Shown here: piece after piece, positions 1 to 64,000 of the stretch
Numbering within the stretch: the first letter of the stretch is position 1
Layout: every line of letters starts with the position of its first letter
Assembly (NCBI GenBank): GCA_006503475.1
Contig: RSEH01000097.1
Span: forward strand, 1-64,000
Reading direction: 5' to 3'
Origin: Stentor roeselii
Lineage: Eukaryota > Ciliophora > Heterotrichea > Heterotrichida > Stentoridae
Length of the DNA stretch: 64,000 bases
Notes under the pieces: generated by a model
What the model saw: the letters and a program-made list of their open reading frames with translations, nothing else
The model's database searches: none
What the model was told of the DNA's origin: nothing
Made by a program: the position numbers and the translations under genes

Positions 1-368
1 TCAGATCTCTTAATGTGTTTTTTCGATTTTTCCTGATTTTTCGATTCCTTATCCAGATTTTTCGATTCCTTATCCAGATTTTTCGATTCCTTATCCAGCT
101 TTTTCGATTCCTTATCCAGCTTTTTCGATTCCTTATCCAGATAATTTTTTTTCCTCAATTTTTTCCCTTTCTTTTCATCATTATTTTCCTCTGGGTATTC
201 TTTTTCAGACTTTTTCATTTTAGCCTGTTCAAGTTTTGCCTCAAGGCGAGCCTGTAGTTCAGCCCTCGACAAATTCTGCGAATGATTGGGTACAAAAGCT
301 TCAGTTTCCCCAGGGATACATTCGACCAACTCTCTGAAGAATTCAAAGTCATCAGAAACCCGATCCAT
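1..368 (-). CDS. Lysine-rich protein with heptad repeat, 5' part only
   Basis: An open frame begins with ATG at 366-368 and runs off the left edge without a stop, so only about the first 122 residues are visible. It starts MDRVSDDFEFFRELVEC, continues through an acidic/basic stretch and then carries five copies of a seven-residue unit LDKESK(N/K), encoded by a 21-bp repeat at about 42-140, before a basic run KSKKHIKRS. I recognise no family. The composition suggests a helical or coiled-coil charged region. It lies on the same strand as the giant receptor; its ATG is 7 bp from that gene's stop at 376, so it is the next gene downstream with almost no intergenic space. The frame is clear, the function unknown. 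Confidence 0.7.
   Translation of the reverse strand, partial: MDRVSDDFEFFRELVECIPGETEAFVPNHSQNLSRAELQARLEAKLEQAKMKKSEKEYPEENNDEKKGKKLRKKNYLDKESKKLDKESKKLDKESKNLDKESKNLDKESKNQEKSKKHIKRS
42..140. repeat. 21-bp tandem repeat, five copies, coding
   Basis: The 15-bp core cgattccttatccag recurs at 42, 63, 84, 105 and 126, a strict 21-bp period. On the minus strand it encodes LDKESK(N/K) five times inside the partial gene at the left edge. The period is a multiple of three, so copy-number changes would keep the frame. Confidence 0.95.
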
Positions 369-375
369 TAATTAT

Positions 376-3300
376 CTAATAACTAGGAAGTACGAATTTA
401 GCCCCAAAGCACTTATAAACGATGACTTTAGTGATTTGAATCACTGAAAAGTCAAGTAAAACCGCGATAAAAGCACAAAAAAACCAGAAAATCGATTCAC
501 TTTCATTTAACCCGAGTTCAATCACGCCAATAGCGACTATCGCCAAGACAACAAAAAAAGAAACAACCACAAATCGACTGATTTCTTTTTTATTTATCTG
601 GCTCAAGATCCTGATACGGTCAGCCTCGGTGCAGTCGACTGAAGGGAGTCTGTTGACTGCGCAGCAAGAAAGAACTACAAGTGTAAAGAAATTCGCAGCA
701 ACTGACATTAAAAAAGCCGCAGCGACTTCTTGAAACTCGATATTTTTTGAGATTGACTTGAAACTGCTTCCTTTTTCACTGATGTAATCCTCGCCCATTT
801 CTTTGACGATGATTCCTATTAAAAGAACCTGAAGGAGAAATGAAGTCACTCCCTGCGAACTTCGAGAAGACCTGGAATAATTCTCGTGAAAGAAGCAAAT
901 CGCTGAACTTTGAGAATGAACGATCCAAGCTGAGTACCTCCTTCGAGGACGTGGGTCGTAAAAGCTGCTAGAAGCTCCTTTGGGACTGTTGGGCTGTGTG
1001 AAAAGTTCTGTGGTTTCCACGACTTTTTCAATGTCAGCAGGTTTTTCAATGTCGCTTCCTTCTGAGGACCCTGAAGACCCACCTGCTTCGTTGATGTGGA
1101 CTTGAAGTAGTTTTGAGTCTCTTTTTTCAGTTGAACTTGAAAGTTTCAGGTCTTTTGAACTCTCGTCTTGAGGAGGGGTGATCATCACTCTTGCGAACTT
1201 CGGAAGCTTTCTTTCTTGGATCTTCTCTGAAGACATCTGCAGGTCTTGAATGTCGGCAACTCTTGGGATGAACTGAGACCCTCGTTTAAAGTGTCTCATG
1301 TCTTCATCATCAGGACCAAGAAGTGCTCCTAATTTTGGTTTTTCCTTTAAACTAAGGTCAGAAGCTTTGTCATAGTAAAAGTCGAATTTTGGAGGATTTT
1401 TAGCATTTTTTATCTTTTTCAGCTCGTCTGAAGATAAAATGTTTTCAGTTTCGTGATACCCGCTTAAGACCAGTTTCTGATCTGGAGACTCGGGCTGGTT
1501 ACTTTCAGATTTTTCAGGGCCTTTCATTTCTTCGTACATTGACTTCATCCCTAAGAAGCTCGGCTTGAGGTTTGAAATGTTTTGATACTGAATCGAATCG
1601 CTTTGTTTTAACTGGTTTTCTTTAGGAAGGTGCTCTGGACTGTTGTCTTGTGGCTTTGGGTCTTCATTGTCATGGAAATAAGCCCCGACGATTCCAATTC
1701 CTGCTGTTGGGACGAATTGTGAATCGCGTTTTTGACTTGAAACTTCAGGAGCTGGGTCTTTTCCTGCCTCTGCCAGTTCTGTTTCGAGGACTTTTCCCTT
1801 ACCTTCGAGTTGTTTGATTTTAGAGATGATTTCATCGACGAAGATTTTACTTTCAGCTTCTTTTTGGTCCTTGATGATGAAGACACAGTTGAATAAGACC
1901 CAGAGAATTGAGACGAAACAGGAAATCAAGACCATTATTGGCTGCTTGTTTGATGAATTTGAAGAAAGGATATGGAAAGAACCGCTGGAATAGAGAGATG
2001 TGTGAGAACACCCGCAGGTTGATGTGTTTGAGGAGTAGTTTAATAAATGGCAACCACTGTCTGACCATCGTTTTCCTGTCCAATAAACGCATTTTGGATT
2101 TGGATCTGCGTTTATTAATGGAATTTTTATTAAGATGTCGGCTTCTAGATTTAGTTTCAGCTCTTTTACTTGACCTGAGGAAGATTTAAATAGACTGAAT
2201 TCAAATCCTGATGAAATTTCTTGGAAATTGGCTTCTGGGTCTTTGGAGTTGTAGAAAATTTGGGATGATAGGATTGAGTCTTTGGAATTGAATGTCAGGG
2301 ATTCTGATGGAGGAAGAATCACTACTGATGAGGAGAAATCGTTTATTAGTGATGAACCTTTATGCAGTTTTAAGACTAGAAGGATGTCTGAACTTTGGGA
2401 TATTAATGATTGCGACTGACCAAGTGAAGAGTAGCAAGCAAGAGATAAGGACTTCAGCATTTTGTTGATTTTAGAGATCTCAATAATATCAAATTTAATC
2501 GAATTTTCTCTTAATGGATTCGAGTTTTCAACAATCTGAAGGAAGTGCTTGGCTCGATTTTCTGATATAATGACTTGATTTTCATATATTTTCGACAACA
2601 GTTGATTTAGCAGATTTATTATTTTAGAGTTTTTTTTCTCGTTTGATTGAACTGTAGAAAACTTGTGAATAAGTGATAATATTACATCAGCTGCCGCAGT
2701 ATCGAAGTCATTTGTATTTTCAATCAAATCACCAATGATTTCATTTCCAAGTTGCAAAATATTTTCAAGATCATAATCAGAGTGGTCACTTATAACAAAA
2801 ACCTTCAAAAGCTCCGCAGGAGCTTCATTAAAATCAAACCAGTCCTTCTCAAAGAACTGAAAACTTTCATTAACAAAAATATGAACATCATACCCGTGAC
2901 TATTAACCTGAATTTTTTGAACTTTCTCTACAAAAGATCCAAAAATATCGAAAACCCTGACAAAAACATGAATTTCTCCACTTACCGGGATTTGTGCCCA
3001 GAAACAATGAGATTCGTTTTTGATATTAAGAAAAATCTCCTGATTTTCATAGTAAAACCCAAAGAGATAGCTCAGTCCAAAGTTTTCATTCTTTAAGTCT
3101 ACCCATCCAGAAGCACACATTTTGAAAGTGGTTTCATAAGAAGTGCCATTTATAGGCTCAACCAGAAAATCTCCTCCAGTTGGAAGAAAATTTGTTGAAA
3201 AGTGGTCCATGAAGACTGATTTTTTTCCGTCTTCTTGAGTAACGACTAATTTAACGACATACAACTCCCCAGGGTCGAGAGAGTTTCTACGGAAAACTAA

Positions 3301-6300
3301 ATCTTTACTATTTGTGTCTGATTCTAGCTTGTATCTTTCGTTTGGAGAGACTGTCCAGGTGAAGTTGCAGTTGGAGTCGGTTTCAAGGGAAGTTTTTATT
3401 ATAAAGTTCTCCTGATTGTTCACGAATCGGCCATTCACTGGGAATTTTACAGTCAGTGAACTGTTTGAGTCGATGAATACTGTTAGAAAATCTTCAGTTT
3501 TCCTTAGCCCTTTGATTGCGAATAATGAAAAACTGTACTCGTGCTGGTCTTCTAATAATTCTTTCTTGACTACAGGACTTTTAGCTTTTTGGTCACTTAT
3601 TATATGAGAACAGTCGGTTCCATTTCGACATGTCCAAAGATAGTCAATATTTTCAGGAGTATTATCAGGGTCATTCACAAGTGAACCATCAAGCACCAAG
3701 TCAATTTGCTTATTAAATGAGAAATAATGAGGACTAAAGTTTATCATGATTTCACTATACTCAACCTTTAAAGATATCACAGTCGATCCTGATACATTGA
3801 AATCTAAATCCTCAGCCTTGACTTCAACAGTATAAAACCCAGGTCCAAGAGCTTTCTTAGGAATAAAAACTTTAGACTGTTGTGTTTGTTGACTTTTAAT
3901 CAGTTCAGCATCGATAAAACTATGAATTCCTTCTTGAGAGGTTATTTTCCATGAGTACTTCAAAGAGTTTGATACAACACAATCACTTGAAGGAAAGACA
4001 TAAAACGACTTAGACTGATGAGAAGTGAACTTTGTATTAATACTCAAGTCATATTCAAGGTTCAATCCAGCTTCTTCGGTAACTTCAACTTGATGACTCG
4101 TTGAATCACTTTGACCAAGCCAGTTAGAAACCGTCAAATTTACATGAATATCATAATTGATATCTGAAAGATTACTGAAAAACAATGAATCCTCAGAAGA
4201 AACTTGAATTCTTTTAGTCCCAACAAACGCTGTCCAATCAAATATCAATCTTCTGCCGTATCCTCCCGTTGAGCTTCTACCTGAAAGAGCAAGATTTCCA
4301 CAAAGCTTAGAAAAAACATTTGGACCATTAATAATTGCTTTAGGAGTCACTGGAGGTGGGTCGAATTTTTTAACTACTCGATTGCCAACAGGTCCTCTAA
4401 AACCTCCACACATCTTAACAGGAGTGAGTAAAGAGTTCTTGCTAAACATCAAAAGTGAGTCATTAAAAACCTCTGCATTTCTTCCCAGTTTTACCAGCAG
4501 CTGACTTCCCTGATTTCCCCATTTACAGGACGGGTTTATTCCAAGAGCCTTAAAAGTCTCAGCCTCAAATAAAATAGAGCAAAGCCTGGATGTGCTGGGA
4601 ATGACTGAAATCTTGAAATCAAACACGAGAAACAAGTACTCCTCATTGAAATAAACAGAAAAGTCTTCATTTTGAATGTGTTTCAAACATTCAAAACAAA
4701 AGCCGTCTACTTCTTCTGAACCTTCTTCACAAAAACATTGGTCGCCTTTTAAAACTGCCAGGTCCACGCATTGACATCCGGAGGAGGTCGAGATTGAAAG
4801 ATTTGCACATTTTTTACAGTTTTTTGGGTCAAAATCTGTGAAATTTTCGCAGAGATGGTCTGGGTGCAAGTTGCATGAATTTTTACTTCCACAGCCAAAA
4901 GTGCAGTTTTCAGGGCATTCGAGGCATTGGTTGTTTGAAATGAAGAAAAGAGGGTTGCAGGGACTTAGACAGTCACCTGACTCGGTGCAGACGTCGCACC
5001 AACACGTGAAGGATGATGGATCGGAAAGTGGAATTGGATAGTTGAAGATTGATAATTCGTAGATAAACCCTCTGAATGAAGCGGAAAGGTCTTTTGAGTA
5101 TCCAAGGGTAAATGAGGAGTTTTTTGGCTCGTCGAAATAAGAGGTCATTGCTAGGTTACGACCTTCTACTAAACCGTTTGAATGTAGGGTTAACATTGAA
5201 GCAGTTCCCGTTCTTTCAAATACTACAGAAATCAATGACCAAGAATTATCCTTCAAATTAGATCCACTGACAGTAATAACCGATGGATTGTTATCATAAA
5301 TACTAGCAACTCTATAATTCACAAAAGGCTTAATAAAAGAATCCAAATAAAATCCCACAATTTCCTGATCCACCTCCTTATTAAAAACACAGCTTCTATT
5401 AAAACTGTTCAAAGGTCTAATCCAAACACTGATCGAATGTGAATTTCCCAAAACAATTTCCCTCCTTTCCACAGGATTATTCCCAACCCTAACAAATTTC
5501 GAGTTCCCATCAAAATAAAGTCCTCTCAAATAACTCGGAACAGGGTCATTCCGATCGAAATCATAAATCAACTGCCTTTCAATTCCCAGAAACGCTCGAA
5601 TGCCAGTGACTTTATCAGCCACTTCATTGCTAGTCTCATTAAACACAAAATAAACAATTCGACGATTTTCACCCTCAACACAATTCCCTTCCTGATCATC
5701 TTGGCCAGTTTGACACTGAGAAAGGCACAACCCCTTAAAAAAGAGCATCCCAGGACTGCACTGAAGACAATCTCCATTCTTCTTCGAATAGCAACTCAAG
5801 CACCTATCAACACATTGACTTTCACAATAAAACATTCCATTCGCTTTACTCTTCACTTGTCCCTCTCGACAAGTACAAACCGCATCTTTGACTTCAGCCC
5901 CATCAACACATTTCAAGCACCCATCAGTTGAGAAGTTCGAGCAAACTTCACAAAGTCGATCCCAGCAAAAATTACAGTCCTGAGGCCGAGAACATCCATT
6001 TTCACAGATTTCAGAACAGTTCTGGCAGGTCCCATCGAAGAACTGTTGAAATTTGCAAGTCCCTGGACAGGTTCCAGATAAAGGGCAAAAGGTGCAGGGT
6101 CCTTTGCAAGAATTAGAAAATTGCTCAGTGAAAGTGATTAAAGAGTTCCAAATGGAAATAGAGAGGATAAAGCCTTGGAAGTGGTTGATAAGTAATTGCC
6201 TTGAGTTGAACCTCGCTCCTATGCTTGTCACTGAACGGTCGGAGAAGTCGACGAAGGCTGAACTTCCAAGATGATGGGACTCGGCCTGGTTGTTCACTGA

Positions 6301-9300
6301 AATCCGGGCAAGGGTCATCGAGTACTCGTTTTGAGTGACCGCGACTCCTAAATACAACCATTCATGTCCTTCAAGGACTTGAGAGTACTTCGCAAGTGAA
6401 GCTGATCCACCTTGACTGAGCTGGCAAATCACTGAAACCTCGCCGATATCGGTAATTTCAATCCGGAAACTCGAAGTTCCCATCATCTGCCGGGCGAAAA
6501 TAACACCTGGTCCTTCAGCCCGAAGCCAAATTCCAATTGAAAATAAAGGACTGAGGATAAGTCCTTTGTCAGAATTAGGAGCTTGTAAAAATCTGGCTTT
6601 TCCATCAAAGTAAAAACCTCGACTTCTCGTTGGAATCGGGTCTGTTTTTTCTAGATTAGGGTAAAACTCAGGAGAAAATGAAGTAAAGACCTGTATTCCA
6701 CTAGCTGTATCATTAAGCACTCCTTGTATCACATTATCCATAATCAAATCAAAAACTTTTCTCGGTTCTCCAACACATTTTTTTCCGTTCTTCTGAAAGC
6801 CGGTAGGACAGAAGGTTAAACAAACTGACTGACACAGTAACTTCTGGCAAAGTTCACATTTTTCAGTTATAGTATTCCAAGTGAAGCCATTTGAACAAAA
6901 ACATTCACCGTTGTTCAACTCTGCATTTTCCACACATTTCAAACAACTTCCAACATTATAATCAGAACAAACTGCGCATTGAGGGTCTTCACATAAGTTG
7001 CATTGAAGGTCGGCCCTTCTGCATGTTTTTAATTCACAGTCGTGACACTTGAAACATTGGAAGTCATCAGGCCAGGTGTTTAAGTCGCAGTCGTTAAGGC
7101 AGGTGTTGGAAGAACTGGGGCAAATCTCGCAGGGCCCCTTGCATTGAGAGGTGAATTCATTTGGAATCATGAAAATAGAGTAAATTGAGAAAGAGTATAA
7201 AAAACCTGACCAGAACTCATCAGGACCTGAAGAACTAAGACGATTACCGAGAAAAATACTGAAGCTTGATGATGTGTCTGAGAATTTCCCTGGTCCTAAA
7301 CTAAGAACTTCATATTCGAAGTTAACTGACAGGTAAAAGTTACTGTTTCCACTGTTTAGGTACTTTATTGCTACTGCAAGAAAATTCCAGCTTTCTTCAA
7401 GATGGGTCTCGGAGGACTTTACTGTTGGGGATTTAAGGTTTAGATTTAACTCGATTTTCTTGGATTTTAATCGAATTGATAAGATTTCTGAGAATGAAGA
7501 ATCTTGCTTCGTGAACAGGACTCCATCTTTTTTTGATTTTAACCAAAAGGATAACACGAATTGGTTCCCAAAGCGAAGGTCTGATCTTGAGTCTAAATCA
7601 TTGGGTGGTAGTCGGATAGAACTATTCCCAGTAAAGAACAATCCTCGTTGATAAACAGGAACCGGGTCAAGTTCATCAAGTTCTGGAAAAAGCTCTTTCT
7701 TACTTCCAAAGACAGCCACATATCCTGAATGCTCATCATTCACATATCCTTCAAGTCGATCAAAAATAAAATGAGCTAAAGTCGAGTTCTTTAATTCACA
7801 AGTGCTGTTGTTTTCCTCATATCCAGCTGGACAAAACTCATGACAAGCCGAGTTCAGCAGAAAAGTCTCTTCACAAGACAAGCAAGAGGCAGGTCCAAGT
7901 CCGAAGCAAGTAAAACATTCAGAATGGCAAGCTTTACATTCAGTCATTCCTTTAGTCTTATAAAATCCATCATCACAGTCATAAATAATGCAATCATCAG
8001 AACCGTACCCGATGCAAGTCCTACAAGAAGGGTCTTGGCAGATGTTGCATTCATTTTGAGAGTTTCGACATCCGAGTTTCAAGCATTTATCATCGCATTC
8101 AATGCAACTTTCATCTGATGTTAAGTACTGGCTTATGTGGCAGGTTGACAGGCATTCATTGGATTCAGGACATGCCGAACATGACTTTGAACAATTCGAG
8201 GAAAACCCTGGAAGACTTTCAAAGATTTGAACGTGAAGAGTCACTTCAAAGATAAATCCGACAAAGAATGACTCGTAAATATCAGGCCCTGTCTGCTGCC
8301 CGCCGATAAGAACGTCGTTGTTTACGTCTGAGTCAGTTAAAAAACCCTGGGATAAGACTTGTGGAGCTTCTGAGTTTCCGTTGAAATAACAGATCACTGC
8401 AGTGTTTCCTTCTGGGTCTAACTTGATTTGAACTCCGATGTAAGTCCAGGTATGAAGGTTTAAAGTACTGATGCAGGAATGACTGACACTTTTACCCTCC
8501 CCTGCAAAAGGACTGAGGAAGATTTTGACTGAAATGTGGGAGTCTTTTAATGATAGGGAGAATATTGATTGGTAGTTGGAATTTGATGAAGAAAATAATA
8601 CACCGTTGCTATTAGTGCTGCTTAACCACCAACCCATGTAAAACTCAGGTGGTAAATTAAGAGGTAATGCGGAGATGTCGTTATTAAGCTGCACAAATCT
8701 CATGAAGGATGATCCGGTGAAGTAGTATCCTCGTTTGTAAGAGGCTACTGGATCATTTTTTTCGTAATCTGGGTAAAATCGAGAAGAACTGCCGGATGTT
8801 AAAGTTATAAGACCGTCTTTTAATACTCCTTCGATCTTCTCGAACTTCAGGTCAAATATTTTAGTTCCGTCGTTTTTTTCGCATTTTTCTTGTGATTTTG
8901 AAAAACCTGTTGGACATCTGTTGAAACAGAGACCGCTTAGCATTGAGTATCCTGGTGTGCATTCAGAACATCCAAGGTAACCTTGACCGTCACAGATTTT
9001 GCAGAAATTTCCGCAGCTTTGACACTTTTCTATTGAATCTTTCCAGTAGAAATTTTCAAAACATTGACATTTTCCATTTAGGAGTTTAGCGTTTTCCTTA
9101 CATTTGATGCAGTCTCCTTGTGGACTATTGCACTGACTACACTTCTCATCAAGACACAAATTACAATAAGAATCATTCCTGACACATCCAATATCTCTAC
9201 AACTTTCCGAGCAATTCAAGCATTTCCCATCCTCCACATACTGAAAACTTTCACAATCAACCAAACATCGACCATTCTTCATTCCCAAAAGATCAATTTC

Positions 9301-10203
9301 CACAGGACAAATCGAGCATCCCTTACAATCCTTCTTCTGTAAAAACAACTCTTCATCAACTTCTAGATTAGAAATTTTAAAAGTATACAAAAATCCCGAG
9401 TAAAAATCATAAGGATCACCTTCCACAAACCGACAAGCAAAAGAATAAAAAAACTCTTCCTCAACATCCTTAAAAAACGTTGAAAAAATCTGAGAATTTT
9501 CCGACTCTCCATTAATTTTCAAAACAAGTCTCGATTTCTTACCATTCAAAAAGAGTTTCAAGTAAAGATGATTCCACCCTGCCACTTCTAACCCACCAGT
9601 CGATGTATAATTCTCTAAAGTAAGTAAAAACAATTTAAATTCCACCTTTGAATTTAAAAGACTCACAGAAACAAACTCATGCGACGAGCTTTTCTTAGAA
9701 AATAAACATCCTGAGTCACTTTTCGGACGAAGCCAAGTCGAAATGGTGAAGACAGGTCCAAAGGTGAGGTTATTATCAAGTCCTTTTAAATAACCAGAGC
9801 CATCAAAAAAGAACCCTCTTCCCTGAACAACACGAGGGTCAAAAGAGTCGTATTCAGGGTAGAAACTCGAAGAGTTTCCACTGAAAATCTTGAAATTTTT
9901 AGAGCTTTCTCCTCGGTTCTGGACGTCATTTGTGAGCATCGAGAAGTCGAGGTCAAAAGGGACTTTTGTGGAGGTTTCATCTAAGCACTTTTGATTTGAA
10001 CTCACCAGTCCCATAGGGCAGTTCTTCAGACAGATTCCTTGAAGTTCTGAGTACTTCTCGCTGCAAGACTCGCAATCATTAGCCTCAGGTCCTGAGCACC
10101 CAAAGCAAGCGAAGTTGCAATTTTCACATGTTTCTCCAACAGAATACTCATTTTTCCCGCATCCAGCCCAGATGGGAGGTAAAAGAACAAGAAAAGCAAT
10201 CAT
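376..10203 (-). CDS. Giant polycystin/adhesion-type receptor: Cys-rich + lectin-like repeats, REJ/PKD region, GPS, about 5 TM
   Basis: A single uninterrupted frame of 3275 residues. Residues 1-14 look like a signal peptide (MIAFLVLLPPIWAG). Five units follow, each a furin-type Cys-rich segment plus a concanavalin/LamG-like domain marked by DPxxxxxRGxxFxG near residues 121, 484, 843, 1187 and 1551. A REJ/PKD-like beta-rich stretch occupies about 2000-2600 (for example CGNLALSGRSSTGGYG). A GPS-like motif lies near 2700 (CVYWTGKRWSDSGC ... CGCSHTS). One TM follows near 2755-2778, then about 330 polar, Ser/Pro-rich cytoplasmic residues without a recognisable PLAT domain, then about four TMs at 3116-3272. 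GPS plus REJ is typical of polycystin-1 and sea-urchin REJ proteins. Presumably a large cell-surface receptor; ligand unknown. The start lies 21 bp from the divergent cyclin ATG. Confidence 0.85.
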   Translation of the reverse strand: MIAFLVLLPPIWAGCGKNEYSVGETCENCNFACFGCSGPEANDCESCSEKYSELQGICLKNCPMGLVSSNQKCLDETSTKVPFDLDFSMLTNDVQNRGESSKNFKIFSGNSSSFYPEYDSFDPRVVQGRGFFFDGSGYLKGLDNNLTFGPVFTISTWLRPKSDSGCLFSKKSSSHEFVSVSLLNSKVEFKLFLLTLENYTSTGGLEVAGWNHLYLKLFLNGKKSRLVLKINGESENSQIFSTFFKDVEEEFFYSFACRFVEGDPYDFYSGFLYTFKISNLEVDEELFLQKKDCKGCSICPVEIDLLGMKNGRCLVDCESFQYVEDGKCLNCSESCRDIGCVRNDSYCNLCLDEKCSQCNSPQGDCIKCKENAKLLNGKCQCFENFYWKDSIEKCQSCGNFCKICDGQGYLGCSECTPGYSMLSGLCFNRCPTGFSKSQEKCEKNDGTKIFDLKFEKIEGVLKDGLITLTSGSSSRFYPDYEKNDPVASYKRGYYFTGSSFMRFVQLNNDISALPLNLPPEFYMGWWLSSTNSNGVLFSSSNSNYQSIFSLSLKDSHISVKIFLSPFAGEGKSVSHSCISTLNLHTWTYIGVQIKLDPEGNTAVICYFNGNSEAPQVLSQGFLTDSDVNNDVLIGGQQTGPDIYESFFVGFIFEVTLHVQIFESLPGFSSNCSKSCSACPESNECLSTCHISQYLTSDESCIECDDKCLKLGCRNSQNECNICQDPSCRTCIGYGSDDCIIYDCDDGFYKTKGMTECKACHSECFTCFGLGPASCLSCEETFLLNSACHEFCPAGYEENNSTCELKNSTLAHFIFDRLEGYVNDEHSGYVAVFGSKKELFPELDELDPVPVYQRGLFFTGNSSIRLPPNDLDSRSDLRFGNQFVLSFWLKSKKDGVLFTKQDSSFSEILSIRLKSKKIELNLNLKSPTVKSSETHLEESWNFLAVAIKYLNSGNSNFYLSVNFEYEVLSLGPGKFSDTSSSFSIFLGNRLSSSGPDEFWSGFLYSFSIYSIFMIPNEFTSQCKGPCEICPSSSNTCLNDCDLNTWPDDFQCFKCHDCELKTCRRADLQCNLCEDPQCAVCSDYNVGSCLKCVENAELNNGECFCSNGFTWNTITEKCELCQKLLCQSVCLTFCPTGFQKNGKKCVGEPRKVFDLIMDNVIQGVLNDTASGIQVFTSFSPEFYPNLEKTDPIPTRSRGFYFDGKARFLQAPNSDKGLILSPLFSIGIWLRAEGPGVIFARQMMGTSSFRIEITDIGEVSVICQLSQGGSASLAKYSQVLEGHEWLYLGVAVTQNEYSMTLARISVNNQAESHHLGSSAFVDFSDRSVTSIGARFNSRQLLINHFQGFILSISIWNSLITFTEQFSNSCKGPCTFCPLSGTCPGTCKFQQFFDGTCQNCSEICENGCSRPQDCNFCWDRLCEVCSNFSTDGCLKCVDGAEVKDAVCTCREGQVKSKANGMFYCESQCVDRCLSCYSKKNGDCLQCSPGMLFFKGLCLSQCQTGQDDQEGNCVEGENRRIVYFVFNETSNEVADKVTGIRAFLGIERQLIYDFDRNDPVPSYLRGLYFDGNSKFVRVGNNPVERREIVLGNSHSISVWIRPLNSFNRSCVFNKEVDQEIVGFYLDSFIKPFVNYRVASIYDNNPSVITVSGSNLKDNSWSLISVVFERTGTASMLTLHSNGLVEGRNLAMTSYFDEPKNSSFTLGYSKDLSASFRGFIYELSIFNYPIPLSDPSSFTCWCDVCTESGDCLSPCNPLFFISNNQCLECPENCTFGCGSKNSCNLHPDHLCENFTDFDPKNCKKCANLSISTSSGCQCVDLAVLKGDQCFCEEGSEEVDGFCFECLKHIQNEDFSVYFNEEYLFLVFDFKISVIPSTSRLCSILFEAETFKALGINPSCKWGNQGSQLLVKLGRNAEVFNDSLLMFSKNSLLTPVKMCGGFRGPVGNRVVKKFDPPPVTPKAIINGPNVFSKLCGNLALSGRSSTGGYGRRLIFDWTAFVGTKRIQVSSEDSLFFSNLSDINYDIHVNLTVSNWLGQSDSTSHQVEVTEEAGLNLEYDLSINTKFTSHQSKSFYVFPSSDCVVSNSLKYSWKITSQEGIHSFIDAELIKSQQTQQSKVFIPKKALGPGFYTVEVKAEDLDFNVSGSTVISLKVEYSEIMINFSPHYFSFNKQIDLVLDGSLVNDPDNTPENIDYLWTCRNGTDCSHIISDQKAKSPVVKKELLEDQHEYSFSLFAIKGLRKTEDFLTVFIDSNSSLTVKFPVNGRFVNNQENFIIKTSLETDSNCNFTWTVSPNERYKLESDTNSKDLVFRRNSLDPGELYVVKLVVTQEDGKKSVFMDHFSTNFLPTGGDFLVEPINGTSYETTFKMCASGWVDLKNENFGLSYLFGFYYENQEIFLNIKNESHCFWAQIPVSGEIHVFVRVFDIFGSFVEKVQKIQVNSHGYDVHIFVNESFQFFEKDWFDFNEAPAELLKVFVISDHSDYDLENILQLGNEIIGDLIENTNDFDTAAADVILSLIHKFSTVQSNEKKNSKIINLLNQLLSKIYENQVIISENRAKHFLQIVENSNPLRENSIKFDIIEISKINKMLKSLSLACYSSLGQSQSLISQSSDILLVLKLHKGSSLINDFSSSVVILPPSESLTFNSKDSILSSQIFYNSKDPEANFQEISSGFEFSLFKSSSGQVKELKLNLEADILIKIPLINADPNPKCVYWTGKRWSDSGCHLLNYSSNTSTCGCSHTSLYSSGSFHILSSNSSNKQPIMVLISCFVSILWVLFNCVFIIKDQKEAESKIFVDEIISKIKQLEGKGKVLETELAEAGKDPAPEVSSQKRDSQFVPTAGIGIVGAYFHDNEDPKPQDNSPEHLPKENQLKQSDSIQYQNISNLKPSFLGMKSMYEEMKGPEKSESNQPESPDQKLVLSGYHETENILSSDELKKIKNAKNPPKFDFYYDKASDLSLKEKPKLGALLGPDDEDMRHFKRGSQFIPRVADIQDLQMSSEKIQERKLPKFARVMITPPQDESSKDLKLSSSTEKRDSKLLQVHINEAGGSSGSSEGSDIEKPADIEKVVETTELFTQPNSPKGASSSFYDPRPRRRYSAWIVHSQSSAICFFHENYSRSSRSSQGVTSFLLQVLLIGIIVKEMGEDYISEKGSSFKSISKNIEFQEVAAAFLMSVAANFFTLVVLSCCAVNRLPSVDCTEADRIRILSQINKKEISRFVVVSFFVVLAIVAIGVIELGLNESESIFWFFCAFIAVLLDFSVIQITKVIVYKCFGAKFVLPSY

Positions 10204-10224
10204 TTATAACATTTTCCAAACAAG

Positions 10225-10974
10225 ATGAAAGTTTTCGTATTTCACTCCCCAATCAAGGAGAACCAAGAGTTTATGAAGGGGGAAGTGGACTTTTTAGCGA
10301 TATTAAAAAAACGTGATAAGACCCTGGACCTTGAATCAAGTTTATTTGAACATTTTTTTACAAGTGACATGCGAGCGAAAATCATTGACTGGATTTTTGG
10401 AGTCAGTCAAAGTGTGAAGGCTTCTGTTAAGACTTTTCATCTTTCCGTTAAAGTCCTTGATACTTTTCTTTGCAGGTCTTGCAAGTTGTCACCTGTTGAA
10501 CTTTACAAGGTCAGCGTCGCTTGTTTTGTACTTGCTTTTAAATTCGAGGAAAGTAAAAGTCTTTCCTTGGACGTTGTTAGTCAACAGATGACGAAAGGCT
10601 TTATGGATTGTTTTGAGATTCAAAGACTTGAGTGGAAGGTGCTTGATGTTATTGGCTTTGAATTGTTTGTTCCTACTTTGTTTGATTTTATTGAAGAGTT
10701 GAGGATTTTTCATGATGGACAAGCTAGATGTGCTAGGTTTTTAAGAGATGTTTGTCTTTTTGATGTACAAATCATGAGCAAAGGCGCTGCAAAGGTGGCT
10801 GAAGGCATTTTTTGGATTTGCTGTAAAGGAAAACCTCCTACTCAGGGACCGGTCGCGCTTTGTATTCAGGAGATTAAAAGATTAGTTGAAAATTTGAATT
10901 TGGAAGTATTTGAGAATTGTTTTGGTAGGTATGAAAGTGAATGGAATGAAAAAATATGGACTAAATGTATTTAA
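10225..10974 (+). CDS. Cyclin, N-terminal cyclin box
   Basis: 249 residues. The cyclin-box signature is visible at about 50-85 (MRAKIIDWIFGVSQSVK, then TFHLSVKVLDTFL), followed by helices typical of the fold (VACFVLAFKFEE, then QRLEWKVLDVIGFEL) and a second helical half. Cyclins activate cyclin-dependent kinases; the subtype (A/B-like or other) cannot be fixed from sequence alone. No destruction box is evident in the short N-terminus. The ATG at 10225 is used here; an in-frame Met at 10273 is an alternative. The gene is divergent from the giant receptor with only 21 bp between start codons, so any shared promoter must extend into coding sequence. Confidence 0.85.
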   Translation: MKVFVFHSPIKENQEFMKGEVDFLAILKKRDKTLDLESSLFEHFFTSDMRAKIIDWIFGVSQSVKASVKTFHLSVKVLDTFLCRSCKLSPVELYKVSVACFVLAFKFEESKSLSLDVVSQQMTKGFMDCFEIQRLEWKVLDVIGFELFVPTLFDFIEELRIFHDGQARCARFLRDVCLFDVQIMSKGAAKVAEGIFWICCKGKPPTQGPVALCIQEIKRLVENLNLEVFENCFGRYESEWNEKIWTKCI

Positions 10975-11083
10975 TTGTAGCTAATAAAGACTGTTAAATG
11001 ACTTCTCATAAATAATCCTCTTTTTCCAGTCTCAGAACACCCAATATTTTCCATAATGAAATTAAAATCAGTCGAAAATATTA

Positions 11084-12685
11084 ATGGGTTGCAGTAATTC
11101 TAACTTGCATAGACCAAGTAGCACGAACATCTCAGCAGAAGAACGTCTTCTGCAGTCTCACGAGCGTCAGTTGTTTTTTTCCAACAAAAAAGTCGAAGAT
11201 ATGCTCTCAACAATAGAGCAGATCAGTTTTGCTCTCGACCTTTCCAATTTTCCAGTACTTTGTCAGATGTTTAAAGTACCAGAAGGAAGTCCTTCAGGTT
11301 ATTTCCTACGAAGCTTAATGGAAAAGAAGCAGATGTCAGTTCGTTTGTTGAGACATTTAACGATTTTGCTCTCAGACAATCATAAAATTGACAAGTTTTC
11401 CTTGATTTTCGCATCGGATAAGAAGATCTTTCTGAATACGATCAGCGACCTGCTGCATGAGTCGATTGAAGTGATTCCGAGTTGTTTGGAAAATTTGGAC
11501 AGGTCGGTTTTTCTTTATGTTCAAAGGCTGAGACCGGTCGCAGATCAATATTTGAGGGAACTTCAGAGACTTTCTTTAGATGAGATAAGAGACAGGGTCT
11601 CCCAACTCTTTATATCAAGTCGAGACTTAAGGTATAAGATGTATGTCGACCTTTTACATGAAAACGCTCAGCAAGGCTTTGACTCGAAATTCGATAATTT
11701 CGCTGGAAAGGAAAAAAATCGGGAAAGAGATTGTTTTGAGATTAAGGGAAAAGAAATTCTAAGAAATGGAAAAAATCAGGAACCACCTGAAAATGGAAAA
11801 AATCAGATCAAGAATGAAAATGAAATCCAAACTACCAGTGAAAAAGAATGTTTTACTGAAAACTCTCCAAAAGAAGAAAAAATTCAAAAGAGTTTCGAAG
11901 AAATTTCTCTAAAAAATCAAGAAAAACATCTGGAAAATGAAGAACCTGAAGAAGACTCAGAAAGCATCAGTGACCAAAAAGAGGTTCTTTCAGACCTAAA
12001 GATACCCGAGTTCATAAAAATCACAGAAGAAGCACCAGCACCGACTAAAGAATACTCAGAAGAAAACTTCGAAGAAAAAATTCCAGTCATTTCTGAATCA
12101 GCGAGTCATAATGACGAGAGTCTCTTAGGCCAAATGAACGACTCTTCAATAAAACCAGCAGATTCCTTTGATGCAGTCCTCGAGGACCCGAAGCCTGAAG
12201 AACATGTGGAACCAGTCGAGTCTCTTTTGATGACATCTTCAGTCGAGTCCCCGTCGATGACCTCTCCAGTCGAAGACCTGTCGGTAACTTCTCCATTTGA
12301 TGACCATTCAAGTCAAGAAGAAAAAAGCGAGTCGAGAAATGTGGAGCCAGAGCAAAAGTCGAAAATTCCGATGAGGATGAGTTCTGGTCTTGCTTCTAAG
12401 TTGAAAGCTACTCAGGCTTTCATCAGAAGCAATACTTTAGGAAAGGAAAAGAGTTCTAATATCAATATTGGGTATTCATCGAGTTATAAACAACTGGGAC
12501 TCGCTAAAATGAAACTTTCAGGAGAAGCTGTTTCTGCTCATTCGGCTATTCCTTTGGAGTCGAGTCTTAGTGAATCTTCACTTCTTAGGTCGTCTTTTAG
12601 GTCTAGGGTTGAGGAAGGCAAGAATGAAAAAGAAACACCTCATAAGGAGTCCAAGATTGGAGTATCGAGGTTGAAGAAGAAATAA
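11084..12685 (+). CDS. Predicted N-myristoylated protein with acidic repetitive tail
   Basis: 533 residues starting MGCSNSN, a good N-myristoylation context with Cys3 as a possible palmitoylation site, which suggests membrane attachment. Residues about 15-205 look helical (EERLLQSHERQLFFSNKKVEDML through DLLHENAQQGFD) with no family I recognise. Residues about 210-430 are low-complexity Glu/Lys/Ser/Pro, and the basic C-terminus ends SRLKKK. A short degenerate duplication, MTSSVESPSMTSPVEDLSVT, lies near residue 385. It follows the cyclin by 109 bp on the same strand. Confidence 0.75.
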   Translation: MGCSNSNLHRPSSTNISAEERLLQSHERQLFFSNKKVEDMLSTIEQISFALDLSNFPVLCQMFKVPEGSPSGYFLRSLMEKKQMSVRLLRHLTILLSDNHKIDKFSLIFASDKKIFLNTISDLLHESIEVIPSCLENLDRSVFLYVQRLRPVADQYLRELQRLSLDEIRDRVSQLFISSRDLRYKMYVDLLHENAQQGFDSKFDNFAGKEKNRERDCFEIKGKEILRNGKNQEPPENGKNQIKNENEIQTTSEKECFTENSPKEEKIQKSFEEISLKNQEKHLENEEPEEDSESISDQKEVLSDLKIPEFIKITEEAPAPTKEYSEENFEEKIPVISESASHNDESLLGQMNDSSIKPADSFDAVLEDPKPEEHVEPVESLLMTSSVESPSMTSPVEDLSVTSPFDDHSSQEEKSESRNVEPEQKSKIPMRMSSGLASKLKATQAFIRSNTLGKEKSSNINIGYSSSYKQLGLAKMKLSGEAVSAHSAIPLESSLSESSLLRSSFRSRVEEGKNEKETPHKESKIGVSRLKKK

Positions 12686-12721
12686 TTAGTTTATTAGTTT
12701 TACTATTCAACAATACACTAC

Positions 12722-14110
12722 CTAGATATCATCTTCTATCATCTCATCAACAACCATTTCCAAAGTCTTTTCATCCCCTTTCTGAAACTCATAAACATAG
12801 CTTCCTCTCTTAGGATCAATCCTCCTCTTCGCAACTTCCCGAGCCGGTACAAAGCTCCCTCTAACCGCATCTCCCCGTTTACTAGCAAGAAACCTTCCCG
12901 AATCCCTGATACTGACCATGCTTTTTTCCACAGCTCCATGCCTTTCAATTTCCCTAAGTTCTTTAAAAGGTTCTAAAAATTCAAGTTCAACAACAACAAC
13001 AGAAATATCATCAATCATGACATCTTCTTCTTGACAGACCTCCAACCATCGAAACCTTGCTTCTTCAGCCAAGAGATGAGCGACAGTAGCATTTGAGGTC
13101 TAAATAAAAACTACTTTTACTGGAAATCCAGGCGATTCTGGATTTTTCTGACAAATTTTTCTAAACTTTTCAACAAAATTGATTACTTCCTGACAGTCCA
13201 TCACGTCCCAAACACCATCAGAGGCCATGACAATGAAGAGGTCGCTTCTTTTGTCGAACATGAAGCTATTGCAAACGGGAGTTGAAATTACTCCGATTTC
13301 TTTTCCGATCGAGTCGCCGATTGATCTTGACATGGCTAGGCCTGGAAGAGTTCCTACTTTTTTCCAGACTCGGTAAGGACCTACTTTTATTCCTTGGTCG
13401 TTTGTTAGTTGCTGGACTTTGCCTCCGGCTTTTTTTATTCTTTCGAGCTCTTCTCGGATGTTTGGACGCTGCTCTACTGCGAGCTTTAATGGAACTATTG
13501 AACGCCCGGGGTCTACGATTCGCTTTTGGGGAGTGTAGTCCGGGTCGGAACCGATCATTGCTAGGATTGCTTTTGAATCACCTACACTGCCTATGTGGAT
13601 TACATCGGTGATGATTAAGAGCACAGCCGTACATCCAGAAACCGAAGAATCAATAGTACTACAACTTCTAACCTTCTTATCACATTCATTAATAATCCCC
13701 TTGATATTTTCCTGACCAGCATTTCGAAAAGCATTACAATTCGCAAGAAAATAAGATTTAATCAAATCCTTCACAGTTTCCACAATTTTAACGCCATCAG
13801 TTCCATGTCCATCAAAGACGCCAGCAAGAAAAATTCCATCCTTACAAAGAATCAAAGCACCGTCTTGACATTCTTTATTAATAAGTGACCGAGGGTCAAT
13901 TCCACCCAAGATACAAGAAGAAACATTGAGATTCAGTGAATTATCAGAAAAAGTTTTGAATTCAGTGAAAACAGGCAAAGTTAAAAGAAACTTGACCCGA
14001 TCAGAGCGAATTACTTTGCCCAGCCTGTCACGTTCTTTGATGAGAATAGAGACAGCTTCAGAATAAGCCACATTTTCATTTAGACTGTTGGAAGAGAGAC
14101 AGGGTCCCAT
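12722..14110 (-). CDS. PP2C-family protein phosphatase, two exons
   Basis: 457 residues after removal of a 15-nt intron at 13100-13114 (gtagtttttatttag). Without splicing the frame stops right after FPVKVVFI; with it the frame runs on into TSNATVAHLLAEEARFRW and the C-terminal metal-binding motif DDISVVVVEL. Other PP2C landmarks: GVFDGHGTDG (metal-binding Asp), SVGDSKAIL and MASDGVWDVMD. These support an active Mg/Mn-dependent Ser/Thr phosphatase. The N-terminus MGPCLSSNS is a probable myristoylation/palmitoylation site, so membrane location is likely. The gene converges on the myristoylated 533-residue protein and lies 19 bp downstream of the NPF-motif gene's stop on the same strand. Confidence 0.93.
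13100..13114 (-). other. 15-nt intron in PP2C gene
   Basis: gtagtttttatttag on the minus strand, phase 0. The acceptor TAG is itself the in-frame stop of the unspliced message. Removal joins the two halves of the PP2C domain. Confidence 0.92.
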
Positions 14111-14129
14111 TTATATTGATGATTTTTTA

Positions 14130-15719
14130 TTAAAAACGATTTGTTATGAATGGATTCACGCCTGGATCTTGTTGGGGAAGAGGAATTGAACCTTTACCGA
14201 ATTGGTATTTCGGAGTTGATATACTCGCTTGGGATATGTTTAGGAATGGGTTGGATGAGTCTTTGTTTAATACTAGAGAAGGGTTTGATTGTTGGTAGTC
14301 TGGTGAAGGACTTTTTTGTTGTAGAAATGGGTTATCGGGGATTGGCACTGGAAGAGAAGGGGCTGCAAGACTTGAGAAGTTTGAACTGCTGAATGGTTGA
14401 AAAGGGTTTATGAAAGTTTCTGGCACTTGAGAGGGAACTGGATTTTCATTTAACCTGTTCTCTAATACAAAACCTCTGCCGATATCAGAAGAAAATGAAA
14501 GGCCATTATTTTGTTGAACTGGGTTAAAACTCTGAATCTCCTTTCCTATTTTCTCTCTTTCTTCAAACACCTGATTTTTTTCCTCTAAATCTTTCAAAGT
14601 ATTCAAACTATTTTCTCTACTTTTAACCAGATCACAGTCAATATTTAAAATTTCTTGATTTTCTTTGATTTTCTCTGATTTATCAACTGAAAAAGGAGAA
14701 AACAAGACATTCGGTCTGACTTCGAACTTTCTTTCTTGAGACTCTGGGAAAAAAGGACTCGCTGCAAGTGAAGTTGATTTATTGTCACCCCATCCTGATG
14801 AAGGCAGTTCATTACGCAGCTGAGAAATCGGAGACTCCAGTTGAAATGTTGAAATTTTAGAAGGTTCTGGAGAAGCGGATAAAAGAGGAGAGTCTTCTGG
14901 AGTGAAAAAGGAATCTGTCAAATTTGAATGCTTGTCTGATAATGATTTACAGTCTTCTGATAGAGGAGAAAAGTCTTTTGGGGACTTTGGGTCTTTTCCG
15001 TCTGATTGGATTTTTATTGGGCTTGGGACTTGCTTTGGAGGGATTGATGAGGATAAGGTGATGGAGTTTGAGTAGATTTTTCCGAGGTTTTGAGACTGGA
15101 AAAGCTTTGAGAGTTTTTGGTTTATGTCGTCGGTTTGATGCACTTGGAGATGTTTAAGCTGCTGCTTTGATCGAGGGAGCTCGGTTATTATTCCTTTTGG
15201 AAGTGAGAATGAGAGACCCAATGATTTTTTTTCCTTAAGATTTTTAAGTCCCGTAGTTTGTATAAAAAATCTTTTTTCCTTCCTACCTTCTTCATCAGAT
15301 CCTATAAATTTTCTATCTCTTTTCTGATTTTTTCTACTCCTATAATCATTCTCTTCAGATTCATCAACTTCAATAATCCTATCGTCTTTAAAATTATTTT
15401 TTTCCTTTTTCTTCAAGCTTTCTTGGTCAGTATCACTAATATCAAACTTCCTACTTCTAATCTCTTCCCTTTTACTATTCGTATCATTCGACAACCTAAG
15501 TATTTTTTCAGCATTTCTAAGAGTTTTTTTGATATCAAATTCCTGGCTCGAAACAACTCTTCTCTTTTCCCTAAAATCATCAGGACCCTTCTCCCTTCTC
15601 TTCCTCGGCAAAATATCATCAATTTCTTCAACCACAGGAACATTGATCCTCGCCTCAGGAAAGAAAATCTTCAAAAGTTTTTTAATCATGAAATTACTAA
15701 TGTTTACTAAAAACAACAT
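14130..15719 (-). CDS. Low-complexity protein with four C-terminal NPF motifs
   Basis: 529 residues from the first ATG. The second Met (MIKKLLKIFFPEARI, ATG at 15687-15689) is the better start: the first ATG would overlap the end of the SART1-like gene by 23 bp, whereas the second leaves a 7-bp gap. The N-terminal half is very charged (Lys/Arg/Asp/Glu). The C-terminal half is Ser/Pro/Asn-rich with four NPF tripeptides (NPFQPF, NPFLQQ, NPFLNIS, NPFITNRF at the very end). NPF tripeptides bind EH domains in endocytic adaptors, but NPF/FG-like sequence also occurs in nucleoporins, so both roles remain open. I recognise no folded domain. It sits between SART1 and PP2C on the same strand with minimal spacers. 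Confidence 0.7.
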   Translation of the reverse strand: MLFLVNISNFMIKKLLKIFFPEARINVPVVEEIDDILPRKRREKGPDDFREKRRVVSSQEFDIKKTLRNAEKILRLSNDTNSKREEIRSRKFDISDTDQESLKKKEKNNFKDDRIIEVDESEENDYRSRKNQKRDRKFIGSDEEGRKEKRFFIQTTGLKNLKEKKSLGLSFSLPKGIITELPRSKQQLKHLQVHQTDDINQKLSKLFQSQNLGKIYSNSITLSSSIPPKQVPSPIKIQSDGKDPKSPKDFSPLSEDCKSLSDKHSNLTDSFFTPEDSPLLSASPEPSKISTFQLESPISQLRNELPSSGWGDNKSTSLAASPFFPESQERKFEVRPNVLFSPFSVDKSEKIKENQEILNIDCDLVKSRENSLNTLKDLEEKNQVFEEREKIGKEIQSFNPVQQNNGLSFSSDIGRGFVLENRLNENPVPSQVPETFINPFQPFSSSNFSSLAAPSLPVPIPDNPFLQQKSPSPDYQQSNPSLVLNKDSSNPFLNISQASISTPKYQFGKGSIPLPQQDPGVNPFITNRF

Positions 15720-16791
15720 AATTATTCTTCGTTTTCTGCATGATACTCTTCACATGTCTAAAAGAAGAAGTTCCCAAGGCAGGGTCAAGTTTATCCGCTT
15801 TTCCTTCAGCTTTCATTTCATTTTCAATTTTTTGTATTTTTGAGAGGTTTGGCTTCTGGTTATGAAAATTGTAACATTGCATTCGAAAGGCTTGCTTTTT
15901 CGTTAAAACTCGACCTTTTTCATCGAAATGTTGAAGGTCTGGGTCGCTTGGGCCGTCTTTTTTCCTTCCGAGGAGTTTTGACTTGCCCAGGAGTTTTTTT
16001 TCTCTCATGACTTCGAGACAAGCAGCAAGTCCCCGGCCAAGAGGTCGATCATGATGTTCCCAGTCATTTTTAACATTTTTTACTGTTTCACTTGACTGGA
16101 TTCTCTCAGTTGGAAGTGATAAGAAAACCACTGAAGTACTTCCTGAATGTTTCAATGAAAGACTTGGGTCGATTTTCAGGTTCTTTGGAATTATTTTCAA
16201 GTCTTCCTCGATTTCGATGGGCATTTCTTCTTCCTGGGTCTGAGGAGTTGATTTTAATGAAGGTCTTGATAAGGAGTTGATTTTTAGCTCGAGTTCAAGT
16301 CGATCGTCTTCTTCTTGGAATTTTGGAAGTTTTCGAGTTTTTGTGAGTTTTGATTTGTTCTGGTTTTCTGATGGAGAGTCTTGTTCGGCTAGGTCGATGA
16401 TCCTGACTCTTTTTTTAGGAATTGCGAAATCAAATGGTTCTTTTTTTTCAGGGATTTTTTGAACTTTTCTTGAAGATTCAGGAACTTCTGATAAATTTTC
16501 TGAAAAAAGATTGAAACTCTCTTTTTTAGGCTCGTCGTAATGTTCTAGTCTTCCTGGGTTGTTAAGGTAAGAATGGGAATTAGCTCCTTTTTTAACCTGT
16601 TTATTTTTTACTTTTGCTCTGGCTTCTTGAAGGATTTTGGCCTTTTCTTGGTCTTGCAAGGCTAAACTAACGAGTACATCACCTTCAGAAAGAACTGAAG
16701 AGTCAGCCAGGACCAGTTCAGCGCCTTCAGAAACAGATTCAATTGAATGATTGACTAGAAAATTAGCCATACTAAAACTATTATCCTTCAT
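15697..16791 (-). CDS. SART1: SART1/Snu66-like U4/U6.U5 tri-snRNP protein
   Basis: 364 residues, shorter than animal SART1 (about 800). Family signatures: an N-terminal segment SEGDVLVSLALQDQEKAK resembling the DVLVNVNL-D-ERA region; then a linker; then LGRGLAACLEVMREKKLL; and the diagnostic C-terminal block DEKGRVLTKKQAFRMQCYNF, followed by FHNQKPNLSKIQKIENEMK. SART1/Snu66 bridges U5 and U4/U6 in the tri-snRNP and is needed for spliceosome activation, which matters in an organism with 15-nt introns. Met8 (MANFLVNHS) is an alternative start. The stop lies just upstream of the NPF gene and the start 16 bp from the BPI gene's stop, all on the minus strand. Confidence 0.85.
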   Translation of the reverse strand: MKDNSFSMANFLVNHSIESVSEGAELVLADSSVLSEGDVLVSLALQDQEKAKILQEARAKVKNKQVKKGANSHSYLNNPGRLEHYDEPKKESFNLFSENLSEVPESSRKVQKIPEKKEPFDFAIPKKRVRIIDLAEQDSPSENQNKSKLTKTRKLPKFQEEDDRLELELKINSLSRPSLKSTPQTQEEEMPIEIEEDLKIIPKNLKIDPSLSLKHSGSTSVVFLSLPTERIQSSETVKNVKNDWEHHDRPLGRGLAACLEVMREKKLLGKSKLLGRKKDGPSDPDLQHFDEKGRVLTKKQAFRMQCYNFHNQKPNLSKIQKIENEMKAEGKADKLDPALGTSSFRHVKSIMQKTKNNYVVFSKH

Positions 16792-16807
16792 AATTAATCT
16801 TAACTAA

Positions 16808-18220
16808 CTACTTCCTGAACTTCTCCCTCACCCACTTCATGATATCCAAAGAGAATCCCGCTTCAAGCAGAATAAAATGATCTCCAAGTGCCACATTGGT
16901 TGCATTGATGCTGATAAAAGGAAGATTCGGGTCCGGTATCACGATAGAACTAAGCAGAGCATTAAGGACAGGCAGCACAGTCTTAACCAACAACTGCAGA
17001 GTTTTATTCAAAACCAACATGTTAATCCCTGTCACGTCATACGCTAAAATATTATTCGGCATCTGCAAAGTCAACACATTGGCATGAATAGTAAAGTTCG
17101 ACTCACTCAGTGTCAACGATGTAAAAAGCTGCTGTAAAAGAGTAAATCCTTTTTGAATATTATTCCTTGAAATATTCACGTAAAAGTCCAGTTCGATGCC
17201 GATTTGTAAGTCAATAACTCCTTTGGGAATTGAAAAGTTTAAAGGAGTTCCCCAGTTGTTACAGGCTCGAACTCCGATTATCACTGGGTGGCCTGAACCG
17301 AACTTTTTCTTTAGACTTGGAAAGAGAAATGCAAGGCCGTCAGTCGTGAGTTGCAAGGGAAGGAAACTTGGAAGTGAAGTGATGTTCGTGTTTAAACCTG
17401 ACCAGAGAAGCGTTAGAGGGACCTCGAGAAGGTACTCGGAAAGAAGAAGCAAAAAGGGAAGATTTGAGTCTGACACTGAGGGTAATTGGATTTCAGGGAA
17501 TGGGTAAAAGATTTGCCTTTTTGGGTAGGTTAGGTATTCTGCTCGGATTGGAAGGGTTAGGTAGTTACCTTCTAATATGCTTTCATCGGTTAGACTTATG
17601 TTCAGTTGGGTTTTTAGTGGAGGGATGGGCAGCAATTTTGCGATTGAATACAACACAGGATTAAGTGAGTTTGAGAAAATTCCTGCAACAATTCCTAAGA
17701 TTGTACCCTCAATCAAAAATCTATTCGCATTAATCTCCGCTGCTATCGTTTTTGCGAATAAGTTGAATGGTACACCTAAGGTGACTATTGCATTTTTCAA
17801 CTCTATCGTGGAATTTTGACTGAGATCAGCTTGTAAAGCTCCATTTTGAGTATAGAACTCTATCTGAAGCAATATAAAGCTATTAGGAAAAGTGACATTT
17901 CCCTTTGCCTTGATCTTACCGTCCATAATCATGAAAGTGATGATTGAGTTCAATTCAGTAAAATTGAACTGAATAGTTCCAGGAGCGATGATCGAGATGG
18001 ACTCTTGTTTAAGGCTTAAGGTGTTGTTCATTTGCAAGTTGTACAGAGTGAGTTCTGTTCCGTTTTCGTTGATTGTGATGTTCTTTATCGGGATCAAGGT
18101 CAAAGAATTCTCGACCACCTTCAAAACTTCAACAAGAGCCAACTCGTTCAGACCCACCTTGAGACCTGCGAAGTCGCTCATCACGATCACTGGAAAGATA
18201 AGCACGAAGAGACTTTTCAT
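16808..18220 (-). CDS. BPI/LBP/CETP-fold secreted lipid-binding protein
   Basis: 470 residues with an N-terminal signal peptide (MKSLFVLIFPVIVMS). The pattern is that of the BPI superfamily: a first domain of alternating hydrophobic strands (LTLIPIKNITINENGTELTL), a central Pro-rich linker (LLPIPPLKTQLNI), and a second half with FLPLQLTTDGLAFLFPSLKK and LVKTVLPVLNALLSSIVIPD. Many Asn-x-Ser/Thr sites suit the secretory route. The fold forms a boomerang-shaped tubular lipid-binding protein; members bind phospholipid or lipopolysaccharide. The start codon lies at the edge of a 71-bp tandem array that occupies its whole upstream region. Confidence 0.8.
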   Translation of the reverse strand: MKSLFVLIFPVIVMSDFAGLKVGLNELALVEVLKVVENSLTLIPIKNITINENGTELTLYNLQMNNTLSLKQESISIIAPGTIQFNFTELNSIITFMIMDGKIKAKGNVTFPNSFILLQIEFYTQNGALQADLSQNSTIELKNAIVTLGVPFNLFAKTIAAEINANRFLIEGTILGIVAGIFSNSLNPVLYSIAKLLPIPPLKTQLNISLTDESILEGNYLTLPIRAEYLTYPKRQIFYPFPEIQLPSVSDSNLPFLLLLSEYLLEVPLTLLWSGLNTNITSLPSFLPLQLTTDGLAFLFPSLKKKFGSGHPVIIGVRACNNWGTPLNFSIPKGVIDLQIGIELDFYVNISRNNIQKGFTLLQQLFTSLTLSESNFTIHANVLTLQMPNNILAYDVTGINMLVLNKTLQLLVKTVLPVLNALLSSIVIPDPNLPFISINATNVALGDHFILLEAGFSLDIMKWVREKFRK

Positions 18221-18580
18221 TTATTTCACCAATGAATTGATATTCATTGTTAGAATTAGTTACTCTAGACTTACTTTGATTTTTAAGGACTTTTTACTTA
18301 TTTCACTAATGAATTGATATTGATTATTAGTTACTCTAGACTTGTATTGATTTCTAAGGACTTTTTATTTATTTCACTAATGGATTGATATTGATTATTA
18401 GTTACTCTAGACTTGAATTGATTTCTAAGGACTTTTTATTTATTTCACTAATGGATTGATATTGATTATTAGTTACTCTAGACTTGCATTGATTTCTAAG
18501 GACTTTTCATTTATTTCACTAATGAATTGATATTGATTATTAGTTACTCTATACTTACATTGATTTCTAAGGACTTTTCA
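18211..18580. repeat. 71-bp tandem repeat, about five copies, between two genes
   Basis: The landmark gactttt(t/c)a recurs at 18211, 18288, 18359, 18430, 18501 and 18572, giving spacings of 77, 71, 71, 71 and 71. The left end contains the ATG of the BPI-like gene (minus strand); two right-hand copies again contain ATGAAAAGTC on the minus strand, so the unit looks like a duplicated promoter/start region. The right end forms the last dozen codons of the four-TM gene. The middle copies are nearly identical, suggesting recent amplification or homogenisation. Confidence 0.92.
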
Positions 18581-19266
18581 TCATTCGTTCCATTAAAACT
18601 GTCAACTCCTCTTTGCTCGCCTTGTTGACTGTATTTTAAATGATAGTTATTTTTCAATCGGGCAACTCTTCTTTTTAATGAAGAGTTTTCCCATAAGAAT
18701 CCTGCAATTGAAAGAAGGCTAAAAAAACTCTGGATGATAAGAAGGATGATTCCTTCTTTTAATGATATAACATTTGAAAATTTTTCAATATTACTTAGTT
18801 TGATCCACACCCCTAACCCGATAGTAACAGCAAAAGGATGCGCAATGATAACCACTCTAAGATTATGACATAATTTCAGCAACCATTTCTCAAAATAAGA
18901 AACCTCAAGTTTTCCATTCCCTTTCGACAAAATGCGATGAGCTACAAACAACTGCAAAAAATTGATGCAGAAGTAAAAAATCAGCACAATTAAATCAACA
19001 GTAACAAAAGCAAAGAGAACTTTCCCTCCAATTTCCATATCATTCAAGCCTTCACAAATTCCTTTCGGCATTTCAAGGCTTTGACAAATTTTTGAAAACT
19101 GAGAATAGTCCATTTTCTCAGAGTCTATCATGACAGCCCTTAGTCCGAACTGAACAATTCCAGACCCGACACTGAAGAATCTCGGAACAATCAACAAAGC
19201 GACATCAAAAATAGCCATAGTGAAGATCATGAAAAATTTGAATACCAAAAAGACTTCGCATTTCAT
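18544..19266 (-). CDS. Four-TM membrane protein of unknown function
   Basis: 240 residues with hydrophobic segments at about 5-28, 82-107, 135-155 and 170-195, and a polar C-terminal tail (SLKRRVARLKNNYHLKYSQQ). I recognise no family. The loop between TM1 and TM2 contains two Cys (SKICQSLEMPKGICEGL) that could form a disulphide, as in tetraspan proteins, but the tetraspanin CCG motif is absent. The last residues (DEKSLEINVSIE) are encoded by the final copy of the 71-bp repeat. The start is 11 bp from the stop of the next gene on the same strand. Confidence 0.7.
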   Translation of the reverse strand: MKCEVFLVFKFFMIFTMAIFDVALLIVPRFFSVGSGIVQFGLRAVMIDSEKMDYSQFSKICQSLEMPKGICEGLNDMEIGGKVLFAFVTVDLIVLIFYFCINFLQLFVAHRILSKGNGKLEVSYFEKWLLKLCHNLRVVIIAHPFAVTIGLGVWIKLSNIEKFSNVISLKEGIILLIIQSFFSLLSIAGFLWENSSLKRRVARLKNNYHLKYSQQGEQRGVDSFNGTNDEKSLEINVSIE

Positions 19267-19277
19267 GTTTATTACTC

Positions 19278-20258
19278 TTAATTATTACATTTCTCCAACT
19301 CATACCAAGACTTCAACAAAATAGACTCAAAGTGATGGTAAATTTTTTCGAATTCAGCTAATTGATTTTTGAGCTCAGAAGCTTGATAACCTTTTTTACA
19401 CATAAAACAGCTAAAAAACTTCTGAGTCAAACTCTGATATTTTGGCTTCACTTTTGCACTATCTAGACGAAAACCGTACTCTTCTACAAGGCGTAAGTTT
19501 TTAGATGCCAGCCAGGCTTGGATCACGTTTTTGTTCTCGAGGTACTCACGGTTACTTTCCATGAACATTTCGAATGTCTTGAAAAACTCTTCTTGTAGTA
19601 GCTTTGCTAGACTTATTAATTCTTTACTTAACACGTGCTTTAAAGGGGGACGAAGGACTGCAAAACTTAACCAGATCACTTCCATGTTGATGATGTCTGA
19701 AAATAAACTTGATAAATTTAGGGCTTTTAACTTCTCAACACGACAATCAAACCGAAACTGATAATCATATAAATTGACGATTCCATAAATCAAGCAAAGA
19801 TCATTAACAAGTTTCAAGAACTTACAAATAAAATCATAGTACTTAAGATAATCTTCACAAGTTTTACCTAATTCCTGCAAAGCTTGAGTACAAAAAGTAG
19901 ATCTGGAGCATTCTTCTTGAACAACATTAACCATATGAAAGAGTTCAATAATATCAGGACTAGGCGGTAAACCATTGAGTTCACTATGATAAACATAGCA
20001 AAGATGAAACAATTTTTCTTCAAGAACTTCAATAGGCTGTTCAAGACACTCATTAATATTCTTTTCCAGCATGTCAATCATTTCCTGGTGCTTCTTACTC
20101 GAAGCATTTTCAACTACCCGAGACCACCCAACACAGATGTCTCTATTATCCGAACGTAGTTTTACCAGCCCAAGGGTCGACCTTCGATCTTTGCTGGAAA
20201 ATCCAGCTCTCGGCTTAGCTATAACTTTGACTTCATCTACAGAACTTGGATTATGCAT
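19278..20258 (-). CDS. Conserved-looking helical protein, unknown function
   Basis: 326 residues, mostly predicted helix (KHQEMIDMLEKNINECLEQP, YLKYYDFICKFLKLVNDLCL), no TM segment and no motif I can name. Codon use and composition match the neighbours, so it is a real gene. Two Cys-x-x-Cys-like spots (CFMC) occur near the C-terminus but do not form a recognisable zinc site. It lies between the ATG13-like gene and the four-TM gene on the same strand. Confidence 0.65.
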   Translation of the reverse strand: MHNPSSVDEVKVIAKPRAGFSSKDRRSTLGLVKLRSDNRDICVGWSRVVENASSKKHQEMIDMLEKNINECLEQPIEVLEEKLFHLCYVYHSELNGLPPSPDIIELFHMVNVVQEECSRSTFCTQALQELGKTCEDYLKYYDFICKFLKLVNDLCLIYGIVNLYDYQFRFDCRVEKLKALNLSSLFSDIINMEVIWLSFAVLRPPLKHVLSKELISLAKLLQEEFFKTFEMFMESNREYLENKNVIQAWLASKNLRLVEEYGFRLDSAKVKPKYQSLTQKFFSCFMCKKGYQASELKNQLAEFEKIYHHFESILLKSWYELEKCNN

Positions 20259-20335
20259 GCTAATTACGAATTATTTTTAACGGATTGACATTGTTTTTAA
20301 AAGTCTTTTAATGATTTCCCAAGAAGCTGGTGATT

Positions 20336-21229
20336 TCAGTTATTTTCCATATTCTCGTTATCAAGTTTCATAGAATAAAACTCCTTCAAAACCTCTTCAT
20401 ATCCTTCAACATCACTTAAAACACTTTCAATGTTCATTAAAAGTTTATGACATTCTCGAGCTAATTGAGACATATCATAACTTTTTCGTTCTCTTCTTGA
20501 ATAAACTTGCACCGGGTCTTCTTGAAACACGAGATACTCAGGAAGGACTTTGGCTTCTGAAAACTTTACGTCGGAGCCAAGGGGGGAGTAAGGCGGGCTT
20601 AAATTAGAGTCCGAGCTTGAAACAGACAAAGAAGCCGGATGCCATTCAATGCCAGGAGGTGTAAGATTTCCATGTGACCTGGGTGGGTGAAAATCAGGGA
20701 TTTTTTCAATCAAATCTGGATTTTTACTGAAAGCGATTTCTAAGAAAAGAGTCCCTGATTGACATTTGAGGAGAATCAGTTTTTTTTTTGTTTTTGGAGC
20801 TGAGTCAAGAAGGTCTGTGAAACTGTAGGATAAGGAAATGCCTTGTTTGAATAACGAGTAGGCTGGAAGAAGATGCGCGAAGCTGATGACTGATCGAAGG
20901 GAAGTCGTTGCTTGTTTGTAGACTTCAGTTAAAGGGTACTTGTCCCTGGGTAAAGATTACATGACGCTGAAGATGAACTTCCATTGTTCAATGATACTGC
21001 TGCCTAAAATGATATTTATCGTCAAGCTCCAGGGAAACATGAAGTTAAAGTCAATGTCCTCATCACGGATCTTCTTATTTTCAGGAATCAAAGTTTGAAA
21101 GACGATATTTTGAGAAGAAGAATGATTTCGTCGGAATTTCGTCTTTTCTTTCAAACGTACCTCGAAAATTCCTTCGATTGACTTGACGACGAGTTCTTGA
21201 ATCAAGTTCCAATGACTTGGAGATTCCAT
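20336..21229 (-). CDS. ATG13: ATG13-like autophagy initiation protein (HORMA domain), two exons
   Basis: 292 residues after removing a 15-nt intron at 20946-20960 (gtaatctttacccag, phase 2). The spliced frame reads EQWKFIFSV-M-DKYPLTEVYKQATTSLRSVISFAHLLPAYSLFK. The LRSVISFAHLLPAY block is the signature of the ATG13 HORMA domain, preceded by the family's N-terminal helix (LIQELVVKSIEGIFEVRLKEKT). The C-terminal about 130 residues are disordered and Ser/Pro-rich with a final helix. ATG13 is the HORMA-domain partner of the Atg1/ULK kinase in autophagosome initiation. The ATG (21227-21229) touches the stop (21230-21232) of the MUL1-like gene with no base between, on the same strand. Confidence 0.82.
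20946..20960 (-). other. 15-nt intron in ATG13-like gene
   Basis: gtaatctttacccag on the minus strand. It splits an ATG codon (AT|G); unspliced reading gives ATG TAA. Removal opens the conserved HORMA core. Confidence 0.92.
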
Positions 21230-22105
21230 TTAGTCTTTATTGGAATTAGGAATTATTTGGATCAAGCTTCGGATTCTTTGGTTACATGATGGGCAGTTTT
21301 TTTGATGAAGTGCGCAAGTTCTGCACATTTTCATGTGAAAACATGGGACGAAGATGGTATTTGAGAAGTTTTTGCAGTGCATGCAGATGATTCCTCCTGA
21401 TAAACTAGGGCTGAATGATTTTACTACTTTGTATATGGCATAGCTGATGAAAAGTACTGCTGAAAGAAACAGGAGACCTTTCGCCATGCTGAGTCTTTGT
21501 CGGAGTAATGGGAAGAAGGTGTTAAGGTTGTTGGAAATTTCTTTCGCTTTGATGAAAAGACTTCCTTTGCTGTCTTTTTCGATTATTCCGTTCACGTAGG
21601 CCAGGGTCTTGTCATTTAGAGAAAATTCACTGTTTTTTGAATAGGAAACGTCGAATGGAAGAATTTGGGATGATTTTATTGGAATTTCAAGTTTTTCTGT
21701 CTTTTCGAAGACTTTTCTACCGGTGAATAAAGTGCCTGCAGGGACTTTCACTTCAAGTACTTGTTTTGAACCGAGAGTGAAGGGGTTTACTTGGCTTGAT
21801 ATCGACTCTCTTCCTACTGAAACTAGTCTGTTGTTTAAAAGGGTTTTTATGGAAATGTTTATCGCTATGTCGTTTTCGGAGACTTTGCTCTATTTGAGGA
21901 GTACTTCGTGTTTTTTACTTAGGCATGAAACTAAACCGGAGAAAAGGTGCTCGCTGCCTTCTTGGAGAGAGTAACTTGAGGTGTCTAGGGTTTTTATGCG
22001 TGATGTTGCTTTTGTAAGCTGCTCAGAGTGCTTAAAATAACAGTAGGAGGATAAAAGTGATACCAGGCCTAATCCTGTTAGTGTCAAATCGAAAGGAAAG
22101 TTCAT
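21230..22105 (-). CDS. MUL1: MUL1/MAPL-like membrane RING E3 ligase, two exons
   Basis: 286 residues after removing a 15-nt intron at 21890-21904 (gtactcctcaaatag, phase 0). Order: N-terminal TM (LTGLGLVSLLSSYCYF), the GIDE-type beta domain (VNPFTLGSKQVLEVKVPAG, with the family's PF-L-x spacing), a second TM near 195-215 (MAKGLLFLSAVLFISYAIYK), and a C-terminal C3HC4 RING (CMHCKNFSNTIFVPCFHMKMC, then CALHQKNCPSC). MUL1/MAPL proteins sit in the mitochondrial (or, in plants, plastid) outer membrane as ubiquitin/SUMO ligases. It is directly upstream of the ATG13-like gene, which abuts its stop codon. Confidence 0.85.
21890..21904 (-). other. 15-nt intron in MUL1-like gene
   Basis: gtactcctcaaatag on the minus strand, phase 0. 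The acceptor TAG is the in-frame stop when unspliced. Removal joins the N-terminal TM to the GIDE domain. Confidence 0.92.
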
Positions 22106-22247
22106 TTTGTGCTATATAAGGTTTATTCTAGGAAAGATAAATAATTGAAATTATGATTGAATTATAGCTTTAATATCTAAACAGTCAAAGATTAACTCAT
22201 CACAAAGTAATTATGAGCTATTCTATTCAGTCATATGTGATAACTAA

Positions 22248-22982
22248 TTAATCAAAAACCTTTGAAAAGTCCTCATTATATTTCATTGATACTCCAAGTG
22301 CCAAGCTTTCCTCTTTCTTTCTGAAAACTGGAATCTTAACTGACTTCTTATAAGAACTCTCTACTTTTGAATTATACTTTTTCTGAATGCTCTCTTCAAG
22401 CTCATCTTCGAAATTCAGATTCGAGCAGCTGTTCTTTAAATAAGGGCCACGCTTTGAATGAGGTTCAGGAGAAGATCCGAATTTCATATGTTTCAAGGAA
22501 ATCAGATGAAAATTGATGGCTTCTTCAACATTTTGCTTTACTTTTAAACTGGTTTTATCAGTGAGATCTTTACATCTTTTGAGAATATCTAAAGAATTTT
22601 CATCATTTTTATCAGATTTCATTCTTTTCAATGATTTTTTTTCGACTTTGACAATAGAAATTTTTGACTTGATTTCAAGAGTAGCTCTTTTAAGAGCTTC
22701 ATAAGAAGTTCTTGTGTTTTTGATGATTTCTTCATTGAAGTTCAAGAAGGACTTGATATACCCGAGGTAGTCTAAGAAAATATCTTTGAAATTCATGCAT
22801 TTTGAAGGATCACAAATAGAGGACAGACCAAAGTAATCCCTTTCAAGTTTGACATGTATTTTATTCGCTCCTTTTAAAAACTTCTTCACGATTCGAGTGC
22901 CGATGAGGAGACTTGAAAGCTTTGAAGATACAGGCGAAAGTGAAAGTTCCATTATAACCCGATCTTTCACGATCTTTCTCAA
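22248..22982 (-). CDS. Basic helical protein, unknown
   Basis: 244 residues starting MRKIVKDRVIMELSLS; Met11 is an alternative start. It is strongly Lys/Ser-rich with amphipathic helices (LDYLGYIKSFLNFNEEIIKN) and a basic tail. No domain is recognised. It is divergent from the 225-residue gene, with 45 bp between start codons. Composition is coding-like and there is no stop in 244 codons in an AT-rich region, so the gene itself is well supported. Confidence 0.65.
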   Translation of the reverse strand: MRKIVKDRVIMELSLSPVSSKLSSLLIGTRIVKKFLKGANKIHVKLERDYFGLSSICDPSKCMNFKDIFLDYLGYIKSFLNFNEEIIKNTRTSYEALKRATLEIKSKISIVKVEKKSLKRMKSDKNDENSLDILKRCKDLTDKTSLKVKQNVEEAINFHLISLKHMKFGSSPEPHSKRGPYLKNSCSNLNFEDELEESIQKKYNSKVESSYKKSVKIPVFRKKEESLALGVSMKYNEDFSKVFD

Positions 22983-23027
22983 TTCATTAATACATTTTTT
23001 TAACTAAAACTAAGATTCTTATATTTC

Positions 23028-23705
23028 ATGGATCGGCAGAAGTTTTTTTACAAGTTATGCGTTGTACACAATGGAAAATTTTTTAACTACCTCGACAGAA
23101 AACAAGAATTTATCATCGGCCAGACCCTGACTCAAGACCTGTCAAGTCCTTCTTCACTGCTCTATGTTTACCGTAGTCCTGAACTGTCGGTTTCGCAAGA
23201 ATCAAATTCTTTATTTAAGGTAAATTCTGCGAAATTAATGAAGAAAACTGTCTTAAAACTCATGTGTTGGGGCCTTTCAAAGGAAAGTAACTCGAAATTT
23301 TCATTTAGTTTCATGTGCGTTGTTGAAAATATTGGACTACCGAAAATCGAAAGTTTCACTACTAGAGAGTCTTCTTCAGTCAGAAGTCGAAATATCAGCC
23401 TGCCTAGACCTGTCCTTTCTCCTAAAAGTTTCAAGCCTTCCAGAAAAAGTACTCCTTCAAAAGTTTACTCGAATTCCATTCATCCCAAAGTTCTTACTGC
23501 GAAACTTCAAAGACCTGAAAAAATTGGAAATGATTTTATTTTTAAGACTCATAGGTTTAATGTTAAGGAGTTGATTTCGAGGATTAAGGAAAAAAGTATG
23601 AAGATTGGAAAAGATATTGAGGAAACTGAAAAGTGGAATGAAATTAGTAAGTTTGATGAACTTGAAACTATTAGTTCTAGTGAAAATTTTAATGATTTAG
23701 TATAA
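23028..23705 (+). CDS. Unknown protein with N-terminal beta-rich region
   Basis: 225 residues beginning MDRQKFFYKLCVVHNGKFFNYLDRKQ, which suggests a small beta-rich domain (possibly FHA- or PH-like in pattern, but I cannot assign it). A Ser/Pro/Lys-rich middle and a helical acidic C-terminus follow. It is divergent from the gene at 22248-22982. No function proposed. Confidence 0.6.
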   Translation: MDRQKFFYKLCVVHNGKFFNYLDRKQEFIIGQTLTQDLSSPSSLLYVYRSPELSVSQESNSLFKVNSAKLMKKTVLKLMCWGLSKESNSKFSFSFMCVVENIGLPKIESFTTRESSSVRSRNISLPRPVLSPKSFKPSRKSTPSKVYSNSIHPKVLTAKLQRPEKIGNDFIFKTHRFNVKELISRIKEKSMKIGKDIEETEKWNEISKFDELETISSSENFNDLV

Positions 23706-24886
23706 TCATTTGATTTTCTTGGATTTTTAAGATAATTGATGTTTAGGATTTATGTAGAATGTGAGTGATTTGAATAGATTAGAATGAATTGAAGTTATTC
23801 ATTTAGATTAATTATTGATGGTATTTTTCTTTTCAATAACTTTCTGTATTCAAGTTTTTGGTATTTTTATGGAAAGTTTCCACTACTGAATGTGTAAGTA
23901 AAAAAACTTCTTGTAGTTTGATTAGGATAAATTAGGACCTATACTCATGATAAATTATTAAATTCTTCTTATCACCTTCCTGATGAACTTCTGCAGGACC
24001 GAAGATCTTATCATCATTATTCCTAATCACTTTTAAAAATTCATTATAATAAATTATTAATCTCGTTCTAGATCATTAAATTCTGATTTAGAGCGGATCC
24101 GGCTATCGATACTCAAATTCATTCTAAGAATTTAATTTAAAAAAATTATGTTTACTGCCTAAATTTCAACTTGATAAAAATTTATCTCTAATATTGAAGT
24201 TAATTTTCTTCAAAAATATTATCTTATATGGATTTCATATAATGATTCATTGAATTGATAAACAATAAAATTATAATTAGTTGATAGGAATTTAATATCG
24301 ATTTTATTGAGCATATTCTGCAAAATAGACTATTCATCATTTCAGTTATTACATTTGGAATGATTGTGATTAAATCATCAATGTAACCTTTGTTATATCT
24401 AAATCTTTTCATAGACAGACCCAAAAATTTACGGGATTATTATTTATTCGGTATTGCTTTCTTGAATTTTATTTAGGTAGGATTTAGAAGATATAATTTA
24501 GTTCTCAAAGAATAAAAAAATAAAATTACAATGATCTATTCATGAATTTACTTTTAAATATTTCTTTTCAGTGAAATTAATTAAGTATATCATTTTTCAT
24601 CTCAGTAGTTCATCTCTCTGATCATGATTTTGAGTTTAATTATCATAATTTACCCATTTTTCATTTATTTTTAAAATTAATCTTAATTTAAAGATAATAA
24701 AACAGTATCACTATAAAACTTATACAAAACAAGGATGAAATTTTTTCGCATTTTTTATGGTAAAGATCAAAAATTAGTTATTTGCTCTTACAATTATAAA
24801 TAATACCATTATAAATTAATCAAAAATTTCTTTCAGAAAACCCTCAAACTTAATTCCATGAAGAAACTCCTAAATTAATATTTTCT
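23706..24886. other. 1.2-kb AT-rich intergenic stretch, no gene seen
   Basis: Very AT-rich sequence between convergent genes, without a convincing coding frame. A 66-codon open frame on the minus strand (24224-24424) is hydrophobic, but nothing supports it beyond its length. No RNA gene or repeat array is seen. Confidence 0.6.
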
Positions 24887-27800
24887 TCACCTAATCATTA
24901 GAAATTCAGTTAATTTCTGAATATTGCTTTCAACTGCTATAATCCTTTGATTAATCTCAATCATCTGTTTATCCATTTGACTCATTTTATTTTCAACCTG
25001 GCCAACCTTCGATTCCCAAACTTTAATAATTTTTTCTTCAGTTCCACTGATGCTATTTTTTATTTCTGTAAATTCTTTTTGTATAAAACAAGAAAGTTGT
25101 TCGATTTTCTGCTCTTGTTTTTTTTCCAGGTATAGAATCTTTCCTTGCCAGTCGATCATTTCGAGTTCCTTTAAAGGTGATAACAATACATGCAAAAACT
25201 GAGGGCTTCCTATTACTTTTTTCCAAAACATCATTTTTTGTATCTGAATAGGGGTTTGAAGTTTTTCTTTGTAGTCGATTATATGCTTTTCAAGTAAAAA
25301 ACAGTCATATGAGTCTCCTAGAATTGAAATTAGCATATTTAACATGATAACAACATTTATGATTTTGGCAACGAAGGTTGAAATGTAAAACAAGGGATAG
25401 TTACTTTGGTTTCCTTCGATTATATCACTTCCAAAGTTATATTCCCAAGAATTATTCCAAATCATATCAAAATCAAATCCATTTTTCATGGAAATAGTAA
25501 AAATTAATGAAAAAAAGAAAGTCATATAGAAAAACGTAATCAAAAAGTACTTAACACTATCCAGTGATGCTATAACAAGCTGAATATAATATCGAGTGCC
25601 ATTAAAAATTCGAAATCCAGCAATTCCTTTATTAAGGATCACAATCCCCAGCAAAAAATCCTCATATTCCGAATCAACTCCAACGAAACCTGCGATCAAC
25701 CAATATAAAAGTAAAACTGAATAAAAGCAATCCTGAATATTCCAAAATCTCAAAGTCATTGAAAAGTTGCAAAATATCGCTTTAATCAATTCCCATACGA
25801 TAAGAAACAAATTGATAACAATAAAAATTGAGACATACACAGGACTAGTCCTTCCAAACTTAACCAACAAAGTAAAAAAAAAGACATTCAAAAAAACCAA
25901 AATTGAGTAAAACATTGCAAAAGGATAAATTGCTTCCCAATTCAAATCAATTAAATTTCTAATCAAATGAGACTCATAAATTCCAGAGATTTTGCAGTTT
26001 TGAATGCAGGTCAAACCTTGAATATTCTTCAATGTAAAAGGACTTAAAATTAGTTCAAAAGGGAGAAAGTTGATTGTTGCAGGGATTTCATTCGGCGAAG
26101 GTTTTAAGTTAAAGTCAGAGATTTTAGGATTGAATGACTGATGCAAGTGAAAAGTTGGAAGTTTTCTTTCTGGAATGACAAGATATTCTTTTTTTAATAG
26201 GATCTTTTGAAGGGCCTGAGGCAGGAGAATGGAAGAATTTTCAATGAGTAAAAAAAAATCGTTTTTTAATGAAATCAAGTTTCTTTGGAAGATTGTTTCA
26301 CTTTCGATTACTATTAAATAATTTAGCATCAAGTCGGTGATATTTTGATGTTTTGATTTTATTGAATAGAAAAAAGGAGACTTTCCGAAGTAGTCTACTT
26401 GAAATGAAATCAGAGAACTTGGTATAAGAAAACGATTTAATGTCTCTATATCTCCCCTCAAGGCTAAAAAGTGAATCAGTTGGTACTTGAAGCAGGTGAA
26501 AAATAAGGAAAAACCCTGAATGTTTAGGAGTTCAAAGTTTGACTTTTGAAAACAATCTAAAACGTTCCAGAATGCCCAACCATCTTGATAATAATGGTCA
26601 AAATCGCTTTGAGGACTTAAAAAGTAATTTTCTAGTCTTGTATAATGCACCGAATCCTGGTGCATGTCTATTTCAGAAAGTCCTATCTTCTTTAGTTCAT
26701 TTAATTGATTTGATAAAAAATTTCTTGAAATATTAAATTTCCCTTCAACCAATTTCGAGTATTTAATTTCTGTTTCCATCTGATATTCAAAATTCTCATC
26801 ATTATCACATTCAATTTCATTAACTTCACAAATTTTCCATATCTTAACATTTCCTTTCGAAGAACTTGCAAGTAAACTCCCATCATAAGAGATTCCAAAA
26901 TAAAAATCCAAACATTCCCTTTGAACAATTTGAAAATCAAGACATTTTTCACTAATATTCCAAATATGAATCCCTTCCTTCCAAACTGAAGAGAAAACAT
27001 ATTTCTCATTATTAGAAAGAGCAAGACTATAGATAATGTCAGCTTCTTTATTTAATGAGAACTCTTCTCGATTCGCTCGAAGGTTCCAGACGCGCAGACC
27101 ATCACCAGAAGACCCGCTGACCAGGAACTGTCCTTGAACTGCTAGTTGAAGGCAAGTCACTGATTTTTTATGTCTAAAACAATCTTCTTCTCTTTGTTGC
27201 TGGAAGTTCCAACGTTTTATTGACGCGTCGCTGCTACCTGAAAAAATCCATTTTAGATCAGGAGAAACTAGAACTGAATTAACTGCATTATTGTGACCTT
27301 TTAGGGTAAAAAAACAAGATTTTTCTAACAGGTCCCAGATTTTTATTGAGGTGTCTGAAGAGCTGCTTAAGAGATATTTATCGTTTATTGAAAAAGTTAG
27401 GGAAAGGACCTGATGTGTGTGTCCTTGTAGTGAAAAAGAAAGAGATCTGGATAATAAATCGTAGATGTAAATTTTTGAGACTTTTCCACCTGCTGCAAGG
27501 AATTTTTCGTCATTGGCTAATGAAATACAGAGAAATGAGTCAGTACTTTGAGGTAAGTTGAACTCTTCTGCACCTGTTTCACTGTTTATAGAATTGATTT
27601 TTCCTTCAGAACAAGAAAAAAAAAGTTTTGCATCTTTTGATAGCACTAAAGATTTGATCGAGTTTTCTGTGACTTGGAACTCTTTTAAGTTGGATCTTTG
27701 AAAAAAATTCCAAAATTTTATATTTTTGATGTTTCCACTGATTAGATTTCCATTTCGGGTAAATATTACTGAATAGGTGCATGTTGACCTTGTGTTTAGC

Positions 27801-29593
27801 TCGAACAACTGCTTTTCATAAAAAATACTCCAAACTTTAATTATTCCATCTTCTGAAGAACTTACTATTTTTTCATTGTCTTTAGAAATATTCACGCATT
27901 TCACTGAGGTTGCATGTCCTGATAATGAAAACTCTTGATGGTTATTCAAAAGGTTCCAGAGTTTTACAGTTTTATCAGTTGAGCCAGTCGCAAGGTATTT
28001 ACCGTTTTCTGACAGTGCTAATGAGTTAACTGAGCTGAAGTGTATTAGCAAAGACCGCTCTAAAGTCCTTGACTGGATATCCCAGATGATTATTGTACTG
28101 TCTTCTGACCCGCTTATTATTTTGAACTCATCTGGAGTCAATGAGATCGAAAAAACTGATGCTGAATGACCTTCATATGAACATTTTTCAGATTTTTCTA
28201 AAAGGTCCCAAAGTTTGATTGAACGATCTTGAGAGCCACTGAGTAAAAAGTTGCTATTTTTCGAGATTTTCAGGCAAAAGACTGACCCTGAGTGACCTTT
28301 TAGGCTGAATTCTTCTTTGTGTAGATGAAAGTTCCAGATTTTTATATTAGAATCAGCATACCCTCCGATAATAAAGCGATCATCTTTACTGATTTCAACT
28401 GCGTTAACTGCATCAGACTCACCATTCAAACTAAATTCAAGTTTTCTTTCTTCAAGATTCCAAACATTAATAATTCGGTCCTCCGAGCCACTTACTAAAA
28501 ACCTTTCAGTAGATGACAAGACCATAGATAAAACACTTCCATTATGTCCACTAAATTCAAAAGACTCTCTTCTTTGCTGCAGATTCCAAATCCTTAAAAA
28601 TCCAGTTGAAAGTGCAGCAACAAGCAATTTTTTATCACAAGAAAACTTCAAATCCTTAACATTTTCCTTCTCTATCAACAACGAAAAACGCTCACAACGC
28701 TTAAAAAATTTCCAGATTTTAATTGATTTATGCCCAGCACTTGCCAGAGTTTTCCCGTCATTCGAAAGCGCAATTGCAGAGATTTGACTATCAAGACCTT
28801 TAAATGTAAAAAATTTTTTTTTCTCAATTAAATCAAAAACTTTTAACTTTTTATCTTCTGAAGAACTTAATAAAAACTTTCCGTCATTTGAGATGATCAT
28901 TGATGTGATCATTTTTCGATGATATCTTAACCTTTTAATTTCTTGCTTCTTTTGGAAGTCCCAGAGAATTATCTCTGAATAGTTTGAAGAACTTGCCAAG
29001 ATCTTCCCGTCTGGAGTGAAGGAAAGATGAACAACTGCTGATGAATGGCCTTGAAGAGAGAATTCTTCTGATGATGAAAAATTCCAGATTTTTATTGAAC
29101 TGTCAACTGAACCTGATACTATAAACTGCTCATCAGGAGACATATTGACTGAAGTAACTCCTTCCAAATGGCAATTCAAACTCATCAATTCTAATCTTTC
29201 TGGAATACTCCAGACTTTTAATGACTTGTCCAGAGAACTGCTTATTAGAATTTCTTCAGATTTTGAAAGATATAAATCAGTCACTGATGATGAATGGCCT
29301 GATAAGGAAAAATTTTCAGTTTTCTCTGATAGGCTCCAAAATTTTATTGTATTGTCTGAAGAACTGCTGATTAGGAAATCATTGGATTTTGAAATTATCA
29401 CTGATGTACAGCTTTTTGAATGGCTTCCGATTGTATATTCGGATTCGCTTTCAAGGGATTTTAGCTTTGATTTCAGAAGTCCGAGAATGATGGTTGAGGA
29501 GTTTTTCGGAGAATGATTGGATTTTGATGAGGAAAGACTCGCTGTTGGATGATTTTGGAGGTAAGAGGAAAGTTTAGAAGGACCTATTTTCAT
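24887..29593 (-). CDS. WD40 x 21 + ankyrin-like + TRP/polycystin-type channel, giant
   Basis: 1568 residues, one frame. After a short Ser-rich N-terminus, about residues 55-975 hold 21 WD40 units by my count of their terminal (I/V/L/F/R/Y)(W/Y/F)xx strands, enough for three seven-bladed propellers. An ankyrin-like segment follows (LIHFLALRGDIETLNRF ... DYFGKSPFFYSI). From about residue 1220 there are six hydrophobic segments, a pore-like loop (MIWNNSWEYNFGSDII) and an S6 with NVVIMLNMLISILGDSYD, close to the TRP/polycystin S6 pattern. A C-terminal coiled coil ends the protein (about 1510-1568). Probably a cation channel with a very large cytoplasmic sensor or scaffold. It is a paralog of 40650-44612. 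Confidence 0.9.
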   Translation of the reverse strand: MKIGPSKLSSYLQNHPTASLSSSKSNHSPKNSSTIILGLLKSKLKSLESESEYTIGSHSKSCTSVIISKSNDFLISSSSDNTIKFWSLSEKTENFSLSGHSSSVTDLYLSKSEEILISSSLDKSLKVWSIPERLELMSLNCHLEGVTSVNMSPDEQFIVSGSVDSSIKIWNFSSSEEFSLQGHSSAVVHLSFTPDGKILASSSNYSEIILWDFQKKQEIKRLRYHRKMITSMIISNDGKFLLSSSEDKKLKVFDLIEKKKFFTFKGLDSQISAIALSNDGKTLASAGHKSIKIWKFFKRCERFSLLIEKENVKDLKFSCDKKLLVAALSTGFLRIWNLQQRRESFEFSGHNGSVLSMVLSSTERFLVSGSEDRIINVWNLEERKLEFSLNGESDAVNAVEISKDDRFIIGGYADSNIKIWNFHLHKEEFSLKGHSGSVFCLKISKNSNFLLSGSQDRSIKLWDLLEKSEKCSYEGHSASVFSISLTPDEFKIISGSEDSTIIIWDIQSRTLERSLLIHFSSVNSLALSENGKYLATGSTDKTVKLWNLLNNHQEFSLSGHATSVKCVNISKDNEKIVSSSEDGIIKVWSIFYEKQLFELNTRSTCTYSVIFTRNGNLISGNIKNIKFWNFFQRSNLKEFQVTENSIKSLVLSKDAKLFFSCSEGKINSINSETGAEEFNLPQSTDSFLCISLANDEKFLAAGGKVSKIYIYDLLSRSLSFSLQGHTHQVLSLTFSINDKYLLSSSSDTSIKIWDLLEKSCFFTLKGHNNAVNSVLVSPDLKWIFSGSSDASIKRWNFQQQREEDCFRHKKSVTCLQLAVQGQFLVSGSSGDGLRVWNLRANREEFSLNKEADIIYSLALSNNEKYVFSSVWKEGIHIWNISEKCLDFQIVQRECLDFYFGISYDGSLLASSSKGNVKIWKICEVNEIECDNDENFEYQMETEIKYSKLVEGKFNISRNFLSNQLNELKKIGLSEIDMHQDSVHYTRLENYFLSPQSDFDHYYQDGWAFWNVLDCFQKSNFELLNIQGFSLFFTCFKYQLIHFLALRGDIETLNRFLIPSSLISFQVDYFGKSPFFYSIKSKHQNITDLMLNYLIVIESETIFQRNLISLKNDFFLLIENSSILLPQALQKILLKKEYLVIPERKLPTFHLHQSFNPKISDFNLKPSPNEIPATINFLPFELILSPFTLKNIQGLTCIQNCKISGIYESHLIRNLIDLNWEAIYPFAMFYSILVFLNVFFFTLLVKFGRTSPVYVSIFIVINLFLIVWELIKAIFCNFSMTLRFWNIQDCFYSVLLLYWLIAGFVGVDSEYEDFLLGIVILNKGIAGFRIFNGTRYYIQLVIASLDSVKYFLITFFYMTFFFSLIFTISMKNGFDFDMIWNNSWEYNFGSDIIEGNQSNYPLFYISTFVAKIINVVIMLNMLISILGDSYDCFLLEKHIIDYKEKLQTPIQIQKMMFWKKVIGSPQFLHVLLSPLKELEMIDWQGKILYLEKKQEQKIEQLSCFIQKEFTEIKNSISGTEEKIIKVWESKVGQVENKMSQMDKQMIEINQRIIAVESNIQKLTEFLMIR

Positions 29594-30765
29594 TTTAAAA
29601 GCGAAGATTATGATGGAAGTGGGTTATTTGGATCAATAAGAGTAATTTATAACGATTTAGGTGAGAAGATTACTATTCTTGATAATTATGGATTATTAGA
29701 ATTATTAAGATGTTTAAGTATAATAGGTTATTTTCTGGAATTTATATTCAGGATTGTTGAGGTAAACTCTTCTCTATAAGTTCATATCTTGATGATTTAT
29801 CAAGAAATTTAGTGATTTTAATCGCTTATCAGATTATAGCAGAAAATATTTGTCAATCAAAATGCATAATTCATTATACGGCAGAGTTATAACTATTCAA
29901 GAATCTTTTTTTAAAGAATTATTTTTTATTTTTCTTTATTAATGTATTTGAGTTAATAATAACACTTTTATAGGCGTCTACCTCTGGTTTTCTAATTTCT
30001 TTAGTGTTTTATTTATATTATTAAATTTCTCAAAGTTTTAAATATATAAGCTAGATACAATTTTAAACACCTTCCAAAATTTAAAATGATATGATTTGTC
30101 TAATAATATCGCAGTCAATCGACATAGATTCCTTATTTTATCGAAGTTCATCTGATAAATATACAAACTAAAAATTCAGTTGAATCTTTAATTTCATTTG
30201 AATGACTTCATACATTTTACTAGAATTAATGATGCAATCATCAACTATAAATTATATCATCAAACTAAGAATATATTTTTTTAATGCAATTTACACAGAT
30301 CATCTTTTCATTTCTTCTGACAACACAGATAGGGTTGACCCAGAACCTTGAGCTTGGAAAGGACCAGTCATGAGAGTTGATCACAATCTATTGAGAAACT
30401 TTTCTGTAAAATTAAGGAAACCCATCTCGTGTCTAGCAAAAAAAGGTTTACACACAGGGGTAAATTATCATAAAATTTAGAATTAATAAATACTAAATCA
30501 CATATAATTATTAGTTTCATCATTTGGATCTTAGCTTATTTCTTTTTAAGTAAAATCATTACGCATTTGATTTTTTAGGTTATTTGGCATTCTTTTCAAT
30601 CTTTTTTAAAATTTGTCTAATGAAACTATTGTTTAACTGATGGAAAGCTAGATATTCTTTACATCTTGCAGTACAGAGCTCATTAGGTGATTAAGATATG
30701 TTTGATATAAAAATTTTTAGACAAAATTCAAAGGGTCTTGCTTTTTATATAATCTATATTAATAA
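29594..30765. other. 1.2-kb intergenic region between divergent genes
   Basis: AT-rich spacer between the WD40 channel start and the first B-box/WD gene. It holds one short frame resembling a signal peptide (30284-30373, listed separately). Roughly the last 80-100 bp before 30766 resemble the region before 32448, so the promoter was probably duplicated with the B-box/WD gene. Confidence 0.6.
30284..30373 (+). pseudogene. Possible remnant of a secreted-protein gene start (29 codons)
   Basis: ATG at 30284 opens MQFTQIIFSFLLTTQIGLTQ, which looks like a ciliate signal peptide, and the frame stops at 30371-30373. The following 100 bp are less AT-rich than their surroundings but contain many stops in all frames. 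I see no 15/16-nt intron that would rescue it. It could be a decayed gene 5' end or chance. Confidence 0.25.
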
Positions 30766-32005
30766 ATGTTTTGTAGATATCAGGGCTGCATAGGACATAT
30801 AAAAGCCGCTTGCCAAACCTGCCAAGACAATAAATTTCTGTGTGGAAATCATTATTGGATTCATCTTAAAGAAACAAAACATAAAATTATTACACTTGAA
30901 GATGATGATATTAGCATATTGATCAAACACAAATATAATCTTGACTCTAAGATTTCAAACTGTATCTTTCAAATCACCCAAGATACAAATCATATCATCT
31001 CAGCATTGACAAATGCCGCTAAAAATGCAATAGGATCCCTTAAAATGATTAATAGTAATTTGGATGATATTAGCCAATTTACTGAAGTCGTATTCAATAA
31101 AAATAGAGTTTCGCTTATTTTAAATGAGATTGGTTTAATTTGCACTGAAATGCGATTTTTTCCTGAAGATCAAATAAAAATATTATCAGATAAATCAAAA
31201 ATTTATAAAACAAATATTAAATCACTTAAAAATTCTATCAATAATTTAAAAATTCAGATATCTCAAAAAGACTCTATGATAAAAGACCTCAAGACTGATC
31301 TTTATAAAAATGATGAAATCCAAATTAAAAAATTATCAGATAAATCAAATATTTATAGAGGAAAAATTAAATCACTTAAAAATTTGGTCAATGAATTAAA
31401 TCTCCAAATTACTGAAAAAGACTCTATCATAAAAGACCTCAAGACTGAACCTCATAAGAAAAATAACATTGAAAAATTACCTTTAAGTAAGCAGAGTACC
31501 ATAACCCAGCCAGCTCCAGATCAGTCGATTCCTCAGCCAAACTCCAGTCATTAGTAAATAGATTTTAACCTAAGAAAGCTTCAAGAAAAACTGGATCATG
31601 TAAAAAAAACTTGGAACTTCGTTGTCACATATTCAAGTTCAATAGATATTTTGATCTCGGATGATAAAAAATACCTATTTTACTGTAATGATCATGCAGG
31701 TATGAAAGATTAAGATTGTAAACTATATCGAAGACAGTAATCCTTAAGGAGCTTGTAACTTTTATCAAAGATAGTAAATTATATTGAAGACAGTAACCTT
31801 CATTGAAGATAGTAAAAGATATTGAAGACAGTAGTCTAAATGTTAGAGAGTAATTGATACTTATGTAATTAATATAGAAGACTGTATCAGCGACTTAGTG
31901 ATTGTTTGGAACTTGGAGTTAAAGAAATACGAGCAAGAATGGCCAGATGATTCTAATTCCTCATATAAAAGAAGATGGGTTAATCGCTACCCAGAGTGCA
32001 GATAA
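30766..32005 (+). CDS. B-box-like zinc finger + coiled coil + WD40 blade protein, copy 1, with mini-intron array
   Basis: Exon 1 (30766-31546) encodes a B-box-like Cys/His region (CRYQGC ... CQTC ... CGNHYWIHLKETKH) and a long coiled coil with an internal repeat of about 49 residues (LSDKSKIYKTNIKSLKNS, LSDKSNIYRGKIKSLKNL). A 15-nt intron (31547-31561) leads to exon 2 (31562-31699: LRKLQEKLDHVKK through SDDKKYLFYCNDHA). The array at 31700-31898 follows, and the last exon (31899-32005) gives LIVWNLELKKYEQ to YPECR and stop. Exon 2 plus the last exon make one WD40 blade. Length is 350 residues with nine microexons, or 341 if the array is removed whole. Conservation with copy 2 supports every part. 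Role unknown; the architecture suggests a ubiquitin-linked or scaffold protein. Confidence 0.8.
31547..31561 (+). other. 15-nt intron, B-box/WD gene copy 1
   Basis: gtcattagtaaatag, phase 1, a GTC rather than the usual GTA donor. Removing it restores the frame from PNS into FNLRKLQEKL; this exon boundary is conserved in copy 2. Confidence 0.8.
31700..31898 (+). other. Mini-intron array: tandem 15/16-nt GTA..AG units separated by triplets (copy 1)
   Basis: Reading from 31700: 15-nt unit, att, 16, aca, 15, ctt, 16, ata, 16, aca, 16, ata, 16, aca, 16, aga, a 31-nt stretch (15+16), act, 15, ending at 31898. Each unit starts GTA and ends AG (for example gtaacttttatcaaag, 31755-31770), except the 15-nt half at 31850-31864, which lacks AG. 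The triplets at 31715, 31734, 31752, 31771, 31790, 31809, 31828, 31847 and 31881 join to DYTYNNNKN in the frame of both flanking exons. Because the triplets total 27 nt, removing the whole block as one 199-nt intron also keeps the frame. Which happens cannot be told from DNA. Confidence 0.75.
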
Positions 32006-32447
32006 TAGATAGGATTATTTAAGTAATGAAGTTTTAAAAATGTTTTATTCATAACATTAAATACCATGTGCTCATACACCGAAGTTAAATTAGGTAACCT
32101 TGCACATTCATTAGTAATTTTGCTAATTACTTCTTTCTTTTAATTTATCCGAAATAGTGTATTTATCTTAACATCAAGTTTTATTTCAAAATCAAGGAAA
32201 ACATAAAGTAAACACTAATTATTTAAATATAAATCTCTACGATTAAGAATTTGAATTGCTTAGGGTAATGTTGATTTCAATATATTGGAAATGGGCTATA
32301 TCTTGCTAATCAATTATTCTTTTGATAAAACCAAGAAATTGTCTACAAATATTTATAGAGTTGATTAGGTAATTGGGATGGATTTAATACAAAAATTCTT
32401 AGTAAAAAATTTAAGTCTTTTGCTTATCAAAATATCTATAATAATAA
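32006..32447. other. 442-bp spacer between tandem B-box/WD genes
   Basis: AT-rich spacer with no coding frame. About 80 bp before the next ATG resemble the region upstream of copy 1 (gattaggt, then a TTTGCTT-like tract, then aataaATG), consistent with duplication of gene plus promoter. Confidence 0.6.
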
Positions 32448-33521
32448 ATGTTTTGTAGATATCAGGGCTGCACAAGGAATATAAAAGCTGCTTGCCGAAC
32501 CTGCCAAGGCAGCAAATTACTGTGTCGAAAGCATTACTGGACCCATATTGAAGAGGAAAAACATCAAGTAATCACCCTTGAAGAGGATGATATTCGCAAA
32601 TTGTTGAATCATAATCACAACCTCAACTCTAATATTCTAATTTGTATATCTCAAATTACAAAAGATACAAATCAAATGATCTCAGCATTGAAAAATGCAG
32701 CTAAAACTGCAATAGATTTCCTTAAGAGTGTTAATAGTCATTTGGATGACATTAGCCAATTTACTGAAGTCTTATTCGATAAAAATAGAGTTTCTTTCAT
32801 TTTAAATCAGATCGGTTTGATATGCACTGAAATGCCGATTTCTCCTAGAGATCAAGTAAAACGATTATCAGATGAATCAAAATTTCATAGCAAAAATAGT
32901 GAATTGTTTAGCAATTCGACTGATAATGTTAAGATGCAGATTCCTCAAAAAGACTCTTTCAAAAAAGATCTCAATTGTGATTTAACGACCAAAAGTAAAA
33001 GCCTGATTGTACCTTCAAGTAATGAGACTCCAAAAATCAAAACAGCTCGAGACCAGCCGATTCTTCAGATAAAAAATGGTATTTCTGAATAGATTTCAAT
33101 CAAATGAAGCTTCAAGAAAAAATAAATTTTGTGAAAAAATATTTGAGCTTTGTTTTCATTTATCAAGATACAAGAGAAGTTTTGATTTCATATGATAAAA
33201 AGTATCTATTTCACTGTAATGACTATAAAGGTATGATAGATTAAGATTGTAATATAAATCAAAGACTGTAACCTTCAACAAGCTTGTAACTTTTATCGAA
33301 GATAGTAAAATTCATAGAAGATCGTAACAGATATCAAAGAAGAGAGTAGTCTACATTGAAGATAGTAACTTGTACTTAGGTAATCGATATAGAAGAATGT
33401 ATCAGCTAGATTAGTGGTTGTATGGAACTTGGAGTCAAAGAAATATGAGCAAAAACTCCTAGATGAGTCTAATATGAACTATATAAAAAGATGGATATAT
33501 CGCTACCCAGAGTGTAGATAA
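32448..33521 (+). CDS. B-box-like zinc finger + coiled coil + WD40 blade protein, copy 2, with mini-intron array
   Basis: Tandem paralog of 30766-32005. Exon 1 (32448-33078) keeps the Cys/His pattern (CRYQGC ... CRTCQGSKLLCRKHYWTH) but has only one coiled-coil repeat unit. Exon 2 (33093-33230, 138 nt as in copy 1) reads MKLQEKINFVKK to SYDKKYLFHCNDYK. The array is at 33231-33414. The last exon (33415-33521, 107 nt as in copy 1) gives VVWNLESKKYEQ to YPECR. Length is 300 residues with microexons included. The exon 1/exon 2 join needs a 14-nt GT..AG segment (33079-33092), one base short of the usual length; either a real 14-nt intron or a one-base deletion that damages this copy. Confidence 0.7.
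33079..33092 (+). other. Putative 14-nt intron, B-box/WD gene copy 2
   Basis: gtatttctgaatag sits where copy 1 has a 15-nt intron. Only a 14-nt removal restores the conserved downstream frame. It is shorter than any other intron in the window, so a frameshifting deletion is a fair alternative. Confidence 0.5.
33231..33414 (+). other. Mini-intron array (copy 2)
   Basis: Reading from 33231: 15-nt unit, att, 16, act, 15, ctt, 16, ata, 16, atc, 16, aagaga, 16, ata, 31 (15+16, with AG|GT at the internal junction), aat, 16, ending at 33414. All units begin GTA and end AG. The exonic bases join to DYSYNQENK in frame with both sides, the same length as copy 1. Relative to copy 1, one 16-nt unit is missing (aag and aga are contiguous) and the last unit is 16 instead of 15 nt. 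The whole block is 184 nt. Confidence 0.75.
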
Positions 33522-34417
33522 AAGAATTAGATTAGGATAATAGATTTTTAGGAATAATGATAAATAACCTTAATTTCACATACTTGTATACATCAAAGTT
33601 AAATAATTGCAAACTCATTATGAAATTTGCAATTGATTCTTTTATTTTAAAAGAACAAAAAAAGTTTATTTATCTTGAGACATAGCTTATTTATCGAAGT
33701 TTCAAGATAAAATAAGATTTAAAAGTAATTTTAAAATATTTACTTGGATATTTAGTTAATATTATAGTCAAGTCTTACAGTTTTGCTTTGCCCCAGATAT
33801 AAATAAAGCTAAGTTTAGTATTATGGAGATATATATGAATATTTTGTATTGAAGGCATTTTTATTTAATTCAGTGAATTATCACAAGCTAGTCTATCTCT
33901 ATAACATCAATTATCTTAAACTCATCTATGCATCTATATGTTATCAAAATGTGAATATCATTACATTTTCGCAGTTATGAATAATTAATAATGCTAAAGC
34001 TTATATGCTTAAATGAATCAAATCTTTTTAAATTATATTGTTCATTATCTTAATTTAAGAGAATAAATCTTATCTAAATATATCAATATCTATAGGCTTT
34101 TTGCTTGATAGTGAATAACTGGTAATGTTTGAAATATACTAATATTCAAGATTTATAAGTATTCTTAATCTTTATTAATTTTTTAATTTTTTTTTCTTCA
34201 ATGATCATCTTAAACTTGATTCAATCTCATAATTCTAAAGATCATATTTTGTAAGTTTTGGTAGAATATATTTGGCTCATATTAAGATTTAATTTTTACA
34301 AGTATTCTAAGTAGATTATTCCATTTATAGTGGCAGATCATAACTTCCAAAATCTACCAAAAAAGTTATCCTAACCACCAAACCCAAAAATCAACAATAA
34401 AAAAACCCTTAACATCT
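33522..34417. other. 0.9-kb AT-rich intergenic stretch, nothing recognised
   Basis: Very AT-rich spacer between the convergent ends of copy 2 and the HP1-like gene. No open frame, repeat array or RNA gene is supported. Confidence 0.6.
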
Positions 34418-35278
34418 CTAGTTAAAAGAACTAAAAACATAATCACAGATCAAATCCGGGAACCTTTTTGCAAGTTCATCATGAGGAACAACAGCAGGCA
34501 TACAAATAGGAGGAGCTTTAAAAACGACCACATACTGAATCACATTATTCCTCTTTCGAGCGCCAATGATTTTCCAAGGAACCTGCTGATCAAGACTAGG
34601 TTTTACAATTTTGCAATTTCTAAAAACATTTTTCCCGATATCAATTTCAACTTCTTGTCTCGCAGCGCTTTTTTCCAGACTTTTCTTAGAAATAAGTTTA
34701 ACAGTCTCCTCTTCCTTGAAGTCATCCATAGTCGCTTGAGGCTTTTTCGCCTTCTTTGCAGGAGTTTTCCTTATTTCCTTTCCAGGCTCTTTCGACCCTT
34801 CCTTCACAGATTCTTTTAAAGAGTCTTTTATTTTACTTTCCTTTGAATTTTCTGAATTTTCACCTTTTGATGACTGGACTTTTGAGTTGCCTGAAGAACT
34901 TCTCCCGTTTGAACCATTTTTCAATGGATCTTTAGAGTCTAATGACAAGTAAGGAGACTTTGACTGCATTGAATCTGATGGCTTCTTGAAGGACAACTCG
35001 CCTTGATCGACCAAACCTTTCACTTTGGTCACTATCGGCTTTTTTGATGGAGCCTCGGAAATTTTTGAGGTTTTGGGAACTGGAGGCTTGTTTTTTGATT
35101 CCCAGGATTTGTTGAAGTTTTCGAGAAGTTTGCCGAGTGGGACTAGATTTTCTTCTGGCTCCCAACTGTTGTCAGAATCTGGAAATCCTTCCCATTTTAC
35201 TAGGTAAACCCAACGACCTAGTTTTTCAGAGTAAACCTTGTCAATGATTTTTTCGACTGTGTACAAAGATTCGGCCAT
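34418..35278 (-). CDS. HP1-like chromodomain + chromoshadow protein
   Basis: 286 residues. The N-terminal chromodomain (residues 6-60) contains YTVEKIIDKVYSEKLGRWVY, followed by LVKWEGFPDSDNSWEPEENL, including the aromatic-cage positions (Tyr6, Trp29, and a Trp in the NSWEPEENL block). The middle about 130 residues are Lys/Ser-rich and disordered. The C-terminus (about 228-286) fits a chromoshadow domain (VPWKIIGARKRNNVIQYVVV ... MPAVVPHDELAKRFPDLICD). HP1 proteins bind methylated H3K9 and dimerise through the shadow domain to form heterochromatin. In ciliates such proteins also act in the developing macronucleus. The gene is divergent from UTP14 with 183 bp between starts. Confidence 0.9.
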   Translation of the reverse strand: MAESLYTVEKIIDKVYSEKLGRWVYLVKWEGFPDSDNSWEPEENLVPLGKLLENFNKSWESKNKPPVPKTSKISEAPSKKPIVTKVKGLVDQGELSFKKPSDSMQSKSPYLSLDSKDPLKNGSNGRSSSGNSKVQSSKGENSENSKESKIKDSLKESVKEGSKEPGKEIRKTPAKKAKKPQATMDDFKEEETVKLISKKSLEKSAARQEVEIDIGKNVFRNCKIVKPSLDQQVPWKIIGARKRNNVIQYVVVFKAPPICMPAVVPHDELAKRFPDLICDYVFSSFN

Positions 35279-35461
35279 TTCTTTAGATTTTTAGTTTAAA
35301 ATCTTTTACTGGAGCTTGATAAAACCATTAAGGGGCCATGCAAATTAATAAAATTATCATAAAACCTGACTAGTCTAAAATACCCACCAAAACCCTCTAA
35401 TCTCTAAACCACACCAATCCAACTGCACTTCCCTCTAAACCCCAAGCCAATCCAGTGGCTG

Positions 35462-37027
35462 ATGACAACCCTAATAATGTCAAAGGTAAATCTCTCCGAC
35501 CTAATCGACGAGATCGACCGAGAAGACTCTCACCCGACTTCCTCTAAAAGTACCTTAAAAAAGCGTTTAGAGTCAATATCCAAGCACTCAGTAATCCTTA
35601 TCTAGAAGCTCGTTCCATACGGTACCAGTGCTTACAAGTCCTTAGAGCGTCAAGCAGCCTACAAAGTGGCTTCCTCCGAGATATCCTCCTGGCAAGACAC
35701 AATCTCCACGAATCGTTCTTCCAAACAAGTCGACCTGACACAAGCCCTTCCCGCTCTTCCGACTCTCGAGCAGATAACAACAGACCTCGAATCAAGCGGC
35801 TTCCGGGCAGAGGTCAACAAAGCCTTAGGTCTAAAGTCAGAGCCTTTAAACCAAGAAACCAATGAAGAAGCAGGTCAACGTTCAAAGGTCCGAAGCGACC
35901 AGTTCCACGAGTATCAAAAGCAAAAGCGAATCGCGAAGATTAAAAGTAAACTTTATCATAAAATCCGCAACAAAAGAAAAGATAAAACTTTAATGACTCA
36001 TGAAGAACAAGCAGAAGATGAAGACTTGAAAAGGATCGAAGAACGTGTCAGTCTTCGTCATTCTGCTGCGAAACTTAGGAAAAGTTTTGGAAGATATGCG
36101 AAAGATGATGGAAAAATTATCATTTCTCAGAATGAAGCCTTGAGACAGAGAATTAGGAATCCTAGCAGAGTCAATTCTGCTGGGCAACTTGTTTTTGATA
36201 GCTCGAGTGATGAAGAGTTCTTGGCTGAGCAGCTTGGACTGGAAATCACCGAAAATGACTCTTTGATGAATATGAAGTTCATGCAGGATGCTCAGAAAAG
36301 GCAGAGGGAGAAAAATGACTTGAATGCTGAGACACTTCTTAGTGACTTGAATAGCTCTAAGTTCAAATTTGATGGAGAAGCAGATGAAAAAATCAACAAA
36401 AAACAGAAGAGAGGTGAAAATGAGTTGGAAAAAGGGAAAAAAGATTTGAAGGGGAAAAAAGATTTGAAAGGGAAAAAAGAATTGGAAGGGAAAAAAGAAT
36501 TGAAAGGGAAAAACAATGATGAAAGGGTTTTGAATGGCAAGGATCAGAAGGAAGGACTTGAAGGTAATTGAAATGAAGGGAAAAATGAAGGGTTGAAGAA
36601 AAAGGGAAAAAAATTAGGTCAAAGTGAAGAACAGATGAAAATTGTTGAAGAAGCTTTCGAAATGGATGAAATGGACAAGGTCGCTGCTGAGGAATGGGCA
36701 AGAGAAATGGATGAAAAAAAGGAAAAAGAACCGAAGATGAAAAAAGGTTGGGGATCTTGGTTTGGAAGTGGAATCAAACAAAATCAATTCACTCCTGTAC
36801 CTGTTCATAAAATCGATAAAGTCATTCATTCTGATGAACGAGACAAACGAGCTGCGAAGTTCCTAGTTAAAAGTATCCCGTTTCCTTTCAAATCTTCTAA
36901 ACAGTTCGATTCTGTCAATAAAATACCTGTTGGAAAAGAATGGAACTCGAAAAAAGTCTTCCTTAAACAAATAGCTCCGGATGTCTTGACTAGAGATGGA
37001 GAAATCATTCAACCAATTTCTAAATAA
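35462..37027 (+). CDS. UTP14: UTP14-like SSU processome protein, three exons
   Basis: 511 residues from the ATG at 35462 (506 if the in-frame ATG at 35477 is used). Two 15-nt introns at 35591-35605 (gtaatccttatctag) and 36564-36578 (gtaattgaaatgaag) connect three pieces. Family marks: SSWQDTISTNRSSKQ near the N-terminus, RIAKIKSKLYHKIRNKRKDK, SAGQLVFDSSSDEE, GWGSWFGSG, and a C-terminal block with VIHSDERDKRAAKFLVKSIP and FPF, then PVGKEWNSKKVF. UTP14 is a U3 snoRNP component that activates the helicase Dhr1/DHX37 in 18S rRNA maturation. A Lys-rich minisatellite expands the linker before intron 2. Confident. Confidence 0.95.
35591..35605 (+). other. 15-nt intron 1 of UTP14
   Basis: gtaatccttatctag, phase 0, with the acceptor TAG as the in-frame stop when unspliced. 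Removal links the N-terminal exon (DLIDEIDRED ... SISKHS) to KLVPYGTSAYKSLERQ. Confidence 0.92.
36425..36514. repeat. 18-bp coding minisatellite in UTP14
   Basis: About five copies of an 18-bp unit encode KGKKDL/KGKKEL inside the disordered Lys-rich linker of UTP14. The period is a multiple of three, so the frame is unaffected by copy number. Confidence 0.88.
36564..36578 (+). other. 15-nt intron 2 of UTP14
   Basis: gtaattgaaatgaag, containing an in-frame TGA. Removal joins GLEG to KNEGLKKKGKKLG and so to the conserved C-terminal UTP14 block. Confidence 0.93.
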
Positions 37028-38366
37028 TTTAATTTTTAAGGAGCATTTTCTGGATTTTCGCCTGTTTTTCGCATGAAAAAAGGTTAAAACTAAAGAATTT
37101 AACTGAGTTCGGTGTGCTCTAAAGACTTCTAACAAATTATTTATTCGTTAAATGAATATAATAAAAAAAGATTTTACTTGAACAAAGAATAAAAATTTTC
37201 CACTTTCTTATTAAAAATCACAGTCTTTGTCTTTAAACTTGATAAATTTCAGGATTTATAAAAGAAGCAGCTTTTATTCAGTCATTTTTATTAAAAACTT
37301 TAAACATATAAAAAGCTTTTTAAAGGGATTAAAGTCTAGGTCAATATCATGGAAAAACGAAATTCTTCTTGAAAAGGTCGGAAAAGGGCTTCGTAGCATG
37401 TTTCGGTAAAACCTTTGAATTCCTCTATTTAGATCAAATGATAAGTGATTTTTTGAGTTTCTCAGATCAGTTATTTAATCTTTTTTCATTTAATTTAATA
37501 ATTTCTAAACAATAATGTTAATGAATCGTCTAAGTATCGTGAAAACGTAAAATTATTCTGGTAAGAAATTCAGCATTACAACCAAAAATTTTCGTTTCTT
37601 TGAATAGAGGTAAGCTGTATTATTTAATCAGTTGATTGATGAAGTTATACTAGAATCTAATAATCCATTATGTCATCTAATTCAAACAACTGAATTCTTA
37701 TATTCCTTTGAAAAGTAATGAATCTTTTCTTCCTATTTTATCCATGGATCCCAGACATACTTTCTTCTTAGATTTAGACCTGGTGCATCAAATACCTTTA
37801 ATAAAAATAAAAAATAATAAGTATTATGAACAAATAGTCAACCCAAAAACTGAGGCTTTGAATAACTTACAAGTTTAAGTGATAAAATCAGGTAAAAAAC
37901 TTGAATTACTCCAGATGTGATACAGAAAATAAAATCTTGGCTTTTTGAGATTCTGGCCAGGGACTGCATAACAGTTTGCAAATAGCTCGAATGCACCGTT
38001 CAAGAAAAGTGGCCAGTCTCAGCAGCCATCAGAAAAAGATTTCAGCAATTGATTATCCTTCCCAACATCTGATCCCTGGAACAGAAACATTCAAAGTGTT
38101 CTGAAAATCATCAAAAGAATGAAATATTCTAAGAGAACCATTAAAAATACCTGAAATGTAATTTTTCGACCTAAAAAGCTCCTCCATCCATACATTCAGT
38201 GCGAAGTACATAAAAAACAATAAGAAAAGTCCCAAAAGTTCTACTCTTGTCCTCAACCAATCAGGATAATCAATTTAAATGAAAACTGAAGGAAAGCTAG
38301 TCGGTAAAGACGAATTAATGTTTTCATCATCACTTTACCAAATAATCATCTTAATTTTAAATACTC
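37028..38366. other. 1.3-kb intergenic region with a possible membrane-protein relic
   Basis: Mostly AT-rich non-coding sequence between UTP14 and the zinc finger gene. On the minus strand around 37900-38330 it holds fragmentary coding-like sequence (see the relic entry). Nothing else is recognised. Confidence 0.5.
37930..38275 (-). pseudogene. Possible relic of a polytopic membrane protein gene
   Basis: A minus-strand open stretch reads DYPDWLRTRVELLGLFLLFF, continues MYFALNVWMEELFRSKNY and ends NVSVPGIRCWEG before a stop. Coding-like sequence continues in another frame (DWPLFLNGAFELFANCY). No ATG starts the frame and no 15/16-nt intron repairs it cleanly. A TM followed by an extracellular-looking loop is loosely reminiscent of the first TM and loop of polycystin-type channels, but the match is weak. 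Best called a decayed fragment. Confidence 0.3.
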
Positions 38367-38774
38367 CTAACTTTGGTTAATGAAACTCATGCTTGGCACG
38401 TTCCAAGTTTGAGGAGTTGTTATAAGAGGCAGGTCAACAGCTTCAGAGCTCGTCTCGAAGTATTCAGCAGATGACTCAGAAGAGTTTTTAAGCAAGTCAG
38501 TGAGTTTAGGCCATGTTGTTTCTTGTCTTCCCCTGTGAGTCTTTTTATGAACTGATAGCTGACTAGCATGTTTAAAAAACATCAGACAGACGACACATTG
38601 ATAAGGTTTCTCACCAGTGTGAATGAACTGATGTTCTTTTAGACAATGTTTCGATGAGAATTTTTTATTACAGATCACGCAAGCGAACCTCTTGTCATTA
38701 GGACTTGATGAAGGCTCTGCAAGGAAAGTGGCGGGGAAGGACTGGGCTTGGGCTGGAGTCTCAGAGGTTTTCAT
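38367..38774 (-). CDS. Small two-finger C2H2 zinc finger protein
   Basis: 135 residues with two classical C2H2 fingers: FACVICNKKFSSKHCLKEHQ then FIH, the linker TGEKPYQC, and CVVCLMFFKHASQLSVHKKT then H. The TGEKP linker is canonical for DNA-binding arrays. The C-terminal 50 residues are acidic/Ser-rich without a motif. Likely a sequence-specific DNA- or RNA-binding regulator. It is divergent from the unknown gene at 39425. Confidence 0.85.
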   Translation of the reverse strand: MKTSETPAQAQSFPATFLAEPSSSPNDKRFACVICNKKFSSKHCLKEHQFIHTGEKPYQCVVCLMFFKHASQLSVHKKTHRGRQETTWPKLTDLLKNSSESSAEYFETSSEAVDLPLITTPQTWNVPSMSFINQS

Positions 38775-39424
38775 ATTTATATTCCTTGAACTGAATGGTA
38801 TATATTAATTCAGAAAAGACTTAGTAAATTTTCAAGAAAGTCAAAATTTCTTAGGTGAAAGTCTCGGAGTTTGGAATTTTTAAAGGTTTGGATCAAGATT
38901 GTTATCTGCTTTGGGATTATTGAAGTTTTATGTTGAAAATGATTTTTTTTAGGGTATTTGGACTTTGGAAGTTCTGGGGTTTTTGGTAAAATTTAACTTT
39001 GGATTCACATAATTGAAATGGTGAGGTTTGGCTGGTATTTCTAAGGTTATTATAAAAATTAGATGAATTTACTATTTTAATATATAATATTTGATGGAAA
39101 GCATGGTTTTAATGAAAATGGGATTTTATCTTTGATTAAGAATCACTTTCAATCTTATTCCTTGCATTAAAACCTTGTTCTTCAATAATAAAACGATTAG
39201 GAAGTCACTCCTTATGTAAAACAATAGCTTTTTAATTATTTCTCATGATCCAGGAGAGTAGATTAATACAATCTCTTCACCCAAACCCAAAAATAATCTC
39301 AACCCAAATAAAATCCTCCATTTTCTGCCAGGCCCAACAACAACTCACTTCCAAAACCACCAAAAAGCCCAAATCATTTAAATCTACAGGTTTATATAAT
39401 TCATAATTTTCAAATCCTTTAAAA
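38775..39424. other. 650-bp divergent intergenic region
   Basis: AT-rich spacer between the start codons of the zinc finger gene and the gene at 39425. No coding frame or repeat is supported. It presumably holds both promoters. Confidence 0.6.
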
Positions 39425-40636
39425 ATGTCTGAATTCTCTTATTCATCCCGATCCAAATCCAGTCTTCAAGGCGGCCGAACTCCTTTAAAAGTGATTCAAC
39501 CTCCTTCAAGTTTTATCGAAAGAGTGAACAAAGTAACCCAAACATAGATCTTCGAAAACACAAAAAAACCCTACGAAAAACCCATCGAAAGTGAAAGATT
39601 TCAAAGTCCTTACATCGCAAGTCGAAGCGAAAAGTACTCCGTAACTCTAAACAACTACCAGCTTAAGTCAAAGCGAAAAAGACATTCAAAGTCAAAGCTC
39701 CGACTTGACTTAGCAACTCTTCATCTTTCAAACATATTCAAACAAAAAACCCGTCAAATTTTCCAGGAAATGAAAATAAAGCCGACTTCAAATAACTCGA
39801 CTTTCTTGAAAAGTAAGTCTCAAGATTCAGACCTTAAGTCGATGCTTGAAGAAACCTTTCGAAAGTTTATTCCGCAGACTGTTCAGCCGTCGATTTTAAC
39901 GAAATGTGAAAAATGTGGACATGTTGGTTTGAATTTTTATTCAAGTTCTACAAAAGAACAACTTTCGCCGAGGTTTTTGGAGAAAGTTAAACAACTTTTG
40001 CCATCTTCGAATATTAAAAAGTCTTTAAGTGAAGTTTCTACTCTTCCTATGAGTGACTTTTATCCGAATACTTTTAGTATTTCACCTTTTCAGGATGTTT
40101 CGAGGGATTCTTTTAGTAATTTTAGTCCTGAGTTTAGTGGAGGGACTAAGGTTCAGATTCCTAGACTGAATTTCAATAGAATGGCTCCGAAGGCAAGGTA
40201 TTCGGAAGAGGTGCTTAAGGGTTCTCCTGTACAGGTTAATACTGATAATCTTGCTGAAGGAATCAAGAAGCTAGCTCAAATTTTCAAAACTCGAATAAAT
40301 CGCGGCTTTGACATGATTTTCTTAGCAAGAGCAAGACTTCCAGACCAAAGCCTAACCTTCGAATTCACGCTGGAAGAGAGCAAAATCAGCAACGACCCTG
40401 AAACCCTAACAGGAACATTCGGAGACCATCAAAAACTATTAGAAATCAGTGAAATCAAGAAGAAAAAGGAAGAAAGTCTCAGTTTTGAGTACCCAGAACA
40501 ATGGAATCAGACTCGCAACATTCAAAATACGAATCAATTGAAGACAGCCTGCAAGATTCTATACACCCGTCTTGACAAGTTGTTTTACAGAAGAAAAGTT
40601 AGAGGATTTTACAGTCTGGTAGACATTTTATACTAA
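39425..40636 (+). CDS. Unknown Ser/Lys-rich protein, two exons
   Basis: 398 residues from ATG 39425 after removing a 15-nt intron at 39533-39547 (gtaacccaaacatag). The spliced N-terminus reads MSEFSYSSRSKSSLQGGRTP ... SSFIERVNK-IFENTKKPYEK. One Cys-x2-Cys pair (TKCEKCGHVGLNF) lies near residue 155. The C-terminal about 130 residues look folded (LAEGIKKLAQIFKTRINRGF, DKLFYRRKVRGFYSLVDILY). That helical C-terminus pattern occurs in ciliate-specific proteins but I cannot name a family. It ends 13 bp from the convergent channel gene. Confidence 0.75.
39533..39547 (+). other. 15-nt intron in gene at 39425
   Basis: gtaacccaaacatag, phase 0, with the acceptor TAG as the unspliced stop. Removal extends the gene 115 codons upstream of the first ATG of the longer frame. 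Confidence 0.88.
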
Positions 40637-40649
40637 TTTAATGAACTAA

Positions 40650-43600
40650 TTACGAAGGAAGTCTGGTTAAAATGGTTTCCAGCTTCTGTGAAAGTTCTTT
40701 CATTGTAGATTCAAGAGAACTTACTTTCTCCGTCAGTCCTTGAGTCATCTGATTCATATTTTCCTCGATTTTCCCGACTTTTTCCTGTATTTTTTCAAAT
40801 CCGTTATTAGAAACTGAAACTTTTCCTCCAATTTCTTGAATTTTTTCAGTGATTTTCAGCAGGTTCTCAGAGTTTTGACTAAAAAGTGAATCAAATCTTC
40901 TATCAATCAAATTCCTGACTTCCAACACCTTTCCCTGCCATTCAGAAGTTTCAGTTTGATAAGCATTGACACAAACATGAAGATACTTCCCCACGTCAAC
41001 CCTTCCAGAAATAGAGAAAATTTCTTCAATCTCCAAAATGGCCTGAGTCATTTCCCGACTATCAAAATAAACAGAAAACAACTGAAATTCATCAAAAGAG
41101 TCTCCAAGAATAGAAATGATCATGTTTAACATCAGAATCACATTCAAGAAAATCGCAATCATATAAGTAAAGTAAATCAAGTCAAAATTATCATTTTTCA
41201 TCGATGCGAAGTCTCCCATGCCCACTGAAAACGAAATTCCCCAGAGTATCTCAAAGTTAACTTCAGCCTCTTTTGAAGCGATATCAAGCAATCCAAATGA
41301 AAGGACAGTATAAACAAAAATCAGTAAAAAACTCTTAATATTCATAATTGAAGCGATAATTAAACCGACATAGTACCTGGTTGTATCAAAAGCGCGAAAA
41401 CCTGTGACTCCTCTGACAAGATTAAGCAAAACAACAAACCACTTAACATTCCTCAGAACCTTTCCTTCACTCATCACATTTTGCAGAACTAGCCATAAAG
41501 CAGTAAGAAAAACTCGAAGTAAATCAATGATATTCCAAGAATCTCTCAAATATCCCCACCCCGAGTTAATCAACTGCATAATTTCCCAAACAAACAACAG
41601 CGAGTTAACAACAATAAAAGCAATAAGAACCATTAAATAACTTCCCGTTATTTCTAAATTTTCTGATTTTTCTGAACTTTTTGCGTTGTGGTCGACAAGA
41701 ACTGTAAGAATAACAAGATTAATCCAAAGAAGTGCAGTGTATGAATAAGTCCAGACCCGTATCGACTCCCATCGATTTCTGATGAAATTTTTAACAATCG
41801 GCATTTTGTACAAGTCTCGATTCGTGCATCTCAAAAAAGACGAGAGCAGTTCTTTGCTTGTCTCTGAGCCAATCGTTGAAGGCATCTCGAATAAAGACGA
41901 CTGAAACAACAGAGGCTCTTGGTCTGTCTGTTGTTCAGAGACGAAGTCCACTGGGCAAGGGTTGATGGAAGAAATGAACTGAACGGCAGTGAAAGGGACT
42001 CCAAAATAAGGAGGTTCTTGTTTGGTGTACAGACATTTTGATAGAAAGTTGCAGATACTGGGGGAAGAGTTCAGGATAATCACTGACAAATCGTTTCGAA
42101 CTGAGTAAAAAAGAGGACTGTAGACTTCTAGTTGACTGTCCTCTGCCTTGGCTATCAGAAAATCGAGAAGCAAGTCAGTGATTGTCTGGAATTTCGCATT
42201 TATTGAGTAAAAAATCGCTGACCTGCCTAAACCATCAGCTCGAAAATAAACGGCTTCGGATTGGAGAAGGTCAGTGATTATTTGAGTCTTTCCTTTAAAA
42301 GCTGCGAGGTGAAGAGGGGTGAACTTCAAGTTGCTGATAAGTACTTTCCATGATTCAGGCTCTATTAGAGAGAAATCATCGTAAACTATTGAATTCAACG
42401 CGTTGTGAAAAATAGAGAAACTTGAAAGTCCTTCATCGAAAATACTTAAAGGGTCGAATTTTCCATTTGGAAGAAATACTTTTATATCAGGTCTTCCTTC
42501 AACAGGCACAGCAGGTTTTACATCTTCTGGGTTTTCGTTGTTTACTGTGAAAGTTTCATAATTTTCAGAAAATCTGATCGACCGGTTTTCAATTGAATTT
42601 CCGAAAAGACTTGTTAAGGGATCTTGCTTGACTAGTTCCCAAACAGCTATTTTATTATCATCGCTTCCAGTGAAAAACTTTTTACTTGATGAATCGAATT
42701 CAACGGAAAAAACTCCTTTTTCATGCACTTCGAACTTTGATTCTAGTATTTTTTCTTGGAAGTTCCATAAACAGAAACTGCCGTCAAATGAAGATGAGAT
42801 TAGATATTGTGAATCTGGACTGAACTTCAAGCAACTCACTGCGTATTTTGAGTTTTTGTAGCTTAGGTCAAGGCGAGCGTGCTTGAAACTCCAGAATTTC
42901 ACGAATTGGTCCCTGTCGCCTGTTACGATTGTCTGGCCATCTGGACTGACCGCCAATGAATGAATAATAACCCGTGCGTTATCAAGAGTCAATGCCAGTT
43001 CTTTACTCGGTACTCTCCAGACAGAAATATTCGAATAAGCCGCTGCTGCCAAATGAATAGAATCTGGGAAGAACTGGGCACAGCAGACATGGCCTGAATG
43101 TCCCGATTCTGGTTTCCAGAACATCTCAAAATTCGAACAAGTCCAAATGAGAAGCTCTCCTTTGCGGTGATAATTGATATACCCAGAAGCCCCTGCCAGG
43201 TACTGCCCATCAGGACTAAAAGACACGGAATTCACTTCAGCAGAAAAACCTTCTAATTTCAATTTTGTCTCTTTTAATGAAATATCGAAGATCTGAAGGG
43301 ACCTGTCACCTCCTCCTAATGCCAAAGAAAGACCGTCAGGGGAGAGATCCATGCAAAGAACTCCATCATTTGAGTGAGTCAAGCGAAATGACTCACTCCA
43401 TCCTTCAGTTTCCCAAAAAATCAACTCTCCTGAATGAGCCATGTAGATACTTCCTGAGTTACTCATCAGAAACTTCTTGTCTTTCGAGAGAAAAATTGAA
43501 GATATCGAGTTTTTGTGACCTTCTAAGAACTTTGGACTTATTTTTGATGATAATGACCAGAAAGCGATTTTAGAGTCTGCGGAACAGGAGATGAAATTTT

Positions 43601-44612
43601 GGTTATCTTTGAAAAATTGCACTCCTAAGACAGAATCACTGTGAAAATCAAGACGATGGACTTGTTTGCGACTTTTTATATTCCAGATCCTCACTGTTTT
43701 ATCTAATGACCCTGAAATCAAGAAATTTCCATCTTTTGAGTAAGCGACTGAAAGAACATCGTTTAAGTGACCTGATAATACAAATTCCTGTGATCGGCTT
43801 GAAATGTTCCAAATTATTATCAGATGGTCTTCTGAAGCTGATGCGATAAATGATGAATCCGGTGAATACGCTAAGCCTTTAACAGCTTTTTTATGTCCTT
43901 TTAGTTCAAGTTCCCATCTTTTCGCAAAAACATTATGAAGTTTAAGTCCACCATCATCTCCAGCAGAGAAGAAATATCTTGAGTCTCTACTAAAAACAAT
44001 GCAAAAAGTAATCCCAGAGTACATAAACTTATGTTCTATAGCTTTTTTCTGAATATTAAACATAACGATGTCTTTTTCCATAGAGCCACTCACATAATAC
44101 TTCCCATCAGGACTAAGAGCGACAGCCATGACTTGCCATTTATGAACATTTGCATTATTTAAAGGTTCTTCTTTTCTCATTCTCATGTTCCAGACCTTGA
44201 CAGTCCTGTCATCAGAGGCGCTAGCGACAAGACTTGCGTTATCACAGATGGAGACAGAATTGACTTTTCCTCGATGACCACTGAATTTCGCCATCAGGCT
44301 CTTCGACTGGACCATCCAGACACAGACAGAGAAATCAGAAGACCCGCTTACGGCGTACTGCTCGTCTGTGGTCATCGACATCGAGTTTATTGAAGCGTTG
44401 TGGGGCTGAATCACTGACACTCGGCTGAACTGCTCGTCAAATGATGAGTTTTTCTGTGATTCGATGAAAGAAACTGCTTTTTTTATTTCTTGGATGTCGG
44501 CAGGGTCGATTATTTTTAAGTCTTTTTTTGAATCTAAGGGCTTTGGAAGATCTAATTGTTGAGTTATTAGAGGCTCGGTCATTTGAGGGTCCATTTTTAT
44601 AACAGAAATCAA
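40650..44612 (-). CDS. WD40 x 14 + ankyrin + TRP/polycystin-type channel, giant
   Basis: 1320 residues, paralog of the 1568-residue channel. Residues about 70-665 contain 14 WD40 units by my count (two seven-bladed propellers; for example SGHLNDVLSVAYSKDGNFLI). Ankyrin-like repeats follow at about 760-840 (FTPLHLAAFKGKTQIITDLL, LGRSAIFYSINAKFQTITDL). Hydrophobic segments from about 960 to 1180 include an S6 with LNVILMLNMIISILGDSFDE. A coiled coil (about 1235-1320) ends the protein. This copy has a more canonical ankyrin region but one propeller fewer. Probably a cation channel whose propellers bind cytoplasmic partners. Confidence 0.9.
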   Translation of the reverse strand: MISVIKMDPQMTEPLITQQLDLPKPLDSKKDLKIIDPADIQEIKKAVSFIESQKNSSFDEQFSRVSVIQPHNASINSMSMTTDEQYAVSGSSDFSVCVWMVQSKSLMAKFSGHRGKVNSVSICDNASLVASASDDRTVKVWNMRMRKEEPLNNANVHKWQVMAVALSPDGKYYVSGSMEKDIVMFNIQKKAIEHKFMYSGITFCIVFSRDSRYFFSAGDDGGLKLHNVFAKRWELELKGHKKAVKGLAYSPDSSFIASASEDHLIIIWNISSRSQEFVLSGHLNDVLSVAYSKDGNFLISGSLDKTVRIWNIKSRKQVHRLDFHSDSVLGVQFFKDNQNFISCSADSKIAFWSLSSKISPKFLEGHKNSISSIFLSKDKKFLMSNSGSIYMAHSGELIFWETEGWSESFRLTHSNDGVLCMDLSPDGLSLALGGGDRSLQIFDISLKETKLKLEGFSAEVNSVSFSPDGQYLAGASGYINYHRKGELLIWTCSNFEMFWKPESGHSGHVCCAQFFPDSIHLAAAAYSNISVWRVPSKELALTLDNARVIIHSLAVSPDGQTIVTGDRDQFVKFWSFKHARLDLSYKNSKYAVSCLKFSPDSQYLISSSFDGSFCLWNFQEKILESKFEVHEKGVFSVEFDSSSKKFFTGSDDNKIAVWELVKQDPLTSLFGNSIENRSIRFSENYETFTVNNENPEDVKPAVPVEGRPDIKVFLPNGKFDPLSIFDEGLSSFSIFHNALNSIVYDDFSLIEPESWKVLISNLKFTPLHLAAFKGKTQIITDLLQSEAVYFRADGLGRSAIFYSINAKFQTITDLLLDFLIAKAEDSQLEVYSPLFYSVRNDLSVIILNSSPSICNFLSKCLYTKQEPPYFGVPFTAVQFISSINPCPVDFVSEQQTDQEPLLFQSSLFEMPSTIGSETSKELLSSFLRCTNRDLYKMPIVKNFIRNRWESIRVWTYSYTALLWINLVILTVLVDHNAKSSEKSENLEITGSYLMVLIAFIVVNSLLFVWEIMQLINSGWGYLRDSWNIIDLLRVFLTALWLVLQNVMSEGKVLRNVKWFVVLLNLVRGVTGFRAFDTTRYYVGLIIASIMNIKSFLLIFVYTVLSFGLLDIASKEAEVNFEILWGISFSVGMGDFASMKNDNFDLIYFTYMIAIFLNVILMLNMIISILGDSFDEFQLFSVYFDSREMTQAILEIEEIFSISGRVDVGKYLHVCVNAYQTETSEWQGKVLEVRNLIDRRFDSLFSQNSENLLKITEKIQEIGGKVSVSNNGFEKIQEKVGKIEENMNQMTQGLTEKVSSLESTMKELSQKLETILTRLPS

Positions 44613-45054
44613 TGGACTTGGTGAAAATCGCTGGAGTTGACGGGTTGGATTTGTGCATGAAGGAGAATTGGATGATTTGTTTAGATTTTATTTGGATTTT
44701 ACTTTTTTTGGATTTAGAATTTTCGAATTGAGGTCAGAGGCGAATTTATTAAATGTTTATTGTTTTAGTATGACTAATTGACCTGGAATTTAGAATAAAA
44801 GAAATAGTTGATTATTGCTCTAACTTGATTTAGATTGTTGAACTTACTTTATTAGATAAATTCCAAAATCTAATGAACTTAAAATAGTCTTGTGAATTAC
44901 TCCATCCACATTCAATCACCCCAAACCAAACTACTTCACTCTCAATCCCCAACATCTAAACTCCTAAAAACTTAAACTCTCAAACCAGCAAAAATAATTC
45001 AACAATCTACCACATCCAAGTCATCATCCAAGCAGTCCACACACTTCAATAATA
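44613..45054. other. 442-bp divergent intergenic region
   Basis: Spacer between the channel start and the CBM20 gene start. The right half is C/A-rich on the plus strand just before the ATG at 45055. No gene is seen. Confidence 0.6.
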
Positions 45055-46665
45055 ATGGCCCACTTATCAGTAGTAGAAACCTTGTTCACCAAGCGAAGAT
45101 CACGTAATCTGAGTGTTTACAGCACAGCGAAAGATTCAGAAGACTTGTCCTTTATTGAAGAGCATCGGGTGAAGCTAAAGTTTTCAGTCTCAGCGATTAC
45201 GCCTTTCGGATGCGAGATGAAAGTAGTAGGAAATTTAAAAGAACTGGGAAGTTGGAACCTCTCAGACGCTCCTTCACTTCTGACGTCGAAAGAAAAGTAC
45301 CCGATTTGGACTTCTGCTAATATTTCTTTGACTACTCCTTCCTTTCCTTTCAGCTTTGAATACAAATATGTCATTTTAGGACCATTGAGTCATCAAGTAA
45401 AATGGGAAGAATTCGCTTTGAATAGAACTGCTTGTTGTATTGACAAGTGTTCGAAGAATTATATTTATGAGATTCAAGATGTTTGGGGAGGTGTTAGCAA
45501 TGTTGAGTTACGAATACTGAATAAAACGGATTTCGCTGATGCATTGAGTCGGTTGGTAACTCTAAAAACTCTAGAAGAACAGCTACTTTCCCTATCAGAT
45601 CTTCTATCAAAGTCAGTAATCTCCTACAACAACCTTGCCCTATCAAGTATCGTAATAAGAAACTTAAAAAACCCAATAGGAAACGATTACACATCTTACA
45701 TTCAATTCATAGACTGGTGTTCACAGAACTTATCAGTCCAACAAACGAAAATCCTTTTAAGTGCGACATCTCCGACATACATCTGGATGGCAGCTCCAGC
45801 CGCCGACTTATCCGACTTATCCTCAAAGATATCAGCATACCAAGAAGCCTACCACGACCAACACGACGACACTCAACATCTCCTGACACTTGCTGACCTG
45901 CGAATGGCTCTTCTCGGCGAGTACAACAGTTCAGAAGACATCGCAGGACTACTAATCACTGACATTTACCTTGAAAAAAGTGAGTTTCCTTTACTCGAAC
46001 GTTTCGTCGAAGGCATCGACGAAGGGGAGACATTTAAAATAGTAAAGTCCGCAATGTGGATCACACAGTTACTTTACTTGCAGTGCATCAAACCGAAACA
46101 GACCTCGATTCTTATGAGTCAATTCAAAAAACTTGAAAAAACTATGAATTTAGAAGTTTTGAGAGATCTTTTATCTGAACTTTTCACGCTTGTCATGGAT
46201 GTTTATTCTGAACTTTTCTTTAAAGTCAATCATCAAGAATGTGAAGCTCTTGCTGCGGTCTTGATGAGCGAATATAAAATTTTGTATCATGGAATTTTTC
46301 AAGTCGCTTCTAATTTTTTTCTTAAATGTTTGCCGGCTTTGAATCATTTAATTGTGCAACAGGACTTTTTAGCTTTTCATCCTGGAAGTTGCACTGCGAA
46401 AGTAGTGGTTTGGAAGGAAGGGGTTAAAGTACCTTCTGAGGATTGTATTTTGATTTGTGGGTATTTTGGAGAGGATTTGGAAATTCCTGCTAATGTTAAG
46501 GGTGTTGTTGTTGGGTTTGTTGAAAATCTGTATGTTCATTCACTTGTTGATGCGAAAAGAAGGGGAGTCCCTGTTGTTTTCGGGAGCTTAGGACAGGTGG
46601 TGAGTGAAGATGTTCATACTTTAGTGGTTTGTGAAGACTGTTTTTCCTTAAAGAAAGTTATTTAA
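45055..46665 (+). CDS. CBM20 + phosphoglucan-water-dikinase-like protein without ATP-binding domain
   Basis: 536 residues. Residues about 35-130 are a CBM20 starch/glycogen-binding domain (VKLKFSVSAITPFGCEMKVV, GNLKELGSWNLSDAPSL, EYKYVILG). The middle about 180-440 is helical and resembles the central region of PWD/GWD enzymes. The C-terminus LEIPANVKGVVVGFVENLYV followed by HSLVDAKRRGVPVVFG aligns with the phosphohistidine domain (LSHVSVRAR region), with His495 at the catalytic His position. The protein then ends; the ATP-grasp (PPDK N-type) domain of true dikinases is missing. It may be a glucan-bound regulator or rely on a separate ATP-binding subunit. CBM20 is clear, the dikinase link moderate. 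Confidence 0.72.
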   Translation: MAHLSVVETLFTKRRSRNLSVYSTAKDSEDLSFIEEHRVKLKFSVSAITPFGCEMKVVGNLKELGSWNLSDAPSLLTSKEKYPIWTSANISLTTPSFPFSFEYKYVILGPLSHQVKWEEFALNRTACCIDKCSKNYIYEIQDVWGGVSNVELRILNKTDFADALSRLVTLKTLEEQLLSLSDLLSKSVISYNNLALSSIVIRNLKNPIGNDYTSYIQFIDWCSQNLSVQQTKILLSATSPTYIWMAAPAADLSDLSSKISAYQEAYHDQHDDTQHLLTLADLRMALLGEYNSSEDIAGLLITDIYLEKSEFPLLERFVEGIDEGETFKIVKSAMWITQLLYLQCIKPKQTSILMSQFKKLEKTMNLEVLRDLLSELFTLVMDVYSELFFKVNHQECEALAAVLMSEYKILYHGIFQVASNFFLKCLPALNHLIVQQDFLAFHPGSCTAKVVVWKEGVKVPSEDCILICGYFGEDLEIPANVKGVVVGFVENLYVHSLVDAKRRGVPVVFGSLGQVVSEDVHTLVVCEDCFSLKKVI

Positions 46666-46681
46666 AGTTATTAGTTAGTTA

Positions 46682-47974
46682 TCAATTAATTATTCCGTTT
46701 AACTTGTAAATTATGTGCATTATGCTGCTTTCTCCGAAGTTGTCGATTATTATTATAGTTCCTTTGTAATTAACATTTTGTTTTGGGTTATTGATAGATA
46801 CTTCTGGATTTACCTGGACTTCAGTTTTGATTACGATTTGACCAGGACTGACTTCAGGAAATTTTTCTTCTGCTTGGATCTTATCAATGTGCACCTCTTC
46901 TGCCTTGGTCTCAATTTTCTCCTCTTCTGCTTTGATCTCTTCATCTTGATCCTCTTCATTTTTATCCTCTTCATTTTTATCCTCATCATCAGCTTCTGAA
47001 GAAGGTTCACTATCATTGAAATTCTCAACTTTTTCTAATTCAAGAATTTCAGCATCAACTTTCTCTTCCTCAATAATTTCTTCAGTCTTTATCTCTTCAA
47101 GATTTTCCTCTTCTTTATCCTCCTCCTGGCTTTTTTTACCTTTTTCAGTTTTCTTCGCTTTTTGTTTGAGAAAAATCTTGGAAAAACTTTTAAGTTGTTC
47201 TAAATTCACATCTTTTGCTAATTTCAGCAAGTTTTTATTAAGATCCGAGCCTGCAGGTGTTAAAATCCAAGAAATTTTGAGTAATTTGTCTTTAGGATTA
47301 TCTTTAATTCTATTTTCGTTGTAATCTCGGATATCTTTGATTTTATTTTTATTTGGATAGCTATTCTTAAGTATTTTATCAGGCCAAATGTTGAGTTTTT
47401 TATTAAATCCTTTAGGCATCATGACGATGGCTCTTTTTCCTTGTTTAATGATATCAAATATAGGGAATTTTTTTTCAGGATTTAAAGGACATAAAAAATT
47501 TCCCAAATATTTACAGATAATTTTCTGAAGAGCTTCAAAACATTCTGGAGAATGGTTCCTGAAATGACTGATTTCAAGAATAACGACTTCACATTTATAC
47601 TTCTCTAGAAACTTTAACACATCTGAAAGGACTTCCGAAAGTTTAGGCCCAACATGGCAATGATAAGTATACCACTTATTTTTAAACCATCCTGCCCGAA
47701 TGTCCAGATACCTCGCTCCTTTTTTGAGTTGATGATAAATATCAAGTGTTTGAGTGATTTCAATATTTTTTATCTTGTTTTTGATAAGCCGGTCAGCTAT
47801 ATTGATCCAAAACTGGACAGACTTCTTCTGTGAACCGGGCATGTAATCATCTGAAAACTTATAAGCGGCACTGTCATGAGTTCCAGGAAGGACCAAATCA
47901 AACAAGTTTCTATGTCCAATCAGGTGCAGTGAGTCTCTCATCCAACTAGAAGAATTGATAAACTTATTTTCCAT
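46682..47974 (-). CDS. PI-PLC X-domain protein with acidic insertion
   Basis: 430 residues. Residues about 22-210 form a PLCXD-type catalytic domain: FDLVLPGTHDSAAY (first catalytic His), KKGARYLDIRAGW (metal/substrate acidic residues) and YHCHVGPKLSEVL (second His region), then EVVILEIS. No C2 or Y domain, so this is the short PLCXD class that cleaves phosphoinositides or GPI-like substrates. About residues 285-390 are a Lys/Glu tract with EEDKN repeats inserted before the final strand region (KGTIIIIDNFGESSIM). The stop lies 16 bp from that of the convergent CBM20 gene. Confidence 0.85.
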   Translation of the reverse strand: MENKFINSSSWMRDSLHLIGHRNLFDLVLPGTHDSAAYKFSDDYMPGSQKKSVQFWINIADRLIKNKIKNIEITQTLDIYHQLKKGARYLDIRAGWFKNKWYTYHCHVGPKLSEVLSDVLKFLEKYKCEVVILEISHFRNHSPECFEALQKIICKYLGNFLCPLNPEKKFPIFDIIKQGKRAIVMMPKGFNKKLNIWPDKILKNSYPNKNKIKDIRDYNENRIKDNPKDKLLKISWILTPAGSDLNKNLLKLAKDVNLEQLKSFSKIFLKQKAKKTEKGKKSQEEDKEEENLEEIKTEEIIEEEKVDAEILELEKVENFNDSEPSSEADDEDKNEEDKNEEDQDEEIKAEEEKIETKAEEVHIDKIQAEEKFPEVSPGQIVIKTEVQVNPEVSINNPKQNVNYKGTIIIIDNFGESSIMHIIYKLNGIIN

Positions 47975-48038
47975 TAATAATCTCTACACCTTATTCCAAT
48001 CACCAATTCTCATATCTTAGTCTTTAGCCTCTAACAAA

Positions 48039-49412
48039 ATGGATGATTTTACTAAGATTCTACTCTCAGGACTTCCTTCCTCAGTCACTGAAGCCCAAAT
48101 CGTCTTAGAACTAAAAAAATTCGGGGCGATTCAATACGTCCGTCTAAAGAAATCCAAGTCGTCCTGCAACTGCATCGTCAACTTCGCGTCTAAAGACTCT
48201 GCTGAAAACGCGAAAAAATCTCTGAACGGTCGAATTTTATTGAATCGAAGAGTCCAGGTTTACTTCTCTGAGCTGTTCCCAGTTCAAGACACCAGTCGCA
48301 ACCTCTTCGTGAAAAAAATTCCAATCAACTGTGAAATCAGGGAAATCGAAGAAATTTTTCAGTCCTTTGGAAGAATTTTGAACTCGAAGATCGTTTATGA
48401 TGAAAATGGAAACTCTCTTGGATACGGGTTTTTGATGTTTCAATGCAAGGAATCAGTTGAACAGGTCATGATGAATAAAAATGAGTTTTTTATTAACAGA
48501 GTTAAGCTGGAAGTTCAGCAGTTTGTTCCGAAGACTTATAGAATTGTTCAGTCATGCAATGTTTACATTCGTGGATTCCCTGAAAATTACTCGAAGGATG
48601 ACTTGGACTTGAAATTTTCTCAGTTTGGGGAAATTGTGTCGTCGATCACGTGTAAAAAATCGAGTCCTTTTGGATTTATCAGCTTTAAAAATGTTTTAAG
48701 TGCTGAAAAAGCGATTTCTTGTCTTGATGGAAAAGTTTCTGATGGAATTTTGTGGTTTGTTAAAAGAAGTGTCAATAAGGCGGATAGGATTTTGAGTCTT
48801 AAACAGAAGAAAGTGGAAGTGGAGGAAAAATGGAAGAGGCAAAATTTGTATGTTAAGAATTGGCCTCTTGATTTGAATGAAGATCAGCTTAGAGCTGTTT
48901 TTGAGAGGTTTGGAGAAATTGATAGTGTCAAGTTTGTCACTAGGGAATGTCTTACGATGCTTTATTCTTACCCCATGACTGAGATTAAACCCACTGGTCA
49001 AGTTTTCATCTGTTTTTCATCTGAAAAATCAGCCGACTTGGCAATGTTCCAAATGCGTCAAGTGCTAGTCAACAACACAAATCTAAAAATCTTCAGATGG
49101 GTCCCTAAAAACTCCTTGAAAAAGCCAAAATCCAAAAAGATCTCAAATAACAAAGAAAACCTCCACCCAGTTCCTTACTTCAACTCCGAAAAAATGAGAT
49201 CCACGAAGTTAGAAGATCGAAAAAGAGTATTCGGAGAGGCGATTTACCAAGAAATCTTCTGCAAATACGGTAGTCTCACTGGAAAAATCACAGGAATGAT
49301 CATTGAACTTGACGAAAGCGAGTTATTGCCAATGATGTTGAACAAGTTCAAGCTTTATGCGAAGGCGAAGGAGGCTGTTGCGATTTTGAATAATTCACAT
49401 GTAAATAAATGA
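48039..49412 (+). CDS. PABP: Poly(A)-binding protein, divergent (4 RRM + MLLE)
   Basis: 457 residues with four RRMs at about 6-77, 88-160, 172-245 and 268-350 (RNP1-like GYGFLMFQ in RRM2, FGFISFKN in RRM3, GQVFICFSS in RRM4) and a C-terminal MLLE/PABC domain (LTGKITGMIIELDESELLPM). This is the cytoplasmic PABP architecture, but the Pro-rich linker is only about 45 residues and RRM4 has an insertion before RNP1 (MLYSYPMTEIKPTG). Poly(A)-binding proteins control mRNA stability and translation. It is unusually divergent, so likely a secondary paralog. It ends in TGA, evidence that TGA is a true stop here. Divergent from the PI-PLC gene with 64 bp between starts. Confidence 0.88.
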   Translation: MDDFTKILLSGLPSSVTEAQIVLELKKFGAIQYVRLKKSKSSCNCIVNFASKDSAENAKKSLNGRILLNRRVQVYFSELFPVQDTSRNLFVKKIPINCEIREIEEIFQSFGRILNSKIVYDENGNSLGYGFLMFQCKESVEQVMMNKNEFFINRVKLEVQQFVPKTYRIVQSCNVYIRGFPENYSKDDLDLKFSQFGEIVSSITCKKSSPFGFISFKNVLSAEKAISCLDGKVSDGILWFVKRSVNKADRILSLKQKKVEVEEKWKRQNLYVKNWPLDLNEDQLRAVFERFGEIDSVKFVTRECLTMLYSYPMTEIKPTGQVFICFSSEKSADLAMFQMRQVLVNNTNLKIFRWVPKNSLKKPKSKKISNNKENLHPVPYFNSEKMRSTKLEDRKRVFGEAIYQEIFCKYGSLTGKITGMIIELDESELLPMMLNKFKLYAKAKEAVAILNNSHVNK

Positions 49413-49425
49413 GTTCGATGTAAAT

Positions 49426-49665
49426 ATGGGATGCAGTCCGAGTAAAAATTCGTCTGGAATTGTCGAAGTCCGCAGGGATAAACAGTCTGGAAAAAGCACT
49501 GGACAGTCTTTTAAAGAAGATGCCAGTAGTCGAGGCTTCAAAAATATCAGTGCTTCGCTTTTTATGATTAATGAAGTTAACTCGAAATATGAAGACTCTG
49601 CTATGCCTTCGAATATTGGAACTTTGATGACTCCTCAGAAAACTGAAAATTTTAAAGATAATTAA
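49426..49665 (+). CDS. Small predicted N-myristoylated protein
   Basis: 79 residues starting MGCSPSKN, a strong myristoylation/palmitoylation signal. The rest is polar and Ser-rich without a domain. It begins 13 bp after the PABP stop on the same strand. Short and unrecognised, but the acylation motif plus coding-like composition support a real gene. Confidence 0.6.
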   Translation: MGCSPSKNSSGIVEVRRDKQSGKSTGQSFKEDASSRGFKNISASLFMINEVNSKYEDSAMPSNIGTLMTPQKTENFKDN

Positions 49666-49813
49666 GTGAGTAATGTTTTGAATTTGAAACGATTAGTGTG
49701 AATAGAATTATTGAGCTATTAAGTTGATGCTCATTTATAATTTGACCGTTTCCACTATTTAAGACCAGTTCTAAAACCCCTGAAAGTACCACATAACTTA
49801 ATTACATCAAATA

Positions 49814-51013
49814 TTAATCATTGTCCGAATAAATTCCATACAAATCATTGGAATTTATAATAAAAGTGCTACTAGTTGGTGATTCATCAAAGTCCTCACT
49901 AATCGGTGGTTCCGGTTCCCTATTCTCATCCCTTTGAGTCCTTATTTTTTTTTCAACAACTCTTTTTTCCTTTTCCCCCGTTTTATCCTTAAAATAGTTC
50001 CTTTCAGTAGTGACTTCAATCTTGTTAGGTTTTTTAAACAAAGGTTTAGACCTGACAGGAGTGCGACTTTTACTAACAGTTTTTTTTTCCTTCACCGGAG
50101 TTTTCGACTTCGGAATTTTCTGTTTTTTTACCTGAACCAAAGGATAATGTTTATCATAAGAGCTTCTCACATGTTGCAGTAAAGGAGTCTCCAAAGGTAA
50201 AAGTGCAGATCCAAGTTCAACAGCTCTAAAATGCCAACTTTTCGCCTTTTTTACTTCATTTTCATCATCAAGCAGTCTACTTTCAGTCGCTATCAAGTAA
50301 CAAGAAGTGACCATCAAGCAGATCTTCTGCAACATCAAGTCTTTCGAGAACTCAGAAGCGAAAGTTTCACTATTTTTTACTTCAAAGTACTTAAGTGGTT
50401 TGATGTCCAGCAGGTCGTTGATAGTGAAAGAGTAAATCCAGTCAGTGAAATGAAGGACTCCCAAAGACGACCTTTGAATGATTTTAAAGCAATTCGAAGG
50501 AAACTTTGTGATCGAGCCTGATAAAAACGACAGAATTGTTTCAAGAGTCTTTAAGTTACCTTGAAGGGACTCAGAAAGTGTTGAAATGTTGGAAGACATG
50601 ACACAAGCCTGATAAGCTTTTGAGATATAAGAAAAAGCGTTTTTCGCGCATTGGACTGACCTGTCATGTTCCCCTAAATGAGAAAAAATCGCTCCTTGTT
50701 GGATGTAAAGCATTGAAATGTATCGCATGTTGCGGATCTTGTCGATGTCTTGAATCAAGTCACGGGTTTTCGCTACTTTTATCGTCTGTTTCAAGTACTT
50801 TCCACAGTCCGGGTACTCCTCGCCCAGCTGGAAGCACATCGCCAAGTTGTGGAAAACTATCATTTTTAAATCCGACTCGATAGTCGATGAAAGGTCCAAA
50901 CGCTCTTCACAGAGCTTTAGAACATTCAGGCCTTCTTCTACTTCTGATGACTCGATCAAGTCGATGGCTCGTTCGATACGTGAGATGAGTTTCTTGCCTT
51001 TTGAGTCTTCCAT
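49814..51013 (-). CDS. TPR-like helical protein with basic tail
   Basis: 399 residues. About 1-290 are paired helices of TPR type (IDLIESSEVEEGLNVLKLCE, FHNLAMCFQLGEEYPDCGKY, LYIQQGAIFSHLGEHDRSVQ) followed by a Lys/Pro/Ser-rich tail with KSKTPVKEKK and SRTPVRSKP motifs. Such Arg/Lys-S-x-TP patterns are frequent in microtubule-associated proteins and CDK sites. I cannot name a family; a cytoskeletal scaffold is plausible. Confidence 0.68.
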   Translation of the reverse strand: MEDSKGKKLISRIERAIDLIESSEVEEGLNVLKLCEERLDLSSTIESDLKMIVFHNLAMCFQLGEEYPDCGKYLKQTIKVAKTRDLIQDIDKIRNMRYISMLYIQQGAIFSHLGEHDRSVQCAKNAFSYISKAYQACVMSSNISTLSESLQGNLKTLETILSFLSGSITKFPSNCFKIIQRSSLGVLHFTDWIYSFTINDLLDIKPLKYFEVKNSETFASEFSKDLMLQKICLMVTSCYLIATESRLLDDENEVKKAKSWHFRAVELGSALLPLETPLLQHVRSSYDKHYPLVQVKKQKIPKSKTPVKEKKTVSKSRTPVRSKPLFKKPNKIEVTTERNYFKDKTGEKEKRVVEKKIRTQRDENREPEPPISEDFDESPTSSTFIINSNDLYGIYSDND

Positions 51014-51288
51014 TTGTTTAATTGTTTTGAATGTTGGAAATGAAGAATCGAATTTGATTGAGTTTAGAGATTTTTTTAGATTTTGGGAAATCAGGAGGTT
51101 TTTAAGGAAGGGTTTGGTTTAGAGGGGTTTTTTTTAGAAGATTTGGATTTGGGGAAAGGGGTTTTAAGGAGTAGAGAAAAATTTGGGAAGTTGAGGATTT
51201 TTAGGATTTTGATGATTAGAGGTCATAAGAAAGGTTAAAGAATAGTGATTTTGGATTAGCATGTTTTGGGATTACGTATTTAATAATA

Positions 51289-51642
51289 ATGGATCATATT
51301 TATAATAAGTTCAGTGATGAACTTTGGGGAAAAGTCATGGACAAGTTTTATCAGAAAAATTTGGATGACCCGGTTATTGGTTCGCTTTTTGTTGGAAAAG
51401 ACGTGGATCGTATTAAGTTAATGAATAAAAATCTTATTTTTTGTGCTTTGAATCATATCGAAGAATTCACAAAAGATGAAATAAAACAAATTCATTCTGG
51501 GATTAGAATCACTTCACGTCACTTTGAAAGATTTTTAATGAATTTTTTCTTGTCGATGAGATTTTATGAGGTTGGTGATGATGAGCTGGAATTTTTACTT
51601 GTTTTGATTGACTATTATCGAGATGACCTGATAGAAAATTAA
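51289..51642 (+). CDS. Truncated-haemoglobin-like protein
   Basis: 117 residues, the size of 2/2 globins. The pattern DKFYQKNLDDPVIGSLFVGK matches the family's FY-x-vl-x-Dp-x-l-x-x-fF core, and QIHSGIRITSRHFERFLMNF supplies the F-helix His (in IHSGIRIT) followed by the HF motif typical of truncated globins. The Gly-Gly motif after helix E is replaced (ALNHIEEF), so the assignment rests on the core pattern. Such proteins bind haem and O2/NO. The gene is isolated, with about 200-275 bp on either side. Confidence 0.65.
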   Translation: MDHIYNKFSDELWGKVMDKFYQKNLDDPVIGSLFVGKDVDRIKLMNKNLIFCALNHIEEFTKDEIKQIHSGIRITSRHFERFLMNFFLSMRFYEVGDDELEFLLVLIDYYRDDLIEN

Positions 51643-51846
51643 TGGAAGACTATCGTCTTAGAAGTAGAATTTAACCTAATTTCTATCTTTTGAAATAGAG
51701 AAAGAGAAAACCTTTAAAAAATAACCCAATAATCAGAAGTGTCAATTATAATAAATTCAAACAAAATCTTTAAATTTAGTAAAGTTCCTATTGATAAGTC
51801 TTTGAATAACCATTTTATTCATCGGTGAGATAATTTACGTTATTCA

Positions 51847-52149
51847 ATGGAAGTATTAGACACCAAGCCACTCAGCACAATCCAGAAAAAAGAACTTTCA
51901 GACCTCCTCGTTTCATTCCACATCCATAAAAACGACCAGGCCCTTAACAAAATATTTGAAATATACGACCGTAACGGGGATGGTTCGATTTCCGAAAGCG
52001 AGTTTAAAATAACCTTAGAAACAATCGTCCCAGAAGACCTGATTGACGGAAACATCTCAAATATCTTAAGAGAAGCCGATACCAACATGAATGGCGTGAT
52101 AGACTTCGAGGAGTTCAAGAACTTTATGCTAAAAATGAGAAGTATGTAA
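51847..52149 (+). CDS. Small EF-hand protein (two EF hands)
   Basis: 100 residues. Two canonical calcium loops: DRNGDGSISESEF and DTNMNGVIDFEEF, each with acidic or oxygen ligands at positions 1, 3, 5 and 12. The N-terminal 30 residues (SDLLVSFHIHKNDQALNKIF) complete the first EF hand. It resembles half a calmodulin/centrin. Likely a Ca2+ sensor; Stentor-type ciliates use many centrin-like proteins in contractile fibres, but this one lacks the four-hand length. Confidence 0.9.
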   Translation: MEVLDTKPLSTIQKKELSDLLVSFHIHKNDQALNKIFEIYDRNGDGSISESEFKITLETIVPEDLIDGNISNILREADTNMNGVIDFEEFKNFMLKMRSM

Positions 52150-52206
52150 CTCTAAATGGATAATATTTAATGTTTTGCATTATTTTTTTGAACCATTCAA
52201 TAATTA

Positions 52207-53136
52207 CTACTCGATGTTAAAAGTATTTCGTCTTTCATGGCTTTTTAGATGTTTTTTTAAACCTTTTTTTCTAATCTTCAGGTTGCAGAGAGGACATTCC
52301 AGCAAATCATCTGAAAAAAGTTCTAAATTATCTTTCGATTTGGACTTTTGAGACTTTTTACTGAGTTTTTTAAAGGTTTCATGATTTGATAAGCCTTTAG
52401 GGGTATTGATAACTTCGAAGCCATTGGAAAACTTGTTAAAACTGTTGAACTTTTCTTTTATTTCATCTGAATTTGAAGAAGGTTTAAGATTTTGTCCTTT
52501 TTTTCTGGCTTTTTTTGGGCTTAGACTTGAAACCTGGATTTTTTCTCGATATTTTGTTGCAAGATTTGATAGGATTTTTCGTAAAGAGTACTTTGAACCT
52601 GAAGAAGTATTTGATTGAGTTTTTTCTGAAACTGGAGTGCTTTTACTTCTTTTTCCGATTATTGAAGTTCTAGGTTTGGATTTGATGTTTAGTGACTCTC
52701 GAAACTTGTGAAGATCAGGAGTTTTCGAAGTGTAAGGAGAGAAAAATTTGGTTTTTTGGGTAGAGGAAGGATAAAAATTTTCAGTTTGAGGTCCAAATGA
52801 GTTTTTATAGGCTAGGTAATGTGTTTTGGTCAAGTCATGAACATGCTTAAAGTGACTTTTTAAGTTACTACAAAAGACATCACAAGCCAAGCAATGTCCA
52901 GCTTTTTTCCCTTTTTTCGAAATTAAAAGCAGAAAACATTCACTAACTTGAAAAACCGAAGCAAGATAATTAATCTCAACAACCTCAATAAGATTTCTAA
53001 TGATTTTTTTTATATGAGAAATGCACTCAATCTGCTCTGATCCGCAATAATCTTTCTCAACCCTCACTAATTTCAAGTACTTCTCAGCAAAATCAACCCC
53101 AAGTAACAAAATTAATTCAAAAGGCAATCCATTCAT
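52207..53136 (-). CDS. Zinc finger protein with two C2H2-like motifs
   Basis: 309 residues. One finger in the first third (HCLACDVFCSNLKSHFKHVH) and one at the C-terminus (CPLCNLKIRKKGLKKHLKSH). The region between is Ser/Lys-rich and disordered; the N-terminus is helical (FELILLLGVDFAEKYLKLVR). The C-x2-C-x11-12-H-x3-H spacing fits. A nucleic-acid-binding role is likely but the target is unknown. Divergent from the HEI10-like gene with 81 bp between starts. Confidence 0.75.
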   Translation of the reverse strand: MNGLPFELILLLGVDFAEKYLKLVRVEKDYCGSEQIECISHIKKIIRNLIEVVEINYLASVFQVSECFLLLISKKGKKAGHCLACDVFCSNLKSHFKHVHDLTKTHYLAYKNSFGPQTENFYPSSTQKTKFFSPYTSKTPDLHKFRESLNIKSKPRTSIIGKRSKSTPVSEKTQSNTSSGSKYSLRKILSNLATKYREKIQVSSLSPKKARKKGQNLKPSSNSDEIKEKFNSFNKFSNGFEVINTPKGLSNHETFKKLSKKSQKSKSKDNLELFSDDLLECPLCNLKIRKKGLKKHLKSHERRNTFNIE

Positions 53137-53217
53137 TATCCCCCATAGTAAATTTAATTAAAATAAAACAACCCCCTTGATTAAACTTCACTGAGCACCT
53201 CCTCAACATCATAATTC

Positions 53218-53691
53218 ATGGAAAATTTAATCTGCAATGCCAAAAATTGCTCTCAAGTATTGCAAGAAGAGTCTTTCATTTACAGCTGTGGACATATCAT
53301 CTGTGCCTTGCATCTTGATAAAGAAAACACTTGTCCAGTTTGTTTAAGACCTGGCGATTTTTTAACTCTTGACTTTAGTAAAAACTCTAATGAACCTCTT
53401 AAAATTTTAAGAATGATTGGATCTTCACATAAAGAAATACTTTCATCTATTTCTTGTGCTTTAGAATACTGGAATTTTCAACAAAGTTTTAACTTTTATA
53501 AAATAATTTCGGAAAAAGATCAAAAAATTGCGATGCTTGAGGAAAAAGTTCAAGTTTTAAAAAATGAAAATGATGATTTGGCTCAGAAAATTGAGAGTTT
53601 TCATAGGGGATTGAATTCGAAACTTGTCAAAGATGAGACTCCTCTTTTGTTCTGTCCACCTTCTAACAGGAAATTAAAAAAAAACCTTTAA
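53218..53691 (+). CDS. HEI10: HEI10/CCNB1IP1-like meiotic RING protein
   Basis: 157 residues. N-terminal RING: CNAKNCSQVL, then FIYSCGHIICALHL, then CPVC. The segment after it (LKILRMIGSSHKEILSSISC, ALEYWNFQQ) matches the conserved linker of HEI10/CCNB1IP1, which has EIVLDISSRALAFW in the same place, followed by a coiled coil (KDQKIAMLEEKVQVLKNEND). HEI10/Zip3-family proteins are SUMO/ubiquitin ligases that mark crossover sites in meiosis. It is shorter than the animal and plant proteins (about 280-300) and loses most of the disordered tail. Confidence 0.78.
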   Translation: MENLICNAKNCSQVLQEESFIYSCGHIICALHLDKENTCPVCLRPGDFLTLDFSKNSNEPLKILRMIGSSHKEILSSISCALEYWNFQQSFNFYKIISEKDQKIAMLEEKVQVLKNENDDLAQKIESFHRGLNSKLVKDETPLLFCPPSNRKLKKNL

Positions 53692-53714
53692 TCATCATTT
53701 AAGAGAAATATGCA

Positions 53715-54176
53715 TTATAAATTTAATTCTTTTTCTGCTTCCCAACAGCCAAGAAGTTCATCATGTACATTGTCAACCGATATTCTTAGCAGATATGTTC
53801 CGGACGAAATGGCTGAAGGTATCTCGAAGTTGTAATAAAAATAATATGTTTCTCCATCTTCATAAGTACCTGATATATCATACTTTCCTTTATGAGTTTC
53901 ATACCCATTGAAATAGATAAAATATTTAGCCCATTGAATTCTTTCTCTCTCAGAAAATTCAACTGCCGCAGTTATCCTGATTGACTCACCAGCATTCAAA
54001 GAATCATAATCCATAGAAATCTCCAAAACTTCTATGATATAATCTTTTGATTCATCACATTTAGAATAATCATTACTGCTCATAACATAAGTATCTGCAG
54101 TTTGAATCGACATCGACGAGCAAATCAATGAATTAAGAGCAAAACTCATGAAAACCCATCTAAATGAGGTACTCAT
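53715..54176 (-). CDS. Secreted ML-domain (NPC2/MD-2-like) protein
   Basis: 153 residues with a signal peptide (WVFMSFALNSLICSSMS). The beta-sandwich pattern of ML domains is visible: C near residue 40, GESIRITAAVEF, YYFYYNFEIPSAISSGTYLL, and the terminal LGCWEAEKELNL with the second conserved Cys. ML proteins bind sterols or other lipids in lysosomes or outside the cell. A second ML-like gene lies 212 bp upstream on the same strand and shares the Cys-Trp-Glu ending, so the two are probably tandem paralogs. Confidence 0.75.
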   Translation of the reverse strand: MSTSFRWVFMSFALNSLICSSMSIQTADTYVMSSNDYSKCDESKDYIIEVLEISMDYDSLNAGESIRITAAVEFSERERIQWAKYFIYFNGYETHKGKYDISGTYEDGETYYFYYNFEIPSAISSGTYLLRISVDNVHDELLGCWEAEKELNL

Positions 54177-54388
54177 ATTTATTAAAGAACGCTATTCGTT
54201 ACAATTTATATTATACAGCTAAAAATCAATTTTACCTAAACCAAGCCCTAAATATGAATTTATCCAACAAAATATCCATTAATCATCCAATCCTTCATCC
54301 CAAGGAATAAAACCTTCTCTCCACCAACATCACCCAAAAATCTAAAATTCCAAAACTCGATTCAATTGAATTACCTAATCTTATCTAC

Positions 54389-54820
54389 TTAAAGGTTGAA
54401 GCTGACTTCCCAACAGTTGATTTGGGTTCCAGCGGTGTTAACAAGTCCTCCAGTGATAGTGTAAGCTCCTTTAGGTGCAATTGAAGGAACCTGCTGAGAA
54501 TAAGTGAAAGTTCCAGTCTGTCCAGTGGTGAAGCTTCCTGACTGGGGAACGTTCTCCTGGTAGAGAGATCTTCCGTTCAACAAGACGTTGGCGTGGATAG
54601 CTTTGACGGTCTGAGCTGAGTTGAAAGTTCCAACTGAAGTGCTCACTGGTGACGATCCTCTGGTCGGGGGGAAGGGAACAACAGTGAAGCTGGTCACTGT
54701 GTAGGCGTTCACTGAGTTGGCACATTGTTGGCCAACTTGAAGGGAACCCAAAAACTCTTCCATTTGAGGTCCAGCGCTGACTAAGGCGACGACTGCTAAA
54801 ACGAGGAAGAACTTGTTCAT
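54389..54820 (-). CDS. Secreted ML-domain (NPC2-like) protein, probably abundant
   Basis: 143 residues with a clear signal peptide (MNKFFLVLAVVALVSAG). ML features: first Cys (GQQCANS), TSFTVVPFPPTRGS, a central strand pair, QVPSIAPKGAYTITGGLVNT, and the final CWEVSFNL. Sequence and length match NPC2-type lipid-binding proteins. The coding sequence is less AT-rich than most neighbours, which may reflect strong expression (for example a digestive-vacuole protein). Tandem with 53715-54176. Confidence 0.82.
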   Translation of the reverse strand: MNKFFLVLAVVALVSAGPQMEEFLGSLQVGQQCANSVNAYTVTSFTVVPFPPTRGSSPVSTSVGTFNSAQTVKAIHANVLLNGRSLYQENVPQSGSFTTGQTGTFTYSQQVPSIAPKGAYTITGGLVNTAGTQINCWEVSFNL

Positions 54821-55489
54821 TTTTATTATTTCACCATGTTTACTTGAAGTATGGAATTTTAGAATGGATTTTATACAATTTTTAAGAATTAGGATTTTGG
54901 AGGTTTTTTTGGGATTTAGGAGAATTTTTTGGAATTGTGGTGTAGTAGAGCGGTTTTGGAGGGTTGGTTGAAGATTATTTTTGATTTAGGGAGAGAGATT
55001 GAATAGGTTGGTTGAAATAGCTTTTCTAGAATGGCTTTAGTTGATGTTTGGTATTTTTCAACAGGGATAGGAAATAGATCAGTAGGTTAAAGATCTGGAA
55101 GAAGCCGAAAAAGATGATGTTTATTTTGTAGAGATTAGAATTGAGTGCTGTATTTCGAACCTGCTTAAGAATTGGATTTTTAAAGACTTTTTGGTTAGAT
55201 TCAAGGAATATAACTGATTGAAGGGTGATTTTATTAAGAGTAATGAGGGATTAATTGATTTCAGGACTCAATTCATTCGATAATCGTAAAACTAAGAACC
55301 TTTTTAACTAGCAGGAAATAAGCAAACCTAAATTATGTAGTTTCTAATTAAGAACCATAAAAGAATCAAATAAAGAAATAATCGACTCATCATCATCTTA
55401 ATATCTCAAACAAAACACAGGTAGACTAATAACCATGATGTGGAGTCTTACACGGTCTTTTATGTCTCAAAGTTCTCCATAATCAAAAA
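54821..55489. other. 0.67-kb divergent intergenic region
   Basis: Spacer between the NPC2-like gene and the coiled-coil gene. A 15-codon upstream frame (from ATG 55435) precedes the latter's ATG. No gene or repeat is supported. Confidence 0.55.
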
Positions 55490-57640
55490 ATGGATGAAGA
55501 AGCTTACATTTCTTCTATATCAAAAGGAAAGCTTTCAGTAGCTGAAGCTTTAAAAGAAATTGATTCAGTAAAACTTGCATTTTCTAAAGCAGAGAGAATT
55601 GAACAGAAACTCCATTATCATGATTCCTGGCTGCAAGAGCTTAGAAATACAATAAGTTCATTAACCACTCAAGATTACGTTAATCTAAAATTCGAGGAAA
55701 TTTCAAATCGACTGGAGCTTCTTATAAAGAAAAATTTTGAAGAGTTTGTTTCTCAGTACCTTTATCAACTCAACGAAAAAGTGAGTCATAAAGACTTAGA
55801 GTCAGCTTTATCACAAAAAGTCACCTGGCTAGCATTCAACAACTTCACTCAACAAATGAACTCAGTTAAGTCACGAGTAGAAAAGCACATCATGTCAGAC
55901 TTCGAAGGTTTTAAAACGAAGATGAAAATCGAGTTATCTAAAAAAGCCAACGAAAAAAAGCCAGAAGAAGAAGCATCTTACGAAGAAATCGTTCAACTAA
56001 AAAACCGAGTTTCAGTCCTCGAGCAGAAGTATCATGACATGTTTGTAGAAGAAGGACTAGACGAAAGTGAAGACTACGACAGTCAAGAAGAAATGGACAA
56101 CATAATGGACGACATCGACAGGACTGCCCATCGTGATCGAGCCGATTCAGATGAAAACCCGGAACAAGAAGAGGAAGAAGGACTGAAACCTGAAGTCTCA
56201 GCTACTCCCACAACTTCTAGCTCAGAGCCGTTGAAAGCTTTTACTAGTGCTTCGATATCACCGGATAATCTAACTAATGATGAAGAAAAGAAAGAATCAG
56301 TGGAAAATAGTCCTAGAGAAATGGAGAAAAATAATGAAGGTTCTCATCAGGTAAGTTTGAAGACTGATGTGCATACTGTTCAGGTTTCAGGGGCTTCGCC
56401 TGCACCAGTTGAAGCGTTGAGCAAGACAGAAGATCTAAAACTTCCACCACCCCCAGAGACAACTCAAGACCCTCCAATAAAAGACCCTCCAGAGCCCCAT
56501 CAACCGAAATCCGAAAAAGACCCAAAAGAAGAAACAAAGGCAAAATCAATTCCAAAAATCGTGATTCCAGACCAATCCCCAGACGACTCCGCAAAAACTC
56601 CTCCAAGAGCAAAATTAGAAATGGAGAATCTTGAGCCTCAATCTCGTCCAGCGCGTACAAAAGGCGGTGCATCATCTCGAAACGACAACCAGACCCTTTC
56701 GCGTAAAAACAGCATGGTAAGCAGCAGGTCAGGTACCAATGCAGGAGGGGGTCCTGGTAACATGCGAAACGTGAACAAAAAAATAACATCTCTTCAAAAA
56801 GAACTCGAAACTTACAAACAAGCTCTTGAAGAATCTAAAGAAACTCTTCTTTCCTATCAAGAAGAACTGGCAAAAGCTTATGAAAAAATCTCTCAAGTCA
56901 GAAATGAATGTTCACAAGTGGAAGACAGACGACAGGCCATGGAACAAAGCTTCATCAAGGCCTTGAGAAGAAATGGCATTGAAAGAAAGCAAAAGGCCAA
57001 AAGCGTCGCTGTCAGTCATGTCAATGCCAGGCAAATGGCTGAAATCAAAGAAAAAATCGAAGAAAAAGGAAAAAAAATCGTCAGTGTTTCAAGTTTTGTA
57101 GAAAAAATCGCTGCTGATACTCAGGTCATGAAGGAAAATCAGAAAAATAAAATTAATGAAGTGATTCAGTATTTGAAGTTTTTGGATGAAAACAGGCAGA
57201 TGATGAGTAAAGAATTCGCGGGACTTGCGACGGTTGTTAAAGGATTGGAAACGGATATTAAGGGGTCTGTTGATGGACTTAAAGGAGAAGTTGCTGCTTT
57301 GCAGGGACCTATTGTTGACTTGATCTCTGAACAACAGAGGGAAAATCAGATGTTGAATGATGATATCAAAACTCAGCAGAATTTAATTTATGAAATCATT
57401 GAAACGAAGAATGGAAATCTTACTCCGGCTTCTAGAGGGATTAGAAATCGATTTGATTCTGTTCCTAATACTGCGCATGATTTGAGTATTAAGTACAAAC
57501 TTGTTAGCTCGAAACATGGAAATAGAAGGACTTCGGCGAAGACTAATGATAATTGGCTTGAAGGTATTCCTGATGGAAATCCTTTGGTGTTACCTAGAAT
57601 TATTGGAAGTTCACCAATGAGAAATAAAAGAATGTTGTAA
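55490..57640 (+). CDS. Coiled-coil protein with Ser/Pro/Glu-rich centre
   Basis: 716 residues: N-terminal helices (about 1-185, LSVAEALKEIDSVKLAFSKA), an acidic disordered centre (about 190-425), a coiled coil (about 425-650, LQKELETYKQALEESKETLL) and a short basic tail. No catalytic domain. It fits large ciliate cytoskeletal or basal-body proteins but cannot be assigned. Its stop is separated by a single base from the stop of the convergent IQ-motif gene. Confidence 0.75.
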   Translation: MDEEAYISSISKGKLSVAEALKEIDSVKLAFSKAERIEQKLHYHDSWLQELRNTISSLTTQDYVNLKFEEISNRLELLIKKNFEEFVSQYLYQLNEKVSHKDLESALSQKVTWLAFNNFTQQMNSVKSRVEKHIMSDFEGFKTKMKIELSKKANEKKPEEEASYEEIVQLKNRVSVLEQKYHDMFVEEGLDESEDYDSQEEMDNIMDDIDRTAHRDRADSDENPEQEEEEGLKPEVSATPTTSSSEPLKAFTSASISPDNLTNDEEKKESVENSPREMEKNNEGSHQVSLKTDVHTVQVSGASPAPVEALSKTEDLKLPPPPETTQDPPIKDPPEPHQPKSEKDPKEETKAKSIPKIVIPDQSPDDSAKTPPRAKLEMENLEPQSRPARTKGGASSRNDNQTLSRKNSMVSSRSGTNAGGGPGNMRNVNKKITSLQKELETYKQALEESKETLLSYQEELAKAYEKISQVRNECSQVEDRRQAMEQSFIKALRRNGIERKQKAKSVAVSHVNARQMAEIKEKIEEKGKKIVSVSSFVEKIAADTQVMKENQKNKINEVIQYLKFLDENRQMMSKEFAGLATVVKGLETDIKGSVDGLKGEVAALQGPIVDLISEQQRENQMLNDDIKTQQNLIYEIIETKNGNLTPASRGIRNRFDSVPNTAHDLSIKYKLVSSKHGNRRTSAKTNDNWLEGIPDGNPLVLPRIIGSSPMRNKRML

Positions 57641-57641
57641 T

Positions 57642-58574
57642 TTAATGAAACTTCTTAGGTGATAATGTAGGTCTTTTTAATGTTTTAAGACGAGTGACAA
57701 AACTTGAGTGTTTTCGACTGGGAGTAGGTGAATCATTGATAGTATGATTAGAATCTTCTTGGACCTTTATCAGAGTTAATTTTCTTTCAAGTGAATTCCT
57801 CAAAATTAGCTGTTTGACCTTCTGTTTAGCTTTAAACCATTTCCAGCATTTTTGAATGATTTTCGCAGAATGTTCTTGAATTTCAATTTTTTTTGTTTCA
57901 AAAAAGTCAAAAGTTTCATTCATTTTATTTAATTTTTTCAGAAAACCCACTTCTTTCCTCGACAAAAACATTCTAAAAATATTCTGAACTCTAACCACAA
58001 AAAGTCGGCTCTTCTTCAAATTTTCCTTAAAAGTTTTTCTATTCTTAAATTTTTTCCAGTTTTCTTGTATTTTTTTCGCACTCTTCTCTAAAGTATCATT
58101 AAATATTTTCAATTTTCTATTAATAATAATTCGCTTCCACCAAGTTTCTAATATTTCAACAGTCATCTTCTTCTTTTTTTCATAAAAGTCCTTTTTTGCC
58201 TGTTTTTCAAGTTTTGTTAATTTATGAAAAGTGAGATTTGGTCTTGGAGAAATTTTGAAATCATACTTTTGCTTAATCTTTTCAATTTTTTTTAGTTTTG
58301 TCTTACAGATAACAATTCTTTTTGAATAATTCTGTTGTTCTGCGAACAGTTTTTCACATCTTTGACTGCAATTTTGTATTTTGTTCGCCTTGCTTAGATT
58401 GTTCTGGCTACTTAAAATTGCATCAGTGCCAGCACGTAAACGTTTAACAGATAATTCAAGTGATGAGCTTGTTTGCATTCTACAAAATCCATATCGAAAA
58501 TTCGATCCCTTAATTTTGAAAGAGCTTTTCAATCTACAATCAATCAGATTGCTATAATTCTCCTTTTTAATCAT
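57642..58574 (-). CDS. Basic IQ-motif protein
   Basis: 310 residues, extremely Lys-rich. Three IQ-like helices are visible: AKKIQENWKKFKNRK, VRVQNIFRMFLSRKE and AKIIQKCWKWFKAKQ. IQ motifs bind calmodulin or centrin; ciliates have many such proteins in basal bodies and the cortex. The N-terminal Cys-rich patch (CRMQTSSSLELSVKRLRAG) is unexplained. Convergent with the coiled-coil gene, 1 bp apart. Confidence 0.78.
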   Translation of the reverse strand: MIKKENYSNLIDCRLKSSFKIKGSNFRYGFCRMQTSSSLELSVKRLRAGTDAILSSQNNLSKANKIQNCSQRCEKLFAEQQNYSKRIVICKTKLKKIEKIKQKYDFKISPRPNLTFHKLTKLEKQAKKDFYEKKKKMTVEILETWWKRIIINRKLKIFNDTLEKSAKKIQENWKKFKNRKTFKENLKKSRLFVVRVQNIFRMFLSRKEVGFLKKLNKMNETFDFFETKKIEIQEHSAKIIQKCWKWFKAKQKVKQLILRNSLERKLTLIKVQEDSNHTINDSPTPSRKHSSFVTRLKTLKRPTLSPKKFH

Positions 58575-58704
58575 TACAAATCAACCCTGATTATAAAATT
58601 TCCAAGAAATTATTGTTATAAAGAACAAAAAATTAAACATTTCAATAAAAACCCTCAAGTATAATAAAAAATCCATATAAATCCTTGAAACATTATTAAA
58701 TTAT

Positions 58705-60639
58705 TCAAATTATCACATGATGCACCACATCAGTTTCCGCTAACAACTTAATCGAATTACAAACCACTTCAGACCCAGGTGCAAACTGAACAAAATCATG
58801 TGAAAAGTGTCCAGCTTTCCCAAGTCCCCATCCAAAAACATCTCCATTTCCATTCAAACAAATAACCCGACTTTCCCCACAAACCAAATCGACAACATCC
58901 GAAACTTTAATTTTAACAGGTTGAGAATAGTAATCCCTTTCCATTTCTTTTCCAAACTGTCCCTTATCAGCACTTCCCCAAACAAAAACGAATCCAGTAT
59001 CAGTAAGACAAGCTGAAAAAACAAGTCCAGCAGCGACTTTCACGACATGTCCTTCGAACTGATGAGTAATTTTCCTGATTCCCCAGAACTGAGAACTATC
59101 ATCAGGTTCAAAGCCGAGTTGCCCGTCATCTGCCCATCCAAAAGCATGAATATTTCCGATTTCATCAAGTACCAAAGTATGTGCTTCTCCACAAGCAGCT
59201 CCTCGAACAACAGCTTCAAAAGCTTCAAGTTTCACAGGCTTTAAAGCGACAAGTCCATGTTCGTCTCTTGCCAAAAGCCTGTGAGGCAGTCCTAGTTGAT
59301 TGACGTCGCCTCTGCCCCATACAAAAAGTTCAGAATTATCAGAAATTGCTAAAGAATGATAACCTCCGCACTCCACATATCGAAAAGTCTCATTTTTAAT
59401 GCTTTGGACAAGTCGAGGAAAACCTGCTGAAAGAGTATCTCCGTGACCCAGACACCCAGAAGCCCCATAGCCCCAAGTCATGATTTTCCCTGAACTTGTC
59501 ACTAAAGCGCAGTGTTCAAAACCACAGGATAACCAAACTGCTGAATTTTTCGATATTGCTCGTGATATTTGACCATTTAATAGAAATTTCTCTGATTTTG
59601 AATGATCTGCATATGCTTTGTTCTGGATTTCAATGTTGGAGAACTCAAGGTTTAAAGCTGAGTTAAATCCTGAGGTACCCACTGATGATGCGATTTCTAA
59701 AGTGTCTTGAGAGTCGAGAACTCCTCGGCAAAAAACTAGCTTTCGCACTATTGGACTACTTGGGTGGTAGTAAGTTACTTCTTGGACTAGAGAAGTGAAG
59801 GGAGAGTTTAAACTTGTTAAGTCTTTTGGAGCTAAACGGAAAAGATCTGGCTTTGGGTGGAATGCTCCCCAAAGATTTTTTGATGCTTGAGACTCAGCTG
59901 TTACTTTAATCGATTGAATTTTACCTTCTTCAGCGAGGGACATTGAAAAATCACTGGATTTCTGAGAGATATTTGAAAACTTAGAATTTGAGTCAGCGAG
60001 AGATGCTTTTGAGACTTGTAAGGCTTGTAAAGCTTTGAACCTTTCGTTAAACCCGCGACTTTCAAAACTTTCTGAACAAGAAGGCTCGATGAAGGAAGAA
60101 GCTGGGGTTAAAGAGTTCAAATTGTTGATATTTTCAGGTTTTCTATGAAAACCTGTCAATAAGTTGCAGATGGTTTCTCTGTCTTTTTCATCTACCATCT
60201 GCCCTTCTAAGTTAAAAATGTAAGAAATTACACTTGATGAATCCAGCAAGTCAGAGTCTTCTCCTATGAAAGACTCTGAAAATAAGTCGAAGTTTGACTG
60301 AAGGTTTGATGTTTCGGAAACTGAGATACGATTAAAATGAAGAGACTTTTTAAAGGGACTGTTTTTGTGAAGCTCTTCTAGTTGGTGGTTTATGTCGATT
60401 GACTTTGAGTATGTGAATAGACTGGAAGAGATTAGGGCGTGAATCTCGTTTGGACTGTTCTGAGCGTCTATAAGTGGAAACTGATACAATGCATCTGTTT
60501 TAAAATTGAAGAAGCCTGGAATAATTGAATAAGGCCAGATCAATCCTGAATACCCTATGCTTCTTCTAAGCTCGTAAAAAGGAGGATGGGTCAGCATTAA
60601 GGACATAAGAGTTGAAGGTGTTTCTCTTTTAGTTTCCAT
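58705..60639 (-). CDS. RCC1-repeat protein
   Basis: 644 residues. About residues 365-640 contain RCC1-type repeats: HCALVTSSGKIMTWGYGASG then CLGHG, HSLAISDNSELFVWGRGDVN then QLG, HTLVLDEIGNIHAFGWADDG then QLG, and FVFVWGSADKGQFG, roughly five visible blades of a seven-bladed propeller. The N-terminal half is Ser-rich with no domain recognised. RCC1 proteins range from Ran-GEF to ubiquitin ligases; there is no HECT or other partner domain here, so the function is open. Confidence 0.88.
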   Translation of the reverse strand: METKRETPSTLMSLMLTHPPFYELRRSIGYSGLIWPYSIIPGFFNFKTDALYQFPLIDAQNSPNEIHALISSSLFTYSKSIDINHQLEELHKNSPFKKSLHFNRISVSETSNLQSNFDLFSESFIGEDSDLLDSSSVISYIFNLEGQMVDEKDRETICNLLTGFHRKPENINNLNSLTPASSFIEPSCSESFESRGFNERFKALQALQVSKASLADSNSKFSNISQKSSDFSMSLAEEGKIQSIKVTAESQASKNLWGAFHPKPDLFRLAPKDLTSLNSPFTSLVQEVTYYHPSSPIVRKLVFCRGVLDSQDTLEIASSVGTSGFNSALNLEFSNIEIQNKAYADHSKSEKFLLNGQISRAISKNSAVWLSCGFEHCALVTSSGKIMTWGYGASGCLGHGDTLSAGFPRLVQSIKNETFRYVECGGYHSLAISDNSELFVWGRGDVNQLGLPHRLLARDEHGLVALKPVKLEAFEAVVRGAACGEAHTLVLDEIGNIHAFGWADDGQLGFEPDDSSQFWGIRKITHQFEGHVVKVAAGLVFSACLTDTGFVFVWGSADKGQFGKEMERDYYSQPVKIKVSDVVDLVCGESRVICLNGNGDVFGWGLGKAGHFSHDFVQFAPGSEVVCNSIKLLAETDVVHHVII

Positions 60640-60738
60640 TTACTAGAAAACAATATTCGACTGAATCAAATAAATTAATTGAAGGAAGGAAACACTTTAA
60701 CCTATATTAATTAAATTTAGTTAATTGGTAACTAGTTA

Positions 60739-61623
60739 TTAAGGAAGTGTATTGTCTTCACTGATAACGTAAAGGCTAGAAGTTAGTTCACTAAGCATGC
60801 TAATAGATTTCTCCTTTTTTTGATTCATCCTCATTTTAACCAGTTCCAAGTTACCTGGAGTGCAGACAAACAACAAAAAATTAATAAACCCATTGAGAGA
60901 AGTCATTGTCGAGCTAGCCAGAGTGATTTCAGACAATTCACATCCTTTCGTGGTATACAAAAAAATCCTTTCAACAGTCAACAAAATGATGTTAACAGCC
61001 ATGACAATAGGATAATACATTAATCTCTGAATCATTTTCTTAAGATTTGGATTAATCTCAATATTTTTCATCATATAAAACACTTTACAGTAACAAACAA
61101 TACTAAAACTCAGCATAATCCACACAGGCAAAAAAAAAATAAAAACTCTTTCAATAGTCCCATTTGTTTTCCTATCATAAGTGCAAGACGTGCCTATCGC
61201 AGTATAATTCCCAGTAATAATAGGAATGCAATTAAGCAAAGGTATCAAAATCCAACTCGAAACCACCCAAAACAGTCCAATTTTATTAAAGCTCTGTAAA
61301 GAACCAAGGAATACTTTCAAAATAGTACTCGCGATGCAAGTCATCCAAAGAACTGAAATCATTTGACCCGAGTTGATAAGGAACCCAAAAAACGAGCAAA
61401 TATTTTGATTTGCGGTTTGAATACTTGGAGGAAACAAGAACTCCAAGGACAATATAAATTGTCCAATTGAGAAAAAAAAAATCAGCTTGTAAGAATATAC
61501 TTCTAATGTTCTTAGCCAAATGCAGAAAAAAATGATGAACAATGAACCGAGGGCTGAAAGTAACCCGCAAGCTAAATGAATAGCAATGAATAAATCATCG
61601 TAACTTTGAAGAGCGCATCTCAT
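60739..61623 (-). CDS. Seven-TM receptor, class E/cAMP-receptor-like
   Basis: 294 residues with seven hydrophobic segments at about 12-34, 43-62, 72-100, 113-137, 160-182, 202-224 and 236-256. The extracellular loop Cys (NICSFFGF before TM3, GTSCTYDR before TM5) can form the usual disulphide. The LMYYPIVMAVNIILLTVERI segment in TM6 and the LNGFINFLLF end of TM7 resemble the Dictyostelium cAMP receptor/GCR1 group. A short cytoplasmic Ser-rich tail could be phosphorylated. Probably a G-protein-coupled receptor; ligand unknown. Confidence 0.78.
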   Translation of the reverse strand: MRCALQSYDDLFIAIHLACGLLSALGSLFIIFFCIWLRTLEVYSYKLIFFFSIGQFILSLEFLFPPSIQTANQNICSFFGFLINSGQMISVLWMTCIASTILKVFLGSLQSFNKIGLFWVVSSWILIPLLNCIPIITGNYTAIGTSCTYDRKTNGTIERVFIFFLPVWIMLSFSIVCYCKVFYMMKNIEINPNLKKMIQRLMYYPIVMAVNIILLTVERIFLYTTKGCELSEITLASSTMTSLNGFINFLLFVCTPGNLELVKMRMNQKKEKSISMLSELTSSLYVISEDNTLP

Positions 61624-61671
61624 TTTATAAGAATGGCTGAAATAATGTTTTTAGATTAACCAATATCTAAA

Positions 61672-62793
61672 CTACTTATCGATATTTGAATAGATCTCTT
61701 GAATCTTCATTATATCTTTTTCATATCTTCGAGCAAATAAGTCGATGTAATAAGTTGCTCCATTCCAGGCACTCCAACTAATCACAAATACCATTGAAAG
61801 ACTCAAAGCCCAGAAGTTCGATATCAAAACGAAAGCGATGCAAAATAAAACCAAGTTGCTTAAAGCATGTTGACTAAGAAACATGAGTGGTCTGAATCTT
61901 TCCCCTAATAGTCCACAATACTTATAAGTCAATGTTGTATGATCTTCCATTGCATATCGATACATCGTCAAGTTTCCTTTCCTGATACATCTTTCATAAG
62001 TCAATCCAAAAATGATCAAATAGTAAAAAAACAGCCAGATAAAGTAAGAACCACTTGCATATAAGTAAAAGTCAGTCAATGAATAAACTTTCACGTTAAA
62101 ACCTGGACATTCACCAGCCTGGACACCCCACAAGGCAAGTCCAGGCAAGATATGAATAACAAGGCTCGTTATTTTATCAATTGAATGTGGGACAAATGAA
62201 TTAGTAAACAAAGGAACCGCAACTAAAAACGGACCAAAGCAAAAAGCTGAGGCAACATTGAATAAAAGTTCACTTTCAGGGTATACATAAAGGTAAGTAA
62301 TCGTTGTCATATTAGCGTAATAACAGAAGTCCAACATGAAATAATGCCAATTCTGAAGTCTATAGTTAATAAACCTCAAAGGTATAAGAGTCAACGCGTA
62401 AAACATATAGAAGTAGTAAAAGTAACAAGGAAACTTCCCTAATAAAAAGCTTCCAAATCCTACATTCATGCAAGTCGCCATAAAAACAAACTTATCCCGA
62501 GTTTTCATGAACTCTGCTTGATGAACAGTTTTATTGATCCTAGTGTATCGAGTTTTGAATTTATCAATAATTTGTTTCTTCTTGTCTTGCAGTGATTTCA
62601 CCTTCAAGATCTTCAACAGTCCCGAACTTACCCTTTGAGTTTCAAGCCAAAGATCACTAGTGTCATTGATTTCTGAGTCAGAGGCTTTTTTTTTTATTGA
62701 TTTCTGCGACCTGGGTTTCGGTCCTTGGATTCCAATGGTCAGATACGAGATAAGACTAAGAAGAGTATCAACAAAAGCCATAATATTGTTCAA
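61672..62793 (-). CDS. Glycerophosphocholine acyltransferase (Gpc1/DUF2838 family)
   Basis: 373 residues, polytopic (about eight TMs). Diagnostic blocks: NWHYFMLDFCYYANMTTITY, AFCFGPFLVAVPLFTNSFVP (GP plus the NSFVPHS motif), and IDKITSLVIHILPGLALWGV, matching the family's FDFCYY-N, GP-x-x-x-A and HS-x-DK-x-TS-x-x-IH-x-x-P motifs. Gpc1 acylates glycerophosphocholine to lysophosphatidylcholine using acyl-CoA in the ER, part of phosphatidylcholine remodelling. Length fits the family (about 370-480). The stop is 48 bp from the start of the 7TM receptor gene on the same strand. Confidence 0.88.
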   Translation of the reverse strand: MNNIMAFVDTLLSLISYLTIGIQGPKPRSQKSIKKKASDSEINDTSDLWLETQRVSSGLLKILKVKSLQDKKKQIIDKFKTRYTRINKTVHQAEFMKTRDKFVFMATCMNVGFGSFLLGKFPCYFYYFYMFYALTLIPLRFINYRLQNWHYFMLDFCYYANMTTITYLYVYPESELLFNVASAFCFGPFLVAVPLFTNSFVPHSIDKITSLVIHILPGLALWGVQAGECPGFNVKVYSLTDFYLYASGSYFIWLFFYYLIIFGLTYERCIRKGNLTMYRYAMEDHTTLTYKYCGLLGERFRPLMFLSQHALSNLVLFCIAFVLISNFWALSLSMVFVISWSAWNGATYYIDLFARRYEKDIMKIQEIYSNIDK

Positions 62794-62908
62794 GTTTCAT
62801 TGAACAAATCTTAAATCTTACTAATCAGAAGCGGTTTCAATATTTTCCGCATGATATGCAAAATTATCAAGATCTTTCATTCACCTTAATCTAGACCTTC
62901 TGAGAAAA

Positions 62909-63562
62909 ATGGACTCAGATGATGACGACATTCCAAGCAACTTCTTCTTGAGTGAGGACTATGTGCTTTACACAGAACAGATCTCGTCATTTTCACAGTC
63001 TTTTTACGCTTTGCCCTCGGCATCTACTGATTACGACTTAACTGGGCAGGTGCTGTGGCCAGGGGCGAAGTACTTGTCGCAGTATCTTCTTATTGAAAAT
63101 CCTTCTCTTGTTAGGGAAAAAATCGTTTTGGAACTGGGGTCTGGGTCAGGACTTTGCGGATTGTTTGTCTCACAGATCGCAGGTCAAACGATTTTAACTG
63201 ATGGAAATGAAGTGGTCATGAAATTACTAGGGAAAAATGAGGAATTTGGAAAAAATGTGAAAGTCGCTCTTGTGGACTGGGCTTCGAATGATGTCGGTGA
63301 AGGACTTAGAAAACTTTCACTTCCGGAGAAGTTTGAAATTTTGATTGGAGCTGACGTGGTTTATTGGTCTAACAGCATCACTCCGCTCTTTCGCACTGTT
63401 GATGCCTTGATGATGGATGGAGGACGGTTCGTGATGTGCTACACCTTAAGAGCGATGAACACCTACAGAGACCTGCTAAGAGAAACATCTGATCTGGGTT
63501 TCAAAAATCAGATTTTATGGCAGGTCGATAACACCTACATCTTCGAATTCACACGAAGTTAA
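62909..63562 (+). CDS. METTL21-like class I methyltransferase
   Basis: 217 residues. GQVLWPGAKYLSQYLL is the family's W-P/W-E entry helix, VLELGSGSGLCGLFVSQIAG is motif I of the SAM-binding Rossmann fold, TILTDGNEVVMKLL is motif II, and ILIGADVVYW (the Asp-x-x-Tyr motif) marks the protein-lysine methyltransferase subgroup (METTL21/EEF2KMT/EFM). Likely a protein lysine methyltransferase; substrate unknown. Divergent from Gpc1 with 115 bp between starts. Confidence 0.85.
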   Translation: MDSDDDDIPSNFFLSEDYVLYTEQISSFSQSFYALPSASTDYDLTGQVLWPGAKYLSQYLLIENPSLVREKIVLELGSGSGLCGLFVSQIAGQTILTDGNEVVMKLLGKNEEFGKNVKVALVDWASNDVGEGLRKLSLPEKFEILIGADVVYWSNSITPLFRTVDALMMDGGRFVMCYTLRAMNTYRDLLRETSDLGFKNQILWQVDNTYIFEFTRS

Positions 63563-63591
63563 TTAAATTACTTTAAATAATCTCTAGTTTA

Positions 63592-64000
63592 TTAATTTTT
63601 CATCATCTTTCCGCCTTTTCGAACGTTTTGCACCCTGCTGACTTCTTCAGTGCTGAAGTCAAGAACTTTAAACATAACATTCACCAAGTCTTCAATATTT
63701 TTATCAGTTTTTAATTTAGAGACCAGGCTGGTGAACAGTTGTTTCAAATAGCTCAAGTCGACTCCCAAAGTACTTTTCAATTTATCTTCAATTTCCTTTT
63801 TTTCTTCTGTTTCTCTCCTCATCTGTTCCTTAAGAACTGTTATCTGTTCCTTATAAAGTGAAAGTTTTCGTTTTTTTTCCTCAATTTTCTTATTTTTTTC
63901 ATTTACTTCTGAATATCTTTTATTCAGCTCGTCAGTCACTTTCTCATAATCTTGATGATCCTGTATTTTCAACTCGATTTTCGAGAAATCAAGTCCGACA
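63592..64000 (-). CDS. GRIP-domain golgin-like protein, 3' part only
   Basis: The frame is open to the right edge (VGLDFSKIELKIQDHQDYEK and on), so only the last about 135 residues are present. A coiled coil (KKIEEKKRKLSLYKEQITVL) leads into a GRIP-like domain, VDLSYLKQLFTSLVSKLKTD, then IEDLVNVMFKVLDFSTEEVS, which keeps the conserved Tyr-Leu-Lys and the F-x-x-x-E of the family. GRIP domains bind Arl1 and place golgins on the trans-Golgi. Convergent with the methyltransferase gene, 29 bp apart. Confidence 0.75.
   Translation of the reverse strand, partial: VGLDFSKIELKIQDHQDYEKVTDELNKRYSEVNEKNKKIEEKKRKLSLYKEQITVLKEQMRRETEEKKEIEDKLKSTLGVDLSYLKQLFTSLVSKLKTDKNIEDLVNVMFKVLDFSTEEVSRVQNVRKGGKMMKN

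Follow-up and report, generated by a model that had tools for sequence, protein, structure and literature searches.

The window analysed here is a stretch of 64,000 nucleotides, positions 1-64000 of contig C2 of a 44.39 Mb assembly of 522 contigs, and other C numbers below denote contigs of the same assembly. Under the standard genetic code, long open reading frames occur across the window. One protein of the window has an exact match in a jgi-sourced record; its next ten matches, environmental records, are 50-70% identical, and the Blepharisma stoltei and Stentor coeruleus proteins among the matches listed are 30-44% identical. The source is thus probably a heterotrich-like ciliate. Two of the genes, A and its tandem paralog B, each carry a run of very short GT..AG units immediately ahead of the last exon. 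The predicted structure of these genes is as follows.

30766..31546, plus strand: gene A exon 1, an open reading frame (paralog query match at 30766) encoding a Cys/His (zinc-finger-like) N-terminal domain and then a coiled coil
31547..31561, plus strand: gene A intron GTCATTAGTAAATAG, 15 nt, A at position 10, phase 1
31562..31684, plus strand: gene A exon 2, terminating in ..DDKKYLFY plus T (phase 1)
31685..31699, plus strand: intron 1 of array A (GTAATGATCATGCAG), 15 nt, abutting intron 2 and leaving a zero-nt exon
31700..31898, plus strand: rest of array A, introns with nine single codons, ATT ACA CTT ATA ACA ATA ACA AGA ACT
31850..31880, plus strand: irregular unit of array A, 31 nt, in which the AG|GT of the paralogs has become AT|GT
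31899..32005, plus strand: gene A last exon, IVWNLE...RYPECR, stop
32448..33215, plus strand: upstream exons of gene B
33079..33092, plus strand: 14-nt candidate intron within the upstream exons of gene B
33216..33414, plus strand: array B, 11 introns of 15/16 nt, intact
33415..33521, plus strand: gene B last exon, VVWNLE...RYPECR, stop

The label of the N-terminal domain is based on the invariant Cys and His positions in an alignment of copy B with ten paralogs, and an intron at the site of 31547..31561 is also present in several paralogs. Exon 1 of gene A contains an internal 150-bp tandem duplication (31164-31463, the two halves 81% alike) that gives rise to two copies of a 50-residue coiled-coil-like piece, of which gene B has a single copy (32846-32995). 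Candidate 14-nt introns resembling the one in gene B were also seen in C151 and C124.

The first-pass annotation had described GTA...AG units around nine triplets between two coding exons of gene A, and these units can be read directly in the sequence. The introns at 31685-31699 and 31700-31714 abut and are followed by ATT; seven introns come after it, with one codon behind each (ACA, CTT, ATA, ACA, ATA, ACA, AGA), and the array is closed by the 31-nt unit, then ACT and a 15-nt intron at 31884-31898, behind which the last exon begins. The unit size originally given, 15 or 16 nt, holds for every unit but the one before ACT, which measures 31 nt (31850-31880). This unit is the counterpart of two abutting introns (15+16) in most parsed paralogs (compare 33365-33395 in B), and in copy A it may be spliced as a single 31-nt intron or may be damaged. 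The segment 31685-31699 had been taken for exon and is actually a 15-nt intron, the paralogs having varying 15/16-nt GT..AG sequences there. Owing to this extra intron, the joined peptide is no longer read as DYTYNNNKN and becomes ..FYYTYNNNKNLIVWNLE (YYTYNNNKNL). The exons of array B are 0, ATT, ACT, CTT, ATA, ATC, AAGAGA, ATA, 0 and AAT, which joined give FHYYSYNQENKLVVWNLE. The predicted peptide spanning the join contains ..KYLFHYYSYNQENKLVVWNLE..

Introns of the same size are predicted in two other genes of the window.

13100..13114, minus strand: intron GTAGTTTTTATTTAG of a PP2C-like gene, 15 nt, GT..AG, A at position 10
36564..36578, plus strand: intron GTAATTGAAATGAAG of a gene that we take to be Utp14-like, 15 nt, GT..AG, A at position 10

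The window was scanned for independent introns in the form of GT..AG bridges of 12-44 nt that lengthen open reading frames by at least 60 codons. Six bridges of 12-20 nt were found, including two of 15 nt, compared with none in a control with reversed signals. The 15-nt introns of the PP2C-like and Utp14-like genes support the intron size rule; the Pfam PP2C match of the former gene is the same with or without splicing. Elsewhere in the window, an 18-bp coding repeat (KGKKDL/E, 36431-36527) lies just upstream of the 15-nt intron of the Utp14-like gene, a 71-bp tandem repeat of five copies (18211-18578, 92% matches) borders two minus-strand ORFs, and two large minus-strand proteins (24887-29623 and 40650-44687) are rich in WD40 repeats, their C-terminal part having, we presume, the look of a membrane channel.

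Chains of at least three such introns with exons of 0, 3 or 6 nt occur twice in the window, with 9 and 11 introns. Markov resampling produced none in 60 windows totalling 7.68 million strand-bases, and the control DNA, 147,028 strand-bases from the rest of the window and four tubulin loci, contained none either. Genome-wide, a pattern of two 16-nt units around NNN gave 169 matches and its reversed form 12, while two 15-nt units gave 280 matches and the reversed form 14. A three-unit pattern matched twice in viral contigs, both times in what by eye are simple tandem repeats. A family exon adjoins 51 of the 64 distinct pattern clusters that were placed among the 15/16-nt matches listed, and two further clusters (C27, C99) were parsed as family members. 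When the clusters were shifted by 30 kb, a family N-terminal exon lay upstream in 0 of 128 cases.

Similarity searches within the same genome returned 15 DNA matches and 51 protein matches, the window's own included. A genome search with the N-terminal exon of a paralog, in which 150 of 172 candidates were scored, yielded at least 129 matches at E 0.001, and one with a last exon yielded 85 at E 0.01. Since the family C-terminal exon was detected no more than 3 kb from only 55 of 128 N-terminal matches, an array is not established for many of the latter. The same array lies at the same gene position in many paralogs: 25 arrays were parsed, from 24 of 41 fetched regions. The remaining 17 of the 41 gave no full parse under strict anchors. 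Among them, C30, C51, C82, C244, C370, C410 and C116 have such introns ahead of a family-like last exon, C400, C23, C39a, C429a and C110 contain intron chains, C39b is decayed, and inspection of the fetched regions revealed no array in C429b, C486, C407 or C358. One decayed relative of the arrays (C39:26201-26375, L085) is without some donor sites and is possibly a pseudogene.

The 25 parsed arrays span 115-308 nt, and a complete array holds 8-13 introns. The long array of C30 has 45 marked introns over 1114 nt, 32 of its 44 gaps being 0, 3 or 6 nt. Arrays were counted as complete if all of their exons were at most 6 nt; this left 17, with A, C521, C92, C124, C306, C309, C166 and C383 excluded. 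Twelve of the 17 were discovered first by DNA or protein similarity and five by the spacing pattern only. Tests on these paralogs are not fully independent, as paralogs share ancestry.

In parsing the arrays, exon length was left free, intron length was restricted to 15 or 16 nt, and the scoring favoured A at position 10, so that the figures for intron length and branch position are partly built in whereas exon length is unconstrained. Of the 191 exons between 1 and 12 nt long, 190 have a length divisible by 3, and 184 of them are exactly 3 nt. The full tally for the 25 arrays is 47 exons of 0 nt, one of 1 nt, 184 of 3 nt and six of 6 nt, in addition to nine longer exons of 17-27 nt, some of which are not multiples of 3. 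Of the 272 array introns, 114 measure 15 nt and 158 measure 16 nt, no other lengths being allowed. With scoring that favoured it, A stands at position 10 in 92% of the 15-nt introns; among the 16-nt introns, for which position 10 was favoured over 11, A is found at 10 in 90% and at 11 in 32%. The array introns share the 15/16-nt GT..AG form of heterotrich tiny introns, with a few 14-nt candidates as well.

When the 17 complete arrays are joined in the true frame, no stop occurs in 157 codons, while the other frames have 15 stops in 157 codons and 6 in 140. Over 5000 shuffles of the 3-nt exons, the mean was 7.1 stops and the minimum 1. If the arrays are instead read unspliced, all 25 hit a stop. 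An intron interrupts codon 2. In 16 of the 17 complete arrays this codon specifies an aromatic residue, written with five codons (TAT, TAC, TGG, TTT, TTC), a difference from the interior triplets with p = 4.6e-4; the exception is C6, with TTG. Under a simple joining rule, stops appear in 4 of the 25 parses (A, C124, C166 and C383). Four irregular arrays, chosen after the pattern was already known, were joined by hand, namely C166 (with a GC-AG unit), C124 (a 14-nt unit), C400 (a twin intron) and A (the 31-nt unit), and all are open with the pattern Y[YW]..VW/IW. The claim of the first-pass annotation that successive mini-introns surround single-codon exons in one joined frame is strongly supported by the many paralogs, given exon lengths that are multiples of 3, stop avoidance restricted to the joined frame, and an aromatic residue that spans a junction.

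The joined proteins of 12 of the 17 complete arrays are 260-337 aa long, and the other five are those of C173 (630 aa), C151 (196), C506 (126, at a contig start), C27 (125) and C99, where the locus ends. Their layout is an N-terminal Cys/His motif, a coiled coil and then a hairpin, and in eleven aligned family proteins certain C, H, Y and VW positions are invariant. The joined residues resemble a WD40-like hairpin whose loop varies, the C-terminal piece as a whole resembling one WD40 blade. The hairpin follows the pattern Y-[YWF]-x(3-8)-[LMV], with L in the second place in C6, and continues with x-V-W in 15 of 17. The core is 6-11 residues long, with 6 in C356, and mean pairwise identity is 16% in the loop interior and 56% in the near flanks.

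We built a WD40 profile from 29 repeats of two other genes in the window. On this profile the 17 joined blades score 4.2-21.9 bits, compared with a mean of -2.4 and a maximum of 5.8 for shuffled sequences; the blades of C481, C98 and C99 do not exceed this best shuffle. The true order of the core scores above shuffled orders (p = 8e-4), in a comparison where shuffling also displaces the conserved end residues. The profile did not distinguish inclusion of the triplets from their skipping, with p = 0.38 while four non-WD rows were still part of it and 0.18 once they were taken out, nor, with those rows present, the true joined frame from the other two (p = 0.89 and 0.42). No Pfam WD40 match exceeded its cut-off, and no Pfam family accounts for the protein, the Pfam and PDB matches being weak or of coiled-coil type. 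Among 5.8 billion proteins, a single-protein query found no spliced homologue, and an alignment query found no spliced homologue and one fragment of the N-terminal exon.

Taken together, we assign a probability of roughly 0.84 to the reading that the array is a series of spliceosomal mini-introns removed singly, leaving single-codon exons that encode the turn of a WD40-like hairpin, in units of a minisatellite-like kind. Each 15/16-nt intron, defined by GT, A at position 10 and AG, would be spliced out alone, and what remains would be single-codon exons, all in phase 1, with zero-nt exons at two conserved places where introns abut. Intron length would be set by a short ruler running from the donor to the branch A at position 10 and on to the acceptor 5-6 nt further. 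Because a ruler of this kind would make each intron self-defining and the size of the exon nearly irrelevant, neighbouring introns could be removed in turn, and they would presumably have to be, as the footprint of the spliceosome likely exceeds one unit. The joined codons would then form the turn of the WD40-like hairpin at the C-terminus of zinc-finger-like/coiled-coil proteins. An 18-19-nt unit of intron plus codon could be gained or lost in the manner of a minisatellite, altering the loop by whole residues with no frameshift, and such variation of the loop may be useful.

The evidence also bears on other ways of reading the arrays. We regard it as very unlikely that the whole array is one intron made of minisatellite units whose triplets are absent from the mRNA. 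Dropping all of the triplets does preserve the frame (FYLIVWNLE in A), and the WD40 profile scores inclusion and skipping alike, but GT, A10 and AG repeat unit by unit in many paralogs, stops are avoided only in the true joined frame, and the conserved aromatic residue spans a junction; in addition, two independent introns of the window are 15 nt long and heterotrich introns are 15-16 nt. It is unlikely, too, that the introns are spliced while the codons are variably skipped to give several loop lengths per gene. To skip one codon, an intron would have to be 33-35 nt long, compared with 14-16 nt for the inferred introns, and passages of PMC9505925 on S. coeruleus suggest that exon skipping may not occur there, intron size being constant, even though nearly all short exons are multiples of 3 nt and skipping would stay in frame.

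Decay into non-functional satellite DNA within pseudogenes would fit the broken internal acceptor of copy A, the decayed look and lost donor sites of C39:26201-26375, and the stops in 4 of 25 parses. Against it stand the absence of stops in the 157 codons of 17 arrays, the open joined proteins of 260-337 aa in 12 of 17, and the eleven that align with invariant Cys/His, Y and VW, which together make this explanation highly improbable. As this is a ciliate genome, the units might also be tiny internal eliminated sequences, kept through incomplete elimination or present in germline DNA, and TA direct repeats do flank each 18-19-nt unit, as neighbouring units both begin with GTA. This is barely credible: excision between TA repeats would take the codons away too, AG ends and A at position 10 are marks of splicing, and passages of PMC9942856 put the first short length peak of such sequences in Blepharisma at 65 bp. 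Internal eliminated sequences specifically of the Blepharisma type were rejected on length, the units being 15/16 nt (18/19 with the codon) and the peaks starting from 65 bp. Introner elements were rejected as well. The pattern GTAACCTACANNGAAG matches 68 times on 22 contigs, its reversed form once, and is not dispersed in unrelated genes; a family exon is nearby, or an array was parsed, on 20 of the 22, the others being C39 (a decayed copy) and C237 (unplaced).

Returning to the reading of singly removed mini-introns, growth by copying of an intron together with its codon, as the first-pass annotation had proposed, is visible in C30, C51 and C23, but recent duplication is not general in the 17 complete arrays. 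Near-identical copies of an intron plus TTG lie side by side in C30, C51 has identical copies of an intron pair plus ACT, and C23 has copies of an intron plus TTC. Across the 17 complete arrays, the likeness of 16-nt introns is 0.66 within an array and 0.61 between arrays, the latter equal to the site-frequency expectation, and that of triplets is 0.32 against a random level of 0.31; it is from these near-background values that recent duplication is judged not to be general there. Nine pairs with identical introns have triplets that are 0.52 alike, as recent copies should be.

Recent duplication is also visible in arrays of C8 (151494-151592), C127 (30-227 and 229938-230135) and C227 (1002-1370), all of which lie downstream of a family N-terminal zinc-finger-like exon. 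These arrays consist of 33-nt units of two 15-nt introns and one codon, set mostly end to end, with nearly identical introns and diverse codons; one of the C127 arrays is at the contig start, and in the second these units run on the opposite strand. The comparison used all 3 rows listed for C8, 6 of the 12 for C127 and 9 of the 17 for C227, in which 1-5% of intron sites differ versus 44-67% of codon sites (60-67% of codon sites and 1-5% of intron sites in C127 and C227 alone). The remaining C127 rows are repeats of those compared, and the remaining C227 rows are mostly of different make-up. This contrast suggests diversifying selection on the presumed codons. C30 and C51 have the opposite pattern, which together with the values for the 17 arrays means that the codon-diverse pattern is not general. 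A tentative and somewhat doubtful extension of these observations is that a coding minisatellite of intron plus one codon serves as a generator of hypervariable loops, with codons swapped, added or lost singly under diversifying selection. The repeat would be hidden by splicing, and the near-identical introns would provide the homology for unequal exchange.

If the reading of singly removed mini-introns is true, the spliceosome can take out about ten introns in a row with one codon or none between neighbours. Such an arrangement would be denser than any micro-exon run that we recognised in a literature search, and it would test what is minimally needed to define an exon or an intron. It would also constitute a route to new introns and to codon-by-codon variation of a protein loop without frameshifts. 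Such genes would probably be missed or broken by gene predictors not designed for 3-nt exons. Our literature search, which covered few subscription papers, recognised no published report of consecutive single-codon exons.

Zero-nucleotide recursive splice points are abutting GT..AG|GT..AG pairs, as are present in the arrays. A stwintron is an outer intron whose donor, branch or acceptor is interrupted by an inner one, as described in passages of PMC9024468. By inspection, C400 may hold a donor-interrupted twin intron, as removal of one intron recreates the next donor, whereas the common array pairs simply abut; compared with stwintrons, the array pairs are far shorter, usually number two per array at conserved places, and lie within a codon array. 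Other close relatives are the tiny introns of heterotrichs. Passages of PMC9505925 give S. coeruleus introns a length of 15/16 nt and a nearly fixed branch A, which is at position 11 in 16-nt introns, and parts of PMC9942806 likewise give 15/16 nt for heterotrichs. The array introns are like these tiny introns of Stentor coeruleus and Blepharisma stoltei, as portrayed in such excerpts, in being 15/16 nt, GT-AG and AT-rich with a fixed branch A, and the 15-nt introns also agree with the heterotrich ones in having this A at position 10, but unlike those of S. coeruleus the 16-nt introns of the arrays have A at 10 and not 11. The same portions of PMC9505925 indicate that most intron-bearing S. 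coeruleus genes have one intron and that some annotated genes have more than eight, which the authors doubted were all spliced. The arrays differ from S. coeruleus in having 8-13 introns per complete array, each abutting the next or one codon away from it.

Runs of short symmetric exons are a feature that the arrays share with the micro-exon genes of Schistosoma, which in sections of PMC10526429 are said to have very short exons in runs, mostly multiples of 3 nt. By that account the introns of the Schistosoma genes measure 0.1-5 kb and their exons mostly 15 bp, whereas the arrays have 15/16-nt introns and single-codon exons in tandem-repeat register. Intron gain by tandem duplication, in which a duplication over intron and exon gives a new intron (excerpts of PMC4974935), differs from the arrays, where the repeat unit is a whole intron plus exactly one codon, many times over. 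That exceedingly small exons can be spliced is reported in parts of PMC4674806 for a single-nucleotide exon of Arabidopsis APC11 and of PMC7392893 for a 3-nt exon of Drosophila hth; these appear there as isolated cases, and the arrays are consecutive runs. Should splicing and codon diversification both be confirmed, the arrays would be more than a recombination of known parts. Each of the known relatives shares one part with the arrays, and the arrays combine these parts in a new way.
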